The notes beneath the pieces are model-generated. The model was not told where the DNA came from and did no database searches. It was given only the letters and a program-made list of their open reading frames with translations. A stretch of DNA of 64,000 bases from Chthoniobacteraceae bacterium (GTDB taxonomy: Bacteria > Verrucomicrobiota > Verrucomicrobiia > Chthoniobacterales > Chthoniobacteraceae): NCBI GenBank assembly GCA_947476255.1, contig CANJPY010000009.1:1-64000 (forward strand), in the 5' to 3' direction. The position numbers and the translations under genes were made by a program. Shown here in pieces: positions 1 to 64,000 of the stretch (positions are counted from its first letter, which is position 1; each line of letters opens with the position of its first letter).

Positions 1-99
1 CAGCGAAGAGATACCGCCCTCCAGAAACCCGCATCCCTTTTTCACAAAAGACGCTTGCCAAAAGGGTTCGCGCCGCTGATTCTTCCCGCCCTCTTACGT

Positions 100-176
100 C
101 GGGCCGTAGTTCAGCTTGGTAGAACGCTTGAATGGGGTTCAAGAGGTCGTGGGTTCGAATCCCGCCGGCCCGACCA
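100..176 (+). tRNA. tRNA-Pro (anticodon GGG)
   Basis: A full cloverleaf can be drawn by hand. The acceptor stem pairs 100-106 with 166-172 (7 Watson-Crick pairs), the D stem is 109-112 with 122-125, and the anticodon stem is 127-131 with 139-143 around the loop ATGGGGT. That places T at position 33 and GGG at 134-136. The T arm is 149-165 with the TTCGAAT loop. A is the discriminator at 173 and CCA is encoded at 174-176. Anticodon GGG reads CCC/CCT proline codons. A weak TTGCCA element at 55-60 might be its -35, but no good -10 follows. Confidence 0.96.
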
Positions 177-609
177 CTTTTATTTAGAGTGACTTACAGA
201 GCAAGTCTTGGTCTTGCACACCTGTCCTCGATCCTGTTGCTTACAAGTTTTTTCAGTCGGGACGGCCAAAGTGATCTGTTTCCGAAGTTTAACAAGCCAG
301 CGGCTAATGTGGTTGAAAAAACACCCCCTGTTTGTGAAACCCGGGTATTTTTGGTGTTTGGTGTTAAATCACCCCCCTGTCCAGAGCATGCCCCCATTGC
401 TGGCAGACTCAGACTCTTCCCGAGCAGTGGGCGCAAGTTGCGCGAGACAGCCCCGGGCGTGAAGCTCAACGCAACAGGCAATTTCACGATTTCCCCGACT
501 GTCTAATATCTTCTGCAATATCTTGGGGAACGACTGGAGGTTGAAATTAGGTTAGCAAGTGAAAGTTTGAATTTCCGAACCCCTCCGCGTACTGAAAGGG
601 TGCATTCGA
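177..609. other. intergenic region, nothing recognised
   Basis: This gap lies between tRNA-Pro and the hydrolase gene. Open frames here are short, overlap the tRNA or one another, and give low-complexity translations rich in Ser, Arg and Pro. I see no tRNA, no clear hairpin-plus-T-run terminator and no repeat array. A purine-rich GAAAGGG at 594-600 is the likely ribosome binding site of the downstream gene. Confidence 0.5.
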
Positions 610-1449
610 GTGCTCCTCAACAAACTTATGTCATCTGTCCTTTCCTTTTTTTTCCGTAGCCTCCCGCTGCCGCGCGTCCTTGTGAGCCTGCTGCTCGGCT
701 TCGTGAGCTCCAACGCACTGCTTGCAGAAGATCCCTTCGAGAAGCGCACCTTCAGTGGCGCCGACGGCCACAGCCTCTCGTACCGACTGCTCTCGCCCCC
801 GAACCTCGCGGCTGGGCAGAAATATCCGTTGGTGGTGTTCCTGCACGGTGCAGGTGAGCGCGGCAATAATAATGAATCACAGCTTCAGCACTGTGTGCGC
901 GATTTCGCCAAGCCAGAGAACCTTGAAAAATACCCCTGCTTCGTGCTGGCGCCCCAATGTGAGAGCCGATTCAGGTGGTGCGAGGTCGACTGGGGCGATC
1001 CGAAACCGCACCTGACACCCAAGGAGCCGAGTGTGCCCACGGGCTTGCTCTTAAGTTTGCTTGCCGAATTCACCAAGCAGCCGGCCGTGGACACCGATCG
1101 CCTTTACATCACCGGCCTTTCGATGGGAGGGTTCGGCACGTGGGACATGATCACGCGAAACCCGGGGATGTTTGCAGCCGCTGCACCGATCTGTGGGGGC
1201 GCAGACGTGAGCGCCGCGCCCAGCTTGGCAAATCTCCCAATCTGGGTCTTTCATGGCGGCGCTGACGGGGTGGTCAAGACCGTGCGTTCGCATCTGATGA
1301 TCGAGGCGCTCAAAGCGGCCGGAAGCAAAACAGTGAAGTACAGCGAGTACCCCGGCGTCGGCCACGGCTCGTGGCGCAACGCCTTCGCTGAACCGGAGTT
1401 CTTCACCTGGATGTTTGCGCAGAAACGCGGCTTGGCGGCGCCCCAATAG
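610..1449 (+). CDS. secreted alpha/beta hydrolase (esterase/phospholipase-like)
   Basis: A 279-residue protein with an N-terminal signal peptide (hydrophobic stretch around residues 20-38, cleavage probably after LLA) followed by an alpha/beta-hydrolase fold. The nucleophile elbow GLSMGG puts the catalytic Ser near residue 171. FHGGADG near 218 and GVGHGSW near 252 supply plausible Asp and His. The oxyanion-hole region FLHGAGERG is typical of the prolyl-oligopeptidase/carboxylesterase type found in Verrucomicrobiota and Planctomycetes. The substrate is unknown; a sugar ester or lipid ester is inferred from the family. The start is GTG at 610, preceded by GAAAGGG at good spacing; an ATG at 628 is the alternative and keeps the signal peptide. 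It appears monocistronic. Confidence 0.85.
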   Translation: MLLNKLMSSVLSFFFRSLPLPRVLVSLLLGFVSSNALLAEDPFEKRTFSGADGHSLSYRLLSPPNLAAGQKYPLVVFLHGAGERGNNNESQLQHCVRDFAKPENLEKYPCFVLAPQCESRFRWCEVDWGDPKPHLTPKEPSVPTGLLLSLLAEFTKQPAVDTDRLYITGLSMGGFGTWDMITRNPGMFAAAAPICGGADVSAAPSLANLPIWVFHGGADGVVKTVRSHLMIEALKAAGSKTVKYSEYPGVGHGSWRNAFAEPEFFTWMFAQKRGLAAPQ

Positions 1450-1540
1450 CAACAGGAAGGAAACCACCCTTCCAACCTGGCGCGCAAGCCCTCCACTGTA
1501 AGGAAGTGAGGAACAGGGCGCCACCCTTTGTATGGGAGCC

Positions 1541-3046
1541 TCACAGCTCGAGCTGGGCAGCAAGGCGCGTAAGCTCCAAGCACTCTGCCACGAGGCCTTC
1601 CCATAAGCCGACGTCTCCCTCAAAAGGGGAGGAAAGGTACGGCATCAGTTTGAGAGAGAACGCGCCCATGAGCGATGCAAAGTCGGCGTCCATGAAAAGC
1701 TCGCGGAAGCCTTGTTTCGCAAGAGGCGGTCCGCCCTTGGCCACCATGGCTGCGAATGCCTCGATCTGCGCCAAGCGTGACTGCGCCACAGCGCGCACGC
1801 GCATGAGAATCGCAGCCAGCGGTTCCTCGGGCGGGGACAGGAGAGTCAACCCCTCGAGCCGAGGGGCCTTGGCGTCCCCTCCTGCTGGCAGCCTCCAGTC
1901 TCCAGGCGCCATTAGCGTGGTGTTGTTCAATCGCGCCCCCCGGTCCGTGACATTAACCACCAAACCCTGAGGCCATGAATCGAGCAGGTTGTTCAATGCC
2001 TGCCAATCGGCTTGAATATGAGTGGGCACAGTCAACGCATAATTGCCAGGTACTCGGGGATGCCGCATTTCAGCATTAAAACCCGACTGCGTGTAAAGCT
2101 CCACGTTTACTCCCTGAAAATGACGCCGTTGCGCGTCATTTTCATCCAGAGACTGGTCCATGCCCAAAAGATAAATGGGCGCGCAGCCAAGAAAGCGGGC
2201 CAACGCCAAGGCCGTCACTCCACAGTTATCTACCACCGGCACCAAGGTCCGCGCCACCCCCTGCTGCTGAAGCCAATCCACAGTAACCTGACGACTGGAA
2301 CAAAAAACAATCCCCCCAGCCACAGGCACTTGCGACCAAGACGGAGGACTCAAATTGGCCAACACCAACCAGCGTGGAGGTTCAGGGACGCACTCCAGGC
2401 ACTTTTGAGGAACTTTAGACACGTCCACCGAAACGCCGAAATCCGCCACCACGCCCTGCCGGGCTAAAGCGCCAAGCGCAGAATCGGCTGAAAAAACCAC
2501 AGCCCGGCTTGCCCAGTTTTTTAACAGCGGCCCAGTGAGATCCAGCGACGGCCCCGCCCCACAGACCACTGCCGGAAATCCCGCCAAGGCGCCTGCCCAT
2601 TCCGCAGGAAGGCGCCTTCGCGCATAGGCAGAAAGGTTGCTCAAAATATTTCGCTGCCAGAAGAATCCATCCCTTTGGCGAGTGACGCGATTTGTAAGGA
2701 TACGGCGCAGAGCAGGGGTGATTGTTCCCAACGCATCGGCGGCGGCGGCGTCTCTCATCACGGCCGCGCCGAGCAAGACGGTCGGCAAACGGAGGGGATC
2801 TCTTCGTACAAAAGCCTCAAGCGCGTCATCAATCACGTTTGGCGCGCTCACAGGTATTTCCACGACCCTAAACGGCTCGGGTAAACCGGCAGGCCACGTT
2901 GCTCGGTCCAAGGGCGATACAAACCACAGGATGGCTCTGTAGCGAAGCAAGGTCGGTACTGTCTCGGCATTCAAGCTCCCCACCACGATGGCCAAAGTGG
3001 CTCCCTCAGTCGGTTGCTCAAAACAAAACCCTGCAGGCATAAACAT
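1541..3046 (-). CDS. DUF115/MptE-like motility accessory factor (Maf-type) protein
   Basis: A 501-residue protein carrying the family hallmark GAGPSLD near residue 165, followed by VVFSADSALGALARQG and ADFGVSVD, as in the DUF115 / 6-hydroxymethylpterin pyrophosphokinase MptE-like fold. A later block, YLLGMDQSLDEN, is also typical. In flagellated bacteria these Maf-type proteins transfer nonulosonic acids such as pseudaminic or legionaminic acid to flagellin. A flagellin gene lies about 12.5 kb away at 15493, which is compatible with that role but does not prove it. The start is ATG at 3046, with a second ATG two codons in. No Shine-Dalgarno is evident. It is divergent from the MocR gene. Confidence 0.8.
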   Translation of the reverse strand: MFMPAGFCFEQPTEGATLAIVVGSLNAETVPTLLRYRAILWFVSPLDRATWPAGLPEPFRVVEIPVSAPNVIDDALEAFVRRDPLRLPTVLLGAAVMRDAAAADALGTITPALRRILTNRVTRQRDGFFWQRNILSNLSAYARRRLPAEWAGALAGFPAVVCGAGPSLDLTGPLLKNWASRAVVFSADSALGALARQGVVADFGVSVDVSKVPQKCLECVPEPPRWLVLANLSPPSWSQVPVAGGIVFCSSRQVTVDWLQQQGVARTLVPVVDNCGVTALALARFLGCAPIYLLGMDQSLDENDAQRRHFQGVNVELYTQSGFNAEMRHPRVPGNYALTVPTHIQADWQALNNLLDSWPQGLVVNVTDRGARLNNTTLMAPGDWRLPAGGDAKAPRLEGLTLLSPPEEPLAAILMRVRAVAQSRLAQIEAFAAMVAKGGPPLAKQGFRELFMDADFASLMGAFSLKLMPYLSSPFEGDVGLWEGLVAECLELTRLAAQLEL

Positions 3047-3582
3047 GCTTTAAATTGAAACTTGTCGGAGCCTTGAGTCGGAAAAGGGGCCCTCCACTGG
3101 AGGGAACAACTCTTTGGTGTGTCCATCCAGCCTGCACATCCGCCGAGGGAGTCGTTCCAAGGACCTTGCGCCTCCAATCCCTGGGGCACGCAGACAGGTC
3201 TTTAGATCGCCCCGCGTCCAGGGGCGCCCTCTGGAAATCCGAACACAGCTGCAAAGCCTTGTGTTTTTTTCAGAGATATCAACACTGAAAATCACCCGCT
3301 TAGGAATCAAATCTCGGGTTAACTTGGACTGCATTATCCTTTTGTTTGTCTTTTGCTTTGCCCCACATACGCACTAAGTTTGTTTTGACTTCCTCGTTTC
3401 TCAAGCGGTCAACTTCCTTCTGCAAGACTTCTCGAGCAAGAAAATTCCCCCGCGTCCACGCCGGCACTTAGACCGGCCTTCTCACAACTGTACCCGCTTT
3501 CGAGTTTCCCGCCGTTTTTCCAGCAGAATACAAACTTAAGGCGCTCGCAATCCACGCAGCCAATCCTGAGGCCTGAAATGTA
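3047..3582. other. divergent intergenic region with a short palindrome
   Basis: This 536-bp space separates the divergent DUF115 and MocR genes and must hold both promoters. The DNA at 3260-3420 is richer in A+T than its surroundings. A near-perfect palindrome, CCCTCCACTGGAGGG, lies at 3090-3104, about 45 bp upstream of the DUF115 start, where an operator could sit. I see no gene. Confidence 0.5.
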
Positions 3583-5019
3583 GTGACTAAAACAAGAGAT
3601 AACAGGAGGTGGCTCTATGTGCGGGTGGCAGGCGCAATCGAAGCATTGATTCGCTCGGGCGTGTTGCGCGCGGGGGACAGGGTTCCCTCGGTGCGGCGGA
3701 CGAGCGCCCAGCACGGCGTAAGCGTAACGACGGTGGTGCAGGCGTATGTGGCACTTGAAGATCGCGGCTTGATCGAGGCGCGGCCCAAGTCGGGGTTCTT
3801 TGTTCGGGCTCAGCTGCGGGATCAGGTGCCGGAACCAAAGGCATCGCGACCGGCGATAGCGGCGACGACCGTGGAGTTTGGAAGTTTGCAAACGAAGATC
3901 TTCGAAGCCGCCTTGCTACCGGAGGTGGTACCATTTGGCGCGGCGTACCCGGGCGCGGAAAATCTGCCGGTGGTGAAGTTGAACCGGATCATGGCCTCGG
4001 TGGCGCGGCGCGAGGGCGCTGGCGCTGTGGGCTACGATATGCCGCCGGGATGTGAAGCCCTGCGGCGCCAACTCGCGAAGCGTTCGCTCGACTGGGGCAC
4101 GCAGCTTTCGCCAGACGATTTTATTACCACGTGCGGGGGGACGGAGGCGCTGGCGCTGTGTCTGCGTGCGGTCACCAAGCCGGGCGATGTCGTGGCAGTG
4201 GAGTCCCCGAGTTACTTCGGCGTGCTGCAGCAGATGGAAGAACTTGGCTTAAAGGCTTTAGAGATCTCGATGCACCCGCGGGATGGGATGAATCTGGAGG
4301 CGCTCGAGCGCGCGCTGAAACGGCGCCGCGTGGCTGCGTGTCTCGCAGTGCCAAACTTCAACAACCCGCTCGGCTCCCTCATGCCGGACGAGCACAAACT
4401 GCGGCTCATCGAAATTCTTGCGCGATACGACATCCCGTTGATCGAGGATGACATCAATGGCGCGCTCGCGCACAGCGGACCGCGACCGCGGGTGGCGCAG
4501 TCGTTTGACCGCGACGGCCGGGTGATGCTGTGCGGCGCGTTTTCCAAAACAATCGCTCCGGGCTATCGTATAGGCTGGGTCGCGCCCGGGCGGTATTACG
4601 CAAAGGTGAAGGCTCTCAAACTCTCGAGCACGCTCGCCACTGCGTCTCTGCCGCAGATGGCAATCGCAGAATTTGTGGCGAACGGCGGTTACGATCACCA
4701 CCTCCGCAGACTGAGGCAGAACTTCGCGGCGCAGATTCGCCACACGAGCGAGGCCATCTCAGCGGCCTTCCCCCCAGACATTAAAGTGACGCGACCAACG
4801 GGCGGCTTCGTCCTATGGGTTGAGTTGCCGAAGAAAGTCTCGGCGTTTCAGCTGTACGAACGCGCCCTGGCGCAGAAAATAAGTATCGCGCCCGGGCCGA
4901 TTTTTTCTGCATCACAGGCTTTCGAAAATTTTATCCGCATCAACTGCGGTCACCCGTGGTCGCCGCGACTGGAGCGGGGGATCGGCACGCTTGGAAAGCT
5001 GGTGGAAAGCCTGCGCTGA
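3583..5019 (+). CDS. MocR/PdxR-type GntR regulator with aminotransferase domain
   Basis: A 478-residue fusion. A GntR winged helix (about residues 10-80, with the motif GDRVPSVRRTSAQHGVSVTT) is joined to a fold-type I PLP aminotransferase domain (about 110-470). The PLP lysine is in CGAFSKTIAPGYRIGW near residue 322, and NFNNPLG carries the cofactor-binding Asn. MocR proteins sense PLP-linked or amino ligands and regulate vitamin B6 or amino-acid genes. No such gene is adjacent, so the target is unknown. The start is taken as GTG 3583 because residues 10-13 (WLYV) align with the usual N-terminus. A strong AGGAGG at 3604-3609 precedes an in-frame GTG at 3619, which could be the real start and would cost 12 residues. 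Confidence 0.92.
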   Translation: MTKTRDNRRWLYVRVAGAIEALIRSGVLRAGDRVPSVRRTSAQHGVSVTTVVQAYVALEDRGLIEARPKSGFFVRAQLRDQVPEPKASRPAIAATTVEFGSLQTKIFEAALLPEVVPFGAAYPGAENLPVVKLNRIMASVARREGAGAVGYDMPPGCEALRRQLAKRSLDWGTQLSPDDFITTCGGTEALALCLRAVTKPGDVVAVESPSYFGVLQQMEELGLKALEISMHPRDGMNLEALERALKRRRVAACLAVPNFNNPLGSLMPDEHKLRLIEILARYDIPLIEDDINGALAHSGPRPRVAQSFDRDGRVMLCGAFSKTIAPGYRIGWVAPGRYYAKVKALKLSSTLATASLPQMAIAEFVANGGYDHHLRRLRQNFAAQIRHTSEAISAAFPPDIKVTRPTGGFVLWVELPKKVSAFQLYERALAQKISIAPGPIFSASQAFENFIRINCGHPWSPRLERGIGTLGKLVESLR

Positions 5020-5095
5020 GGCTCTATCTGTGTTGGTCGGAAATCGTGCCCTCTGTATCTAGTGTCCCAGCGGTGGGGCTGTAGCGTTGAGGCGT

Positions 5096-5323
5096 ATGCA
5101 AACCGATGCCCTGTTAACCCTTCGCTGGATATTCACCGGTCTCTTCATCGCCGTCTTCTTGGGCGGGCTCTGGACTTTAAAAAATTATCAGCGGCTTTTC
5201 GGGACCGATCAGGAAATGCCCAGCGAGAACTCCAGTTCGCGTAGTTACAACAAAATGCAGGCGCTCCTGCTGTGGCTCCACGCGCTGCTTCTTACTGGGG
5301 CGTTTGCGCTGGGATTGCACTGA
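5096..5323 (+). CDS. small two-helix membrane protein, unknown function
   Basis: A 75-residue protein with two predicted transmembrane segments: residues about 9-25 (LRWIFTGLFIAVFLGG) and 55-73 (LLLWLHALLLTGAFALG). A polar linker rich in Ser, Asn and Glu joins them. I recognise no family. It might extend upstream to TTG 5087. It lies between the MocR gene and nuoB and is separated from nuoB by 450 bp. It does not look like NuoA, which has three helices and is longer. Confidence 0.55.
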   Translation: MQTDALLTLRWIFTGLFIAVFLGGLWTLKNYQRLFGTDQEMPSENSSSRSYNKMQALLLWLHALLLTGAFALGLH

Positions 5324-5773
5324 AGCGGCCCTGAAAACGCCAAAACTGCAGCCTCAACGAAAACTTATTCGCAGATGACATGAGGTTGTCCAGGGGCTGG
5401 AGATCCACCTCTCTGGCGCCTGCATCCACGAGCCTTCAGCGCGCCCCGCGACAATAGGATAAGCGCGCGTCTCGGAAATCGGACGAAACGCGATTTATAC
5501 CATCATTCTCAGATCCCCCCCGAGCGGCCCCTGTAAATCTCCTCAACTCCGCAGGAACCTTCCCCAAAGCCTTGGGGCTTTGGCCTGCGCCCGCCCGCGT
5601 CCACCGCTCCCTCCTTCGCCCCGCCGTCCCGACTGTTGCCTCGGTTTCAGCATTGCCGCAGGGCGTGGAACATCACGGGACCGCATTCCGGATGACACAG
5701 ACAAGCCTCGGATTACACCGAGTTTTAGATTCAGGCTTGCCGATTGCTGATAGATTCCTAGGTTAGTCGTTGT
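5324..5773. other. nuoB upstream region with hairpins
   Basis: This 450-bp gap lies before nuoB and contains no nuoA. It holds a perfect 8-bp stem, CCAAAGCC/GGCTTTGG, at 5564-5583 around a TTGG loop. A smaller hairpin at 5707-5722 (CTCGG/CCGAG) is followed directly by TTTT at 5723-5726 and resembles a weak intrinsic terminator or attenuator 50 bp before nuoB. I could not assign a confident promoter. Confidence 0.45.
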
Positions 5774-6304
5774 ATGGCTGAACTCGCACCTGTTGCTTAC
5801 GATTCGAAAATCGAGGGAAACGTGATTTTTACCCAACTCGACGCAGCCATGAACTGGATGCGCAAAAACTCGTTGTGGCCCATGCCCATGGGACTTGCGT
5901 GTTGCGCCATCGAACTGATGGCCTCAGCGAGTTCGCGCTTTGACATCGCGCGTTTTGGCTCAGAGGTGATGCGCTTCTCCCCGCGGCAAAGCGACGTCAT
6001 GATCGTCGCAGGAACGGTCACCTACAAAATGGCCCTAGCCGTGAAGCGCATCTGGGACCAGATGCCCGAGCCCAAGTGGTGCATCGCCATGGGCGCCTGC
6101 GCTTCAAGCGGCGGGATGTACCGCTCCTATTCCGTACTCCAAGGGATTGACCACCTCATCCCTGTGGACGTGTACATTTCTGGGTGCCCGCCCCGCCCCG
6201 AAGCGTTGATTGAAGGGTTGCTGCGTCTGCAGCGCAAAATTGAAAAGGAACCCGCTCTTTACAACCAAAAAAAGGCGCTTCTTGAAGGACTCGCTGGCGA
6301 ATAA
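5774..6304 (+). CDS. nuoB: NADH-quinone oxidoreductase subunit B
   Basis: A 176-residue NuoB/PSST subunit of respiratory complex I, which carries the [4Fe-4S] cluster N2 next to the quinone site. The CC pair in [10 protein letters not shown], the Cys in MGACASSGG and the Cys in [10 protein letters not shown] form the cluster ligand set. Length and motifs are full and normal. It acts in the peripheral arm at the inner face of the cytoplasmic membrane. It is followed by nuoC after 45 bp. Neither nuoA upstream nor nuoD downstream is present, which is unusual for a complex I operon. Confidence 0.97.
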
Positions 6305-6349
6305 ACCGTTGCTTTTAAGACAGAAAGAGCGCTTCCAAACTTTTTTACA

Positions 6350-6916
6350 ATGAGCCACTCACCCAAAGCCGCCATCGCAGCGGTGGAATCCCATTTCAAG
6401 GTTCTTCAAAAAACAGAATTTCGAGGCGAAACCAGTCTCACCGTAGAAGCCGCCAAGATTGCCGAGGTGTGCTTGTTTTGCAGGGACACGCTGGGCTTCA
6501 ATTTTTTGAGCGACCTTAGCGGGGTGGACCATCTCGGGGAAGATCCTCGCTTCGAGGTTGTTTACGAACTTTACCAGATGGAAAAGGGAGAATGGCTCCG
6601 CCTGAAGACACGGGTTTCGGAAGACCATCTCGAATTACCCAGCGTCACCGGCGTCTGGGCGACCGCAGACTGGCATGAACGTGAAGCCTTTGACATGTAC
6701 GGCCTGCGTTTCTCCGGTCACCCCGATTTGCGCCGCATTCTCATGTGGGACGGCTACCCTTTCCACCCGCTTCGCAAAGACTTCCCTCTGGGTGGCAAAC
6801 CCAGCGCGATGCCGGATGTTGCCTTCAGTGAAGCCGCGCCTTTGGAGGGTGGCCCGTTCGTGACCGTCCCTTCCACCGCCACAGTCAAGGACCGCGAACC
6901 ACGCGCCCGCGGCTAG
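6350..6916 (+). CDS. nuoC: NADH-quinone oxidoreductase subunit C
   Basis: A 188-residue NuoC (30-kDa) subunit of complex I. The signature WHEREAFDMYGLRFSGHPDL, followed by RRILMWDGYPFHPLRKDFPL, is diagnostic. It forms part of the hydrophilic connecting arm with NuoB, NuoD and NuoI. The start is ATG at 6350. It is presumably co-transcribed with nuoB. A 7-bp perfect hairpin at 6931-6949, just after the stop, may mark the end of the transcript; the next gene is on the opposite strand and is not nuoD. Confidence 0.96.
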   Translation: MSHSPKAAIAAVESHFKVLQKTEFRGETSLTVEAAKIAEVCLFCRDTLGFNFLSDLSGVDHLGEDPRFEVVYELYQMEKGEWLRLKTRVSEDHLELPSVTGVWATADWHEREAFDMYGLRFSGHPDLRRILMWDGYPFHPLRKDFPLGGKPSAMPDVAFSEAAPLEGGPFVTVPSTATVKDREPRARG

Positions 6917-6930
6917 GCCCGCGGCTGAAA

Positions 6931-6949
6931 CTCACGCCTGTAGCGTGAG
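6931..6949. other. hairpin just downstream of nuoC
   Basis: CTCACGC at 6931-6937 pairs perfectly with GCGTGAG at 6943-6949 around a 5-nt loop, beginning 15 nt after the nuoC stop. There is no T-run after it, so it may be an mRNA-stabilising 3' structure rather than an intrinsic terminator. It lies between convergent genes. Confidence 0.5.
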
Positions 6950-6990
6950 GCGCCCGCCTGCCGAGGAGGAGCTAACGCACCACGTTTTCT

Positions 6991-7034
6991 TAATCCCGCT
7001 TGACTTAATCCCGCTTGACTTAATCCCGCTTCAC
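6991..7034. repeat. tandem repeat, 15-bp unit, about 2.9 copies
   Basis: The unit TAATCCCGCTTGACT occurs at 6991-7005 and 7006-7020, with a diverged third copy from 7021 (TAATCCCGCTTCACG). It is non-coding and lies between nuoC and the lipoprotein gene. The core AATCCCGCT also builds the array at 38577. Confidence 0.9.
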
Positions 7035-7143
7035 GCTTTGGCGCGAGGCATTTCCGTTGCCCAGAGCATGCTCCGCTCAATTTTGGGCGTCAGCTCACCT
7101 AAAAAAACATTCCAAAAACCAGATTCACCTCGCTTCGAAATGG

Positions 7144-7893
7144 TTAGCGTTGCCTGAAAACAGGGACGCCCGGAATAATGTCACCAGAACGAGGAGGGGC
7201 CGCCCCGCGCTCCAACACCGCCTTTGGTTCGGGTTCCGCCTTCGGTAATGACGGTGCCGGTTGCGGGGTTGAGATAAAGACGGTTTCCGACGGAGCCTCT
7301 GGGCGAGGCGTTAGCACGGATTCAGGCACCCGGGGTTGACTCGGAGCCGAGGCTGAGACCTTGGGCTCTGCTTTGATCAAGTTGGGAAGGTACTCCACCT
7401 TGGATTCGCTTTGCGGAAGTGGCTCCTCCGCGTATCGACGCAGCGGAATCTGCTCCTTGGGCAACTGTCCCGTTTCGGAAGACGGCCTTCGGGCGCCCAC
7501 AACGATAGAATCCCCAACTTTGGGCATCCCCGACACAATATCTAAAATCAAATAGGGACGCTTCTGATATTTACTGACCACCAATTCTCCGGAAACATTC
7601 GGCCCGGAATAGGAGCGCAGAGGAGTGTCAGGATCAGGAGAGGGAGCTGTGCCGATATCCACCAGGGCAAAGCCCATTTCTTGATTGACGAGCGCAACCC
7701 GCCCCAAGCTTTGCTGCCAAGAGGATCCTGTTGCTTCTTTTTTCGGGGAGTCCGTCTGAGACGCCGGTTTAGATGTTGTCTTCTTCGGCTTTGGGGAAGA
7801 ACAAGAGGCCAAAAAAGACACGCACAAAAACGTGCACCCGAACCGTGCGATTCGGGGCAGGAACTTGTTTGAGGATGTTCGTAAAAATCTCAA
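7144..7893 (-). CDS. putative lipoprotein, unknown function
   Basis: The frame closes at 7144. Read from TTG 7893 it gives about 249 residues: a basic n-region, a hydrophobic segment and a lipobox FLASC with the lipidated Cys near residue 31. A Lys/Ser/Thr/Pro-rich linker follows. A compact middle part (SLGRVALVNQEMGFALVDIG, later KRPYLILDIVSGMPKVGDSIVV) has the alternating pattern of small beta domains. The C-terminal third is Pro- and Glu-rich and low in complexity. The frame stays open to 7989, but the extra residues would bury the signal peptide, so the start is uncertain. No family is recognised; an envelope location is inferred. Confidence 0.6.
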   Translation of the reverse strand: MRFLRTSSNKFLPRIARFGCTFLCVSFLASCSSPKPKKTTSKPASQTDSPKKEATGSSWQQSLGRVALVNQEMGFALVDIGTAPSPDPDTPLRSYSGPNVSGELVVSKYQKRPYLILDIVSGMPKVGDSIVVGARRPSSETGQLPKEQIPLRRYAEEPLPQSESKVEYLPNLIKAEPKVSASAPSQPRVPESVLTPRPEAPSETVFISTPQPAPSLPKAEPEPKAVLERGAAPPRSGDIIPGVPVFRQR

Positions 7894-8278
7894 AGTGGAA
7901 TGAACGACAGAATGACAGAACAAGAGGCTTAAAAACAAGGATTCCCCCTGTTCGAATAACCCGGACAATGACCAACCCGCTCCTTGCACCGCTCAAAGTC
8001 GGCGAGAACGCATTAGCATGGCATGGCAGCGTACATCACCCTGAGCTTGGAACAACCCCCGTTTGAGAGGATTTGCATAAAACACCAAGCTTCCATTAAT
8101 GCGCATTTGGGGTCCGATCCCCTCAGTGCGGTCCGCCTCGACCGTGGTGGCGCTCCCCCTGTCACGCCGAAAAAACGCACCTCCCTTTTCCTCCTCCTCC
8201 AACCTTTGGGACGGGCGCATTTTTTCAGAGAAAGGCACTCGCCACCCACTAAAACTTAGCAGAGATTTAAGGCCCTGC

Positions 8279-9394
8279 TTGAAGCGATTTTTATCCAGCC
8301 TACTCACCACGCATCCTCTGGGCCCTGCACCCGAGATTCTTGTGCTGCAGTTAAGACGGATCGGTGAACTGGTCCTCACAACCCCCGCACTGCGCTTGCT
8401 GCGAGATACATGGCCCGAGGCAAAGATCACAATCGTGATTAGCGATACCTGCCAGGAACTAGCCCCCACCCTGCCGAGAATGGACGAAGTCTTGGTGTTT
8501 CATCGCCAACTCAGCCACAACTATGGCCTCCTGAAACGCTTGCTTACTGGAAACTTTGATCTCTGCCTGGATTTCAGCGGCACCGACCGTTCGGCCTTGT
8601 TTTCAATCGCCTCGCGCGCCCGCAGACGTGTGGCTTTCGATTGGGCGCGCAAGGGCCCGCTCCGCCGTTTAATCTACCAAAACTTCGTCCACGTTGCCCG
8701 CAGCACCAAACACACTGTGGATCAGATGCTGGAACTCCTGCACCCCATCGGGTTGCGTCCGGCGGTTCCAGAACCTCCGCTCTGTCTTACCGTACCCGCC
8801 ATCGCTGAACGCCGGGTCAACATTCTACTCAGAGAGTGCGGCGTTCCAGCCCAGTTTGTGTTGCTTCATCCAGGAACAGCCGTCAGCGAAAAATACTGGC
8901 TCCCAGAAAGATGGGCGGAAGTCATCCTCCATATTCAACGCAAACACGGTATCGCCTGCATCATGACTGGGGGGGCTGAACTTGAGGAACAAAACCACCT
9001 CCGCGCCATTCAAACCGCTCTGGCGATGCTTGGAGACGGTCCGCTGAGCATCACGCTGGTCGTCCTCGCAGGCCAGTTGGATCTTACCCTTCTCACAGCA
9101 TTGGTGGCACGCTGCAGTCTTGCCGTCTGCTGCGACACGGCGGTGATGCATATCGCAGCCGCATTTCGACGCCCTCAAATTAGTTTATTCGGACCCACCA
9201 ATCCCTTTGAGTGGCGCCCCCGACACCCGCTCTCGCGTGTGGTGTCCGCCGCCTCTCCAAACGCGCTCGCGGCAGTCTTTTCTCCGGAAGCCCCCGCCGC
9301 AGCCATGAGCGAGATTCCCTCAGCAACCGTATGCCGCGAAATCGACACCCTCATTCAAGCGCACGTGTTTCAAGAAATACGAAGTACCCAGTGA
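8279..9394 (+). CDS. glycosyltransferase family 9 (heptosyltransferase-like)
   Basis: About 371 residues from TTG 8279. The frame is open back to an ATG at 8099, but the first 60 residues of that longer version are low-complexity and precede the domain. The fold opens with EILVLQLRRIGELVLTTPAL, the classic GT9 N-terminal strand-loop. The C-terminal domain has VLLHPGTAVSEKYWLPERW and CDTAVMHIAAAFRRPQISLFG, matching the nucleotide-sugar binding DxxxMH motif of WaaC/WaaF/RfaQ enzymes. Such enzymes add heptose or related sugars to LPS core or other surface glycans at the cytoplasmic membrane. It is the first gene of a plus-strand run with an ABC exporter, which suggests an envelope-glycan role. 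Confidence 0.88.
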   Translation: MKRFLSSLLTTHPLGPAPEILVLQLRRIGELVLTTPALRLLRDTWPEAKITIVISDTCQELAPTLPRMDEVLVFHRQLSHNYGLLKRLLTGNFDLCLDFSGTDRSALFSIASRARRRVAFDWARKGPLRRLIYQNFVHVARSTKHTVDQMLELLHPIGLRPAVPEPPLCLTVPAIAERRVNILLRECGVPAQFVLLHPGTAVSEKYWLPERWAEVILHIQRKHGIACIMTGGAELEEQNHLRAIQTALAMLGDGPLSITLVVLAGQLDLTLLTALVARCSLAVCCDTAVMHIAAAFRRPQISLFGPTNPFEWRPRHPLSRVVSAASPNALAAVFSPEAPAAAMSEIPSATVCREIDTLIQAHVFQEIRSTQ

Positions 9395-9449
9395 AAAGCA
9401 GGCTTTTTAGAAGTCTTCGGCCTCCTTGGGTTACCTACGCAAACCAGCC

Positions 9450-9959
9450 ATGAGCACGCCCCCTTTTTTTTTCGCCTCTCTCTTGCTGATATTTCTGCTC
9501 GCCATCACACAAAACTGCCGGGCCCAAATATCCTACAACCAACCCGCTGCCAGAGTTGTGAGGAATGCTGACGGCACGCGCCTAAACATCAAAGTCGATC
9601 CTCACAGCCAGCGCGTGGAGGAAGTCTTGGAAGACGCCAACAAAACCGTGGTATGGCGTATCGTTAAAGAACTCGACGATGCCCTCCAACCCTTGCGGGC
9701 AACCAAGTACGACGCCAAAAACAACATCGTATCCCGCCACCGCTACCTCATTCTCCGGGGCCGAACCGAGGAGGAAGAGATACGGGATGCCAATGATAAA
9801 TTCCTCTCAAAGCTTGTTTTTTATTATGATACCAAAGGGAGGATGACCCGGGTGGAACAGTTGAATGCCCAGGGGACAGTGGTGTCCGTTTCCCGCTCCA
9901 GTACCCAGCCAGGAAGATCCCCAGGCAGCGAGCCCGCACCCTCCACCCCTTCACGATGA
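9450..9959 (+). CDS. small secreted protein, unknown function
   Basis: A 169-residue protein with a signal peptide (residues 1-25, hydrophobic FFFASLLLIFLLAI, cleavage near CRA-Q). The mature part has short repeated charged beta-like segments (KLVFYYDTKGRMTRVEQLNA) that faintly recall YD-type repeats, and ends in a Ser/Pro-rich tail. I recognise no family. The start ATG 9450 is preferred over TTG 9426. Its stop overlaps the next ATG (ATGA at 9956-9959), so it is translationally coupled to the HAD phosphatase. Confidence 0.7.
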   Translation: MSTPPFFFASLLLIFLLAITQNCRAQISYNQPAARVVRNADGTRLNIKVDPHSQRVEEVLEDANKTVVWRIVKELDDALQPLRATKYDAKNNIVSRHRYLILRGRTEEEEIRDANDKFLSKLVFYYDTKGRMTRVEQLNAQGTVVSVSRSSTQPGRSPGSEPAPSTPSR

Positions 9960-10648
9960 CAGAACCCACCCTCCTTCTCTTTGATATTGACGGCACTATT
10001 CTTACCAGCGGAGGCGCAGGTGAAACGGCTCTGCGCCTTGGCTTTCAGGAGGAATTCGGGCTGGTAGAAACGCTCACCCAAGTTGAAATCTCGGGAAGAA
10101 CAGACTCAGGGATCGCGCGGCAGATTTTGGCAAAACATGAACTCGAAGCCACCGCTGAGAATCTGGAGCGCTTTTTTAACGGGTACCTGCGCCACCTGGA
10201 GGGACTCCTTCCAAAGCGCGAAGGCAGGTTACTGCCAGGAGTGCTGCCCCTGCTGGAAGCCCTTCTTGAAATGCCAAATGTCTGCCTTGGCTTGTTGACA
10301 GGCAACTTGGAGCGCGGTGCGTTTTTAAAACTTCGCCACTACGGCGTCGGGAACGTCTTCAAATTCGGAGCTTTTGCAGACGATCACCACGACCGCAACC
10401 AACTCGGCGCTTTCGCGCTTGCGCGGGCACGTGCCCTCCACGGGATCACCTTCGCCCCAGAGTCGACATTCGTGCTGGGCGATACCCCTCATGACATCAG
10501 TTGCGCCAGAGCGTGCGGAGCACGGGTGCTTGCCGTCGCTACCGGCAGTTTCACACTCGACCAGCTCGCCCCATTCCAGCCCGACGCCCTGTTTCGGGAT
10601 CTTTCCGATCTTCCCGCCGTATTACGCGCCCTCGGGCAGGGCTCCTAA
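9956..10648 (+). CDS. HAD-superfamily phosphatase (phosphoglycolate phosphatase-like)
   Basis: A 230-residue haloacid dehalogenase-type hydrolase. Motif I, LLFDIDGTIL (catalytic Asp pair), is at residues 8-14, motif II is in LGLLTGNLERGA, and motif III/IV is FVLGDTPHDISCARA. An inserted helical C1 cap follows motif I. It most resembles Gph-type phosphatases, but the substrate cannot be told from sequence. The ATGA overlap with the preceding gene indicates translational coupling, and the ABC transporter frame begins immediately after its stop. Confidence 0.9.
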   Translation: MTEPTLLLFDIDGTILTSGGAGETALRLGFQEEFGLVETLTQVEISGRTDSGIARQILAKHELEATAENLERFFNGYLRHLEGLLPKREGRLLPGVLPLLEALLEMPNVCLGLLTGNLERGAFLKLRHYGVGNVFKFGAFADDHHDRNQLGAFALARARALHGITFAPESTFVLGDTPHDISCARACGARVLAVATGSFTLDQLAPFQPDALFRDLSDLPAVLRALGQGS

Positions 10649-10702
10649 TTGTGCCCTCGGGCAGTCCTCCTCCTCATTCTCTCCAGGCGTCGCTTTTTAG
10701 AA

Positions 10703-12559
10703 TTGAAGACCCCTACCTTCACCTCCCTGGAACTCACCAACTGGGAACTCATCAAGCGCCTGCTCGCGTTGTCCTGGAGATACCGCCTGGGCTGTCTGCG
10801 GATTCTCTGTGCGCAACTCATACTGCTCTTGAGCGGACTCGGATCCATTGCCCTGACGGGGCTTGGCATCGATGAACTACGGCACGCGATAGACCCTTCA
10901 ACACGGCCGCCTCTGTGGCCTTCTTATTTGACGCCTCCCGCCCAGTGGCAGGCTATGTCCATTTTGGGCGCGCTTGCCACGGCGATTCTCCTCCTCGCCG
11001 CTCTTCGCATGGGGGTCGGCTACCTCAATGGCGTCTGGTTCGGCGAACTTCTTCAGGGCAGAATGGTGGTCGATCTCCGCGCGGAATGTTACGACAAACT
11101 CCAACGACTCAACTTTCACTTCTTTGACTCCAATTCGAGCAGTTCACTCATTAATCGCATCGGCGGCGACGTCCAATCCGTCCGGTTGTTTGTGGATGGC
11201 GTTTTATTTCAGTTGGTCAACTTGGTGGTGTCTGTGTCCGCGTTTCTGGGATACATGCTGGCCGTCCACGTGAAACTCACCATTGCCTGCCTGGCAACCA
11301 CTCCGCTTCTCTGGGCCGCCTCCGCTCTGTTCTCCCGCTCCGCACGGCCCGCCTACAAGCACACCAGCGACTTGTTTGATGCTCTGGTACAAAGACTCGC
11401 CGAGAGCATCCGGGGCATGCAGGTCATCAAGGCTTTCGGTAGGGAAACGCCTGAACTCCAAAAACTCGAAACGGCAAATGACGCGGTCCGAGACGCGCAG
11501 CACGAGATTTTCCGAAAAGTCAGCACCTTCGTCCCAGTCACCTTGTTCCTGAGTCAGGCCAACATCATCATTTTACTCGGCTATGGCGGCTGGCTGGCCA
11601 TGCGCGGCGAAATCGGAGTGGGCACCGGCCTGGTGAGTTTTGCCGCGATTCTACAGCAATTTTCAGGGCAGATCGCAAACATTGGCAATATTGCAAACTC
11701 CATGCAGCAGTGCCTGCGCAGCGCCCAGCGCGTGTTTGAAGTACTGGATGCTCCCGTTGCCATACAGGCTCCGGCCAGCCCAAGACGCTTGGAAAAAGTC
11801 AAAGGGGACATCACCTTCGACAACGTCAGCTTCTCCCACGGAGAGGCCGCAAACCTCCAGAATATCCACCTCAAAGTAACTGCCGGGGAATGCATTGCGA
11901 TTGTCGGCCCCACCGGAAGCGGCAAGACCACCCTCTTGAATCTCATCCCCCGCTTTTACGATCCCTCCTCCGGAAGAATCCTCCTCGACGGTCACGACAT
12001 CACGGAATTTGATCCTCTGGAATTACGAAAACACATAGGCTTGGTTTTCCAGGAAAGCTTTCTCTTCAGCTCAAGCATCGGAGCCAATATTGCCTTCGGC
12101 CGCCCTCACGCTTCGCAAGAGCAAATTGAGAAAGCCGCGAAGATCGCCGCCGCTCACGATTTTATCACCGCGCTTCCCGAAGGCTACAACACCATTTTAG
12201 GCGAAGCGGGCGTGGGCCTCTCCGGCGGCCAAAAACAGCGTCTGGCAATCGCGCGGGCCCTGCTTCTGGATCCCGCAATTTTACTGCTCGATGATCCAAC
12301 CGCCGCGGTGGACCCGGGGACGGAACGTGAGATTGCCGACGCCATGCAGGCCGCCATGGCCGGCCGCACCACTTTTGTCATCGCCCACCGACCGGCCTTG
12401 TTGCGCCGCGCCTCCCTGATTTTTGTGCTCGATAACGGCCGGATCGTACAGTCTGGAACCCACGAAGCCTTGATACAAACTCCAGGCTACTATCGGAACG
12501 CCGTGTCCATGCAATCCGGTGACACAGCCGAACACAGAGGGGGGCTTGATCAGCCATGA
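10703..12559 (+). CDS. ABC exporter half-transporter (degenerate Walker B)
   Basis: About 618 residues from TTG 10703; the frame also allows TTG 10649, directly after the HAD stop. An N-terminal six-helix exporter domain is followed by an ATPase domain with Walker A GPTGSGKTT near residue 405, a canonical LSGGQKQR signature, and Walker B ILLLDDPTAAVD, in which the catalytic Glu is replaced by Asp. The H-loop IAHRP is intact. This Asp substitution is the mark of the non-catalytic site of heterodimeric exporters such as TM287/288 and BmrCD. The stop overlaps the start of the second half-transporter by ATGA, so the two are surely partners. The substrate is unknown; a lipid, glycan or drug is possible. 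Confidence 0.93.
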   Translation: MKTPTFTSLELTNWELIKRLLALSWRYRLGCLRILCAQLILLLSGLGSIALTGLGIDELRHAIDPSTRPPLWPSYLTPPAQWQAMSILGALATAILLLAALRMGVGYLNGVWFGELLQGRMVVDLRAECYDKLQRLNFHFFDSNSSSSLINRIGGDVQSVRLFVDGVLFQLVNLVVSVSAFLGYMLAVHVKLTIACLATTPLLWAASALFSRSARPAYKHTSDLFDALVQRLAESIRGMQVIKAFGRETPELQKLETANDAVRDAQHEIFRKVSTFVPVTLFLSQANIIILLGYGGWLAMRGEIGVGTGLVSFAAILQQFSGQIANIGNIANSMQQCLRSAQRVFEVLDAPVAIQAPASPRRLEKVKGDITFDNVSFSHGEAANLQNIHLKVTAGECIAIVGPTGSGKTTLLNLIPRFYDPSSGRILLDGHDITEFDPLELRKHIGLVFQESFLFSSSIGANIAFGRPHASQEQIEKAAKIAAAHDFITALPEGYNTILGEAGVGLSGGQKQRLAIARALLLDPAILLLDDPTAAVDPGTEREIADAMQAAMAGRTTFVIAHRPALLRRASLIFVLDNGRIVQSGTHEALIQTPGYYRNAVSMQSGDTAEHRGGLDQP

Positions 12560-14376
12560 AACCTGGGATCATTCCCCTCACCCATGTCAAACACGACCCC
12601 GAGGTCACGCAGCAAAGACCCGACCAAGGCGTTGTGCGTCTGCTGGTCCGGGCTTTCTCATACACGCTTCCCCACAAGCGGCTACTCATTCCGCTTGTCC
12701 TTCAGGTTCTCTTAAGGGCTGCACTGCTCCCCATCGGTACTTGGGCCTTGGCGGCCGTCATCAACGGCCCCATCGAACACCGGGATCCCAGCGGCATTAT
12801 TGCCGGTGCTCTCGCTTTTGCAGGACTTGCGGCTTTCACAAACTGGATGTTTCACTTCCGCTACAAACTCGCACTCCAACTCGGCGAGGCGGTCATTCAT
12901 GACCTGAGAAGCGAAGTCATGCGGCATGTTTTCCGCATGCCCATGGTTTTCTTCGATACGACCAAAGTCGGGCGCATTATCGGAAGAGTCACCTCCGATA
13001 TCGACAGCATTCGCACAGGCGTTCAAGACGTGGTCTTTATCACCGCAGTGCAACTGGGCCAGATGGTCGTAGCCGGCGCCATGATGATCTACTACGACTG
13101 GGCGCTCTTTCTCGTGGTGCTCCTTCTGGCTCCCATTATTTGGTCGCTTAACAGGGCCTTCACCAAGCGGATGACTGAGGCACAGCGCAAAGCCACCGAA
13201 AGCTACAGCCGGATCGCAGCCACACTCGCGGAGTCGGTAAGCGGGGTGCGCGTCACCCAGGGCTTTGTCAGAGAAGATATTAATGCGGCTTATTTCAGGG
13301 AGCTTGCCGCCGACCAGGCGAAGTTCAACATGGTTATGTCACGCCAGTCAGCCGTTTTCCTGCCTCTGTTGGAGTGTAACACTCAGATTTTCACGGCATT
13401 ACTTCTGGTGATCGGAGGCTGGCGCGTGCTCTCCCCGGATACGTCCGTAAGCGTCGGCAGCATCGTGCAGTTTTTTTTCCTTTCCAACCTGCTCTTTGAC
13501 CCCATCAAAAACCTCGGGACCCAGTATACCGCCGCCCTTGCCGCCATGGTGGGGGCGGAACGCGTCTTCCGCTTACTGGACACCCCCCCGGCCTGGGTGG
13601 ACACGGGCCAGCACGTATTGCCCGAATCTCCTGAGCCAACACAACGCGGTATCCGTGTAGAGTTCCGCGACATCTGGTTCGCCTACGACGGAGGAAAACC
13701 GGTTTTAAAAGGCATCGGCTTCCGTGCAAATTCAGGACAAACCATCGCACTTGTCGGACATACAGGAAGCGGAAAAACCTCCATCACCAATCTTCTCTCA
13801 AAACTCTACCTGCCCCAAAACGGCACCCTCCTTTTAGATGGGTTTGATATCCGGGAAATCCGCGCCGATTCGCTGCATTCGTTTCTCGGAGTCGTACACC
13901 AGCACAGCTTCCTTTTCGAAGGCTCCGTCTGTGACAACATTCGTTTTGCCAACCCCCGGGCCAGCAAGGAGGCGGTGCGCCAAGTCACACGAGAACTTGG
14001 CTTTATCGACTTAATCGAAGCGCTTCCTTCCGGTTTTGACACTCACATCGGAGAGGGCGGCACAGGCCTCTCCAGCGGACAGCGGCAACTCGTCACTTTC
14101 GCCAGGGCGCTCCTAGCCAATCCACGTTTGCTCATTTTGGACGAAGCCACGAGCGCCATCGACGCCCCCACCGAGGAGCGCCTCCAAAACGCGCTTCAAA
14201 GGCTGCTTCAAGGCAGGACAAGTTTCGTCGTAGCCCACCGCTTAAGCACCATCCGCAACGCAGACCTCATCCTCGTGCTGGACCAAGGAGAGATCCTCGA
14301 ACGCGGGACACACTCGGAACTCATCAGCCAGGCTGGTGCTTACGCCAAACTCCACGCCCACTTTGTAAAAGGATAA
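12556..14376 (+). CDS. ABC exporter half-transporter (partner subunit)
   Basis: A 606-residue MsbA/MdlB-like protein: an exporter-type transmembrane domain (about residues 35-330) plus an ATPase domain with Walker A GHTGSGKTS, Walker B LLILDEATSAID with the catalytic Glu present, and H-loop VAHRLST. Its signature is LSSGQRQL rather than LSGGQ. This complements the Asp-for-Glu change in its partner: both changes would meet at the same composite ATP site. The ATG at 12556 overlaps the stop of the upstream subunit. A GCTCCCA/TGGGAGC inverted repeat at 14386-14411 follows the stop. Confidence 0.94.
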   Translation: MKPGIIPLTHVKHDPEVTQQRPDQGVVRLLVRAFSYTLPHKRLLIPLVLQVLLRAALLPIGTWALAAVINGPIEHRDPSGIIAGALAFAGLAAFTNWMFHFRYKLALQLGEAVIHDLRSEVMRHVFRMPMVFFDTTKVGRIIGRVTSDIDSIRTGVQDVVFITAVQLGQMVVAGAMMIYYDWALFLVVLLLAPIIWSLNRAFTKRMTEAQRKATESYSRIAATLAESVSGVRVTQGFVREDINAAYFRELAADQAKFNMVMSRQSAVFLPLLECNTQIFTALLLVIGGWRVLSPDTSVSVGSIVQFFFLSNLLFDPIKNLGTQYTAALAAMVGAERVFRLLDTPPAWVDTGQHVLPESPEPTQRGIRVEFRDIWFAYDGGKPVLKGIGFRANSGQTIALVGHTGSGKTSITNLLSKLYLPQNGTLLLDGFDIREIRADSLHSFLGVVHQHSFLFEGSVCDNIRFANPRASKEAVRQVTRELGFIDLIEALPSGFDTHIGEGGTGLSSGQRQLVTFARALLANPRLLILDEATSAIDAPTEERLQNALQRLLQGRTSFVVAHRLSTIRNADLILVLDQGEILERGTHSELISQAGAYAKLHAHFVKG

Positions 14377-14504
14377 TCCGCCGGCGCTCCCAACGACGGG
14401 ACCATGGGAGCCCACTCAAAATCTCCCGGGGCAACTCTCCAAACTCCTGCCCCTTCAATACTTTATCAACCGCTTGTTGAAGCCATTGCCACCATCCGCC
14501 AGTC

Positions 14505-14918
14505 CTACGGTGCGGATGGTGTCTCTTCAGTGTTCGAAAACAGCTCAGATTCCCTGCCAATTTGCTTGAGCAACAACTGCGTTTCCTCAAACAACTCTTC
14601 ATTCGTTTGGTCGTGAGCCAGCGCACTAATCATAAAGTCTGCCGCTTCATCCAAGCGATTCTGGGCACGAAGGATGATTGCAATCTGTCTGAGCGTTGCC
14701 ACATCGGGAGTATTAGTATTGACGGAATCCGCAAGCAACGAAAGCGCCAGTTGAGACTGTCCCAAATCCCGCATCACAAAAGCCAACTCCCGAAGCGCAG
14801 CTGAATCACGAGGGTCTTTTTCAAAAATTTTCCCGAACGCTGCGGCACTCTCGTCGTAGCGCTTTTCAGTCGCTAAGCTTTTTGCCTCTTCAACAGGATC
14901 TTCAAAGTGTTTGGACAT
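14505..14918 (-). CDS. TPR-repeat protein
   Basis: A 137-residue soluble protein made of helical tetratricopeptide-like repeats (AAAFGKIFEKDPRDSAALRE, then LALSLLADSVNTNTPDVATL and LDEAADFMISALAHDQTNEE). It has no signal peptide. It probably acts as a scaffold in protein-protein contacts; no partner is evident. The start ATG 14918 is preferred over the adjacent GTG 14921. It is convergent with the ABC transporter genes. Confidence 0.75.
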   Translation of the reverse strand: MSKHFEDPVEEAKSLATEKRYDESAAAFGKIFEKDPRDSAALRELAFVMRDLGQSQLALSLLADSVNTNTPDVATLRQIAIILRAQNRLDEAADFMISALAHDQTNEELFEETQLLLKQIGRESELFSNTEETPSAP

Positions 14919-14921
14919 CAC

Positions 14922-15363
14922 CGACGTTAAGCAGGGAGAATGCCAAAGAAAACCTTTTTAAAAGGAGCTACACCCTAAAAGGAGCTACAGCCAGACGCAT
15001 GCATGAAAGCAAACAAACCAGGAGCGCAGCCAGCAATACAACATAACACGCAACCCTAGGCCAGCGCCTTCGCGCACCGGATCCTTCCAAAAAAAACTCC
15101 GCTCCCTGCATGGCCAAACACCGCGCGCTGCTCCGGAAAACAGCGCCCACCCAGCGCCCACCCAGTGTCCGAACCGCTTCACGCCATGCATCTCAAAAAG
15201 CAACCGCGAGCCCCGTGTGGGACGAGCGCATCATCACTCCCAGTCACACAGAGCGTCCGGGCATCCCCAACCAAAAGGATCAACACAAATCACTCACATT
15301 GAGATCATTACGCGCACAGCAGGAAATCGGGCAAAGATTTCCGTTAGAATTCTTATCTTTTTT
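14922..15363. other. intergenic DNA upstream of flagellin with short direct repeats
   Basis: No gene is seen. The 13-mer AAAAGGAGCTACA occurs twice, at 14960-14972 and 14977-14989. CAGCGCCCACC is tandemly duplicated at 15141-15162. Composition becomes strongly A+T-rich towards the flagellin promoter. Confidence 0.6.
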
Positions 15364-15391
15364 TTGACTTTTTTCTAAATTTAAATATATT
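15364..15391 (+). promoter_or_regulatory. flagellin promoter (sigma70-like)
   Basis: TTGACT at 15364-15369 and TATATT at 15386-15391 are separated by 16 bp, in an A+T-rich stretch that stands out from the surrounding DNA. Transcription would begin near 15398, giving a leader of about 95 nt before the flagellin ATG at 15493. It looks like a housekeeping-type promoter rather than sigma28 or sigma54, although I cannot exclude another sigma factor. Confidence 0.65.
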
Positions 15392-15410
15392 CTCGCCGAA
15401 ATGAATTCAG

Positions 15411-15429
15411 GGGAGATCGAGTGTCTCCC
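15411..15429 (+). promoter_or_regulatory. flagellin leader hairpin
   Basis: GGGAGA at 15411-15416 pairs perfectly with TCTCCC at 15424-15429 around a 7-nt loop in the 5' untranslated leader. The 5' arm contains AGGGGA (15409-15414), similar to CsrA-binding cores found in flagellin leaders. No csrA gene is in the window, so regulation by CsrA is only an inference. Confidence 0.45.
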
Positions 15430-15492
15430 TTAACCCCCCCGCAGGCCAAAGTTGGCAGGTGGAGGCCTTAGGTAATACAAACTATCTATTAT

Positions 15493-16308
15493 ATGATCTC
15501 CATCAATACAAACACGTCTTCCACGCTAGCGTCTTTCAATCTTCAGAAATCTAGCGACCTCCTTCAGAAAAGCCTAGCCCGCCTTTCCAGTGGTTCGAAA
15601 ATCGCGACGGCGGCTGACGACGCCGGCGGCCTTGCGGTTTCGATGAAGCTCAGCAGCGCAATTAAGCGTACAGCGAATGCTTCCTCCAACGTTTCTAACG
15701 CGCTTTCCTTCCTTCAGGTCCAAGCAGGCACCCTAAAGACTGCCGCAACGGTTCTCGACCGGATGGCGGAACTTGTGACCCTAAACCTCGATATCACGAA
15801 ATCCACCGCGGACAAGGCGGCGTATTCCACTGAATTCGTCAACTTGAAGAGTGAATTAGACGTCATGTCCCAGGACAAGTTCAATGGGGTATCTTTGTTC
15901 TCGGCAACAAACGACGGCGTGGGGGCCAGTCTGACACTGTATATTTCTCAGGACGGAATTCAGACGATGAACCTCAAGCAGGTCGATTTGAGCTCCGCAA
16001 TGAATGGTATCGCTACTTGGAGCAACCTCGCGGGATCCGCAGGCGCAGCGAAAGTGACGACAGCGGTTCAGAGCTTGGCCACACTTATGGCCACGAACGG
16101 AGCACTGAGCAGCCGGGTCCAGTTCGCCATCGATGCGCTCAACACAAACCAAGTCTCTTTGGAAGCTTCCCTCAGCCGCATTTACGATGTGGACGTCGCA
16201 GCGGAAACAGCAAAGCTGGCTCGTGCGAATATCTTGGTGCAATCCGGTGCTGCGATGCTCACACAGGCGAATGCCTCCCAGTCCATCGCGCTCAAGCTTC
16301 TCCAGTAA
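15493..16308 (+). CDS. flagellin
   Basis: A short flagellin of 271 residues. The N-terminal D0/D1 region (INTNTSSTLASFNLQKSSDL, LARLSSGSKI, ADDAGGLAVS) and the C-terminal D0 region (SRIYDVDVAAETAKLARANI, ending QSIALKLLQ) are both well conserved. The variable D2/D3 domains are almost absent. It polymerises into the flagellar filament outside the cell after export by the flagellar type III system. It is monocistronic: it has its own A+T-rich promoter and a strong terminator. No good Shine-Dalgarno lies just before ATG 15493; AGG at 15470 is too far away. Nearby flagellar hook or chaperone genes are absent. Confidence 0.96.
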   Translation: MISINTNTSSTLASFNLQKSSDLLQKSLARLSSGSKIATAADDAGGLAVSMKLSSAIKRTANASSNVSNALSFLQVQAGTLKTAATVLDRMAELVTLNLDITKSTADKAAYSTEFVNLKSELDVMSQDKFNGVSLFSATNDGVGASLTLYISQDGIQTMNLKQVDLSSAMNGIATWSNLAGSAGAAKVTTAVQSLATLMATNGALSSRVQFAIDALNTNQVSLEASLSRIYDVDVAAETAKLARANILVQSGAAMLTQANASQSIALKLLQ

Positions 16309-16328
16309 GCTTAGAGTTCTCTCTTTCG

Positions 16329-16367
16329 AACGCCTGCGCCCGACTTGGGTGCGGGCGTTTTATTTTT
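16329..16367 (+). terminator. intrinsic terminator of flagellin
   Basis: A 13-bp stem (16329-16341 with 16347-16359, including two G-U pairs) closes a GACTT loop and ends in TTTTATTTTT. It begins 20 nt after the flagellin stop. The minus-strand flavoprotein gene ends at 16360, so the structure may serve both convergent genes. Confidence 0.9.
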
Positions 16368-17601
16368 GCAGGTTCGTGGAATAATTGGCAGCGCCCCCGC
16401 CCGCACGGGTTCCGGTCGAGAAACACCCCTGAATCAAATAGCCGCCAGTCGGCGCTTCCCAGTCCAGCATTTCACCAGCCACAAAAACGCCGGGAAGACA
16501 GCAAAGCATCAACTGCTCGTCTAATGCGCTCCAATCGACCCCGCCCGCCGTCGAAATCGCCTCAGACAGCGGGCGTGGTCCGAGGAGCGGTATCGGGCAA
16601 CTCTTCACAAATTGGGCCGCTTCCGCTCCTGAGGCAAAAGGCGCCGTACCACGCATTCTCTTTAAGAGCCACACCGCAGATTCCCCCAGTCGCCACCTCT
16701 TACCTCCTTCCTCAAGGTAATGACGACGCGCACTCCCCAGTCGAGCCACCAAGCTCGCCTCGCTGGAATCAGGCTTAAAGTCCAGCGTCAAAACCGGTTT
16801 TTGCATCTCCCGCAACGCCCCCGTGAGCGCATAAACAATGCCTCCCTCCAGGCCGTACCGGGTCACGAGAAGCTCCCCCCGGACTGTTTCACCTCCAGCG
16901 CTGCCACTCACATTTTTAAGCGGTTTTCCTTCGACCTGCTCCAGCAAATCCTGAGGCCAAGCCACTTCCCAGCCACAATTGGAAGGCAATAACGGGCTTA
17001 CCGGCACCCCGCACGTATCCAGCGCCTGCACCCAATCTCCTGCAGAACCAGTTTGAGGCCACGAACCACCTCCCAGCGCCAAAACCACCGCATCCGCATT
17101 CACCTGCCTCAGTGCCCCGTCCAATGTAAAATCGAGCTCGATTCCCTTGGCCCGCCTGAGCGCTTGCAACCGGTGTCGCATCCGGAAATCCACCCCAGCC
17201 GCACGCAGCCTCGCCACCCAGCGGCGCAGAAGTTGGGCGGACTTTAGCTCCACGGGGTAAACCCGTCCTGTACTGGCCACAAATGTCTCCACCCCAAGTC
17301 CGCGTGCCCAATTCCTGAGCTCCCCCGGGCTGAAGCCATCGAGCAATGAGCTCCATCGCGCCAGAGTTTGGGGAGAGGCCGCGTGGGCACTGTCCCCTCC
17401 AGAACGATACCTCCCTACAAAGCACTCAAACGGCTCTTCGTGGGTTATATTCATTCCCCCTTTGCCTGCCACGAGGAATTTCCGTCCCACGGAAGGTTTT
17501 GCATCAAAAACGGTAACTTTTGCCCCCTGCAAGACCGCTACTTCAGCCGCGCGCAGCCCAGCCGGCCCACCCCCAACCACAGCCACATTGATCAAACTCA
17601 C
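16360..17601 (-). CDS. TIGR03862/HI0933-type FAD-dependent flavoprotein
   Basis: A 413-residue flavoprotein with an N-terminal Rossmann dinucleotide motif VVGGGPAGLRAAEVA, the family motif VGRKFLVAGKGGMNITHEE, and the C-terminal FAD block GVFVAGEMLDWEAPTGGYLI. This matches the HI0933/YhiN (BaiN-like) group, and the VGRKFLVAGKGG form is typical of the TIGR03862 subgroup. The reaction is not known for most members. The start appears to be GTG 17601. It follows the two M24 peptidase genes on the same strand after only 16 bp, so it may share their transcript. Confidence 0.88.
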   Translation of the reverse strand: MSLINVAVVGGGPAGLRAAEVAVLQGAKVTVFDAKPSVGRKFLVAGKGGMNITHEEPFECFVGRYRSGGDSAHAASPQTLARWSSLLDGFSPGELRNWARGLGVETFVASTGRVYPVELKSAQLLRRWVARLRAAGVDFRMRHRLQALRRAKGIELDFTLDGALRQVNADAVVLALGGGSWPQTGSAGDWVQALDTCGVPVSPLLPSNCGWEVAWPQDLLEQVEGKPLKNVSGSAGGETVRGELLVTRYGLEGGIVYALTGALREMQKPVLTLDFKPDSSEASLVARLGSARRHYLEEGGKRWRLGESAVWLLKRMRGTAPFASGAEAAQFVKSCPIPLLGPRPLSEAISTAGGVDWSALDEQLMLCCLPGVFVAGEMLDWEAPTGGYLIQGCFSTGTRAGGGAANYSTNLQK

Positions 17602-17617
17602 GACGCTTAAAATAAAC

Positions 17618-18733
17618 TCACACCTCCAACACCACCGGAGCGTCGGAGAGCAATTTGATCCCCTTGGCCGTCACCACCACCACATCCTCTATCCTCGCCC
17701 CCCCGACCCCGGGCCAGTAGATCCCCGGTTCCACGGTCAATACTTGACCAACCTTGAAAACGGTGGCGCCAAACCTCGGCGACTCATGGAGCTCCAGCCC
17801 AAGACCGTGCCCCGTTCCATGAAAGAATCCACGCCAGCGCCCATTGTGCTGCTCGGTCGGAAAACCCTGAACTTGAAAATATTCCCGCACTTCTTCATGC
17901 AAACTCTTTCCGGATCCTCCGGGCTTCATACTCTTGAGCACATGCCGCTGGCCGGCACGCACCGTTTCCCATAAATGCCTCTGGGCGTCGGTTGCCCTGC
18001 CCCGCACCACAGTCCGCGTCATATCACCATAATACCCAGAACGCAAATCTCTTGGAAATACGTCCAAAATAATCAGCTCCCCTCCCCTCAGCGGCCCAGA
18101 GCCACGCTCATGCGGATCACACGCCTGCGCGCCCCCCGCCACAATCGTATTCGCTGGCTGCCCGCCCGCCCGCAGCACCGCAGAATCAATCTCTGCGCGA
18201 AGGCGTTCCGAGGTCAGGACAGATCCTCCCCAGAACAACTGCTTGCGGACTCCCTCGCTGGCTGCGGAAAGCACCTCCACGCCGCGCGCTATCCCCGCAG
18301 CGGTGATTTGCAGGGCTTGTTTGAGATGCCGTATTTCAGCCGCGCCTTTGGTCTCCCGAGCGCTCCAGAATAACCCCTCGATACTATCCAGATGGATTCC
18401 ACCTGCCTCAAGCTTCCGGGCAAGCCCAAGCGGAAAGTTCTGCGGCACCTCCACGGAGGCAATCTTCTTCCGCTTTAAAAAGGCGGGAAGCCACGTCCCC
18501 ACGTCGCTGGAACCCTTTAGCTTCAGGCTTTTTATCTCATCAGAGACGGCCAAAACCTCATCCACTTTCGCCTGTTTCCTCCCGCGATCCACCTCAAGGT
18601 CATTTAAAAGGATGGTACGCTTCCCTCGATGCTCCAAAAAAACGAACGCATCCGGCACAAACATTCCTGCGGCATAAAGCATGTCCGGATCATGCTCGGA
18701 ATCGGCGTAGATAAGTCGGGTTGCAGGGAACAT
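17618..18733 (-). CDS. M24 family Xaa-Pro peptidase (creatinase fold)
   Basis: A 371-residue metallopeptidase of the pita-bread fold. The dinuclear metal ligands are all present: Asp in LIILDVFP, Asp in YGDMTRTVV, His in FHGTGHGLG, Glu in LTVEPGIYW and Glu in ARIEDVV. It should cleave X-Pro dipeptides or N-terminal X-Pro bonds in the cytoplasm. The start ATG 18733 gives a natural N-terminus; GTG 18775 is possible and lies 10 bp after the upstream gene's stop. It forms a tandem with a second M24 enzyme of a different subgroup. Confidence 0.88.
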   Translation of the reverse strand: MFPATRLIYADSEHDPDMLYAAGMFVPDAFVFLEHRGKRTILLNDLEVDRGRKQAKVDEVLAVSDEIKSLKLKGSSDVGTWLPAFLKRKKIASVEVPQNFPLGLARKLEAGGIHLDSIEGLFWSARETKGAAEIRHLKQALQITAAGIARGVEVLSAASEGVRKQLFWGGSVLTSERLRAEIDSAVLRAGGQPANTIVAGGAQACDPHERGSGPLRGGELIILDVFPRDLRSGYYGDMTRTVVRGRATDAQRHLWETVRAGQRHVLKSMKPGGSGKSLHEEVREYFQVQGFPTEQHNGRWRGFFHGTGHGLGLELHESPRFGATVFKVGQVLTVEPGIYWPGVGGARIEDVVVVTAKGIKLLSDAPVVLEV

Positions 18734-18784
18734 GGAGCGTTTTTGAGAAATAACACACTCACCGCCAAGAATCACGCAGTGAAT

Positions 18785-20080
18785 CTAGCGCAGGCCCGCA
18801 CCCATCAACGCCTCGATCTCCTCCGCCTCTACAGGGATGCCGGCGGTGAGATCCACCGGCCCTTGCCCGGAGACGAGCACATCGTTTTCCAACCGAATCC
18901 CAAATCCCTCCTCCGGAATGTAAATGCCCGGTTCCACCGTAAGCACCCATCCCTCGCAAAACGGAGTGTGCGTGTAACCCAGATCATGCACGTCAATGCC
19001 AAGGGGATGCCCAAGACCGTGCATGAAATATTTGAGGCAGGCAGGCTTATCCTGCGTCTGTTTCTTGATGTCCGCCTTTTTAAGCAGCCCCAATTCGAGC
19101 AGTTCCTCACTCATGAGCGCCTGCGCCTCACGCTGCCAGTCACGCGCCAACTTCCCCGGCACCGCACCTGCAATTCCAGCGCGCATCACCCGCAACACAG
19201 CATTGTACACCTGCTTTTGACGGCGGCTGAACCGCCCCCCCACCGGAATGGTCCGCGTCACGTCCGCGGAATAATTTGCGTATTTCGCTCCGACATCCAG
19301 CAGCAGCAGGTCCCCCGCCTTACATGTGCGGTTGTTCTGGTGATAGTGAAGCACGCAGGAGTTTGCTCCCGATGCGATGATCGGAGAAAAGGCAAACGCG
19401 GCGTGGTTGCGAATGAACTCGTGCGCAAATTCAGCCTCCACCTCGGCCTCGTTCACCTTTGGCTTCACAAACCGCAACACCCGCCGGAGAGCGGAATCCG
19501 TAATTGCGACGGCTTTGCGCAACAGCGCAATCTCTTCTTTTGATTTCACTACCCTCAATTGGTGCAGCAAGCGGGCCAGACGCCGGTATTCATGCAAGGG
19601 ATAACGCCTGCGGCAGTCCGCCGCAAAACGGGCATCCCGAGTTTCCACCTCGATCACGGCGCGGGGATGTTCGTTGCTATTGAGGTAAACCTGCTCCACC
19701 TCGCACATGAGTGTATGAAAAATGGAGGGGAATTCCGAAAGCCACTTCACATTTTTAATGCCCGAAATCTTTGCTGCATCCTCTCGGGTGTGCTTGTAGC
19801 CCTCCCAAATTTTGAGGGATTCATTGGGCTGCCGAATAAAAAGGATCTCGCGCATGCGCTCGTGAAAAACGCCCGGAGCCAGGAGCAGGATGCTCTCTTC
19901 CTGCTGGATTCCAGATAGATAAAAAAGGTCTGAATTCGCAAATGCCGGCAGTGTTGCATCTGCATTGAGTGGCAGCGGGTCATTGGCATTCAGAATCACC
20001 AGTGAATTTTTTGGAAGCAGGGCTGCGAGCCTTTCGCGGTTCTGCGAAAACAGGAGAGAAGGGATTGAGGTGTGACGCAT
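18785..20080 (-). CDS. pepP: Xaa-Pro aminopeptidase (aminopeptidase P, M24B)
   Basis: About 431 residues from ATG 20080. It has an N-terminal AMP_N-type domain (RHTSIPSLLFSQNRERLAAL, SDLFYLSGIQQEESILLL) followed by the catalytic domain with Asp in LLLLDVGA, Asp in SADVTRT, His in FMHGLGHPLG, Glu in LTVEPGIYIP and Glu in RLENDVLV. Aminopeptidase P removes the N-terminal residue before proline using two Mn/Zn ions. The frame is open back to 20203, but that would overlap the divergent SDR promoter and precede the domain. The downstream M24 gene follows within about 50 bp. Confidence 0.92.
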   Translation of the reverse strand: MRHTSIPSLLFSQNRERLAALLPKNSLVILNANDPLPLNADATLPAFANSDLFYLSGIQQEESILLLAPGVFHERMREILFIRQPNESLKIWEGYKHTREDAAKISGIKNVKWLSEFPSIFHTLMCEVEQVYLNSNEHPRAVIEVETRDARFAADCRRRYPLHEYRRLARLLHQLRVVKSKEEIALLRKAVAITDSALRRVLRFVKPKVNEAEVEAEFAHEFIRNHAAFAFSPIIASGANSCVLHYHQNNRTCKAGDLLLLDVGAKYANYSADVTRTIPVGGRFSRRQKQVYNAVLRVMRAGIAGAVPGKLARDWQREAQALMSEELLELGLLKKADIKKQTQDKPACLKYFMHGLGHPLGIDVHDLGYTHTPFCEGWVLTVEPGIYIPEEGFGIRLENDVLVSGQGPVDLTAGIPVEAEEIEALMGAGLR

Positions 20081-20248
20081 GAATGTTTCGACATCTTTTC
20101 CACTCCCAACAAACACGCCAAGTGTTTTCCCACAGTGACTCCAGACAAACAGACCGTCGGCACGCATGACTCTAGCGCCCACCAGAATTCCCTCACCACG
20201 CAAAAGTTCTGCGCGAATTCATTCGTCCCTTGTGATACACACCTGAAC

Positions 20249-21016
20249 GTGAATTCACCCTCATCTTTATCCCTCCCCACCTGGCCAGAACAGACCGCAG
20301 TGATCACCGGCGGTGCCGACGGACTCGGCTTTGCTCTCGCGCAAAAACTCGCCACCCGCGGAGTCACCGTGGCCGTCCTGGACGTCAACCCCGCAAAGCT
20401 CAGCGAAGCACAAAACCTTCTGGGCGAGAATGCAATCTGCCTCAGAGTGGATGTCACCAATGCTGACGAAGTCCATGCCGCCGCCCAGTGCATTGTGGAA
20501 CGCACCGGACGGATTGATGTGCTCGTGAACTGCGCAGGCATCACGGGGAAAACGAACATTAAGAGCCTTGAGGTGGAACTCGCTGACTTTGACCGTGTCT
20601 TCGCCTTAAACGTGAAAGGCTCCCTTCTCACATTCCAGGCTTTTGTGCCTCATATGCTGAAGCGTGATTACGGCAGGGTCCTTCATATGGCCTCGATTGC
20701 CGGGAAAGAGGGAAATGCGGGCATGCTCGCCTACTCCGCGTCCAAGGCGGCCGTCATTGGCATGACGAAAGTCCAGGGCAAAGAATATGCCGACACCGGA
20801 CTGCGCGTGAATGCACTGGCCCCGGCCGTCATCAGAACCGCCATTCACGACCACATGCCCGCGGAACAAATCAAGTACATGACGGACAAAATCCCGCTGA
20901 AACGCTGTGGCACCCTGGACGAATTTGCCGCACTCGCGGAGTTTATCGTATCGCCCGAAAACACCTTCACCACGGGGTTCTGCTTCGACCTCACTGGGGG
21001 CCGCGCCACCTATTAA
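20249..21016 (+). CDS. short-chain dehydrogenase/reductase
   Basis: A classical SDR of about 255 residues read from GTG 20249. The frame runs back to ATG 20072, but the first 59 residues are unlike an SDR and overlap the divergent pepP start. Motifs are VITGGADGLGFALA (NAD(P) binding), VNCAGITG, the catalytic Ser in MASIAG, and YSASK (Tyr-Lys). The C-terminal TTGFCFDLTGGRATY resembles sugar- or ketoacyl-reducing members such as 2-keto-3-deoxy-fuconate dehydrogenases. The substrate is not determinable here. An Asp (VLDVN) after beta-2 suggests NAD(H) preference. Confidence 0.88.
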   Translation: MNSPSSLSLPTWPEQTAVITGGADGLGFALAQKLATRGVTVAVLDVNPAKLSEAQNLLGENAICLRVDVTNADEVHAAAQCIVERTGRIDVLVNCAGITGKTNIKSLEVELADFDRVFALNVKGSLLTFQAFVPHMLKRDYGRVLHMASIAGKEGNAGMLAYSASKAAVIGMTKVQGKEYADTGLRVNALAPAVIRTAIHDHMPAEQIKYMTDKIPLKRCGTLDEFAALAEFIVSPENTFTTGFCFDLTGGRATY

Positions 21017-21039
21017 CCTGCGAAAATTAACCTGCGAAA
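21012..21039. repeat. 14-bp tandem duplication at the SDR stop
   Basis: ATTAACCTGCGAAA is repeated perfectly head-to-tail (21012-21025 and 21026-21039). The first copy contains the SDR stop codon, so the second is non-coding. It looks like a recent slippage duplication. Confidence 0.9.
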
Positions 21040-21134
21040 AACAGCGCGCACGCCCCAATGCCGGAATCAAACGTGGGAAGAGTTTTCGGAAACGCACCGT
21101 TTCGAAAACGCACCATTTGCCTGGCGCGACCTTC

Positions 21135-22535
21135 TCACGCAAGGATCTCTTTCACAACTTCTCCGTAAACATCGGTGAGGCGAAAATCCCTGCCTAGGTG
21201 GCGCCAGGTGAGTTTGGTATGATCCATCCCCAGTTGGTGGAGGATGGTTGCGTGCAGGTCGTGAATATGAACTTTGCCGGAAACGACCCTGTATCCCATC
21301 TCGTCCGTTTCACCATGAGTAAACCCGCCTTTGAAGCCACCACCAGCGACCCAGGAACAGAAGCTCTCAGGCTGGTGCTCGCGGCCGTGTTTGTCGATGG
21401 GCGCAGTGCCACTGAGATCCTGACTCCACGGCGTGCGTCCGAATTCACCACTCCACAACACCAGCGTATCCTCCAGCAACCCACGCGATTTTAAGTCCTT
21501 GAGCAAGGCCGCCACAGGCTGGTCCGTCCGGGCGCACAGTTTGGGAAGGTTTCCACGGATGTCGCCGTGGTGGTCCCAGCCGCCCATCGTCACCTGCACA
21601 AACCGAACACCTGCCTCGCTTAATTTACGAGCCAGCAGACAGGCCCGGGCATTTTTGTCGGTCTCCTTGCCATCGACCCCATAAAGCCTCCTCGTAGCCT
21701 CCGTCTCCTTGGCGATGTCCACGATCTCCGGCGTCGTCGTCTGCATACGAAACGCGAGCTCCAAGTTCTGAATCATCCCCTCCATGCCTGCATCACCGTT
21801 GAGTTCGCCCACCATACGGCGGTTCATCTCCTGCACCAATTCAATGCGCTGACGCTGCACCTCTTCGTTGGGCGAAGCGTTCCGAAGATTTTCAATCGGC
21901 GATATCTTGTCGCTCAGCGGTACGCTCAAGGCCGTTCCTTGGTGAATCGCGGGGAGAAACGCAGATCCGTATTCGCGCACACCGCCGGGCTGGATCGACA
22001 CAAAACTAGGAAGATCCTGATTCTCCGTTCCCAAGCCATAACTCACCCACGCCCCCATGGAAGGTCGGACTTCCGCGAATGTGCCGGTATGAAACTGGAG
22101 CGTGGCTCCCGCGTGCTGCGGATTGTCTGCACTCACCCCCCGCAAGAGGCAGATATCATCAGCCACGCTGGCAAGGTGCGGCATCAAATCTGAAACCCAC
22201 ATGCCGGACTGTCCGCGGGGGCGCACAGGGGCCATCTCCCCGAGAGCCAGATATTTCTCCGTTCCCACCTGGGTCACCTCCGGGCGCAACGGCGAGTTGA
22301 CGGTCTGTCCATGCCTGCTGGTGATGTACGGCTTCGGGTCAAACAGATCCATTTGCGAAGGCCCGCCGGCCATAAACAGAAAAATCACACGCTTCGCCTT
22401 GGCCGCCATTCCTGGGATGCGGGACGCCAGCGGATTCGTGGCCGCTTGAAGAATATCGCCGAGCGCGAGCGCCCCAAAACCGCAAGAAGTACGCTGGAGC
22501 CATTGACGCCGGTTGAACAAAAACGGTTGTTTCAT
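21135..22535 (-). CDS. DUF1501 protein (sulfatase-like fold, Tat-exported)
   Basis: About 466 residues from ATG 22535. The N-terminus FNRRQWLQRTSCGFGALALG is a twin-arginine-like signal, normal for DUF1501 proteins. The body contains FLFMAGGPSQMDLFDPKP, QVTMGGWDHHGD and VLWSGEFGRTPWSQD, all diagnostic of DUF1501, an alkaline-phosphatase/sulfatase-superfamily domain whose reaction is not established. These proteins are almost always encoded beside PSD1/DUF1549-DUF1553 cytochromes, as here: the PSD1 gene ends 20 bp upstream. Export to the periplasm and action with the PSD1 partner are inferred. Confidence 0.93.
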   Translation of the reverse strand: MKQPFLFNRRQWLQRTSCGFGALALGDILQAATNPLASRIPGMAAKAKRVIFLFMAGGPSQMDLFDPKPYITSRHGQTVNSPLRPEVTQVGTEKYLALGEMAPVRPRGQSGMWVSDLMPHLASVADDICLLRGVSADNPQHAGATLQFHTGTFAEVRPSMGAWVSYGLGTENQDLPSFVSIQPGGVREYGSAFLPAIHQGTALSVPLSDKISPIENLRNASPNEEVQRQRIELVQEMNRRMVGELNGDAGMEGMIQNLELAFRMQTTTPEIVDIAKETEATRRLYGVDGKETDKNARACLLARKLSEAGVRFVQVTMGGWDHHGDIRGNLPKLCARTDQPVAALLKDLKSRGLLEDTLVLWSGEFGRTPWSQDLSGTAPIDKHGREHQPESFCSWVAGGGFKGGFTHGETDEMGYRVVSGKVHIHDLHATILHQLGMDHTKLTWRHLGRDFRLTDVYGEVVKEILA

Positions 22536-22555
22536 GGTGCTTTTTGTTTGTGAGA

Positions 22556-25201
22556 TCAGATGCGAAAAACAAATTGGTTCGAGGCGAGCAGACTGTGGCA
22601 CAGCTCCACCCAGGCGAGCCATTCTGCCGCAGGACGCCCTTTGAGAAGCGGTTCCATCTTGTCCAAAAACAGCGCTGCTGTGTTGCGTTCCTCCGCAGTG
22701 ATCGGCCTGCCAAGTGCACGCAGCCAAAGTTCGTCCATACGCTCCTCACGCTGCGGCACGGTGTCCGTCAGATTTTTCGCAAGCGCTCCAGCGCGTTTGC
22801 GCAGGAGCTCGTTGTTGAGAAGAAAGAGCGACTGGGTCGGCACCACTGTCTGCGGTCGCTGCCCGGCGATTTGCGCTGGGTTCACGAAGTCAAAGAAACT
22901 CCGCACCTTGTCCGGCCCGGCAAACCCACTCCTGAGCACAGGCAGATACACCGTACGCTCAAACTCCTGCGAGGCCCTCGGCGCCCGATGGTTGTAATTC
23001 GGCGGGTTCACTCCCTTCGCAGCAAGTGCACCCGTGTTCTCAGGATTCTCCAGCACCAAAGCAGGACCTCCCCCCTCGGACTTCAGCTCGCCGCTCACCG
23101 AAAGCAATGCGTCGCGTATAATCTCAGCATCGAGACGCTGCCGGTTCATCCTCCACAACAACCGGTTGTCAGGATCCGTTTTGAGGGCAACAGCCTCGTT
23201 CACCGAACTCATCCGATACACACGGCTTAAGACAAGCGCACGCATCAGCTTTTTCTGCGACCACCCCTCCCTCATGAATCGAGACGCAAGGTGGTCCAGC
23301 AACTCGGGATGGGAAGGCTGCTCTCCCCGGACTCCATAATAATCGACGCTGCGAACAAGGCCCTCGCCAAAAAGCTTTTGCCAGATGCGATTCACAGTCA
23401 CCCGCGCCGTCAGCGGATTGCGTGGGTCGGCAAGCCAGTCTGCCAGTTGCAACCGTCCGCTTTGCCCCTCGGGAATCTTCGGGAACGGCGCCCACGCCGC
23501 CGCACGCATTGGCCCGCGAGGCATCACGGGGCCCAAGGCATACGGGTTCCCTCGGATGTACACGGGCATGTCCTCCGTTTTTACCCCATCCTTCATGGCA
23601 AAAGCCTTCGGCACCTTGGAGCGGAAGAACTCGGCATGTTGTATTTCAGCGGCGAGTTTCTTTAACTTCTCAGCCAAGGTATCACGTTTTTTGACGAGCG
23701 CCTCCTTGTCCAAGACCGCCCCCTCGCCAACTAACTGCGCCGGCTCTGGACTGGCTTCCGGTTGCGCACCGGAACTCTCCGAATGCGATTTCTCCTTAGT
23801 CAATTGCGGCGTATGACCTCCGCCAGTTTTCGGAGCTTTAGAGAACTCGCTCACCGAGGCTTTCGACTGCACTGCATCCGCATTTTTCTCGAGCCTTGCC
23901 AACTCCTCCGAAAGCGTATTTTTTTCGGCAATAAGACGCGTTTGATCCGCTTTGAGGGAGGCGATTTTCCGCTCCTGCTCAGCCTCCTGCTCCTGCCGTC
24001 GCACCAATTGCTCGGGCGTTTCGGGCAGTTCGGTCGTGTTCAGACTACTCCAAACTCCATGGGAAGTCTTGTAGGTCGAAGGCGAACTGCGCAGCATCCC
24101 AGCGATTCCATAATAATCCTCCAGCGCGATGGGATCGAACTTGTGATCGTGGCAGCGCACGCACCCCATCGTCATCCCCATAAACACGGTGCCTATCTTG
24201 CTTATTTGGGAGTCAATGTGATCCGCCTCCATTTTGGCTTTGTCCGGATTCACAATTTCAACATCCCCCACCATGAGAAAGCCAGTGGCAGTGAGCTTTT
24301 CAGCGCGGTCTGCCACCGACTTGGCAGGCAGCAAGTCGCCCGCAATCTGCTCACGCACAAACACGTCAAACGGCTTGTCCTTGTTGAACGCTTCAATGAG
24401 GTAGTCCCGATACCGCCAGGAATGCTCGGCAAAAACTTCGTTGGAAGTCCCCATCATATCGGAATACCCAGTCAGGTCCTGCCAGTGGCGCGCCCATCGC
24501 TCCCCAAAGGCGCGCGAGCCAAGAATACGGTCCACAACCTTCTCCCACGCATCAGGAGCATTGTCATGGATGAAGGCGCGAATCTCCTCCGGCTTTGGTG
24601 GAAGTCCCGTGAGATCCAGACTCACCCGACGGAGCCACACAAACTTGTCGGCGTCCGCCGCAGGCTTGAGGGACGCGTTTTCGAGCTTTGTCAGGATAAA
24701 ACTGTCGACGGCGTCCCGCGGCCACGCACGATCCCTAACCTCTGGAACGGCCGGATCTCTCACGGGTTGAAAGGCCCAGAATTTACGCCCTTCTTCAATG
24801 TCGATGGTCCGCTTTTTCCCAGCTCCCGCGAAGCCTCGGGGATCCGATGCGCCAGTCTTAACCCATTGCTCCAGAATCGCGATTTCCTCAGCCGGAAGCT
24901 TTGCCTTGGGCGGCATCGCAAAATCTGCATCCAAATATCGAACCGCTTTAATCAAAAGGCTTTTCTCCAAATCGCCCGGATGAATCGCAGGGCCATTATC
25001 GCCTCCCTGCTCCCACCCGCTGCGCGAATCCAACGCCAGCCCACCCTTGATTTTTTTGTCGTGAGAATGGCACTCATGACAACGCTTCAGAAAAATGGGT
25101 TGTACTTTGGATTCAAAAAATGCATCACCCCCGGCGGGCAAATCAGCGGCGGATGCTGCCCCCGCAAGACCCAAAACAGCGGCGAGAATACGATACTTCA
25201 T
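22556..25201 (-). CDS. PSD1 and planctomycete cytochrome c domain protein
   Basis: About 881 residues. A signal peptide (cleavage near ASA-A) is followed by a planctomycete-type cytochrome c module with heme motif CHECH (FLKRCHECHSHDKKIKGGL). A DUF1549 domain contains a second CxxCH (MGCVRCHDHKFDPI), a charged coiled-coil-like insert spans roughly residues 410-530, and the C-terminal DUF1553 domain has the RVTVNRIWQKLFGEGLV block. Such proteins are expanded in Planctomycetes and Verrucomicrobiota and are linked to glycan breakdown, but their chemistry is unknown. The start ATG 25201 is chosen because it begins the signal peptide; an upstream TTG at 25246 would not. It precedes the DUF1501 gene in the operon. 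Confidence 0.95.
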   Translation of the reverse strand: MKYRILAAVLGLAGAASAADLPAGGDAFFESKVQPIFLKRCHECHSHDKKIKGGLALDSRSGWEQGGDNGPAIHPGDLEKSLLIKAVRYLDADFAMPPKAKLPAEEIAILEQWVKTGASDPRGFAGAGKKRTIDIEEGRKFWAFQPVRDPAVPEVRDRAWPRDAVDSFILTKLENASLKPAADADKFVWLRRVSLDLTGLPPKPEEIRAFIHDNAPDAWEKVVDRILGSRAFGERWARHWQDLTGYSDMMGTSNEVFAEHSWRYRDYLIEAFNKDKPFDVFVREQIAGDLLPAKSVADRAEKLTATGFLMVGDVEIVNPDKAKMEADHIDSQISKIGTVFMGMTMGCVRCHDHKFDPIALEDYYGIAGMLRSSPSTYKTSHGVWSSLNTTELPETPEQLVRRQEQEAEQERKIASLKADQTRLIAEKNTLSEELARLEKNADAVQSKASVSEFSKAPKTGGGHTPQLTKEKSHSESSGAQPEASPEPAQLVGEGAVLDKEALVKKRDTLAEKLKKLAAEIQHAEFFRSKVPKAFAMKDGVKTEDMPVYIRGNPYALGPVMPRGPMRAAAWAPFPKIPEGQSGRLQLADWLADPRNPLTARVTVNRIWQKLFGEGLVRSVDYYGVRGEQPSHPELLDHLASRFMREGWSQKKLMRALVLSRVYRMSSVNEAVALKTDPDNRLLWRMNRQRLDAEIIRDALLSVSGELKSEGGGPALVLENPENTGALAAKGVNPPNYNHRAPRASQEFERTVYLPVLRSGFAGPDKVRSFFDFVNPAQIAGQRPQTVVPTQSLFLLNNELLRKRAGALAKNLTDTVPQREERMDELWLRALGRPITAEERNTAALFLDKMEPLLKGRPAAEWLAWVELCHSLLASNQFVFRI

Positions 25202-25242
25202 GGTGTAAAGTGATTTTACCGATTCTCGAAAGCAGGTGGCAT

Positions 25243-26961
25243 TCAATGCTTTTTCATAGGCAGCAATAGCCGGGACAAGGTTGCGGGAGCGTGATGCACC
25301 TTTTCAGTAGCAACCACACTTTGTGCGCCCGGCCCGCCCATGGGGCCGGCACCCGTGTTGGAATTACGATCATAGAGCGGGAACAGGGATCCGCAGATGT
25401 CCACACGCAACCGATGTCCCGCTGGAATGGTTGCTGCCACCGGTCCAAGATCGACGCGAATCTCGTACACCTTTCCATGCTCCATCGAGGAAGGAGCGGT
25501 CAACGAATCCCGAAACCGCCCACGCAGAATTCCCATCGCGAGATTCTGCGCGAAGCCGTCAGGACGTACCGCCACGAGTTTGACGGCCCAATCTGCATCG
25601 GCGGTGTCGGTAGACACAAACAGTCTCGCCTCAGGGTTGCCGGCGAAAACAAGCGGCTCCTTTAACACATCGCCCGAATACACCAGGACGTCGTCGCGAT
25701 CTTCAGTGCTCTGCTGATCCACCGGTCCCCAGACAGCCGCATGTAGAGGGCGCTTGGGCGTGACCGGGCTCGCCGGAACAGGGTTGGCCGGGTCGGCGCG
25801 GAACTGGTCTGAGGGCTCCGCCTGCTGGGGCGGCTCGCTGCTCAACCGGCCGCTACCAGACCGTGTATTCGCATTGCCCAAGGAGCGCAGGTAAAATGAG
25901 GTTGTCGAAAACCCCTCGGGGGGCCACGCCTCAGACTCCCTCCAGACGTTGTCGCCCATGGAGAAGTAACGCACCGGTGGGAATGGTTTTGCGAGGGCGC
26001 CTGGATCCTGTTTTAGAAACCGCTCGAACCAGTCGAGCTGAAGTGCTGCGGTGTCGACAAGGGCCTCCGCCCCAAAATCGATTTCGCCCACCACACTTTT
26101 ACCCACACTTCCATGATCCCACGGGCCGAGTACAAGCCGCTGCTGAAGGCGTGTTTTCGGATTGCGCGCTGTCTCGCGCATCACTTTGAAACTGTCCACG
26201 GATTCACGCGAGAAAAAGTCGTAATAACCCACCACATGCAGCGCAGGAAGTTCGAGCTCCGGCAATTGGGGCGTAAGGTTGAGGCGGGTCCAGAAACCGT
26301 TGGGCTCGGGGTGCGTGAGAAACCCCTTCAGCCAGGGAATCGGCCACCCGATTTTTTCGTCCATGCCACTGAGCGGAAGATGCAACAGCGTCGAATCCCA
26401 CTCAATGGGTTTTGCGTCCGCGGGTTTTGTGCCGTTCCCCGCGGCCCACTTTGCGATGAGAGAGAGCCGCACGGCGCCACCAAGATAGAGATTTCGATAG
26501 AAACTGCTCCACGTCGCCTGAGGCGCAATGGCCACAAGCCCGGGGGGCTTTTCCACAGCAGCCTGCCATTGGACCGCTCCGACGTAGGATCCGCCCATCA
26601 TTCCGACTCGCCCATTGCTCCAAGGCTGGCGGGTGATCCATTCGATCGTGTCGTAACCGTCCTGCCCTTCGTTATCGTAGGGAACCAACACACCTTCGGA
26701 AGCATTTGTCCCACGGCAATCCTGCAGAACAACGGCGTATCCAGCCGCCACTAATTTTTCTGCAGAACCCTTCGCACGGCTTTTGTTGTAAGGCGTGCGC
26801 ATCAAAACAACCGGCGCCTTGGCTTGGGCAGAATCTCTATAAACGTCCGTTCCGAGCTGGATGCCATCGCGCATGGGCACCTTGAGCGTATCCACGCGCA
26901 ACTCGGCTCGAGCCGGTATGCATACCGCAAAGAAAACGAGTACGAAGCCGATTGTTTTCAT
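25243..26961 (-). CDS. CocE/NonD family secreted hydrolase
   Basis: A 572-residue S15/CocE-type serine hydrolase with a signal peptide (cleavage after ARA). The nucleophile elbow is GGSYVG (GMMGGSYVGAVQWQAA). The oxyanion Tyr is in RTPYNKSRAKGS, and QDCRGTNASEG is the typical strand. The C-terminal jelly-roll domain (GHRLRVDICGSLFPLYDRN) is complete. Relatives hydrolyse acyl esters, glutaryl-7-ACA or X-Pro peptides; the substrate here is unknown and probably extracellular or periplasmic. It lies 12 bp after the GntR/FadR-type regulator and just before the PSD1 gene, so it belongs to their operon. Confidence 0.92.
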   Translation of the reverse strand: MKTIGFVLVFFAVCIPARAELRVDTLKVPMRDGIQLGTDVYRDSAQAKAPVVLMRTPYNKSRAKGSAEKLVAAGYAVVLQDCRGTNASEGVLVPYDNEGQDGYDTIEWITRQPWSNGRVGMMGGSYVGAVQWQAAVEKPPGLVAIAPQATWSSFYRNLYLGGAVRLSLIAKWAAGNGTKPADAKPIEWDSTLLHLPLSGMDEKIGWPIPWLKGFLTHPEPNGFWTRLNLTPQLPELELPALHVVGYYDFFSRESVDSFKVMRETARNPKTRLQQRLVLGPWDHGSVGKSVVGEIDFGAEALVDTAALQLDWFERFLKQDPGALAKPFPPVRYFSMGDNVWRESEAWPPEGFSTTSFYLRSLGNANTRSGSGRLSSEPPQQAEPSDQFRADPANPVPASPVTPKRPLHAAVWGPVDQQSTEDRDDVLVYSGDVLKEPLVFAGNPEARLFVSTDTADADWAVKLVAVRPDGFAQNLAMGILRGRFRDSLTAPSSMEHGKVYEIRVDLGPVAATIPAGHRLRVDICGSLFPLYDRNSNTGAGPMGGPGAQSVVATEKVHHAPATLSRLLLPMKKH

Positions 26962-26973
26962 AAACTACATTCT

Positions 26974-27675
26974 TTAAATGGCTTTTAATGAAGCAAGATC
27001 CATGTCTTCTCCAGCAGCGAGAATGTGCGTCCGCATCGCCTCCCGCGCAGCCGCGGCAGAACCACGCTCAATGGCCTCGAGTATCTGCGCGTGATGTTCA
27101 ATCGCCGTCTGCTTCCCGATACGTCCGATCGTACGCAGGCGACTGGCAAGCCCGATTTCAGCCAGCGAATCCAGCAGGAGACGATAAATCAGATTGCCGC
27201 TGGCATCGGCAATGGCATGGTGCATCGCAATATCTGCTTCAATCGCTGCGGCATTGTCGGGCGAGGACTCCAGCTGCTCATGCACACCGCGCAGCGTCCG
27301 AATGTGTTCCTTGGTGGCGCGCTCTGCGGCAAAGGCGGCCGCGTCTGGTTCGATGGAAAGACGCGTTTCATTCAACTGCTGCAGACGCGCGCCCACATCC
27401 GGAATGAGGAGCGACAGCGAATCGCAGAGCGGCCGATGAAGCTTATTCACCACTTTGATTCCTGTGCCGTGCTGAATCTCCAGCATGCCCTGTTGCTCGA
27501 GCCGCTTGGTGGCCTCCCTGACCACAGTCCGGCTCACTCCCAGCTGCTCGGCAAGGGATCTCTCCGCTGGAAGCCAGCGCTCCTCGAGAGAAGTGGTCCC
27601 ACGAATCAATTCGGCCAACTGCTGGCAAACGCCTTCGACCAACGAGACAGGACGCTGAAGCGCGGTAATATTCAT
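26974..27675 (-). CDS. GntR-family regulator, FadR subgroup (FCD domain)
   Basis: A 233-residue regulator. The N-terminal winged helix (about residues 10-75) contains LPAERSLAEQLGVSRTVVRE. The C-terminal helical FCD domain has DIAMHHAIADASGN and IEHHAQILEAI, providing the Asp/His metal-ligand set seen in this subgroup. FCD regulators bind carboxylates or sugar acids. It is the first gene of the regulator-CocE-PSD1-DUF1501 operon and is divergent from a PfkB kinase. A palindrome at 27746-27760 resembles FadR/PdhR-type operators and may be its own site. Confidence 0.93.
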   Translation of the reverse strand: MNITALQRPVSLVEGVCQQLAELIRGTTSLEERWLPAERSLAEQLGVSRTVVREATKRLEQQGMLEIQHGTGIKVVNKLHRPLCDSLSLLIPDVGARLQQLNETRLSIEPDAAAFAAERATKEHIRTLRGVHEQLESSPDNAAAIEADIAMHHAIADASGNLIYRLLLDSLAEIGLASRLRTIGRIGKQTAIEHHAQILEAIERGSAAAAREAMRTHILAAGEDMDLASLKAI

Positions 27676-27745
27676 AAACTGGGGCAGCTAAAAAATGCAG
27701 TGCACAGGACGGCGTCAAACAGGCAAGAAAAGAGGCGGCAAGGTA

Positions 27746-27760
27746 GGAGGTCTTACCACC
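27746..27760. promoter_or_regulatory. candidate GntR/FadR-type operator
   Basis: GGAGGTCTTACCACC is an imperfect palindrome (GGAGGT/ACCACC, one mismatch, CTT spacer). On the minus strand it reads TGGTAAGACC, matching the core of the PdhR-type box of the same regulator subgroup. It lies 71-85 bp upstream of the regulator start in a 297-bp divergent region, which is a normal place for autoregulation and for control of the pfkB-type gene. Confidence 0.5.
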
Positions 27761-27972
27761 TTCAACCTCGCTGAGGCACGTTTTATTAGCTTTCTAATCC
27801 GAAATCCGTCGAAATTTAGTCTTTTTCCGGACACGGCCACGAAGCTGCGTGCTAATTCCACGGCGGCGGACAGCCGAACATCGAATTCCCAACCTCCCGC
27901 CATGTCCGTTCTTTTCGCTACGGTACTACTGGACAAGGTCTGCCACTGTCTCCGATTCTGCGGTCCGATTTC

Positions 27973-28851
27973 ATGCGTCACCCCATCCTGTTGTCGTTTG
28001 GCGAAGTGCTGTGGGACCTTTTTCCGGAAGGCCCCCGTTTTGGCGGCGCCCCCGCGAACTTTGCCTGCCATGCAGCGGTTCTCGGCGGCAATGTCACGAT
28101 GCTGTCAGCCGTTGGACGCGATTCAAGAGGCGGCCGAGCGCTGGATATCCTGAGGAGCTTCGGCATTGATACGACGCTTATCCAACAAACGGAACAAGGT
28201 CCAACGGGCGAAGTGCGGGTGACCTTAAACGCCGACGGGTGCCCCTCCTTCGTGATTGAAGATCCAGCGGCATGGGATTTCATTGACTGGCCCGACGCGG
28301 TTGCAGGGCGCCTCAACCAAATTAATGCCGTTTACTTTGGCACGCTTGCCCAACGGCACGAAAAGTCGCGGACGACACTTCAACACCTCCTAGCGGCAGC
28401 CAGGTCCCGAGAGATTCACCGCGTTCTTGACGTTAATCTTCGTTTGCCATTTTACGATGAGTCTCTGATCAAACAGAGCGTGGCAGAGTGCAGCGTCCTA
28501 AAGTTAAGCGATGAGGAACTTCCCGACGTCGCACGCGCCTGTAGCATACCTCACGCTGAAAACCCGCTCCAAGCACTGCGTGCCCTTCGCGAGCAAAACC
28601 AACTTGCACTGGTAGCCATGACACGCGGTGCAAACGGAGCAGTGCTCGTCTCAGAATCTGAAACCGTCGAACACCCGGGGATAGCAACCGAGGTTATAGA
28701 CACGGTTGGGGCCGGTGACGCCTTTGCAGCTGCGCTTGTGATCGGCCTTATCCGCGGCGTTCCCCTCGAGCGAATCATCGACATCGCCTGCAAAACCGCC
28801 GCCGAGGTCTGCGCACAAGCGGGAGCGGTACCTGACCTTGGTGCCAACTAA
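27973..28851 (+). CDS. PfkB-family sugar kinase (fructokinase-like)
   Basis: A 292-residue ribokinase-fold kinase. The N-terminal block FGEVLWDLFPEGPRFGGAPA with NFACHAAVLGGNV is typical of fructokinases. The C-terminal signature DTVGAGDAFAAAL (residues about 243-255) supplies the anion hole and catalytic Asp. It phosphorylates a hexose, probably fructose, with ATP in the cytoplasm. It is divergent from the FadR-type regulator and may be under its control. No transporter gene is nearby. Confidence 0.9.
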   Translation: MRHPILLSFGEVLWDLFPEGPRFGGAPANFACHAAVLGGNVTMLSAVGRDSRGGRALDILRSFGIDTTLIQQTEQGPTGEVRVTLNADGCPSFVIEDPAAWDFIDWPDAVAGRLNQINAVYFGTLAQRHEKSRTTLQHLLAAARSREIHRVLDVNLRLPFYDESLIKQSVAECSVLKLSDEELPDVARACSIPHAENPLQALRALREQNQLALVAMTRGANGAVLVSESETVEHPGIATEVIDTVGAGDAFAAALVIGLIRGVPLERIIDIACKTAAEVCAQAGAVPDLGAN

Positions 28852-28962
28852 GGGAGGTGCGTTTTCGCGCGAGGAGCCACAGTCAGCCAACTTTCGCAAC
28901 CACAACGGCCCTCCCCCCTTGCTGCAAGGCCCTGTTTCCTGTTACTATGGAAACTGTTCCCC

Positions 28963-29265
28963 ATGAAAACCATCGAACTGCTTTTACTGCTCACCGCAGC
29001 GGGCGTATCCGTACAAACCGCCTCTGCCAAAGGAAAAAAGGACACCTCGGTCAGCGGCACCTACGGCTGTGCTAAATTCGACGTCAATGTAAACGGTGTC
29101 CTGGATCCAGACGAAGTCGCCGCACTCCGAAAAGCATTCGCTGAGGGAGATGCAGCGCTCAAACCCCTGGATCTCAATAATGACGGCAAGCTTGACGACG
29201 CTGAAATAGCTTTGATCAAACTGCCCAAGGCCAACAAAGAAAAGAAGAAGAAAAAGGACGCCTGA
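28963..29265 (+). CDS. secreted EF-hand pair protein
   Basis: A 100-residue protein with a signal peptide (residues 1-24, cleavage after ASA) and two EF-hand-like Ca2+ loops: DVNVNGVLDPDE, in which the D-x-N-x-N-G-x-L-D pattern is intact, and DLNNDGKLDDAE. It ends in a Lys-rich tail (KANKEKKKKKDA). Such short exported EF-hand proteins are common in Planctomycetes and Verrucomicrobiota. Calcium binding is inferred from the loops; function is unknown. No operon partner is obvious. Confidence 0.82.
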   Translation: MKTIELLLLLTAAGVSVQTASAKGKKDTSVSGTYGCAKFDVNVNGVLDPDEVAALRKAFAEGDAALKPLDLNNDGKLDDAEIALIKLPKANKEKKKKKDA

Positions 29266-29398
29266 GGGCCGCTCCTCGTGTCGAACTGAAGTCCTATTGC
29301 CCCAAGCACCCTGACGCGCTCAAGGGAGTTTGGGGTTTCTGCCATTCGTTCCTGTTCGAGGCTGTGTTCTGCGTTATGCTCAGGCAGAGCCACCCATC

Positions 29399-30583
29399 AT
29401 GACATTCAGCGAACTAGGAATCTCCGCACCTCTTGTTTCCGCACTTGCGAAGCAAGGCATCTCTGAACCAACTCCCATCCAAGGCCTTGCCATTACCGCA
29501 ATAGCCGGGGGACAGGATGTGTACGTGCATTCCGAAACCGGTTCCGGCAAGACGCTCGCCTACCTGCTCCCGCTGCTGTGCCGCTTGGATCTTAAGTCTG
29601 AAACCACCCAAGTCGTCATCGTCGCCCCCACCCATGAACTTGCGATTCAGATCCAGCGGCAATGTTGCGACCTTTCCCAGAACGGTCCCCTTCCGTTTCG
29701 AACCCTGTTGCTCATCGGAGGAACATCGCTGGACAGACAGATAGAGAAACTCAAAAAGAAGCCCCACGTTGCAGTGGGCTCGCCAGGCAGGATCTGCGAA
29801 CTCATGGAAATGGGAAAGCTCAAGGCGCATACGTTTAAAGCTGTCGTGCTGGACGAAGCCGACAACCTTCTCGATGACAGGAGCCTCGCCAGCGTGCGGA
29901 GCCTCATTCTCGCAACTCCCAAAAGCCGACAACTCATTTTTGTCTCGGCAACCGAACAGGTAAGGAGTTCCCGGGAAATCTCGGCCTTGTCGCCCGAGTG
30001 TCAACTGATCAAGCCCGAAGCTGCGCCACTCAACCCCAACATCGATCACCTCTTTACCGTGTGTGAAGAGCGGGACAAACCGGATGTCTTGCGCAAGATG
30101 ATTCACGCTACGGACCCGCAACGAGCGCTGGTGTTTGTACACCGCAATGCAACCGCTGAAGTCATCGCGTCAAAGCTCGGCCACCACAAAATTTCCGTCG
30201 TTGACCTGCATGGCGCGTTTGAAAAGGCAGACCGAAAAAAAGCGATGGATGATTTCCGTTCTGGCAAGGTACGGGTTCTTATCGCCTCGGATATCGCAGC
30301 CCGTGGCCTCGACATCCCAGGAGTGACTCATATTTTCAACCTGGATGCGCCCTCCCAAAGTCTTGCCTACATCCATCGCGTTGGACGCACCGCACGCGCA
30401 GGGGCGAAGGGCACTGCCATCTCGCTTTTTAGTGGCCCGGAATGTCGACTGGCGCAGCGGTATCAAGAGGAACTGGGCATCGCCATGCAAGAGGTCCGAC
30501 TCCGCGAGGGACGCTTAATCCCTGTGGAGGAACCACGACAGCGGCCGTCATACCGGCCGGGCGACTCAGGTTCCATCCAGTAG
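29399..30583 (+). CDS. DEAD-box RNA helicase
   Basis: A 394-residue DEAD-box helicase. It has the Q motif (GISEPTPIQ), motif I SETGSGKT near residue 47, Ia APTHELAIQ, II LDEADNLL near 152, III SAT near 184, and motifs IV-VI including ASDIAARGLDIPGV and HRVGRTARAG. Only a short tail follows the helicase core, so it has no RNA-binding extension of the CsdA/DbpA kind. It should unwind RNA duplexes in ribosome assembly or mRNA decay. ATG 29399 is preferred over an in-frame start at 29330 because it directly precedes the Q motif. Confidence 0.95.
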   Translation: MTFSELGISAPLVSALAKQGISEPTPIQGLAITAIAGGQDVYVHSETGSGKTLAYLLPLLCRLDLKSETTQVVIVAPTHELAIQIQRQCCDLSQNGPLPFRTLLLIGGTSLDRQIEKLKKKPHVAVGSPGRICELMEMGKLKAHTFKAVVLDEADNLLDDRSLASVRSLILATPKSRQLIFVSATEQVRSSREISALSPECQLIKPEAAPLNPNIDHLFTVCEERDKPDVLRKMIHATDPQRALVFVHRNATAEVIASKLGHHKISVVDLHGAFEKADRKKAMDDFRSGKVRVLIASDIAARGLDIPGVTHIFNLDAPSQSLAYIHRVGRTARAGAKGTAISLFSGPECRLAQRYQEELGIAMQEVRLREGRLIPVEEPRQRPSYRPGDSGSIQ

Positions 30584-30595
30584 CCCGGTCCCCTC

Positions 30596-31075
30596 CTACA
30601 GGAGAGACTTCACACGGTATCTCACCTGCTGCTTTCCAAACTGTAACTTGAACATTTCGTTCAATTTCCTTCCACTTAAACACTGCCCCAAGGGCGAGCT
30701 TGGATTTAATACAAGGATTTCCTCGCCCTCAGCGACAAGCTCTGTCCCGCCGGCAAAAGGAACCAGAAAATACCAAGCATCATCGTCCACGCCTTCCAGT
30801 TCCACGAGAGCGCCAGAGGCGATGGATTCCGTAGGATTAAAATCCCTGCACTGAAAATTCTCCAACTCCTCAAGCGCTTGGTAAACCTCGGCGGCCTGCC
30901 GCGTCTGCCCCTCCGCGAGGTAGGATGCTTCCAAAGCCCGGGTGTCATATTTATTCTCCGCTTTGTTCTGTTCGTGTGTCGCCTCTTCATGTGCGGCTCG
31001 GGCCGATCTCTCAAAAACTTCGATCCGCGCAGCAAGGCGCACTTTGAGTTGTTGGAGAAGCGCAACTTTATTCAA
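30596..31075 (-). CDS. GreA/GreB-like transcription factor
   Basis: A 159-residue protein whose N-terminal half is an acidic coiled coil containing ATHEQNKAENKYDTRALEAS, a hallmark of a GreA/GreB-related family seen in many Proteobacteria. The C-terminal half resembles the Gre FKBP-like domain (IASGALVELEGVDDDAWYFL, LGQCLSGRKLNE). It probably binds the RNA polymerase secondary channel, although the acidic tip pair of true Gre factors cannot be placed with certainty. The start is TTG 31075, chosen because the N-terminus matches the family length. It is convergent with the helicase gene, 13 bp apart. Confidence 0.78.
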   Translation of the reverse strand: MNKVALLQQLKVRLAARIEVFERSARAAHEEATHEQNKAENKYDTRALEASYLAEGQTRQAAEVYQALEELENFQCRDFNPTESIASGALVELEGVDDDAWYFLVPFAGGTELVAEGEEILVLNPSSPLGQCLSGRKLNEMFKLQFGKQQVRYRVKSLL

Positions 31076-31371
31076 GGGGAGGGATGGAGTGATAATGGAC
31101 GCTCAAGGTTATCTTTCGATCCATCCTAGGCTGTCCCCAGCCCCACAGCAACGCTCGACACACCATTCACCGCCCTCTTCGAATCAGCCCTCTTCTCATC
31201 TTCGTTTCCGGGGTCAACCGATTTGCGGAGGCTCGAACAAACCGCGCAGTGCAGGATAAAAACCGCTGCTGGTGTCCAATCTACCCACAGAGCTTTTTTC
31301 AAGGGTAGTCTTTCTCAAGCCAGACCAAACAGTGCTGGAATCTCGAGCCACCGCCCGGGTTTTTATCCCGT

Positions 31372-32775
31372 TTAAAACTGGAAGTATATGAATTCAGCCC
31401 GCGTCGCGCCGAATGCGAGCAGGACGGTCAGATAAACCGCGTAACCTGGGATAGCCCAGCCTTCGATGTCTGCGGCGAGCCACCGCTCCCGATACCGGGA
31501 CAGGTAAACATAAATCAAGGTCGCGATGGGTATTCCGATCAGCGCAAACTCTTTCTCTCCATACACAGCACCACCCAGGAAAATCGCATGTAACATGTCA
31601 CCGGCACCGCCGAAGGTCGGCGAACGGAAAAAAATTCTCGTGAAAGTAATGAGACAAAAGACACTCGCGATCCGAACAACACGCTCAAGCATGAGCATAT
31701 CCTGTTCGCGCTTCATGGGAACACCCCGGAACTGGTACCAGGCGCGTTCTAACAGCAAGAAAGTGCCGTTTAACGCTCCCCAAACCACAAATGTCCAGTT
31801 TGCCCCGTGCCACAAGCCCCCGATGAGCATGGTCAAAAACAGGTTCCGGTAAGTCACAAGATCCCCTCCCTGACTTCCTCCCATGGGTATATAAAAATAG
31901 TCTCTCAACCACCTCGAAAGACTGATGTGCCAGCGGCGCCAGAAATCGGAGATACTCACGGCCAGATAAGGCTTGTTAAAGTTACGTGGCAGCTCGAAGC
32001 CGAGCAACCGCGCACAGCCGTGGGCGATATCGGTATACGCTGAAAAATCGAGATACACCTGCATGGAGTAACCGAAAACGGCCACAAGGCAGGCCCAACG
32101 GTTATGAGCGAGGGGATTGGCAAACACCTCTTCGATGAACGGAGCAAAATTATCTGCCAGAAGCACCTTTTTGCCGAACCCTATCGCGAGAAGATGAAGC
32201 GCCCTCTGCCCATCGACGAGCGAGCAGGTTCGCGGCGCCGAGATCTGGGGCAAGAACTCGCTGGCACGGACAATCGGGCCGGCGATGAGTTTGGGAAAGA
32301 AAAACAAAAAGCTCAGGTACTCAAAGAAGCTTTTTTTGGGCTTTAATTCGCCGCGATAAACATCAATCCCATAACTGATGGTCTCGAAGGTATAGAAGGA
32401 AATCCCAAGTGGGAGAACGATGTCCAAAAATGGCGGCCGCCACGAACTCGCGGTCCAAGAACTCAACCACCCCAGAGTACTAAGCGCCATCTGTGTGTAT
32501 TTGAAGAAAAGCAGGCTGCCTATAGAAAATACCAAGCTCGCCACAAGCCACGGTTTGCGGCCCTCCTTCGTGGGCAGAGACGCCATTTTGAGCGCCAGAA
32601 AGTAGTCCAGCACGGCGGTGAACAGGAGCAGCAGAATGTAGACCGGACTCCAACTCGCATAAAAAACGAACCCAGCCGCAAGCAAGGCCCCGTTTCGGGC
32701 ACGGAGCGGGAGGAGCGCATTCAAGCCGAGGACTGCGATGAAGAAGTAGATAAAAGTCAGCGAATTAAAAAACAT
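31372..32775 (-). CDS. MBOAT-family O-acyltransferase (AlgI-like)
   Basis: A 467-residue multipass membrane protein of the MBOAT family. The conserved catalytic His lies in LIGGLWHGANWTFVVWG near residue 320, preceded by WRRWHISLSRWLRDYFYIP, the AlgI/DltB signature. It moves acyl groups, usually acetyl, across the membrane to polysaccharides. It is the second gene of a two-gene unit with an SGNH-like protein 18 bp upstream, the normal pairing for glycan O-acetylation. Which polymer is modified is not visible. Confidence 0.93.
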   Translation of the reverse strand: MFFNSLTFIYFFIAVLGLNALLPLRARNGALLAAGFVFYASWSPVYILLLLFTAVLDYFLALKMASLPTKEGRKPWLVASLVFSIGSLLFFKYTQMALSTLGWLSSWTASSWRPPFLDIVLPLGISFYTFETISYGIDVYRGELKPKKSFFEYLSFLFFFPKLIAGPIVRASEFLPQISAPRTCSLVDGQRALHLLAIGFGKKVLLADNFAPFIEEVFANPLAHNRWACLVAVFGYSMQVYLDFSAYTDIAHGCARLLGFELPRNFNKPYLAVSISDFWRRWHISLSRWLRDYFYIPMGGSQGGDLVTYRNLFLTMLIGGLWHGANWTFVVWGALNGTFLLLERAWYQFRGVPMKREQDMLMLERVVRIASVFCLITFTRIFFRSPTFGGAGDMLHAIFLGGAVYGEKEFALIGIPIATLIYVYLSRYRERWLAADIEGWAIPGYAVYLTVLLAFGATRAEFIYFQF

Positions 32776-32793
32776 ACAAAGCTCCTCGCTTGG

Positions 32794-33897
32794 CTAATTG
32801 GGTTTCCCTTCAACGCTGCCTCTCGCGGCTTTCTCCAATGCCGCACACACGGCGGGAATGGTTCGCAATTTGACCCCCAGTTTTTCCGAATACGCTTCGG
32901 CTGCTGTACGATGCATGTGACCAGGATCCCCAAATTCGTGGTTGTCTGAACCGAAGGCGGCATCGCAGACAAAATCGGCCCCCTCCTCCGCCGCAATTTC
33001 CTGCACCCATTTTCTCCAAGCACGATGAAAGTCCTGAGTTGCAAGGTTCTCTTGAAACCACGGAGCCACTGGCAGTTCAAGAACCACCACATGGACCCCC
33101 GCACGCCTCGCCGCCCGCAGGAGGTCGCGAGCCGCTTCGGTGCGCAAAGTGCTGAGGCGTGCTGTGCGGTATTGGTGAGCATAATCTGCAGCACTGCGCT
33201 CGAAGGCGTCCTGCCAGCGGAGCACATTAAAGGGTGCATAACCACGGTCGGCGTGAAGATACTCGCGCGCTGGCAGCAGCGGCGTATAACCGAGTTTTAA
33301 GACGCGCCTTTGCACGTGCACCGCCAGCCAGGCCATCCTGTCAGTGAGGTTCTTCATGACCCGCTTTAAAACCACCCTCTGGCGATACGGACCAAACAGC
33401 TCTGCCGTAGTAATATCCAAGAGCATTTCAAACGGCGCGCGGTTGCGCCACAAAAGCGGAAGGTCGGATAGGGTAAGCTGTTCGACCCGGTTGTTTTTTC
33501 GCTCCTCATTAAAACTCAACGGATTGGGAGCCCAAAGAATCACGGCCGGGGGCACTTTTTGGTTCAGTAGCCCGTTGACGACAAAACTCGTGTGGTGGAG
33601 TGCATCAGTTCCATCGACGGCAAAATTGTAGATATTTACAGGAGTTTCGATCGCCTCCCCCAAACGCGCAGGGGACAAACCGGCGTGCGCTCTGGAATCG
33701 CCGACAATGGCAATCCCGAGCGGCTGTTTGATGTTCGTTAATGCCGTCCAAGCTGGGCTGGTTGGGTCGCCAAACAAATGCAATGCCTGTGCGATCGCCC
33801 AGAATAAGCCAAGAACCTTGGCCACCGCTGCGACCCCGTTCGGGAGCCTGTGTGAGGGCTTTGCTGAAGGTGGCGAGCCGAGGGTTAGTGAATTCAT
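32794..33897 (-). CDS. SGNH/AlgX-like acetyl-transfer partner protein
   Basis: A 367-residue protein with a single N-terminal membrane anchor (about residues 25-45) and an SGNH-type domain facing the periplasm. Block I is IVGDSRAHAGL (Ser nucleophile near residue 69). A C-terminal DPGHMHRTAAEAY contributes the Asp-x-x-His pair. It is encoded immediately before the MBOAT gene and probably finishes the acetyl transfer to an exported glycan, as AlgX/AlgJ or PatB do. Sequence similarity to characterised members is too low to name it. Confidence 0.78.
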   Translation of the reverse strand: MNSLTLGSPPSAKPSHRLPNGVAAVAKVLGLFWAIAQALHLFGDPTSPAWTALTNIKQPLGIAIVGDSRAHAGLSPARLGEAIETPVNIYNFAVDGTDALHHTSFVVNGLLNQKVPPAVILWAPNPLSFNEERKNNRVEQLTLSDLPLLWRNRAPFEMLLDITTAELFGPYRQRVVLKRVMKNLTDRMAWLAVHVQRRVLKLGYTPLLPAREYLHADRGYAPFNVLRWQDAFERSAADYAHQYRTARLSTLRTEAARDLLRAARRAGVHVVVLELPVAPWFQENLATQDFHRAWRKWVQEIAAEEGADFVCDAAFGSDNHEFGDPGHMHRTAAEAYSEKLGVKLRTIPAVCAALEKAARGSVEGKPN

Positions 33898-34173
33898 GCA
33901 GTGATCTATTCATTGCATCGTTTCAGATGAATTTAATGCCGTAGTGTCAAACCCCTAGCTTGTTCGCATTTATTGCGCCGGCATTGCGTTCACAGGGAAC
34001 GGCCCCTCACCTGCCGCCTTAATGCCGGGTTAGGCGTCCTGTTGGTGCCCCCCGTGGCAATGCCTATCAAGGACCGGGGGCGAATCACAGTTTGCGCAAC
34101 GACTCCGACTCCGAGAAGATCACAGGGCACCCCACAAAAAGATCTAAAAAACAGACAACAACTTCGTAAAACT

Positions 34174-34509
34174 ATGAGAACCCATCCTGAACGTTATGGA
34201 GCGGTGCTGCGTGTGCGCCCTGAATATTTTGAGGAATACAAACGCGCGCACGAAGCCGTCTGGCCCGAAGTGTTAGAGACCATTTCGAAGTGCCATATCC
34301 GGAACTATTCCATTTACCATCACGATGGATTTCTTTTCAGCTATCTGGAGTATTGGGGAGACGATTTCGCGGCTGATATGGCACGCATGGCGCTGGATCC
34401 AGCCACTCAAAGGTGGTGGGCTTACATGGAGCCCATGCAAGCACCGCTGCCCTCGCGAGGCCCCGGGGAATGGTGGGCGAAAATGGACGAAGTCTTCCAC
34501 CACGCATGA
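34174..34509 (+). CDS. rhaM: L-rhamnose mutarotase
   Basis: A 111-residue member of the RhaM/RhaU family. Characteristic blocks are GAVLRVRPEYFEEYKRAH, AVWPEVLE, IRNYSIYHHDGFLFSYLEYW with the catalytic Tyr/His pair, and a C-terminal WWAKMDEVFH. It interconverts alpha and beta L-rhamnopyranose. The frame is open back to 33973, but the domain begins at ATG 34174. No other rhamnose catabolic gene is nearby, so it stands alone here. Confidence 0.93.
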   Translation: MRTHPERYGAVLRVRPEYFEEYKRAHEAVWPEVLETISKCHIRNYSIYHHDGFLFSYLEYWGDDFAADMARMALDPATQRWWAYMEPMQAPLPSRGPGEWWAKMDEVFHHA

Positions 34510-34596
34510 CTCTTATGGGCCTCCTCCCGCATGAGTTTCATGCGGCTAGAACTGCTCCAAAACAGCCTGTTCCTGCCAGATCTGTGGGAGACGGTT

Positions 34597-34618
34597 CCCA
34601 GCACGATCCCAGCACGAT
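34597..34618. repeat. 11-bp tandem duplication
   Basis: CCCAGCACGAT is repeated head-to-tail at 34597-34607 and 34608-34618 in the gap between rhaM and cysNC. It is non-coding. Confidence 0.85.
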
Positions 34619-34684
34619 CCGAACGCACACTCCCAACCGGCTCCCACGCCCCACAAAAGCTTGGGAGACACTTCTGGGAACCGC

Positions 34685-36622
34685 CTAAATGGCAACGTCG
34701 TCTTCGGAAACAGCGCGCACCCTCGGCATAATATACTCGAGCACCGCCGCGACCGATTCCTCAAGCGTGAGGTGCCCCGTCTGAACGCGAAGCTCCGGAT
34801 TTTCCGGTGCTTCATAAGGAGCACTAATCCCAGTGAAATCCTCGATCTCACCAGCTCTCGCCCTCTTGTAAAGGCCCTTCACATCGCGCGATTCACAGAC
34901 CTCCAGCGGTGCATCCACATGGATTTCCGCAAATTCGTGCCCTCCTTCCAAAACGATCTCCCGCGCCCTCCGACGGTCTTGGAGATACGGAGAAATAAAC
35001 GCAGTCACCACAATGAGGCCGGCATCCGCCATGAGGGAGGCCACTTCCGCCACACGGCGAATGTTTTCGACGCGGTCCTCGGGCGCAAACCCGAGGTTGG
35101 AATTGAGACCGTGCCGGATATTGTCTCCATCGAGCACATAAACCTGGCGGCCGCCGTTAAAGAGCTCACGTTCAATCTGCCGGGCGATGGTCGACTTGCC
35201 CGAACCACTCAGGCCGGTCAACCAGACCACCGCGCCTCTATGCCCGTTCCGCAGCGTTCGATTCCGGGGGAGCACGTTTCCTTCCGACCAGTAAATATTG
35301 GCGCTCTTGACCTTGGTACGGTCGGAATAGACGCCGCCGTGGATAATCCCGCCGCCCGCGACCTGCCGTTCATCGACAATCACAAATCGCCCCATGAAAG
35401 GGTTGCGGTCGTGGTTGTCCATCACCAGAGCGCCGCGTGTTTGAAGAGTCACTTCGGCCACGTCATTGCGATTGATAAAGGGACGCTCGCCGGTGACCGT
35501 CTCGAGAGTGGAGGCGTCAATGACACGTTCCACGGAAACGACCTCTGCATCAAGTTCCTGCGTCGCGAGTTTGAGCTTGTAGGTTTGTCCCACGGTTAAT
35601 GGGCGTTTCCCCATCCAAAACAGTCGCGCCTTAAAGCGGTTGGATTCAATGGGAGCCGTCGCTTCGTGCGACGCGATATGTCCGCGCTGCACAAATATTT
35701 GCTCCTTGAGCGTGATCGCCACCGACTCTCCGGCCAGAGCCTCGGTTCTGCTCGGCCCACTCCAGTTTTCGATGGAGGCCACAACACTCGTTTTATTGTT
35801 GGGGGAGAAAACCAAAGCATCTCCCACCTTGAGTGTTCCTGATTCGATCCGGCCGACCAAAAGGCGCCGGTCGTCAAAGCGGTACACATCCTGAATGGGC
35901 AGACGCAAGGGCATCGCCACCAGAGGAGCTGGCGGTTCAAACGTGTCCAACATCTCGAGTACCGTGGGTCCCGTGTACCATGGCATGGGGTTGGGAGCGC
36001 CTGCCTCAGGCGTGCGCCCCGCCACATTAACGCCATTACGCGCAGAAATGGGCACAAAGGCGCGAGCTTCCACTCCGATTCGAGCGAGAAAAGCGAGGTA
36101 TTCGGTTCGAACGGCTTCGAATGTTTCCCGCGAGTATCCTGCAAGGTCCATTTTGTTGACGGCGACAACGACCTGCTTGATTCCAAGCAAACTCAGAAGA
36201 TAGCCGTGCCGGCGGCTCTGCTCCTGGACGCCTTCGTTGGCTGCAATCAGGAGCACCGCGGCGTCCGCGCTGGCGGCCCCGGTGATCATGTTCTTGAGAA
36301 ACTCTTTATGACCGGGGGCATCAATGATCACGTACGGACGCTTGGCCGTCTTGAACTGGATTTGCGTCGTATCGATGGTGATGTTTTGCTCCTGCTCTTC
36401 CAAAAGAGCGTCCAACAAGAAGGCGTATTCAAAATCCATCCCCTCTTCGGCGCAGGCTTTGCGGATTTGGTCGACTTTGCCGTCGGGCAGAGAGTTGGTG
36501 TCGTAAAAAATGCGCCCAATGAGGGTGGATTTACCGTGGTCGACATGACCCACAAACACGACGCGCAAACGGCTCGTCTGGCCTGGGGCCAACGATACAG
36601 GGACGGAGGAGACGGAAGACAT
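34685..36622 (-). CDS. cysNC: bifunctional sulfate adenylyltransferase subunit 1 / APS kinase
   Basis: About 645 residues from ATG 36622. Residues about 15-440 are CysN, an EF-Tu-like GTPase with [17 protein letters not shown] and NKMD. The C-terminal part (about 460-645) is APS kinase CysC with [12 protein letters not shown] and [10 protein letters not shown]. The CysN part drives ATP sulfurylase (with CysD) by GTP hydrolysis; the CysC part phosphorylates APS to PAPS. The frame is open to 36754, but that would overlap cysD. It is the last gene of cysH-cysD-cysNC. Confidence 0.95.
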
Positions 36623-36683
36623 GGAAGAAAAAAAGGGTAAGAGGCTGCCTCTGAATTGCGGAGATGAAAGCGGCTGAAACTTC

Positions 36684-37655
36684 CTACATAAAGCCCTTGG
36701 CACGGAGCTTCTGCATCGCATTGCGTTCATGATGATCCTGAGCGCGGCCGGCACGTTCGCTTGTGGTTGTCACCGCAAGTTCATCAATGATTTTATCGAT
36801 CGTATCTGCACCACTTTCTACGGGACCCGAAATGGGCCAGCAGCCCAGGGAGCGAAAGCGGTACTGTTTCCCATCTTGTCCGCGACGGGCGAAATACATA
36901 TGGGGAATGGGGATTCCTTCTCTCTGGATGTAGAGCCAAATATCCCGCTCACTCCAGTCCAGAAGCGCTTGTACGCGGACGTGCTCACCGGCAGCACAGG
37001 AGGTCGTGAATTGGTTCCAGAATTCCGGCGGTTGATCCTTGTAATCCCACTCGAAGTCTTTGTTTCGCGGAGAGAAATACCGCTCTTTGGCGCGCGTAGG
37101 GTCTTCGTCGCGTCGGATTCCCGTGATCAGAGCACTCCACTGGTGTTCCGCCATGACCTGCTGGAGGGCCGCTGTTTTAAGCTCATGCGTCACAGTCACC
37201 GGATCCGCTGTTTCATATCCGATGGGTCCGCGCTCCGCGTAGGCGCCACGACCGGCTCTGGCATCTTCATTGATCTTCACAATCAAATTCAAATCATGGT
37301 AGCGCACCGCCCAGTCCCGATAGACGAGCATTTCTGGAAACTCATAAGTGGTGTCGATGTGCAGGAGGGGATAGGGAATATGCCCTCCAAATGCCTTGCG
37401 CGACAACCAGATCAAAACATTCGAATCCTTGCCCATACTCCAGGGCATGCACAGGTTCTTGAAGTGGTGAAAGGCTTCGCGGAGCAAAAAAATGCTCTGC
37501 GCCTCAAGCGCGTCGAGATGCGCAGAGTCGCTGCGACTCACCTTTTCGGGAAAAAAGGCGGGACAACTTCCCGGGGTTGGGGGGGCGTACTTTCCCGCGT
37601 GGGCAGGATGGGACGAAAAGTCCGGCAGGGTCAGATCAGAGGCACTTGTACTCAT
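36684..37655 (-). CDS. cysD: sulfate adenylyltransferase subunit 2
   Basis: A 323-residue CysD with the PP-loop in [20 protein letters not shown] and the family block [20 protein letters not shown]. It forms APS from sulfate and ATP together with CysN. The first 45 residues are a non-conserved extension rich in Pro and Ser; an internal start is possible but no better codon is obvious. Between its stop and the cysNC ATG are 61 bp; between cysH and its start, 48 bp. Confidence 0.95.
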
Positions 37656-37703
37656 GGATGCAAAAAAAAGAGGAGAAGGAGCGAATGCTAGGGGCTCAAA
37701 AAA

Positions 37704-38441
37704 TCACTTCGCGGCGTTTAAAAAGGTATGGATTCCACACTCTGTCTTGTCGAACCCCGTCCAGCGCCCGGCGCGTTCGGAGCCGTCTTCGCCTGCGGGC
37801 CGCGTGCAAGGCTGACAGCCAATGGAGCGGTATCCCCTGTCATTCAGAGGATTATAAGGAATTCCGTGCTTGTGGATATATTCCCAAACCGCGTCCCGTC
37901 CCCAAGCCGTCATCGGGTTTAACTTCAGAATGTACTGCTCCAGCAGGGGGTCAAAGAGGTAGCGCTCCAAAATGCCCGCGCCACTGCGGGTGGAACTCTG
38001 CTCCTGCCGCACTCCCGTGATCCAGACTGAAAGCGTTTTTAAGCGCTCTTTAAGCGGTTCCACCTTCCGAAGCTGGCAACAGGTGTCGGGACGCTTTGTC
38101 CAGAGCTCGGGCCCAAATTCCGCAGCCTGCTGCTCCAGGGAGATCTCAGGGTGCACACTTTCCAGAGGGATTCCAAAAAATACCTCCAACCGAGCTTTGA
38201 GTTGCACGCTCTCCTCGAAGAGAAGACCTGTATCAAGCGTGAAGACTGGCAACGCGAGGCCCGCCGTGACCGCATGGTGAATCATGACCAAACCCGCACC
38301 CTGAAAACTGGTTCCGATGGCTGCGCCCGAGCCAAAGGTCTCAAACGCCCACCGGAGGACTTCTGTGAGCGGAGCTTGGGCAAGCTTCTTTGCCTGCTGG
38401 GCAACAGCATCAGGAGAGAGAAGGATGGCAGAGGAAGACAT
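37704..38441 (-). CDS. cysH: adenylyl-sulfate (APS) reductase, [4Fe-4S] type
   Basis: A 245-residue CysH. Besides the catalytic Cys in KTECGIH near the C-terminus, it has both cysteine pairs that bind a [4Fe-4S] cluster: CC in TCCQLRKVEPL and CxxC in GCQPCTRP. These mark assimilatory APS reductases (as in plants and many bacteria) rather than PAPS reductases. It reduces APS to sulfite with thioredoxin. It is the first gene of the operon, with an extended -10 promoter just upstream. Confidence 0.94.
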   Translation of the reverse strand: MSSSAILLSPDAVAQQAKKLAQAPLTEVLRWAFETFGSGAAIGTSFQGAGLVMIHHAVTAGLALPVFTLDTGLLFEESVQLKARLEVFFGIPLESVHPEISLEQQAAEFGPELWTKRPDTCCQLRKVEPLKERLKTLSVWITGVRQEQSSTRSGAGILERYLFDPLLEQYILKLNPMTAWGRDAVWEYIHKHGIPYNPLNDRGYRSIGCQPCTRPAGEDGSERAGRWTGFDKTECGIHTFLNAAK

Positions 38442-38463
38442 AAACCCGATTAAATCGATAGGT

Positions 38464-38472
38464 ATTATAGCA
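38464..38472 (-). promoter_or_regulatory. extended -10 promoter of cysH operon
   Basis: The minus strand reads TGCTATAAT: a perfect TATAAT (38464-38469) with the TGn extension. It begins 23 bp upstream of the cysH ATG, giving a leader of about 15 nt. No good -35 is seen at the right distance, as expected for an extended -10 promoter that may need an activator. Confidence 0.6.
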
Positions 38473-38576
38473 AATCAAATCCCAGGAGGTCTACCCTTTT
38501 TTTGAATCAAAGCGCCGGGCTCCGGTCTGAACCGCCAGCCCCCCACCTATGGCATCGATTCTGCCCTCCTTCCATC

Positions 38577-38615
38577 GCTCAATCCCGCTCAATCCCGCTC
38601 AATCCCGCTCAATCA
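38577..38615. repeat. tandem repeat, 10-bp unit, about 3.9 copies
   Basis: GCTCAATCCC is repeated from 38577 to 38606, with a fourth copy ending GCTCAATCA. It lies between the divergent cysH and tex genes. The core AATCCCGCT is shared with the array at 6991. Confidence 0.9.
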
Positions 38616-38685
38616 CCATCTCGCCGCCTTCATCGGTTGACTCCCCCGCACATACGCGCAAAGCTTCCTTTTTTCCACGCCCCGC

Positions 38686-40983
38686 ATGATCGAAAAGCAC
38701 ATTCTCAAAATCACCCAGGAACTCAAACTGGAAGCACGTCAGGTCGCCGCCACAGCCGTTCTCTTGGAAGAAGGGGCGACAGTCCCGTTCATCGCACGTT
38801 ACCGAAAGGAAAAAACGGGGGAATTAGACGAAGTCCAAATTGCGGCGATACGTGATCGGGTTGAACAGTTAGGGGAGTTAGACAAGCGCCGGGAATCGAT
38901 TTTAAGCTCGCTGGTGGAACGCAAACTTCTAACCGAAGGGCTCAAACTGAAGATTGACGCGGCGGAAACGCTCTCCACCTTGGAGGATCTTTACCTGCCG
39001 TTCCGTCCCAAGAAACGCACCAAGGCCACGATCGCCAAAGAACGCGGGCTGGAGCCTCTTTCAGAAATTCTGTGGCTGCAGGCGCCTGCCACAAATCCAG
39101 CGGCGGAGGCGGCTCCCTTTGTGGATCCCGCCAAGGAGGTGCCGGACGCCGAAGCGGCCCTCGCTGGAGCCCGGGATATTTTGGCGGAGCGCATCAACGA
39201 TGACGCCACGGCTCGTGCGAAACTGCGTGAACTTTACATTGCCCAGGGAATGATCCGTTCCAAAGTTGTCGCAGGCAAAGAAGAAGAAGGGGCAAAGTTT
39301 AAGGATTATTTCGACTGGACCGAACCCGCGATAGGCGCGCCCTCCCATCGGATTCTCGCGATGCGCCGCGGGGAGGAGGAAGGGTTCTTATTTACACGCC
39401 TGACGCCTCCAGAGGAGTCGGCAGTGGCCATTTTAGAGGCCCTGTTTGTCAAGGGCACGTGGGCCGCAGCACTGCAGGTGAAGTCGGCCATTGCAGACTG
39501 TTATAAGCGGCTTTTGGGATTCGCCATGGAAGGGGAAGCACGCGTTCATTTCAAGAAACGCGCGGACGAGGAAGCGGTACGCGTGTTCGCGGATAATTTG
39601 CGGGAACTGTTGCTGGCTCCGGCGCTTGGGCAAAAGACGGTTTTGGCGATTGATCCGGGGTTCAGGACAGGGTGCAAAGTGGTGCTCCTCGACAGGCAGG
39701 GCAAGCTCCTTGCCAACGACGTTGTTTATCCTGAGAAGAGTGAAAGGGAGCAGGCGCAAGCCGCCGAGATGGTGCGGACGGTGGTCAAGAAATTCAATAT
39801 TGAGGCCATTGCCATCGGCAATGGAACGGCGTCGCGTGAAACGGAAGCCTTTGTCCGAAAATTGGGACTCCCTTCCTCGATTCCCATCGTGATGGTGAAT
39901 GAAAGCGGTGCTTCCATCTACTCCGCGAGCGAAGTCGCGCGCGAAGAGTTTCCCAACCATGACATTACCGTTCGTGGAGCCGTGTCCATCGGACGCCGCC
40001 TGATGGATCCTCTGGCGGAACTGGTCAAACTGGACCCGAAGTCCATCGGCGTGGGGCAATATCAGCATGATGTCGACCAAAACGCCCTCAAGCGTTCCCT
40101 CGACGATGTGGTTGTCTCCTGCGTGAACCGAGTCGGGGTGGAGCTCAACACAGCCAGTAAAAACCTCCTGGCCTACGTTTCAGGTTTGAACGCTAGAACC
40201 GCTGCGAACATCGTGGCGCACCGAGACGAAAACGGACCTTTTCGTTCCCGAAAAGAACTCCTGAAGGTCGCTGGCATGGGGCCTAAAACATTCGAACAAG
40301 CCGCTGGTTTTCTGCGGATTCGAGATGGAGAACACCCCCTGGACTCGAGTGCTGTCCATCCTGAGCGGTATGCGCTTGTCGATAAAATGGCGGGCGACGC
40401 CAGTTGCACGGTGCACGACCTCATGAAGGACTCCTCCAAGCGGGGTAAAATCGACCCCAAACGCTATGTCTCTCCTGAAATTGGACTGCCTACGCTGGTT
40501 GATATTTTAGCGGAACTTTCCAAACCCGGCCGGGATCCACGCCAACAATTTGAGGTGTTTTCCTTTCAGGAAGGCGTTGAAAAAGTGGAGCATCTACAAC
40601 CCGGAATGAAACTTCCAGGTGTTGTAACCAATGTCACGGCGTTTGGTGCATTTGTGGACATTGGAGTCCACCAGGATGGATTGGTTCATATCTCCCAACT
40701 CTCGGATAATTTTGTCAAAGACCCCGCAGAAGTCGTGAAGGTCGGGCAGCGTGTGCAAGCCACCGTCATGGAAGTCGATCTGCAGCGCAAACGCATCGCG
40801 CTCTCTCTCAAAACAAATCCCGAAGTGGGCCCGCGGGCGCCGCGAGGCACAGGTCCCTCCCAAGGCGGCCCGTCCGGCGGCGGTGGCGCCCCCAGACGTG
40901 ACGGCCCTCCCCGCACAGACAACCGCAAAAACGCGGCCCCTACGGTCGATTGGTTCACTGCTGCGACGCAAAAAAAACGCTGA
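38686..40983 (+). CDS. tex: Tex family RNA-binding transcription accessory protein
   Basis: A 765-residue Tex protein, full length. It has an N-terminal helical Tex_N domain, a YqgF/RuvC-like domain (TVLAIDPGFRTGCKVVLLD), tandem helix-hairpin-helix (LNARTAANIVAHRDENGPFR, LKVAGMGPKTFEQAAGFLRI), and a C-terminal S1 RNA-binding domain (GVVTNVTAFGAFVDIGVHQD). A low-complexity Gly/Pro/Arg tail follows. Tex binds nucleic acid and influences transcription and stress responses. The start ATG 38686 is firm. It appears monocistronic. Confidence 0.96.
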   Translation: MIEKHILKITQELKLEARQVAATAVLLEEGATVPFIARYRKEKTGELDEVQIAAIRDRVEQLGELDKRRESILSSLVERKLLTEGLKLKIDAAETLSTLEDLYLPFRPKKRTKATIAKERGLEPLSEILWLQAPATNPAAEAAPFVDPAKEVPDAEAALAGARDILAERINDDATARAKLRELYIAQGMIRSKVVAGKEEEGAKFKDYFDWTEPAIGAPSHRILAMRRGEEEGFLFTRLTPPEESAVAILEALFVKGTWAAALQVKSAIADCYKRLLGFAMEGEARVHFKKRADEEAVRVFADNLRELLLAPALGQKTVLAIDPGFRTGCKVVLLDRQGKLLANDVVYPEKSEREQAQAAEMVRTVVKKFNIEAIAIGNGTASRETEAFVRKLGLPSSIPIVMVNESGASIYSASEVAREEFPNHDITVRGAVSIGRRLMDPLAELVKLDPKSIGVGQYQHDVDQNALKRSLDDVVVSCVNRVGVELNTASKNLLAYVSGLNARTAANIVAHRDENGPFRSRKELLKVAGMGPKTFEQAAGFLRIRDGEHPLDSSAVHPERYALVDKMAGDASCTVHDLMKDSSKRGKIDPKRYVSPEIGLPTLVDILAELSKPGRDPRQQFEVFSFQEGVEKVEHLQPGMKLPGVVTNVTAFGAFVDIGVHQDGLVHISQLSDNFVKDPAEVVKVGQRVQATVMEVDLQRKRIALSLKTNPEVGPRAPRGTGPSQGGPSGGGGAPRRDGPPRTDNRKNAAPTVDWFTAATQKKR

Positions 40984-41129
40984 TTCACGATACCCGCGGT
41001 TGCCGTGCACCGGCTTCTCTTCCCTTCTTTTTTAAGTTTATGGTCGATTAAAAGACCTCGGCCCCCCGGGCCAAACGACTCGTTTCCTTCAAGATTTGGG
41101 TTCAGAAGCCCGCCTCATCGACGCCCCCT

Positions 41130-42512
41130 ATGTCCCAGCCAGATGCACCGGTAACGCCGCCCAAACCGGATATCGAACGAATCGCCCGCGGGATCGTCAG
41201 TCGTCTACAAAAGGCGGGCCATACGGCCCTTTACGCGGGCGGTTGCGTGCGGGATATGCTCCGGCAGATTCCGCCCCACGACTACGATGTTGCTACAAGT
41301 GCGCGTCCCGAACAGGTGCAGGCGCTTTTCAGTCGCACCATCTCGGTGGGAGCCCAATTCGGGGTCATCTCCGTCCTTGAAAACGGAGTGGAGGTCCAAG
41401 TCGCCACCTTCCGTTCAGACGGGGACTATGTCGACGGAAGACATCCAGTGAGCGTCTGTTTTTCCAGCGCCGAAGAAGACGCTAAACGCAGAGACTTCAC
41501 AATCAACGGCCTCTTTTTCGACCCCATCAGCGGCAAGCTTTTGGACTATGTCGGCGGTCAAGCTGACCTCAAAAGCTCCGTACTCCGCGCCATTGGCGAC
41601 CCGGAGGCAAGGATTGCAGAAGACCGTCTGCGCATGCTCCGGGCAGTGCGGTTTGCGACAGTGCTAGGGTTTGAAATCGATGCCGCCACCTGGGCGGCGG
41701 TCCAAAAACACGCAGCTTCCATTCATGAGGTCAGCGCGGAGCGCATCCGGGAAGAGTTCCTGAAAACCCTCCTCTCTCCCAACCGCGTGAGAGGACTGGA
41801 CCTGCTTGACGAAAGCGGTTTACTGCGCGAAATCGTCCCCGAAATGGAAGCACTCAAGGGCTGCGAACAACCCCCGCAATTCCATCCCGAAGGAGACGTC
41901 TGGGTCCACACCAGGCTCATGCTCAGCCTGCTGCCCCCGGAAGTTTCCCCCCCGCTTCTGCTCTCCGTCCTTTTCCACGACATCGCCAAACCCGCCACCT
42001 ACTCCTTCGACCCCGCTGAAGGCCGGATCCGTTTCTCCGGCCATGAAAAGCTCGGCGCCACCATGACCGAGGCGATCCTCTTGAGGCTGCGTTTTTCACG
42101 CAAAGACATCGACGCCACCGTGGAGGCCGTGGCCAACCACATGGCGTTCAAAGACGTTCAAAAAATGCGCGTCTCCCGCCTCAAACGTTTCCTGGCCCGC
42201 CCCACCATTGCAGACGAACTCGCCCTTCACCGCGTCGACTGCGCCAGCAGCAACGGCGACCTCTCCAACTACACGTTTCTCAACAACAAACTCGAGGAGT
42301 TTTCCCAAGCCCCCCTCATCCCCCCGCCCCTGCTTACCGGGCGCGACCTGCTCGAACTCGGGTTCCGCGCAGGCCCCGCCTTCAAGCTCATCCTCGAGGA
42401 GATCCAGAGCCGCCAGCTCGAGGGCAGCCTGTCCTCGCGCGAAGCCGCCCTGGAATGGGTCCGGGACAACGGACCGGCCTTCGTCCCAGAAACGGAGCCG
42501 AAAACAAGCTGA
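41130..42512 (+). CDS. CCA tRNA nucleotidyltransferase with HD domain
   Basis: A 460-residue class II polymerase-beta nucleotidyltransferase. The active site is YAGGCVRDMLRQIPPHDYDV, followed by RRDFTINGLFFDP and the tRNA/nucleotide-binding block IAEDRLRMLRAVRFA. An HD domain follows (LSVLFHDIAKPATYSF). The enzyme repairs or adds the 3' CCA of tRNAs. Because the one tRNA here encodes CCA, repair may be its main job for that tRNA. The C-terminal region is richer in Pro and Ser codons, and the gene is followed by repeat-rich DNA. Confidence 0.95.
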   Translation: MSQPDAPVTPPKPDIERIARGIVSRLQKAGHTALYAGGCVRDMLRQIPPHDYDVATSARPEQVQALFSRTISVGAQFGVISVLENGVEVQVATFRSDGDYVDGRHPVSVCFSSAEEDAKRRDFTINGLFFDPISGKLLDYVGGQADLKSSVLRAIGDPEARIAEDRLRMLRAVRFATVLGFEIDAATWAAVQKHAASIHEVSAERIREEFLKTLLSPNRVRGLDLLDESGLLREIVPEMEALKGCEQPPQFHPEGDVWVHTRLMLSLLPPEVSPPLLLSVLFHDIAKPATYSFDPAEGRIRFSGHEKLGATMTEAILLRLRFSRKDIDATVEAVANHMAFKDVQKMRVSRLKRFLARPTIADELALHRVDCASSNGDLSNYTFLNNKLEEFSQAPLIPPPLLTGRDLLELGFRAGPAFKLILEEIQSRQLEGSLSSREAALEWVRDNGPAFVPETEPKTS

Positions 42513-42572
42513 ACAGAGGAGCAGCACTCCAGGGGCGCGGCATGGATGCAAAACGCGCCTTCCTCCAAACAA

Positions 42573-42635
42573 AGCGCACAAGGGCCTGCGCATAGCGCAC
42601 AAGGGCCTGCGCATAGCGCACAAGGGCCAGCGCAT
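42573..42635. repeat. 21-bp tandem repeat, 3 copies
   Basis: Three units starting AGCGCACAAGGGCC occupy 42573-42593, 42594-42614 and 42615-42635. The third differs by one base (A for T), and the following AGCGCACA is a partial fourth copy. Confidence 0.95.
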
Positions 42636-42773
42636 AGCGCACACCGAGCGAGTCACTGAAAGTGCCAAGCGGGAGGCGCGCCTCAAGAAAGCCCGTCCCC
42701 CACACGCAGACGGGCTCCCTCCTGATCCGCTGGAGGTCCCCCCCAGCTACCGGCGGCGCCCCCTCGCGCCCCC

Positions 42774-42899
42774 CAGCCTCTGGCGGCTCGCTTCCAGCCT
42801 CTGGCGGCTCGCTTCCAGCCTCTGGCGGCTCGCTTCCAGCCTCTGGCGGCTCGCCTTCAGGCTCTGGCGGCTCGCCTTCAGGCTCTGGCGGCTCGCCTT
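42774..42899. repeat. 21-bp tandem repeat, 6 copies
   Basis: Six units of 21 bp fill exactly 126 bp. Copies 1-4 begin CAGCCTCTGGCGGCTCGC and copies 5-6 begin CAGGCTCTGGCGGCTCGC, with the last bases shifting from TTC to CTT. The orderly change from one variant to the other looks like successive slippage or unequal exchange. The unit is unrelated in sequence to the 21-bp array 140 bp upstream. Confidence 0.95.
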
Positions 42900-42943
42900 C
42901 AGTGCCCCGCGACTCCCCCGCGACTCCCCCGCTCAAGCCCCGT

Positions 42944-43444
42944 TTAGCGGGAATGCAGTTCCGCTTCCGTGTTAATCACCGTCTGGGCGATGTGCGTCAG
43001 ATTGCGGTCGCACTCCTCCTCCTCCTTCAGGGTCTCCTGCAAAAGGGCCGCCACTTCGTCCTCCTCAAGCACCAAGGCGAAAGCCCGAGCGCACCCATAA
43101 CCCGCGATCTCGTAGTGTTCCATGCGCTGGATGGAGGCGATGATCGCCGCATCCCGCACATCCGGCAGCGCCTCAGCCGCCTCCAGTTCCATCCACGCGG
43201 ACACGAGCCCCACCATCCCGTGGCTGCGGCCCGGTTTTGCGGGGATTCCCAACTTTTGGAAACACTGCTCCAGTCGCTGTTCATGGGTGGTCGTTTCCTG
43301 CATGTGCTCCTGCAGCGCCTCCCGTAATTCCTCGTGGGACGCGCTTTTGATCACCTTCGGAAGGATTTTGATCAACTGCCTTTCAGCACTCAAAAGATCG
43401 TGTAATTCCGAAACCAACAGTTCGTGCAAAGAATTAAGTTTCAT
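42944..43444 (-). CDS. ferritin-like DUF892 (YciE/YciF-type) protein
   Basis: About 166 residues from ATG 43444, which is preceded by GAAGGG. It is a four-helix ferritin-like fold: LHELLVSELHDLLSAERQLI opens the DUF892 pattern, with Glu/His metal ligands in EELREALQEHMQETTTHEQR, QRMEHYEIAGYGCARA and ETLKEEEECDRNL. Such proteins are stress-induced and probably bind a diiron centre; the reaction is unknown. The frame runs back to 43474, but the extra 10 residues precede the domain. Confidence 0.9.
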   Translation of the reverse strand: MKLNSLHELLVSELHDLLSAERQLIKILPKVIKSASHEELREALQEHMQETTTHEQRLEQCFQKLGIPAKPGRSHGMVGLVSAWMELEAAEALPDVRDAAIIASIQRMEHYEIAGYGCARAFALVLEEDEVAALLQETLKEEEECDRNLTHIAQTVINTEAELHSR

Positions 43445-43540
43445 ATCGCCCTTCGCTACGGAAACAACGCGCATTCAGCCGTAAAAAACAGACCGTTCGC
43501 ACCAATAATCCCGCCCGCCGCTCCCTCCTTCAGCACCACA

Positions 43541-43622
43541 TCCCCCCCCCTCTCCCCCCCTCTCCCTCCCTCCCTCCCTCACTCCCTCCCTCACTCCCTC
43601 CCTCACTCCCTCCCTCACTCCA
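43541..43622. repeat. polypyrimidine tract with 12-bp repeats
   Basis: About 80 bp are nearly pure C/T on the plus strand: runs of C and CTCCC, then CTCCCTCCCTCA repeated about four times to 43620. It overlaps the last codons of xseA. Such homopurine-homopyrimidine mirror-like tracts can form triplex (H-DNA) and are slippage prone. Confidence 0.9.
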
Positions 43623-44976
43623 CAACCGAGTCCACCCGCCCATCCTTCAAACGCGTCACAATCTTCATTCCAGACCGGACTTGAGATACGCTTCGAATCA
43701 CTCCCCCCTCTTGAGACAACGCGATGCTATAACCGCGCTCCAAAGTGCCCTCGGGCGAGAGCAGCACCAGTTTCTGCCGCAACCGCTCAAGCTCCCCCCG
43801 GTGCGTCACTAAAAGCGCCCCAGTCACACGCTCCAACCGCGCATGGACCGCCTCTATCTGTTGCCGCTTGAGCGCCAATACCTGATCCGGACGATGCGCG
43901 CGCACGGAGGCTGCCAACACCTCCACTTTCCGCTTCATCCCCGCCAAATGATCCTGCAGTGCCCGTTGCAGATCTTCGCTTGTGGCGTCCACTCGCTGAC
44001 TCGCCTCCGCAAGCCTTGCGCGTGGCTCACGAAAAAGAGCGCTTCGTTCCAAATACTCCAGGCGTTGCTGCCATCTTTGCAACTGATTGTGCACCAGCGT
44101 TTCCATCCGGTCGGATTGCGCGCGAATTTCACGCCGCAATGCGATCCCGTCGGGGACAACCGTCTCGGCCGCCACACTCGGGGTGGGGGCGCGATGATCC
44201 GCGACAAAATCCGCGATGGTAAAATCAGTTTCATGTCCCACGGCCGATACCAGGGGGATGGCAGATTCAAAGATGGCCCGCGCCAAAACCTCTTCGTTAA
44301 AGCACCACAAATCCTCCACGCTCCCGCCCCCGCGTCCGGCGATGATCACGTCCACAACGGGCAAAGAGACTCCGGATTCCCTGTTTAAAAACCGAATGGC
44401 TTCCGCGATTTCAGCGGCGGCGGTTTGGCCCTGAACCCGGACGGGATACACCAGAATACGCACCCACGGCGCCCTGCGTCCCAAAACCTTCAACATATCC
44501 TGCACCACAGAGCCCGTCGGTGAGGTGACCAAAGCCACGGTCGCCGGATGCGCTGGCAAGGGACGTTTGCGAGCACGGTCAAAGAGTCCTTCTTCCTGGA
44601 GGCGTCTTTTGAGGGCGTCAAATTTAGCCTGCAAGAGTCCGGTGCCCGAGGCCTGCACCGACTGTACGTTAACCTGATACTTGCCCTGCGATTCAAAAAC
44701 GGTGAGCATGCCACGCACTTGGACCGCCATTCCCTCAGCAAGCGGGGCGGTGCGATTGCCCGAAAACCGACCCGCAAACCAGACGCAGGCGAGCTGGGCC
44801 TTGGCGTCTTTGAGGGTAAAATATTGGTGGCCTGATGCCTGCATCCGGTAATTACTCACCTCACCCTCCACGCAAACCTGCCCGATGGAAGACTCCAACG
44901 TCTTGCGGACGTTTGCAGTCAGCTCCGAGACGGTTAAAACTTTTCCAACGAGGGCTTGGGCGGGGTCAGTGGCCAT
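43615..44976 (-). CDS. xseA: exodeoxyribonuclease VII large subunit
   Basis: About 453 residues from ATG 44976. It has an N-terminal OB-fold (TLESSIGQVCVEGEVSNYRM, HQYFTLKDAKAQLACVWF), a catalytic domain with VVDVIIAGRGGGSVEDLWCF and VSAVGHETDFTIADFVADHR, a long coiled coil (about 270-380) and the C-terminal PEGTLERGYSIALSQEGGVI block. With XseB it degrades single-stranded DNA. No xseB is adjacent. The frame continues upstream to 45429, but that is antisense to dapA and not part of the protein. The stop lies inside the polypyrimidine tract. Confidence 0.95.
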   Translation of the reverse strand: MATDPAQALVGKVLTVSELTANVRKTLESSIGQVCVEGEVSNYRMQASGHQYFTLKDAKAQLACVWFAGRFSGNRTAPLAEGMAVQVRGMLTVFESQGKYQVNVQSVQASGTGLLQAKFDALKRRLQEEGLFDRARKRPLPAHPATVALVTSPTGSVVQDMLKVLGRRAPWVRILVYPVRVQGQTAAAEIAEAIRFLNRESGVSLPVVDVIIAGRGGGSVEDLWCFNEEVLARAIFESAIPLVSAVGHETDFTIADFVADHRAPTPSVAAETVVPDGIALRREIRAQSDRMETLVHNQLQRWQQRLEYLERSALFREPRARLAEASQRVDATSEDLQRALQDHLAGMKRKVEVLAASVRAHRPDQVLALKRQQIEAVHARLERVTGALLVTHRGELERLRQKLVLLSPEGTLERGYSIALSQEGGVIRSVSQVRSGMKIVTRLKDGRVDSVVE

Positions 44977-45078
44977 GGAGACAACAAACCTCAAGAAACG
45001 TCCGCACAAAAGCAGGATATTTCCCCCCTTCCAGCGCGCTTGCTCTCCGCCGAGCATTCCCGTAAGCTCGTCGGCTCT

Positions 45079-45954
45079 ATGTTTGAAGGCACCCACACGG
45101 CCCTGGTGACGCCGTTTCTCCAGGATCACTTCGACGAAACCGCATTCGTGCGGCTCATCGAAGCTCAAATTAGCGGCGGCATAACCGGAATCGTTCCCGT
45201 GGGAACCACCGGCGAATCCCCGACTTTGGACCATCAGGAACACCACCGCGTGATTGAAAGCGCGGTGAAAACCGCCAAAGGTCGATGCAAAGTCATCGCG
45301 GGAACTGGTTCCAATTCTACGAGCGAAGCGGTCGATTTGACCTGCGAAGCAGAACGCCTCGGAGCCGACGCTGCTCTCATCGTCGCTCCTTATTACAACA
45401 AGCCCACGCAGGCAGGCCTTTTCGCGCACTATTCAGCCATCGCCAAAGCCAGCAAGCTTCCCATCATGCTCTACAGCATTCCCGGGCGCTGTGGCATCGA
45501 GATCGGCGTTGAAACCGTCGTCGCTCTTGCGGCGCAGCACTCGAATATCGTCGCCATCAAAGAGGCGGGCGGCTCCGTGGAACGCGTCAGTCAATTGCGC
45601 TCGGCGCTTCCCGAAGCCTTCGAAATCCTCTCCGGGGACGACTCGCTCACGCTTCCCTTTATGAGCGTTGGAGCCGTGGGAGTGGTCAGTGTGGCATCCA
45701 ATCTCATTCCAAGCGAAGTGTCCGCTCTGGTGAAGAAAGCGCTCGCAGGAGATTACGCAGCGGCCCGCAAACAACACTTCAAACTTTACACTCTTTTTAA
45801 AGAACTGTTTGTGGAAAGCAATCCAGCCCCGGTGAAGTACGCCCTGTCCCTCTTGGCGCAACTCCAGCCCGAGGTGCGTCTCCCGCTTGCACCGCTTTCC
45901 GAAGCGAGTTGCCAAAGGGTCAAAGCCGCCATGCAGCACACCGGACTTCTCTAA
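45079..45954 (+). CDS. dapA: 4-hydroxy-tetrahydrodipicolinate synthase
   Basis: A 291-residue DapA. Motifs are GIVPVGTTGESPTL, IVAPYYNKPTQAGL (catalytic Tyr) and NIVAIKEAGG (Schiff-base Lys). It condenses pyruvate with aspartate semialdehyde in the lysine and diaminopimelate pathway. The start ATG 45079 gives MFEGTHTALVTPF, the usual N-terminus. dapB follows after 12 bp. It is divergent from xseA with about 100 bp between the start codons. Confidence 0.97.
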   Translation: MFEGTHTALVTPFLQDHFDETAFVRLIEAQISGGITGIVPVGTTGESPTLDHQEHHRVIESAVKTAKGRCKVIAGTGSNSTSEAVDLTCEAERLGADAALIVAPYYNKPTQAGLFAHYSAIAKASKLPIMLYSIPGRCGIEIGVETVVALAAQHSNIVAIKEAGGSVERVSQLRSALPEAFEILSGDDSLTLPFMSVGAVGVVSVASNLIPSEVSALVKKALAGDYAAARKQHFKLYTLFKELFVESNPAPVKYALSLLAQLQPEVRLPLAPLSEASCQRVKAAMQHTGLL

Positions 45955-45966
45955 CCGCCCCTTTTC

Positions 45967-46710
45967 ATGAGTGCTCCCCTGCGCCTTCTTATCAACGGGT
46001 CCCGCGGCCGAATGGGACAGGCTCTTGTCCATTGCGCAACGACGATTCCCGAACTCACGGTGTCTGCGGAAGTGGACGCAGGCGACGATTTCCATGCGGG
46101 CCTTGAGCGCTCCGAAGCCGTGATCGACTTCAGCCACCACGCTACGATTGAGGCTGTTCTGACCTCCTGCGTGGAAGCAAAAAAGACCCTCGTCATCGGC
46201 ACCACCGGCCATTCCGACCCCCAAATTGCGGCGATCTACGCAGCGAGCAAACACATCCCCATCGTATTCGCCCCAAACTACAGCGTCGGCGTGAACACCC
46301 TGTTCTGGCTGACTCGCAAGGCCGCCGAAATTCTGGGGCCAGGCTTTGACTTGGAAGTGGTGGAAATGCACCACCGCATGAAAAAGGACTCGCCCAGTGG
46401 CACGGCAAAACGTCTCGCTGAAATACTCGCGGAAACACGCGCCCTTTCTTACCAAGAAGACACGCGTCATGGCAGGTTTGGGATCGTGGGAGAACGCACT
46501 CAAAACGAAATCGGCATGCATGCGGTGAGGGGCGGCGACGTGGTGGGCGATCACACGGTGATCTACGCCGCGGTGGGTGAGCGCGTTGAACTCACACACA
46601 AGGCTTCAAGCCGAGACACATTTGCCATGGGTGCCCTGCGCGCTTCACTGTGGGCGCACGGCCGCGAACCGGGCGTTTACGACATGCAGGACGTTCTTGG
46701 GTTGCACTAG
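45967..46710 (+). CDS. dapB: 4-hydroxy-tetrahydrodipicolinate reductase
   Basis: A 247-residue DapB. The Rossmann start LLINGSRGRMGQALVHC binds NAD(P)H. VIDFSHHATIEAV, VIGTTGHS and the catalytic/substrate block EMHHRMKKDSPSGTAKRLAE are present, and the C-terminal FAMGALRASLWAHGREPGVY is typical. It reduces the DapA product. The short dinucleotide loop is like the Chlamydiae/Verrucomicrobia branch. It sits directly after dapA and is presumably co-transcribed. Confidence 0.96.
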   Translation: MSAPLRLLINGSRGRMGQALVHCATTIPELTVSAEVDAGDDFHAGLERSEAVIDFSHHATIEAVLTSCVEAKKTLVIGTTGHSDPQIAAIYAASKHIPIVFAPNYSVGVNTLFWLTRKAAEILGPGFDLEVVEMHHRMKKDSPSGTAKRLAEILAETRALSYQEDTRHGRFGIVGERTQNEIGMHAVRGGDVVGDHTVIYAAVGERVELTHKASSRDTFAMGALRASLWAHGREPGVYDMQDVLGLH

Positions 46711-46743
46711 TGCAGTCCCTCCGAGCCTCATGCGAGACTTCAA

Positions 46744-47268
46744 ATGTGGCTGAAGACAATGCGCGCCGGCTTAGCTCTAGGTTCAAATCTCGGTGACCGC
46801 CTCGTAGCACTCGAAGCAGCCCGCGCACGCGTGCTCAAAATCGCGGGTGTGTCAGGACCGATTCGTTCCTCCAGCATTTATGAAACCGATCCGGTGGACA
46901 GTTCGCCCAGTGCGGGTCCCTTTTTAAATGCTGTGATCGAGGTGGAATTCGGAGGCGACCCGTCTTTCTTTCTTCGGAGCCTGCAAGCCATTGAATTGGA
47001 AATGGGCCGTCCAGCCCAACGCGCCGTCAATGCGCCGAGGACGATAGATCTCGATATTCTCTATCTTGGAAACCTTGTGTTCTCCACTCCTGAACTGGTG
47101 ATACCGCACCCTCGCCTTCACCTCCGCCGCTTCGTTCTCGAGCCATTCACGGAAATCAATCCCTCGTTGCACCTGCCCGGGCATAACGCTTCCACGAGCG
47201 CCCTCCTCGACTCGCTTCAGGATCCTGCAGGTGTCCACAGGGCGGCACAACAATGGAAAACACTTTGA
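46744..47268 (+). CDS. folK: 6-hydroxymethyl-7,8-dihydropterin pyrophosphokinase
   Basis: A 174-residue FolK. Motifs are GLALGSNLGDRL, SSIYETDPVD, FLNAVIEVE, RTIDLDILYLGN and LVIPHPRLHLRRFVLEP. It transfers pyrophosphate from ATP to the pterin in folate synthesis. The start is ATG 46744 or ATG 46759. It overlaps panB by 16 bp, so the two are translationally coupled, and it follows dapAB on the same strand. Confidence 0.96.
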   Translation: MWLKTMRAGLALGSNLGDRLVALEAARARVLKIAGVSGPIRSSSIYETDPVDSSPSAGPFLNAVIEVEFGGDPSFFLRSLQAIELEMGRPAQRAVNAPRTIDLDILYLGNLVFSTPELVIPHPRLHLRRFVLEPFTEINPSLHLPGHNASTSALLDSLQDPAGVHRAAQQWKTL

Positions 47269-48086
47269 ACCGCCACGCCTCCACTCTCACGCCAAACGCA
47301 ACGGCCCTGCTCAAAAAAAGCGGAGAACTCATCACGGTGCTCACTGCCTACGATTATCCCGGAGCGCGTCTTTTGGAGGAGGCGGGAGTGGACTGGATCC
47401 TGGTGGGAGACTCCCTCGGCATGGTGGTTTTGGGCTATCCAGACACCACCAGTGTCACGCTGGCTGACATGATTCACCACACCGCTGCCGTTTCCCGCGG
47501 CTTATCCCACACTCCTCTGATCGCAGATCTTCCCATCGGCACCTACGCCACCCCGGACGAAACGCTCAAGAATGCGAAAGCCCTGATCGACGCCGGCGCG
47601 CACGCAGTCAAACTTGAGGGGGGCGTCTCGCATGCCCCCCAAATCAAGGCCCTCGCAAGTGCAGGAATTCCTGTCATGGGCCACATTGGCATGCTTCCAC
47701 AACGGGTTCGCGAAGAAGGCGGCTATAAAATCAAAGGCAAATCTCCCGAACAGGCAAAAAGTCTTGTCGAAGACGCGGTTGCGTTAGAGGTGGCAGGCGC
47801 CTTTTCGATGGTGGTCGAACTGGTACACCCCGATACGGCTCGCTTGATTCAAAAAGCCGTGCAAATACCCACCATTGGAATCGGAGCGGGCCCCCACTGC
47901 GACGGACAGGTCCTCGTGACCCACGACCTCATCGGCGCATTTCCGTGGTTCCGGCCGAAGTTTGTGACACCTACGTTGAACGTAGGCGATTTAATACGAG
48001 GTGCGGCCCAAAATTGGATCCAGCAGCTCAAACGTAGCCGTGGGCCCGTAGCTGAGAATGGAATACCCCTCTCCGGCAAAGGTTAG
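47253..48086 (+). CDS. panB: 3-methyl-2-oxobutanoate hydroxymethyltransferase
   Basis: A 277-residue PanB. Motifs are DWILVGDSLGMVVLGYPDTT (Mg2+ ligand Asp), IKAL..PVMGHIGMLPQ and IPTIGIGAGPHCDGQVLV. It makes ketopantoate from alpha-ketoisovalerate and methylene-tetrahydrofolate, so coupling with folK links folate and pantothenate supply. The start ATG 47253 lies inside the end of folK. Confidence 0.96.
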   Translation: MENTLNRHASTLTPNATALLKKSGELITVLTAYDYPGARLLEEAGVDWILVGDSLGMVVLGYPDTTSVTLADMIHHTAAVSRGLSHTPLIADLPIGTYATPDETLKNAKALIDAGAHAVKLEGGVSHAPQIKALASAGIPVMGHIGMLPQRVREEGGYKIKGKSPEQAKSLVEDAVALEVAGAFSMVVELVHPDTARLIQKAVQIPTIGIGAGPHCDGQVLVTHDLIGAFPWFRPKFVTPTLNVGDLIRGAAQNWIQQLKRSRGPVAENGIPLSGKG

Positions 48087-48225
48087 GGGTTAGCCCACGG
48101 CCAAGGGTTGCAGAGAGGTGGCGCGCGATGACTCCAACAAACAGCCCAAGGAGAAACCGAGAAGCTCGTCTAGAAAAGGTACTCTTGGGAGCACCGTATA
48201 AAACCTAGCCGCATCACAGCAATGC

Positions 48226-48789
48226 TCACTTGCGACGCTCAAGCTGAACCGCGCCATCCGGTGCAAACGAGAGTTGAGCAAGTGATAAGAACGATCCCCC
48301 CACGACCGTTGCGCTTCGTAATTCCCATACCCCATTTGGACCGACTAAAGCGTGGGTGCACTCAAGAAGTAGCGTGCCCGTTTGTGTGCGCACGCGCAGT
48401 CCCCGGAACTCAACGGTGTCCAGAGGCAGCAAAGTTTTCACTCCACTGGGCAGGTCCGCTAAAATACGGAGATCGTCCCCCTCGGTGGTGACCTCCGTCC
48501 CCTCCCCTCGGGCGGAAGGGCTCAGAGCCTTCATAATTCCCCCCCTCTTTCCGGCGCCCAATTTTAAGCGCGCAACCCGAGCCTTACCGCGTATTTCAGC
48601 ACTGGAATCAGAACTAGAAACCCGCAGAGGAATTTCCACATCCTCCATTGTCAATTCTGAGCTGCGCGGGACTGGGGCCGGACTTTGAAGGGGGGGAGCG
48701 GCAGCCTCTCCTTCCCCGTTTTTACGACAAGCCGGCGCACTTCCTACCAAGCAAAGCAGGGTCAGACAGCCAAAACGGTTTATGACCAT
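48226..48789 (-). CDS. small exported protein, last gene of the CLCA-like cluster
   Basis: A 187-residue protein with an N-terminal export signal (INRFGCLTLLCLVGSAPAC). The Cys at residue 21 could be lipidated, but APAC is not a canonical lipobox, so either a lipoprotein or a cleaved signal peptide is possible. A Pro/Ala-rich linker follows. The rest is beta-rich (VEIPLRVSSSDSSAEIRGKA, TVEFRGLRVRTQTGTLLLEC). No family is recognised. It starts 18 bp after the 1340-residue protein gene ends and is probably the fourth gene of that operon. Confidence 0.68.
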   Translation of the reverse strand: MVINRFGCLTLLCLVGSAPACRKNGEGEAAAPPLQSPAPVPRSSELTMEDVEIPLRVSSSDSSAEIRGKARVARLKLGAGKRGGIMKALSPSARGEGTEVTTEGDDLRILADLPSGVKTLLPLDTVEFRGLRVRTQTGTLLLECTHALVGPNGVWELRSATVVGGSFLSLAQLSFAPDGAVQLERRK

Positions 48790-48807
48790 GCGTTGCTTGT
48801 CCTCACC

Positions 48808-51800
48808 TTAGGGCTGAAAGGAGATCTCCAAGCCATCAGCGGTGAGCCCAATCCCTCCAATTGGCCCCCCCTGCAGGAGGACGCCGCTAAACGCTCTGGC
48901 CTTTGTGACCCCAGATATCTTAGTGCTAAGATTCCCTGAAAATGCCCCCGTGGGTAAGGCCAAAGAAAGGGAAGCACTCTTTACCACGGGCGTTCCAGGG
49001 ATAAACTGGAAAGACGGACGTGCCTTGGCAAGCGACAGCACCCCAATCGAATAAACGTCCGCTGAAACGTTGAAGGACATCACACTCGGATCAATAAACG
49101 GAAGCGGAATCTTGCCCGTTTTTGGTGCGTTGTAGGGATAGCCCTGCACCTCATAAGAGTTCTCCCATTGATAGAAGGTCGGGGACAGGCGGTTAGGATC
49201 CAACGGTCCCGATAAGACAGGAAGGGAGGAGAGCGTGCCTTTGGCCTCCTGAGTCAGAATGACATAGCCCCCAACACAAATTTCGGTGGGTGAACCGACT
49301 CCATAAAAGTTGAAGAAGGGAACCAAAGGGCGTTCGCCTTTCATTCCATCTACAAGTCGGGTTGACAAATAACTGGAGGCGGTGAAGCGGACGGGTTTGG
49401 GCAGGGCGTTGTAAACGGTGGCTTCACGATAAGCGTCCATATCCGCAGAATCCCATTCCCATCCGACCGTCCCTGAAGCAAAGGAGGGAGTGAGCACTTC
49501 ACCGGTGGTTGTGTCAGTCATCACTACATGCCCCACCTCGACGACCTGGTTTGCAGCATTGCGATAGAAAGACAAGGCAAGAACCCCGTCATAAGACGCT
49601 CTTGCCTTAACCGTGGCCTCCAATTCCTGATGATCCCCGACCGTCGCAACCCTGTAGGTAAAGGACTCCCTGCTCTCGGAACTAAACATTTCCACGACGT
49701 CGCCAGGCACATACTGGTAGTCGGCTGAAAGAATCGCCGTCACTTTGTACGAGTGGCCTGCGGTGATGTGAATCGACTCGCTTGTGGAAAGCCTCTGGTA
49801 TCCATGGGAACTCACCGGGTGGGAAACCCTGAAGAATGTTACAGGAATGCCGTACCGACTTTTAGACACATTCACAATGCCCGAATACACCACGCTTCCA
49901 CTGGAGCCCACATCGACAGATGAAAATCCAGCATCTGTTTCATTGCTGACTTTCGTTGTATAACGCTTGGAAGGCAGAGTTGCCGCCAGCGCCGCATTTG
50001 CAGCTTGATCCAGACCGTAGGATGAATACGAGGAATCTTGTTGCCCGTCCTCGTTCCAAGAAAAGTCGATCCCGGAACTGAGACTCAAATATGCATACTG
50101 CTGCGTCGTTGACTTGTAACTGTAACCCGCGGGCGCAGCCCCGTAGGGAGTAAAGTTTGCAGGGATCGGTATCTTGGCAAGGCCCGAGGCGTCGAAAGTA
50201 CCACTGTAGGAAAAGGAATTGCGCCCTGAGGTGACCCTGACGGTGTAGGCTCCAGTTTTTGCAAGAGTGAGACTCACCAATCCCGAATTTCTCCCCCCCT
50301 GCAAGACGGTGTTCCACTGCCCAGCTAAAGCTGGGAAAGGATTCACTATGAACTGAGGAGTAATTACGGTCTCTCCAGTAATGACCACATCCGCAATGGA
50401 GCGGGAAATGTCATCCTCGGGGACGCCATTGACGACAACCTCAAGCAGTCTGAACAGGTATCCGGGTTTGGCCGCGGCAACCAAGTGCAGTTTCGTCCCC
50501 ATTTCGACCAATCCGTCTACTGGAAGGGCGGGCGTCACCGTCAATGTGCCCGTATTTACATCGGCTGCATCCACGAGCACCCTGACCACTTTTGCCACTG
50601 TAAAATTAACCAACTTCGGAACGCTCTTTTGCTTGTATTGGTCCACTGCATAAATCGCTAGAGAGCAAGGCCCGCCCTGTTCAAAGGAGAGTTCAAGACT
50701 CCAACGCCAGGTGCGCACCGTCTTGCCTCCCACAATCACAGGCTGCAATTCCTCCAGTTCCGCCGAGTATGAGTCCTTCAGTGTTCCAATGGAACGCTCA
50801 ATAAAAACGCCTGTAACTTCACTCTCATCCTGCACCGTTCCTGATAATCGGATCGGCCCGGAGTCCGGAGTAAGCAGGACTTTGTTTCCATTTACGGGTA
50901 CGTCTGTGAGAATGAGCACAGGAGCGCTCTGATCGTCGCGCGTTCCCAAAGCCTTGGTAATCTCCGGCTCTGCCTTGATAATTCTGGCGAGCATGGACGC
51001 CCCCGAAAGGTTGGGAAGAACCCCAGTCAACGTCTGCGTTGCTATCGTTCCACCCGCGAGGTTCTTTGTAAAAGGGGGAACCGCGTTCTGGGAAGCCGTG
51101 ACGCTCCTCATCCCCGCCGGACGCGCGCTCACTGCCTTTAGGTTCACTGGATATCTTTTTGTCACGCCGCCAAAGTCAGAGGACTCCGCAATGAACAGTT
51201 TGGTCCCTGAAGCGATCGAATCCGTAACATTCTTGGCAAAATCTCTGACATACCCGTCCTCGCTGAGGTCGGTGAAAGGATCCTGCGAAAAATTGGCACG
51301 CGCCGGGAAAAAATTCGAGTCGGAATCAATCAACCTCGATACCGTTGCACCGTTGGATGGATACACAAAGTTGGAGAACTTCATATAAGCGGAGGCCCCA
51401 TTGCCGAGGGCCGTCACGGCCTTGGCCTGAAAAGCGGCACCGCCCGAAGCGGCGGCGAGTAGGTTTGGATAGTCCTTCAGAATAGATTCCATGGACAATT
51501 TGCCCTGAGGAAACAAAGCCTGCAGCACATCCAATTTGACACTCGTGTCGACACTGCTGAGCACGCTCAAAAGGGCGCTTAACCCATTGCAGCCGACACG
51601 CAACATTTGAATGTCGCCATAGTCCACTCGAAGGTTCCGCACCAGTCCACCGCTGGTTCGCCATGAAGCGAAATCGCCAGTCGCGAAGTTTGTTACAAAA
51701 CGCGTGTCCGTGATTTTTGCGAGGTTCGCGTCTGCTTTGTCTAAAGCGGGCAGGAGAACTTGAGTTATCCAATTTGAGGCCTGAGAGGTGTTAGCCGTCG

Positions 51801-52830
51801 CCAAAAATGTGCCTGACCACACGAGCCCAGAAAGAGGAAGTTTCAAAGGGCCACTCACTCCAAATGCCTTCAAGGTGCTTGTGGTGCGGGTATCGTTGAC
51901 GAGCGCAAACAACTCACTTAATGAAGAAACAAACAACTCCTCCCCGCCGCTCGGCGCTGCTGCCAAGGCTGAGCCCGCCTTTGTTTTGGCAAGTGTTGAA
52001 TTTTGTGCATTGATCGCAGCACGCGCCGCAATGACATCCGCACTCCTCACGGAAACCACCACTGCATCTGATCGTACCTTTTGAGTCCCACTGGTTACAA
52101 CCAGTTGATAAAGACCGCTATCACCGGCGACAGCTTTCGTCTTGGTGTAGGTCGCTGCGGTTGCGCCAGAAATCGACACTCCGTTGCGGAGCCACTGGTA
52201 GGTCACCCCAGGCACTTGAGCTGAAGGGTTCATAGAGGCAGAAAGTGTGAGGGTTGCTCCCACCGCTAGCACTGTATCTGAAGGCTGGAGAGAGAACCAC
52301 CGGGTGACCTCGAATCTGGTCTTCACTGCGGCAGGAAAAGTCAAATCCGAGGGCCCGTATACCGAAGATTGTCCGTTAAAACCTTGAAGGCGCGCTCCCG
52401 TGAGGTTCCACGTTCCAACCTGATTAAGCGCCTCAGAATTAGGTCCGTACCACCCCCTGATTTCCCTCTCATTCAACTGGTAGGTCTGCCTCGTACGATC
52501 CGTCGGCAACAAATAGTCCCGCTTTGTGATGGTCCACTCGTCTCCAGCATAAAACAATTTACGGCCATCGGGCGCCGTAAATTCCAGTTCGAAAAACTCC
52601 ACCCCCTGAGTATCGGCGCTCACCACAGCTTCCATGGCGACTCCACGAAGTGACTCGTCTGATGATGAGATCTCCACGACGTCACCGGCCGGCGTCGCGA
52701 TGCCTAAGCCCACCAGTTGAGGGGCGGCGCCTGCAGGCAGCGCTCTGGCTTCGTGTTGCGCCAATAAAAACGCCGCCAGTGCAGCGCAGACTCGGAGGAT
52801 GCCGGGGGTTCCGGCGGCTTTTACTTTCAT
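48808..52830 (-). CDS. 1340-residue secreted Ig-domain surface protein
   Basis: A very large exported protein. It has a signal peptide (residues 1-30, cleavage after ARA). An N-terminal beta domain (about 35-165) is followed by an Ig-like domain at 178-262 with the pattern GATLTLSAS, TYQWLRNGVSI and AGDSGLYQLVV. A long unassigned region (about 265-640) is followed by a bacterial Ig/cadherin-like stretch (about 640-740). A divergent InlB-like B-repeat segment, GTLTVTPALPVDGLVEMG, lies around 755-810. C-terminal beta modules of the 'SGVLLQ' type are common in Verrucomicrobiota surface proteins. Binding or anchoring on the cell surface is inferred; no catalytic motif was found. It lies 37 bp after the HEAT gene. 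Confidence 0.85.
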   Translation of the reverse strand: MKVKAAGTPGILRVCAALAAFLLAQHEARALPAGAAPQLVGLGIATPAGDVVEISSSDESLRGVAMEAVVSADTQGVEFFELEFTAPDGRKLFYAGDEWTITKRDYLLPTDRTRQTYQLNEREIRGWYGPNSEALNQVGTWNLTGARLQGFNGQSSVYGPSDLTFPAAVKTRFEVTRWFSLQPSDTVLAVGATLTLSASMNPSAQVPGVTYQWLRNGVSISGATAATYTKTKAVAGDSGLYQLVVTSGTQKVRSDAVVVSVRSADVIAARAAINAQNSTLAKTKAGSALAAAPSGGEELFVSSLSELFALVNDTRTTSTLKAFGVSGPLKLPLSGLVWSGTFLATANTSQASNWITQVLLPALDKADANLAKITDTRFVTNFATGDFASWRTSGGLVRNLRVDYGDIQMLRVGCNGLSALLSVLSSVDTSVKLDVLQALFPQGKLSMESILKDYPNLLAAASGGAAFQAKAVTALGNGASAYMKFSNFVYPSNGATVSRLIDSDSNFFPARANFSQDPFTDLSEDGYVRDFAKNVTDSIASGTKLFIAESSDFGGVTKRYPVNLKAVSARPAGMRSVTASQNAVPPFTKNLAGGTIATQTLTGVLPNLSGASMLARIIKAEPEITKALGTRDDQSAPVLILTDVPVNGNKVLLTPDSGPIRLSGTVQDESEVTGVFIERSIGTLKDSYSAELEELQPVIVGGKTVRTWRWSLELSFEQGGPCSLAIYAVDQYKQKSVPKLVNFTVAKVVRVLVDAADVNTGTLTVTPALPVDGLVEMGTKLHLVAAAKPGYLFRLLEVVVNGVPEDDISRSIADVVITGETVITPQFIVNPFPALAGQWNTVLQGGRNSGLVSLTLAKTGAYTVRVTSGRNSFSYSGTFDASGLAKIPIPANFTPYGAAPAGYSYKSTTQQYAYLSLSSGIDFSWNEDGQQDSSYSSYGLDQAANAALAATLPSKRYTTKVSNETDAGFSSVDVGSSGSVVYSGIVNVSKSRYGIPVTFFRVSHPVSSHGYQRLSTSESIHITAGHSYKVTAILSADYQYVPGDVVEMFSSESRESFTYRVATVGDHQELEATVKARASYDGVLALSFYRNAANQVVEVGHVVMTDTTTGEVLTPSFASGTVGWEWDSADMDAYREATVYNALPKPVRFTASSYLSTRLVDGMKGERPLVPFFNFYGVGSPTEICVGGYVILTQEAKGTLSSLPVLSGPLDPNRLSPTFYQWENSYEVQGYPYNAPKTGKIPLPFIDPSVMSFNVSADVYSIGVLSLAKARPSFQFIPGTPVVKSASLSLALPTGAFSGNLSTKISGVTKARAFSGVLLQGGPIGGIGLTADGLEISFQP

Positions 52831-52867
52831 AGGTGTTGCGTGTTGGAACTAATCTTAATGAAATGCG

Positions 52868-53506
52868 CTAAGAACCATCAGCGGAGCGAAATGGATTCTC
52901 AAAGGGGTCCAAATGCACATAGTACCGGTCCAGAAAGGCGGCGACCGCATCTCGGTTTTCCTTGGGCAGGGAGCCGTTTTTTAAAGTTAAAAGCAGCGCC
53001 TTCTGCACGCGGTCGTTACGATGGGCCCGAAGAGAAAGCAGTGCGTGATCTCGCACTGACGCATCTCGGTCTGAAAGAGCGCGTACAAGAGCCAGTGACG
53101 CCATGGGTTCAGTATTAAAGAACTCGAGGACACCAGCAGCTTGGACTCTCACCCGAGCATCCGTATCGCTGCCCAAAAACTCCACTAACAATCCCAGACC
53201 TCTGAGGTCCGCCTTCATTCCCAAACTGCGGACAGCTTCAGCACGGATTTCGGCATCCACACTCCCCCAATCCTCAAGCTCCTTGACCGTGAGTACGCCA
53301 GACTCGAACAAGGAGCGCTGCATTTGCTCAACTTGACTCGGATAGTGAAAGGCGCTTGCTGACGCCTCGGCGGAACCACCTTTGACTTCGTTGCCGAGGG
53401 TGTCGGCAACGGATCGAGGCACGGCATTCTGAAAATGTAAAATGACACCAACCACCACAGCGAGTGCGCCTACGAAGAGTCCTTTTTTCATCGCTTCTGA
53501 GGTCAT
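52868..53506 (-). CDS. membrane-anchored HEAT-repeat protein
   Basis: A 212-residue protein with one N-terminal hydrophobic segment (KKGLFVGALAVVVGVILHF) that is an uncleaved anchor or signal. A helical part with HEAT-type repeats follows at about 75-190: EIRAEAVRSLGMKADLRGLG, ARVRVQAAGVLEFFNTEPMA and ASVRDHALLSLRAHRNDRVQ. It probably contacts a partner protein outside the membrane. It lies between the CLCA-like gene (27 bp) and the 1340-residue protein gene (37 bp), so it is very likely part of the same operon. The start may also be ATG 53491. Confidence 0.8.
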   Translation of the reverse strand: MTSEAMKKGLFVGALAVVVGVILHFQNAVPRSVADTLGNEVKGGSAEASASAFHYPSQVEQMQRSLFESGVLTVKELEDWGSVDAEIRAEAVRSLGMKADLRGLGLLVEFLGSDTDARVRVQAAGVLEFFNTEPMASLALVRALSDRDASVRDHALLSLRAHRNDRVQKALLLTLKNGSLPKENRDAVAAFLDRYYVHLDPFENPFRSADGS

Positions 53507-53533
53507 CGCGAAGTTTGTTCCAGTGGGCTCCGA

Positions 53534-56500
53534 CTAATAGGACAGGCTGAGAACACCGGAGGCAGAGGTTGCGGTGGAGGTAATCTTCGTGCTCTTGGAA
53601 AAAGAGCCTGCCGACAGAGTCACGTTTGCCGTTTGTAAAATGGTTGCCCCCAAATTGAGCCGTGTTCCATTCAGGGAAACAATGCGTCTCTGAAGGTCAA
53701 CCGTCACTGCCACAAAGCCACCGCCGACACTGAGCGTACCCATCGCCTTGGTGGCGTTGATTCCCGTGCCAACCGTGAGCGTATTCGGAGGCACGGTGAC
53801 TAAAAACTGCCCGACCTGCAGCGAGAGACTGTCAGTGCCAGGGGTGTAGCCTCCCCCTTGGGTTTGGTAGGACACGACTGCGCGCAAAGAATCACTGCGG
53901 TTCTGCTTTGCCGAGATGCTGGCAAGCAGACCGTCTACATAGAGAACCTCGCTAGTGGGAAAGTTGCTGGCGCAAACGTAGACAGCAGACTTTCCTTCGG
54001 CATCGGCTCGATTCGAGAGCGCAACCGTCCTCGCAAAGCTGCCAAAGGAGACGCCCACATTGGTAGCTGCATCGAAATCAAACGACCTTGCATCAAACCC
54101 AGTCATGGAGAGGAGCAATTCATGCTTAGAACTGCCTCCAATCGCTGTGGTAAACGTTCCGGTCAACCCACGTGACGGGTCCGAGAGGCCATACACGCCG
54201 GGGACGCGAGTGGGCCGCATACTCGAACCAGCAACGACGATTCGGGAGGAATCCAAAGTCAGGATCAATGAATCCTGCCCAGGCACAAAAGTGCTCGTAT
54301 CCGTGTTGAATGTGCAGCGCAGTTGCACTGTGCCAGTTGATGCCACTGAACTTAACCGCGTTATGCTCAGCGCATCCACTCGCAACCATTCCGTCTGCGA
54401 CACCGCCGGCACTCCCGTGACCGTCACGGTATTCGTACCAATTCTGGTGAAAGGCTTGATCAAAATCGGCGCCGCGGCAGTCAGGGAATTCTCATTCTCA
54501 CCAGTAGCGGCTCGCCCGTTGACATTCACGACCTTCACATTGAAGGCGTACACTCCGTTAGCGGGAAACCCGCCATAATAACCACTGTAAACCCCGTCAC
54601 CCGGTGTTTTATCGCCGTGTATGGAGGCACCGTCGTCAAACAATGTAAAAGAACCCAACACCCCATTGGGTCCAGTAACTTGACCGGTCACGCTTGCGCC
54701 AGCCACCGGTGTTCCTGCCGTCACACTACAGGTAATCAGGGCGGGCTGAGGATAGTTTACCGTCTTGGATGCGACAACGGGAGCGACACTCACCACGGAA
54801 CTGGTTGCATTTGCCATCACATTGTACCGATAGGTCGCACCAGTGTTCGTTTTTGGCGAGGCAACAGAAAGTTTCCAATTTCCAGCGACGGGTCTCGACA
54901 CCCGAAACACCGTGTTGTTCGGCTCCTTCTGCATGACCACCCCGTCCGCACTTGAGCTTTGAGAAAACTTCCTGCCTGAGGGCGAAACCAACTGCGCGTC
55001 CATGCCCTCTTCGGGAGAGGCTACAGAAAAAGTAATCTCTTCGCTCAAGGCATCCACGGGAATCACTGTCTCGGCAGAGGAGTTTTCAAAGAGAAGACTA
55101 CCCAAGGCTTCCATGATCCCGCCACCTCGCAATTCCCCGTAAATTCGCGAATAAATGTCCAGCAAACCGAGACCGTCCGTGGCTTGAAAAAACTTCCCCC
55201 CACTGGTGTTGGCCATTTCCAGAAGACCCGACGTATCCGCACCCGCCCCAAGTGCGATCGAAAAGATGCGTGTCCCGCGGGCAACGGCGTTTTGGGCAAC
55301 CTGAGCCATGGAAATCCTTGAGGAATTGTCCTGACCATCGCTTAAGATGACAATGTTCTCTTGGGCGCCAGCCTCTCCATCATCGCTGAAAACATCCAGA
55401 GCCTTCTGCACTCCATCCCCAATCGCTGTACTGCCCCGTGGCCCTAATAACGAAATCGCGGCTTTCGCGCTCCCGCGAACCGCTCCAGCAGAGTCTACCT
55501 CCGTCAGAGGATAAGTCACAGTAACATCCCCGTCGAAATCAATCACAGCCAAGCGGTCCGCAGGGTAGACATCGGTGTCGGCAAAGCCGTTGACAAAATT
55601 GGTGACAACATGCCGGTCCACAGTCAGACCAGCCATAAAGCCCGCACCCAGCTTCGCAAGCGGCATTCGGTTTTCACCGCCCATGCTGCCCGAGCGGTCC
55701 AAAACGATCGCGAGACGCGAAACATCAGGCATCACAAGCCACTCCACCGAGGTATCACCAACCGGCAAAACCCTGTCGGCAGGCCCATTGTGCGCTTTTA
55801 GAAACACCTTCTCGCCCTTCCACTCAAACTTGCCCAGCGTTTCCCAAGAACTCTCCCCGTTCATGATCCAGTTCTCAGTCATCCACCAGTTCGCGCCAAC
55901 CTGAGAACCTTTGTTGACGTCATACGGACTGTCAAATTCAGTGACCGAATTTCCCACCCCTCCACCGCCAGTCATTATTGTGGGCGCGACCGAAAACGGA
56001 AGGCGTTGAATGGCACTCAAATCAGCGGGCGTCCAACTTGACTTGAGTGACATCGGCACCGATGCGCCCTGATACTCGTCATACAAACCAAAAACATAGT
56101 GCGAGAGCTCATGCACCAAGCTGAACCCACCCCGAAACACAGACCTGTTGCTCCGATGCCTCTCTCCAAACATAGTCGTCCGGTAACCGGGCACCCCTAG
56201 CTTTGCCACTCCATTGCTGAAAGCTGCTGAATTTCCGCGCAGCACCCAAACATCTGCTGTTTCCTTCTTCGAAAAGGCCCTTCGATACACCCTTACCTTC
56301 CCAATTTTCAGCTGCCCGTTGGTCGCGTTCCAAAGCCGAGCCGACGCGTCGTTAAACACGGCGCGCCAACTCTCCAAATTCGTGGCTCCATTCAAGTTTT
56401 CCTCCGTCTCCGAAAATGAAAACACAACGCTGAGGTCGAGCGTTTGAGAAGCCTTATTAATCGACCCATCCCCGGCCGTTGACCGAGGGGCAGCGGCCAA

Positions 56501-56590
56501 TAACCCAGCACCGATTCCCAAACCACATACGAGTCGTCTGAGGGTTCGATTTGAACGACTTTGCCTAGGGGGAGTCAGGGAGGAATTCAT
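53534..56590 (-). CDS. CLCA-like zincin plus von Willebrand A secreted protein
   Basis: A 1018-residue exported protein with a signal at residues about 18-40. The N-terminal domain ends in a zinc site HELSHYVFGLYDEY at 160-173 (HExxHxxxGxxDE), and the earlier FNDASARLWNATNGQLKIGK matches the style of the N-CLCA domain. A VWA domain follows (about 290-480) with a complete MIDAS: DRSGS at 298-302, Thr in GSTAIGDG near 388, and Asp in ILSDGQDN near 418. After it come beta domains, including LFDDGASIHGDKTPGDGVYS, which resembles the region after VWA in animal CLCA proteins. Function is inferred as a Ca/Zn-dependent protease or adhesin. It heads a four-gene exported cluster. Confidence 0.88.
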   Translation of the reverse strand: MNSSLTPPRQSRSNRTLRRLVCGLGIGAGLLAAAPRSTAGDGSINKASQTLDLSVVFSFSETEENLNGATNLESWRAVFNDASARLWNATNGQLKIGKVRVYRRAFSKKETADVWVLRGNSAAFSNGVAKLGVPGYRTTMFGERHRSNRSVFRGGFSLVHELSHYVFGLYDEYQGASVPMSLKSSWTPADLSAIQRLPFSVAPTIMTGGGGVGNSVTEFDSPYDVNKGSQVGANWWMTENWIMNGESSWETLGKFEWKGEKVFLKAHNGPADRVLPVGDTSVEWLVMPDVSRLAIVLDRSGSMGGENRMPLAKLGAGFMAGLTVDRHVVTNFVNGFADTDVYPADRLAVIDFDGDVTVTYPLTEVDSAGAVRGSAKAAISLLGPRGSTAIGDGVQKALDVFSDDGEAGAQENIVILSDGQDNSSRISMAQVAQNAVARGTRIFSIALGAGADTSGLLEMANTSGGKFFQATDGLGLLDIYSRIYGELRGGGIMEALGSLLFENSSAETVIPVDALSEEITFSVASPEEGMDAQLVSPSGRKFSQSSSADGVVMQKEPNNTVFRVSRPVAGNWKLSVASPKTNTGATYRYNVMANATSSVVSVAPVVASKTVNYPQPALITCSVTAGTPVAGASVTGQVTGPNGVLGSFTLFDDGASIHGDKTPGDGVYSGYYGGFPANGVYAFNVKVVNVNGRAATGENENSLTAAAPILIKPFTRIGTNTVTVTGVPAVSQTEWLRVDALSITRLSSVASTGTVQLRCTFNTDTSTFVPGQDSLILTLDSSRIVVAGSSMRPTRVPGVYGLSDPSRGLTGTFTTAIGGSSKHELLLSMTGFDARSFDFDAATNVGVSFGSFARTVALSNRADAEGKSAVYVCASNFPTSEVLYVDGLLASISAKQNRSDSLRAVVSYQTQGGGYTPGTDSLSLQVGQFLVTVPPNTLTVGTGINATKAMGTLSVGGGFVAVTVDLQRRIVSLNGTRLNLGATILQTANVTLSAGSFSKSTKITSTATSASGVLSLSY

Positions 56591-57478
56591 CGGGGTTGAA
56601 ATTTACGTCGAAAGACACTTTAAACTAATGCTCGTTTGCAAACACCCTTGGCGTAGGCAACTCAAAAACGACAGAGCAGCATACATTACACGCAACCATC
56701 GGAAACTCTGTCACAACTAAGACCACATTTTTAAAATTTACTGAAAAACTCCCGCAGGCATTGCTACATCCATCATTTCACAAAAAGATTTCTCCCAGCA
56801 AGACTCCCAGAAACTGTTACCGACATCATCCAAGCCTCTAGCTAACAAGCGGTTCAAAATCCAACAACAGGCAGGCTTGAACAGAATATGGACCGCAAGC
56901 CTGCCTTCAACCTAATTACATCTCAAGCTTTTTTTAAAACAGACAACAAAAACTCCGCACCGCCTTCATCTCTCATGCCTGATGATTTATTTACCACGCA
57001 AACCACTCCGCATTAAACGGCTCCGTCTGTGCTGTCATTCACAGCCCAAACCTCCATTCCCATTCACGCTTACCCGTCACCTCACCCAAAAAACGGCGCG
57101 CAGATGGTTGCAGTGCATGAGCCCCCCCCATACGGCCTCGCTTCACCGGTTGGTCTGACAGACAAATGACCGGTCTGGTCTCCTCACGCCACTCAGACAA
57201 AATCACCCACCAACACTCACCCAAAATTCCCCCCTCCTTTTGAACACCAACTTGCCAGAGCATGAAGCCCAAGCAATTCATGTCCATCAACGCAGCTCTT
57301 AAGGAACAACCCGCCAACCCAAACGAGGAAAGCTACAAACCACTCTCCCGAGATTTTCTCTTAAATCTGCCCACTTCGCCCAGTGTCCTCCGTGGGAAGA
57401 AGCACGACGAATGTATTGAAAGATTGTGCTCCCATGCAGATGCTTTACCTCCTCCTCTACCCAATCCCCCAGCACGCC
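56591..57478. other. long divergent intergenic region with inverted repeat
   Basis: This 888-bp gap, the longest in the window, separates the CLCA-like operon from the PmoA-like gene. Base composition is lower in G+C than the genes, especially at 56690-57000. A perfect 10-bp inverted repeat occupies 56870-56905. Open frames such as 57262-57597 are not convincing. Both promoters should lie here, but I cannot place them with confidence. Confidence 0.55.
56870..56905. repeat. perfect 10-bp inverted repeat
   Basis: GGCAGGCTTG (56870-56879) and CAAGCCTGCC (56896-56905) are exact reverse complements separated by 16 bp. It lies 280 bp upstream of the CLCA-like start. It could be a regulator site or an RNA hairpin; no T-run follows on either strand. 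Confidence 0.85.
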
Positions 57479-58486
57479 ATGACACGTTTTCGATCTCTCG
57501 CCCTTTTTGCAGCAACACCGCTTCTTGCAATCGCTTCGCCTTCGGCAAAAGCTCAAACCACATTCACCTTTGCAGACACTTCAGGCGACCATCTTGATGT
57601 ACAACTCAATGGCAAAGCTCTCGTACGCTGGCAGTATGCCTTTGACTCCTCCTCTCCGGAAAAACTCCACGAGACCTACAAGCCCTACCTTCACTTTCTG
57701 GATGCCGACGGCAAGGATCTCATCACCAAAGGCCCGGGCGGCGAATTCCCCCACCATCGCGGCTGGTTTCTAGGCTGGTCCAAAATCACCACCCCCTTGG
57801 GGACCGTTGACCGCTGGCACATGAAGGGCGGAAACATCGTCCAACAGAAGATCCTTTCCCAGTCCGCCACCAAAGATTCTGCCTCCTTCACAGTCCTTCT
57901 GCACTGGCAAGGCACGACAGAGGCACCGATCCTCTCCGAAGAACGAACCTACACAGTGCGTTCAGCCCCCGCGCCTGCGTACGCACTCGTTGAAATGAAA
58001 AGCGAATTAAAGGCGCTCGCCGGCGAAACAAAACTAGACGGCGACCCCGAACACGCGGGACTCCAATTCCGCCCAGCCGCCGCTATCGAACGCTCCGAAA
58101 CTTCATACGTTTTTCCCAAGGCCGCAGCCGATCCCAAAAAGGACCGCGACTATGCGTGGGTGGCTCAGAAAATGAGCGTGGGCGGCAAGAAATACACCGT
58201 CGCTTTCCTCAATCACCCAGATAATCCCAAGGACACCCCCTTCTCCGCTTACCGCGACTACGGCCGGTTCGGCGGATTTTTCCGCACCACCATCCCCGCA
58301 GACGGAACCGCTGTTCTGCGTGGAGAAATTCTCATTGCCGAAGGTGCACTCACTCCCGAAGCCATCCAAAAGACGGCCAATGCCTTCACGGGGAAAAATG
58401 ACCCCACTCCGGAGGTCACCGAGCGGCCTGCCGACAAACCAGCGCCCAAAAAAGAAGACAAAAAGCCGGACCCAGCTGCAAAGTAA
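57479..58486 (+). CDS. PmoA-like (DUF6807) secreted protein
   Basis: A 335-residue protein with a signal peptide (residues 1-25, cleavage after AKA). It carries the DUF6807/'PmoA' pattern: RWQYAFDSSSPEKLHETYKP, GPGGEFPHHRGWFLGWSKI and HPDNPKDTPFSAYRDYGRFG. The fold is beta-sandwich, and the name PmoA is historical; it is not a methane monooxygenase. Members are common in Planctomycetes and Verrucomicrobiota near carbohydrate genes. The C-terminus is a Lys/Pro/Asp-rich tail. The start ATG 57479 begins the signal peptide. Confidence 0.88.
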   Translation: MTRFRSLALFAATPLLAIASPSAKAQTTFTFADTSGDHLDVQLNGKALVRWQYAFDSSSPEKLHETYKPYLHFLDADGKDLITKGPGGEFPHHRGWFLGWSKITTPLGTVDRWHMKGGNIVQQKILSQSATKDSASFTVLLHWQGTTEAPILSEERTYTVRSAPAPAYALVEMKSELKALAGETKLDGDPEHAGLQFRPAAAIERSETSYVFPKAAADPKKDRDYAWVAQKMSVGGKKYTVAFLNHPDNPKDTPFSAYRDYGRFGGFFRTTIPADGTAVLRGEILIAEGALTPEAIQKTANAFTGKNDPTPEVTERPADKPAPKKEDKKPDPAAK

Positions 58487-58534
58487 TTTTCGGGCCAGCT
58501 TCCCTAAACCCGTCCTCATCACTATACAAAAACC

Positions 58535-59629
58535 ATGTCGAGCCAGTTTGGACATCTATTTCGCATCAGTACCTGGGGAGAATCCCATGGAGGAGAAGTG
58601 GGCGTGGTCGTCGACGGCTGCCCTCCCCTTCTTGAATTGAGCGAGGCGGATATCCAGCGCGATTTGGACAGAAGACGCCCTGGCCAGAGCGAAATTGTGA
58701 CGCCCCGTGACGAAGCCGACCAGTGCCGCATTCTATCGGGCGTTTTCCAGGGCCGCACCCTCGGCACTCCGATCGCCGTGAGTGTTGTCAACAAGGATGC
58801 AAGACCCGAAGCGTATCGCGAGATGGAACACGCCTTCCGCCCGTCGCACGCGGATTACACCTACCAAACAAAATACGGCGTCCGGAACTGGCAAGGCGGC
58901 GGCCGTTCCTCCGCGCGCGAAACTATTGGGCGCGTCGCGGCATCGGCCATTGGCAAGAAGGTCCTCGCAAAGTTCTGCCCCAACCTCGAAGTCATCGCAT
59001 ACGTGCGCTCCATTCAAAACCTCCACGCAGAGGTGCATACCGACACGGTGACGTTCGCCGCAGTGGAATCCAACATCGTGCGCTGCCCGGACGCTGCCAT
59101 GGCGGAACGCATGATCGAGCACATCAAGGCGGTGCGTTCGGACGGCGATTCCGTAGGCGGCGTCGTGGAGTGTGTGGTGAGAGGCGTTCCCCCGGGGCTG
59201 GGAGAACCCGTCTTCGATCGGCTTGAGGCGGACCTCGCCAAAGGAATGCTGAGCCTGCCTGCGACAAAAGGCTTTGAAGTGGGCTCAGGCTTTTCGGGAA
59301 CCGTGCTCCGCGGCTCCGAACATAACGATGCCTTCTATATGGACGATGGCGTCGTGCGCACCCGCACCAACCGCTCCGGAGGCGTGCAAGGCGGCATTTC
59401 CAATGGTGAACCCATTGTATTCCGAGTGGCGTTCAAACCAACCGCGACTATTTTTCAAACACAGCAAACCGTTTCTCCCCAAGGCGAAAACGTAGAGCTC
59501 AAAGCCCGCGGACGGCACGACGCGTGTGTCCTTCCCAGAGCCGTTCCCATGGTCGAAGCCATGACCGTTCTGGTTCTCACCGATCACCTCCTGCGCCAAC
59601 ACGCCCAGAACGGAAACTTCTCCGCTTAG
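58535..59629 (+). CDS. aroC: chorismate synthase
   Basis: A 364-residue AroC. Signatures are [77 protein letters not shown] and the C-terminal [18 protein letters not shown]. It makes chorismate from EPSP using reduced FMN. The start ATG 58535 gives [13 protein letters not shown], the standard N-terminus. It follows the PmoA-like gene after 48 bp but is unlikely to be functionally linked. It is convergent with the SWIM gene. Confidence 0.98.
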
Positions 59630-59699
59630 CCACGGACCCCAAGTCCGCATTCCTGTCGATCACAAGAGGTGTCCCAGGAACCAAGCGGGACGCCACTCT

Positions 59700-60509
59700 T
59701 CAGGACCGCTTCTTTTTGCGCACCGGGGCTTTCGCCTTCACCTCTCCTTGAACTGTTTGCGCCACAGGCTCGCGCTGCGTATTTCCACCCGCTGGCTCGG
59801 CAATACCATCCACCAAGTCGATCCCGAACAACGCGCCGAGGTCCTCTCCCAAAAGCTCGGTGTCCGCTGACGCGCCATCAGAAACAACCTTCTGACTGCC
59901 ATTCGCGAATAAATCCACAGGCTGCACACCACGCAGTTTAAAAAACAACGCGGGATCAACGTCGAACTTCACGCCCACTCCGTATAGCACCGCAGCCACG
60001 TGCTTGCACATATCCGCCCAGTCCGGACAGGTGCATGACAGCCGTATTTCTTTGGGAGAAGGAAAGATGCCGTTGTCTCTGTCGCAGATCACCTCCATCA
60101 CGCCGGCTCCCAAACGGCCCGCGAGCAGGTCCAACAAGCTCCCTACATTTCCTGCGCATTGTGTCTGGATACGCTGCCACACGTCAGCCTCGAGGCATTC
60201 GATCCGAATCATTACGTCGTAGACAACAGACCCGAGCACGTTCGCGGAAACACAGCCACCATCGATGGAGAGGTTGTAAACACGGCCATTCCGAAGGTAA
60301 GAACGCCCCCGCGGGAGGCGATACTCATAATCACTATAGGCTTCCAAATGCCTGCACCACGCCTTGCCCCAAAAGGTCGTCACCAATTTTTTGCTCCCGG
60401 TCGGAGCTCTCAACACCTCAAAGGACTCTCCAAGTTTCCGCCGCTTCTCGAGATCTTGAAGCCCGCCTGCTTCATGAGAGCCATCTTCGCTGTAGTATTC
60501 CCATCCCAT
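59700..60509 (-). CDS. SWIM zinc-finger protein
   Basis: About 269 residues from ATG 60509. A SWIM zinc finger CTCPDWADMCKHVAAVLYG (CxCxnCxH) lies near residue 155-175. The N-terminal part contains TTFWGKAWCRHLEAYSDYEY and YLRNGRVYNLSIDGG, as in SWIM proteins paired with SNF2 helicases. The C-terminus is basic (KAKAPVRKKKRS), suggesting nucleic-acid binding. It starts 14 bp after the SNF2 helicase stop, so the two form an operon. Confidence 0.9.
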   Translation of the reverse strand: MGWEYYSEDGSHEAGGLQDLEKRRKLGESFEVLRAPTGSKKLVTTFWGKAWCRHLEAYSDYEYRLPRGRSYLRNGRVYNLSIDGGCVSANVLGSVVYDVMIRIECLEADVWQRIQTQCAGNVGSLLDLLAGRLGAGVMEVICDRDNGIFPSPKEIRLSCTCPDWADMCKHVAAVLYGVGVKFDVDPALFFKLRGVQPVDLFANGSQKVVSDGASADTELLGEDLGALFGIDLVDGIAEPAGGNTQREPVAQTVQGEVKAKAPVRKKKRS

Positions 60510-60523
60510 ACTCCTGCCCTTTA

Positions 60524-63196
60524 TCACTCCACAGATTGAATGTCCAACCGCACAAAATTGAGAAGCTCCTCGTTGTTCATTTCCGTGAGCAACTTCTCCG
60601 CCCCACCCTCTTGAGAGAGCATATCGTCTACAAGCGCCCCCTTCTTGCGCAGGAGCGCATCCACCTTCTCTTCTATGGTCCCCGGACACACAAACTTGTG
60701 CACAAGAACGTTGCGCTTCTGCCCGATCCGAAACGCACGATCCGTCGCCTGATTCTCAACCGCCGGATTCCACCACCGGTCAAAATGAATCACATGACTG
60801 GCCCGTGTCAGGGTCAAACCCGTCCCTCCCGCCTTCACGCTGAGCACGAAAAAAGGCGGCCCATCGGCCTGCTGAAACGCCTCCACAAGCTTCGGCCGTT
60901 GCCCCACGGGAGTGCCCCCATGCAAAACCAATCCCTGCCGCCCGAATATCCCTGCAAGGTGCTGCGCGAGCGGAGCTGTCATTTCGCGAAACTGCGTGAA
61001 GATCAGACACCGCTCCTGCTTCGCTGCAATCTCCGCGCACAACTCTGAAAGCCGCGTAAACTTTCCGCTATCCTCCGCGCCAAACCGTCCGTCCCCACTC
61101 CAATGACTCGGATGGTTGCAAACCTGTTTGAATTTAACAAGATACCCCAGCACCAATCCACGCCGCTGGTTGGGATCAAGGGATTCGTCATGAAGATCCT
61201 CCTTCAATTGAGCCACCAATTTTCCGTAAAGAATGGCCTGCTTCTTCGTCAGCACACACTGCGTGTGCATCTCAATTTTCTCGGGTAAATCCGAAATAAT
61301 CTGCCGGTCTGTTTTCAGACGCCGAAGCAAATACGGCCCCAACAAGCGGCGCAACGGTCCGTAGCCTTCGCTGCCGCTGGCCAGTCGACGCGTGGCTTCA
61401 GAAAAATCTCCTGCGGTACCAAGCAAACCGGGGTTCAAAAAATCAAACAAACTCCACAAATCCGCGAGCCGGTTTTCTATCGGTGTCCCGGTGAGAGCCA
61501 CACGCGCCCGGGCAGAAAGCTTTTTGACACATCGCGCCTGCATGGTTGCGGGATTTTTAATGGCTTGCGCCTCGTCCAAAACAGCCATATCCCATTCGGC
61601 GGTTAATAAAAATTCACTGCGTTGAAGCTGTCCGTACGTCGTGAGTACGGCATCAAAAGAACGAGCCACGCTCGTCGGTTCATTCTCGAACTGTGCCAGC
61701 ACCTCGCGCGAATTCGCAGATGGATGAAAGGCAAACAAACGCAGATGTGGCGCAAAAATGCGGACCTCTCTCAACCAGTTGCCCACGAGCGAGGCGGGCA
61801 CTACTAAAAGACTCGGGCGCTGTGTTCCGGAAACTTCAGCCCGCCTCAAGCATAACAAAGCAATGACCTGCAGTGTTTTACCAAGCCCCATATCATCGGC
61901 AAGACAGGCTCCGAGACCAAGACGTGCTGCGAAATAAAGCCACGCCACTCCCTTTTTTTGATAAGGCCGCAGCACCGCTTTCAACCCGGGAACAGAATCC
62001 ACCTCGGCGGGAGACTTTAAGCGTTCAAGCCATTCGCGCAGGTTCTTCGCAGCCACCACTTCACTCCAATCGTGGGCAAGGCTGTCACCCGCGTCGTCAC
62101 TTGGCACAGCCGTTGGTTTTGAGAAACCGGCAAGCCACCGCATCCCCTCATGAAACGACACCCCACCGCTTTGATGAAAGAACTGCACCTTCTCCCAATG
62201 CTTTAACGCCTGCTGCAATTTCTCGTGATCGACTTCCACCCACTGCCCGCGAAGGCTCACCAATCCTGTGGGCGAAGCCCGAATCAGAGCCAGTTCTGCG
62301 TCACTGAGCCGTTCTCCCCCGAGAGTGACTTCCGAACGAAAGGAAAGCATGGCCGCCACTCCCACATTTCCCGGCTCCGGCGCATCTACAGACACACTCA
62401 CGATCGGCCGACTGGAGCGGCGGGCCTTCCACCAGTCTGGCAGTTTCACAATCAAGCCGCACTTTTCCAAGAGCGGTATTTCCTTAAGAAAAGCATAAGC
62501 ATCCTCAGGCGACCAGGCCAGCGCCTGAAACAGCCGCTTCGATTGCAGTAAATCATGAACCAACACACTCGTATTCGCAGCAGCGCGAACCGGCTCTAAA
62601 AGGGCATCTATGACCGACTGTTGTTTTTGATGCGACGCAAATATCCGGGCGAGCGGAGTGTGTTGGGCGCCGCCATCGGCTGACAGTTGCTCGGTATACG
62701 TGGCGAGAAAGGCGAACGGCTTCTCACTGTTTCTCTTGTTTTCCGCAAGGTGAAACGTCACACGCCCGAGGAGATGCCACATCCCGCTTAAATCCTTAAG
62801 CCATCCCGCAATTCCATCGGCGTGGCTTTCCACCGCGTTCTGAACGCGGTTCCGAAGGTCGTCCCAGAGCCTGCGCAAAAGGATTTCATCTAAATACTCG
62901 CCCCCGCGCACCAGCGGTGCAGCCCCAACCATGGATCGCAAAGAGCTTTCGAGGGGGTCTGCCACAAGACGAGACTCACGAGTCTGACACAGCTGCGTGA
63001 GGAACAACTTGCCCCACTCTCGGGCCCAGGAGAGCGAAGCCACGAGTTCCACTTTCACAAGGTGCGTTGCCAAGTGCAACACCCCGTCAGCATCACTCTT
63101 CTCAAAAGCCTCCCGAATACTACGTGGCGCTGCCGAACCCACTCGAAGGGTCCGTTCAGGCGTGCAAAATAGAAACTCGTCCTCTTCTTGTTGCAT
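60524..63196 (-). CDS. SNF2-family DEAD/DEAH-box helicase
   Basis: An 890-residue bacterial SNF2/RapA-like ATPase. The N-terminal 370 residues are an unassigned region of the SNF2_assoc type. Motor motifs are LADDMGLGKTLQVIAL near residue 430, VVPASLVGNWLREVRIF, VLDEAQAIKNP, ALTGTPIENRLADLWSLFDF, LFHGG-type loop LVLHGGTPVG and VI, QATDRAFRIGQKRNV, near residue 815. It should translocate on duplex DNA using ATP and may remodel protein-DNA complexes. The neighbouring SWIM protein is its likely partner. The function in bacteria is not settled. Confidence 0.94.
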   Translation of the reverse strand: MQQEEDEFLFCTPERTLRVGSAAPRSIREAFEKSDADGVLHLATHLVKVELVASLSWAREWGKLFLTQLCQTRESRLVADPLESSLRSMVGAAPLVRGGEYLDEILLRRLWDDLRNRVQNAVESHADGIAGWLKDLSGMWHLLGRVTFHLAENKRNSEKPFAFLATYTEQLSADGGAQHTPLARIFASHQKQQSVIDALLEPVRAAANTSVLVHDLLQSKRLFQALAWSPEDAYAFLKEIPLLEKCGLIVKLPDWWKARRSSRPIVSVSVDAPEPGNVGVAAMLSFRSEVTLGGERLSDAELALIRASPTGLVSLRGQWVEVDHEKLQQALKHWEKVQFFHQSGGVSFHEGMRWLAGFSKPTAVPSDDAGDSLAHDWSEVVAAKNLREWLERLKSPAEVDSVPGLKAVLRPYQKKGVAWLYFAARLGLGACLADDMGLGKTLQVIALLCLRRAEVSGTQRPSLLVVPASLVGNWLREVRIFAPHLRLFAFHPSANSREVLAQFENEPTSVARSFDAVLTTYGQLQRSEFLLTAEWDMAVLDEAQAIKNPATMQARCVKKLSARARVALTGTPIENRLADLWSLFDFLNPGLLGTAGDFSEATRRLASGSEGYGPLRRLLGPYLLRRLKTDRQIISDLPEKIEMHTQCVLTKKQAILYGKLVAQLKEDLHDESLDPNQRRGLVLGYLVKFKQVCNHPSHWSGDGRFGAEDSGKFTRLSELCAEIAAKQERCLIFTQFREMTAPLAQHLAGIFGRQGLVLHGGTPVGQRPKLVEAFQQADGPPFFVLSVKAGGTGLTLTRASHVIHFDRWWNPAVENQATDRAFRIGQKRNVLVHKFVCPGTIEEKVDALLRKKGALVDDMLSQEGGAEKLLTEMNNEELLNFVRLDIQSVE

Positions 63197-63288
63197 GAAC
63201 TTGTCGGCGCGTCTTAACCGTAAGGATCTTTGAAGAAGCGCTCGATGCGCAGTCTTATCAGCCCTCGTTTCTGAACGCCTCCGCCATC

Positions 63289-64000
63289 TTACACGGTTGT
63301 TGCCGGCTGCAGTGCCAGCTTTTGAATTTTTTGAAGGTCCAACTTGCCACTCGCCAAATGCGGGATCTCGTCAACGCGGAGGCTGCGCCGTGGAATCCAA
63401 AGATTCGGCAACCCTTGTGCAGCCAATTGAGAACGCAAGGACGCAAGATCCACATCCATGGTCGCCAAAAGCAGCAAGGCCTCTCCCTTGGACTCATCAG
63501 GGACCCCGGTGATGACAAGCACACGCTCGTCCCCCGAGAGCTGCAACGCCTTGCCCACGGCAGTCTCGACGGTTTCGTGTGGGATCATTTCACCGGCAAT
63601 TTTGGAAAAGCGGCTTAAGCGTCCCTCAATAAACAGAAATCCATCGTGATCAAACCGGCCCAAGTCGCCGGTACGCAACCAGCCATCGCGGATTGCATCC
63701 GCCGTTCGCACCGGATCGTGAAGATAGCCCTCAAAGATATTCACCCCGCGAAGCCATAACATCCCGGTCTCGTGCAGGCTGAGCTTTTCGCCGGTTTCCG
63801 GATCCCGAATCTGTGCGCTCATGCCAGGCATCAGCTTGCCGACGGCGCCCTTGCGGTTGGAGGATTGCACCGGACACCCCGGCCATGGCGCGGGCGGGTC
63901 GGGAAGGTTCACGCTCGCGACTGGCGAAGTCTCCGTGAGACCATAACCTTGAAGCACTTCTTTTCCGAATTTAGCGTGAAAGGCCTCGGCAACGTCCGAG
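63289..64000 (-). CDS. acyl-CoA/acyl-ACP synthetase, C-terminal part (runs off window)
   Basis: The 3' end of an AMP-binding enzyme. The frame is open to the window edge, so the N-terminus is missing. Visible are QGYGLTETSPVASVN (adenylate-forming motif), WLRTGDLGRFDHDGFLFIEG, and GRLSRFSKIAGEMIPHETVE with the hinge and catalytic-lysine region near the end (LASGKLDLQKIQKL). It activates a fatty acid or other carboxylate with ATP. It resembles the synthetase part of Aas-type (acyl-ACP synthetase/acyltransferase) proteins, but that cannot be decided from this fragment. Confidence 0.88.
   Translation of the reverse strand, partial: SDVAEAFHAKFGKEVLQGYGLTETSPVASVNLPDPPAPWPGCPVQSSNRKGAVGKLMPGMSAQIRDPETGEKLSLHETGMLWLRGVNIFEGYLHDPVRTADAIRDGWLRTGDLGRFDHDGFLFIEGRLSRFSKIAGEMIPHETVETAVGKALQLSGDERVLVITGVPDESKGEALLLLATMDVDLASLRSQLAAQGLPNLWIPRRSLRVDEIPHLASGKLDLQKIQKLALQPATTV

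Follow-up and report, generated by a model that had tools for sequence, protein, structure and literature searches.

In the window, a 64,000-nucleotide stretch of DNA from a Chthoniobacteraceae bacterium with a draft genome of 5.15 Mb, we found a gene that probably encodes an exported, self-cleaving zinc metalloprotease of the CLCA type, with the adjacent HEAT-repeat protein as its likeliest partner. By sequence comparison, the homology, order and spacing of its three main domains are established and its active-site residues are intact. These features largely support the reading of a probably exported protein with the layout of the animal CLCAs, in which a putative zinc-protease domain, a ligand-binding VWA domain and a beta-rich domain follow each other in this order. 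The earlier note on this DNA presented the family as little studied; however, Lenart et al. had already described prokaryotic CLCAs in 2013, in ten strains of Chloroflexi, Synergistetes, Proteobacteria and Thermococcus (PMC3650047). Within the open-access literature, to which later work may add, the window's protein is a new and divergent member of this known bacterial family.

Table 1. Features of the CLCA-type gene and its neighbours in the window.
Feature	Coordinates	Strand	Basis or remark
CLCA-type protein, 1018 aa	53534..56590	(-)	ATG start, complete ORF
Probable Sec signal peptide, residues 1-39	56474..56590	(-)	Sequence features
Zincin (metzincin-like) catalytic domain, predicted, residues 41-292	55715..56470	(-)	Family profile, AlphaFold2/Foldseek
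HELSHYVFGLYDEY, residues 160-173, predicted zinc site and catalytic E161	56072..56113	(-)	
M206 of [ST]IM motif, candidate Met-turn	55973..55975	(-)	Met in 45/47 relatives
VWA domain, residues 292-480	55151..55717	(-)	Pfam, family profile
Beta-rich domain, first half, residues 500-599 (galactose-binding-like, GBD_Hemicentin)	54794..55093	(-)	PF23560
Beta-rich domain, second half with DDG...GDGVYS block, residues 607-700	54491..54772	(-)	NF041940
Low-confidence linker, residues 695-712	54455..54508	(-)	Place equivalent to animal CLCA self-cleavage region
C-terminal repeat 1, residues 718-868	53987..54439	(-)	
C-terminal repeat 2, residues 869-1018	53537..53986	(-)	
HEAT-repeat protein, 212 aa, N-terminal hydrophobic anchor or signal	52868..53506	(-)	PF13646, E = 1.9e-8
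Third gene, 1340 aa probably exported protein, Ig-like domain	48808..52830	(-)	PF13895, E = 7.3e-6
Fourth gene, 187 aa protein, N-terminal hydrophobic stretch	48226..48789	(-)	

A search of 57 related genomes returned a single relative with the full-length layout, which is 65% identical and comes from the same genus (genome G002), and nearly all remaining matches were restricted to the VWA region. The composition of the window's gene (GC 0.549, GC3 0.593) lies slightly below that of its housekeeping neighbours and does not prove a recent acquisition. The N-terminus of the protein is probably a Sec signal peptide, judging from a basic n-region, the hydrophobic stretch LVCGLGIGAGLLAAA and the residues STA preceding GDGS; the AGDGS junction is also present in the G002 relative.

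The domain behind the signal peptide is predicted to adopt a zincin fold. AlphaFold2 gave a pLDDT of 80 and a pTM of 0.84 with a 47-row alignment, and a mean pLDDT of 81.5 and a pTM of 0.86 for the N-terminal domain alone with 77 rows. The predicted model has the zincin/metzincin arrangement of strand, helix and further strands, followed by the HExxH helix, and H160, E161 and H164 lie on a single helix (residues 148-167). In a Foldseek search of the N-terminal model against the PDB, the 50 matches listed were all zincins, including astacin, ADAM, ADAMTS, snake venom proteases, MMPs and M64, with individually weak scores (best E = 2.6e-3). The common helix and these zincin matches lend indirect support to a spatial grouping of the HExxH residues, which the earlier note had named as a check. 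The active-site motif of the CLCA family, HExxHxxxGxxDEY, is present with H160, E161, H164, G168, D171, E172 and Y173 at the positions that the earlier note had given for them. The predicted zinc ligands are H160, H164 and D171 or E172, and E161 is the predicted catalytic residue. The motif is found in 47 of 47 aligned relatives, most of which were selected by it. Outside the motif, 45 of the 47 relatives keep M206 and 46 keep W249; M206 follows the site and, by analogy, may correspond to the Met-turn of metzincins. Chance is excluded by the conservation of these two residues together with a domain order and spacing that recur in at least about 45 proteins.

Directly behind the catalytic domain, as in the CLCA family, is a VWA domain (PF00092 at residues 293-479, E = 2.1e-14). 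Its MIDAS positions are occupied by D298, S300, S302, T388 and D418, in agreement with the earlier reading of a complete MIDAS. When the family profile was compared with known structures, the VWA domain of human CLCA1 (6pyo) was matched with an E-value of 1e-24 but ranked after PTMP1 and collagen VI, so that the VWA domain alone is not CLCA-specific. A PHROGs search yielded weak matches only, in the VWA region. The beta-rich domain that follows was recognised in both halves. The first matches PF23560 at residues 505-581 (E = 8.9e-7), and the second matches the family profile with an E-value of 4.5e-25 and contains the block DDGASIHGDKTPGDGVYS at residues 652-669, anticipated in the earlier note, which matches NF041940 (choice_anch_X) above the cut-off (E = 1.2e-6). 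The NCBIfam model hCaCC (TIGR00868) covers residues 294-691 with an E-value of 1.2e-24 and a score far under its curated cut-off of 901 bits. When the protein was cut into pieces, this model still matched the beta-rich part (residues 490-717, E = 9.6e-12) and the VWA domain (E = 1e-11) separately, and the N-terminal part alone gave no match to it. A beta-rich domain of the CLCA kind is thus found behind the VWA domain.

Close to the end of the beta-rich domain, the model loses confidence (pLDDT below 50 at residues 700-705), and residue 691 is aligned to position 684 of the TIGR00868 profile. By analogy with the animal proteins, self-cleavage may take place in this linker. The two repeats behind it are weakly similar to each other (E = 9e-5 in a pairwise comparison), and among 13 related genomes searched the C-terminal region was confined to the two genus members; the repeats are lineage-specific. 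Pfam detected no fibronectin type III domain of the animal kind in the C-terminal part. No cysteine is present between residues 23 and 620, and therefore the protein has no animal-type Cys-rich region; the 116 residues behind the motif are Cys-free in 19 of 45 bacterial relatives too. To call the protein a full-length bacterial version, as had been done, is too strong given that both parts are missing.

For export, zinc binding, activity, self-cleavage, substrate and HEAT partnership, we infer the following course. The precursor would be exported through its N-terminal signal peptide, and the zincin domain would hold zinc by H160, H164 and D171 (or E172), with E161 serving as the catalytic base. 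The MIDAS of the VWA domain may bind a metal together with an acidic ligand or partner and thereby position the substrate. The protease would then cleave itself, probably in trans, within the linker behind the beta-rich domain, after which the catalytic half may either remain on the two C-terminal repeats or leave them. A further substrate is likely to be an extracellular or envelope glycoprotein or a matrix protein, and the adjacent, membrane-anchored HEAT protein is the most likely partner. In animal CLCAs, the catalytic, VWA and beta-rich domains are likewise followed by self-cleavage and a C-terminal part (PMC6851300), and the cleavage of human CLCA2, which occurs in trans at residue 708, needs zinc and the glutamate of HExxH (PMC10669480). 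We consider it unlikely that the protein is instead a non-enzymatic adhesin or scaffold, with a zincin fold kept for structure or binding and a functional VWA domain. Several animal CLCAs have persisted after loss of the catalytic motif (PMC3650047) and the MIDAS residues of the window's protein are complete, as such a role would have it, but the active-site residues are all intact in both genus members. That the other relatives have the motif does not count against this alternative, because the scan that found them required it.

The HEAT gene follows the gene of the proposed protease at a distance of 27 bp and is the first of three genes behind it; all four, from 56590 to 48226, are co-oriented with gaps of 27, 37 and 18 bp. 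A 44% identical HEAT relative adjoins the CLCA-type gene of G002. In the other same-genus genomes searched, most of which are incomplete drafts, neither a full-length CLCA-type relative nor a comparable HEAT protein was found. The Ig-like match of the third gene is just below the cut-off, and Pfam and NCBIfam gave no family match for the fourth. It is quite improbable, in our judgement, that the four genes form one machine, in which a protease and a HEAT adaptor would act together with a large substrate carrying the Ig domain and with a small protein of the envelope. Such a machine would fit the tight spacing on one strand and the HEAT gene that lies behind the protease gene in G002 as well; however, the third gene is not kept in place, since G002 has a different, autotransporter-like repeat protein there. 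The window's third gene is one of a set that recurs throughout the genus, including in genomes without the protease, and its parts have many genus-specific relatives elsewhere. In addition, the neighbours of the other relatives showed by inspection no common partner or theme. The four-gene machine was accordingly set aside as unsupported. The CLCA-type and HEAT genes, in contrast, look like a pair, as the HEAT gene also adjoins the G002 relative whereas the third gene differs. Of the operon of exported proteins claimed before, the HEAT partner, kept in one same-genus relative, thus stands, and the third and fourth genes, which are not in that place in the relative, do not.

The gene after HEAT in G002 (L031:12825-17105) encodes a very long protein that extends past the contig end. 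At G000:C2:62127-64010 lies a paralogue that is 45% identical to the third gene of the window over its first half; it carries two in-frame stop codons and is probably a decayed copy. In a promoter scan, the window did not clearly exceed shuffled sequence. Terminator-like sites were more frequent than in the comparison (25 versus 12.9) but spread over both strands, and we therefore drew no operon boundary.

The membership of the catalytic domain in the CLCA family was assessed separately. The Pfam CLCA model (PF08434), which was expected to match before the VWA domain, gave no match there, either for the isolated domain (E up to 10) or in the whole protein (E up to 1). Under the criterion set in the earlier note, this outcome would refute the CLCA reading, and the domain was therefore examined further. 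Across 388 genomes of the phylum it had no match, and the controls were likewise without one. It reached an E-value of 0.01 or lower in 15 of the 47 aligned relatives (best 4.7e-5), but no bacterial CLCA-type protein that was listed individually, that of Shewanella included, scored above its cut-off. The model is therefore animal-biased, and its silence is uninformative for bacterial members. A broad family profile, made from 43 relatives with the window's genus left out, found the window's N-terminal domain with an E-value of 7.6e-28, and of 6.8e-12 when the 14-residue motif was masked (search space 1e6). None of 2000 shuffles scored. A second profile was restricted to seven proteobacterial CLCA-type proteins (from Shewanella, Pseudoalteromonas, Granulosicoccus and others), which are of the kind named CLCA by Lenart et al. 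(PMC3650047). It matched the domain with an E-value of 1.1e-11, and with the motif masked the match was not significant (E = 0.025). It should be noted that these E-values are somewhat flattered, because the motif, together with a profile that contained the window's protein, had served to select the relatives, which is mildly circular. Both profiles nevertheless place the catalytic domain with those of bacterial CLCA-type proteins. Overall, the CLCA-like reading of the earlier note held for the domain order and the zincin assignment, and it did not for the Pfam CLCA match, the full length and the novelty of the family.

An independent zincin-VWA fusion nearer to M64 (IgA peptidase), CLCA-like through convergence, is very improbable: the best PDB sequence matches of the family profile are M64 structures (E about 1e-3) and the M64 motif is almost identical, but the similarity is restricted to about 37 residues around the motif, same-phylum M64 proteins score 12-19 bits with the broad family profile versus 104 for the window's domain, and the beta-rich domain alone also matches the CLCA model. 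Membership in Peptidase M64 itself was rejected, since PF09471, the one Pfam family hinted at when the N-terminal domain was searched by itself, has an E-value of 0.051 over 24 residues only and is not domain-wide.

The spread of the CLCA-type proteins was wider than previously described. A single-protein pattern search of genome contigs found no relatives, and plasmid records gave no match. Within the phylum, an N-terminal profile of two rows, used for distant relatives, detected a zincin with VWA in two genomes (G143 and G339) and a zincin in a large protein without VWA in a third (G215). A hand-made motif pattern scanned over about 85,000 genomes returned at least 116 stretches (L054-L169). 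All four modules (zincin, VWA, galactose-binding-like, DGVYS) were present in 45 of at least 118 motif-bearing ORFs, a set that includes one viral contig. In the window's protein, the VWA domain starts 132 residues and the DGVYS module 447 residues after H160; the corresponding distances in the relatives are mostly 115 to 190 and 425 to 520. The full CLCA order was thus found in at least about 45 proteins from at least 13 phyla, including one archaeon (Thermoplasmata), where phyla were taken from record titles and single assignments may be wrong because many relatives are metagenome bins. In a tree built without animal CLCA sequences, the window's lineage forms a long branch (1.44 changes per column), and the window's protein is, by sequence, a deep-branching member of the bacterial CLCA-type family.

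Several other groups were observed. Four to six cysteines behind the active site are present in L055, L056, L061, L125 and L156 (also in L064 and L149), and the first five cluster in the tree, with a weak join for L056. This Cys-bearing branch has members from Actinomycetota, Bipolaricaulota, Thermoplasmata and Pirellulaceae, and it may be the one closest to the animal form with its Cys-rich region. Zincins with HExxHxxxGx[FY]DEY and no detected VWA (L054, L060, L067, L069, L070, L111, L121 and others) amount to at least 43 complete ORFs, often deep in large multidomain proteins of Bacteroidota, Ignavibacteria, Chloroflexota, Planctomycetota and Zixiibacteria, and they possibly represent a sister family. 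In L063, L101, L118, L151 and L167, four of which are titled Chloroflexi or relatives, the DGVYS module lies about 155 residues after the zincin with no VWA detected between them. The viral contig (IMG/VR; L052:4794-4835) carries the motif as HEIGHIVHGSFDEY within a 638 aa ORF and may belong to CLCA_X, the phage-borne group of Lenart et al.

Lenart et al. argued for a transfer from animals to bacteria on the basis of prokaryotic rarity (PMC3650047), an argument that is weakened by the wide spread observed here compared with the ten strains of 2013. It is quite conceivable, if somewhat short of probable, that CLCA-type proteases are old and widespread in prokaryotes, that animal CLCAs were derived from them and that the window's protein is one of several deep prokaryotic branches older than the animal form. 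If true, such a prokaryotic origin would reverse the published direction of transfer, and with the breadth of the spread the question of where animal CLCAs came from can be put to the test. The mode of action of human CLCAs, whether as protease, in mucus processing or in channel regulation, is still debated. A bacterial counterpart that does without the Cys-rich region and the fibronectin domain is simpler and would lend itself as a model in which to study the catalytic mechanism and the contributions of the VWA and beta-rich domains.

Among known systems, the ADAM/reprolysin metzincins resemble the window's protein in the predicted fold and in an HExxH helix with an IM motif behind it, possibly the Met-turn. 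In contrast, the motif of the window's protein is one residue longer, with Asp/Glu replacing the third His, and a propeptide and a disintegrin domain are absent. Peptidase M64 (for example 3p1v) shares the zincin fold and the nearly identical HExxH...DEY motif, whereas the similarity ends around that motif; the M64 family is not known to contain a VWA and beta-rich domain. Animal CLCA1 and CLCA2 have the same order of catalytic, VWA and beta-rich domains with similar boundaries, and TIGR00868 extends over the latter two. The window's protein differs from them by the absence of the Cys-rich region, the fibronectin domain and a transmembrane tail, and by an N-terminal domain that Pfam CLCA does not recognise. 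The closest counterparts are the prokaryotic CLCAs (PMC3650047; Shewanella, Desulfobulbus, Synergistetes and others), with which it shares the HExxHxxxGxxDEY domain, the VWA and beta-rich order and a patchy distribution. Unlike these, the window's protein lies on a deep separate branch, lacks fibronectin, carries two C-terminal repeats of its own and comes from Verrucomicrobiota, a phylum outside the 2013 table.
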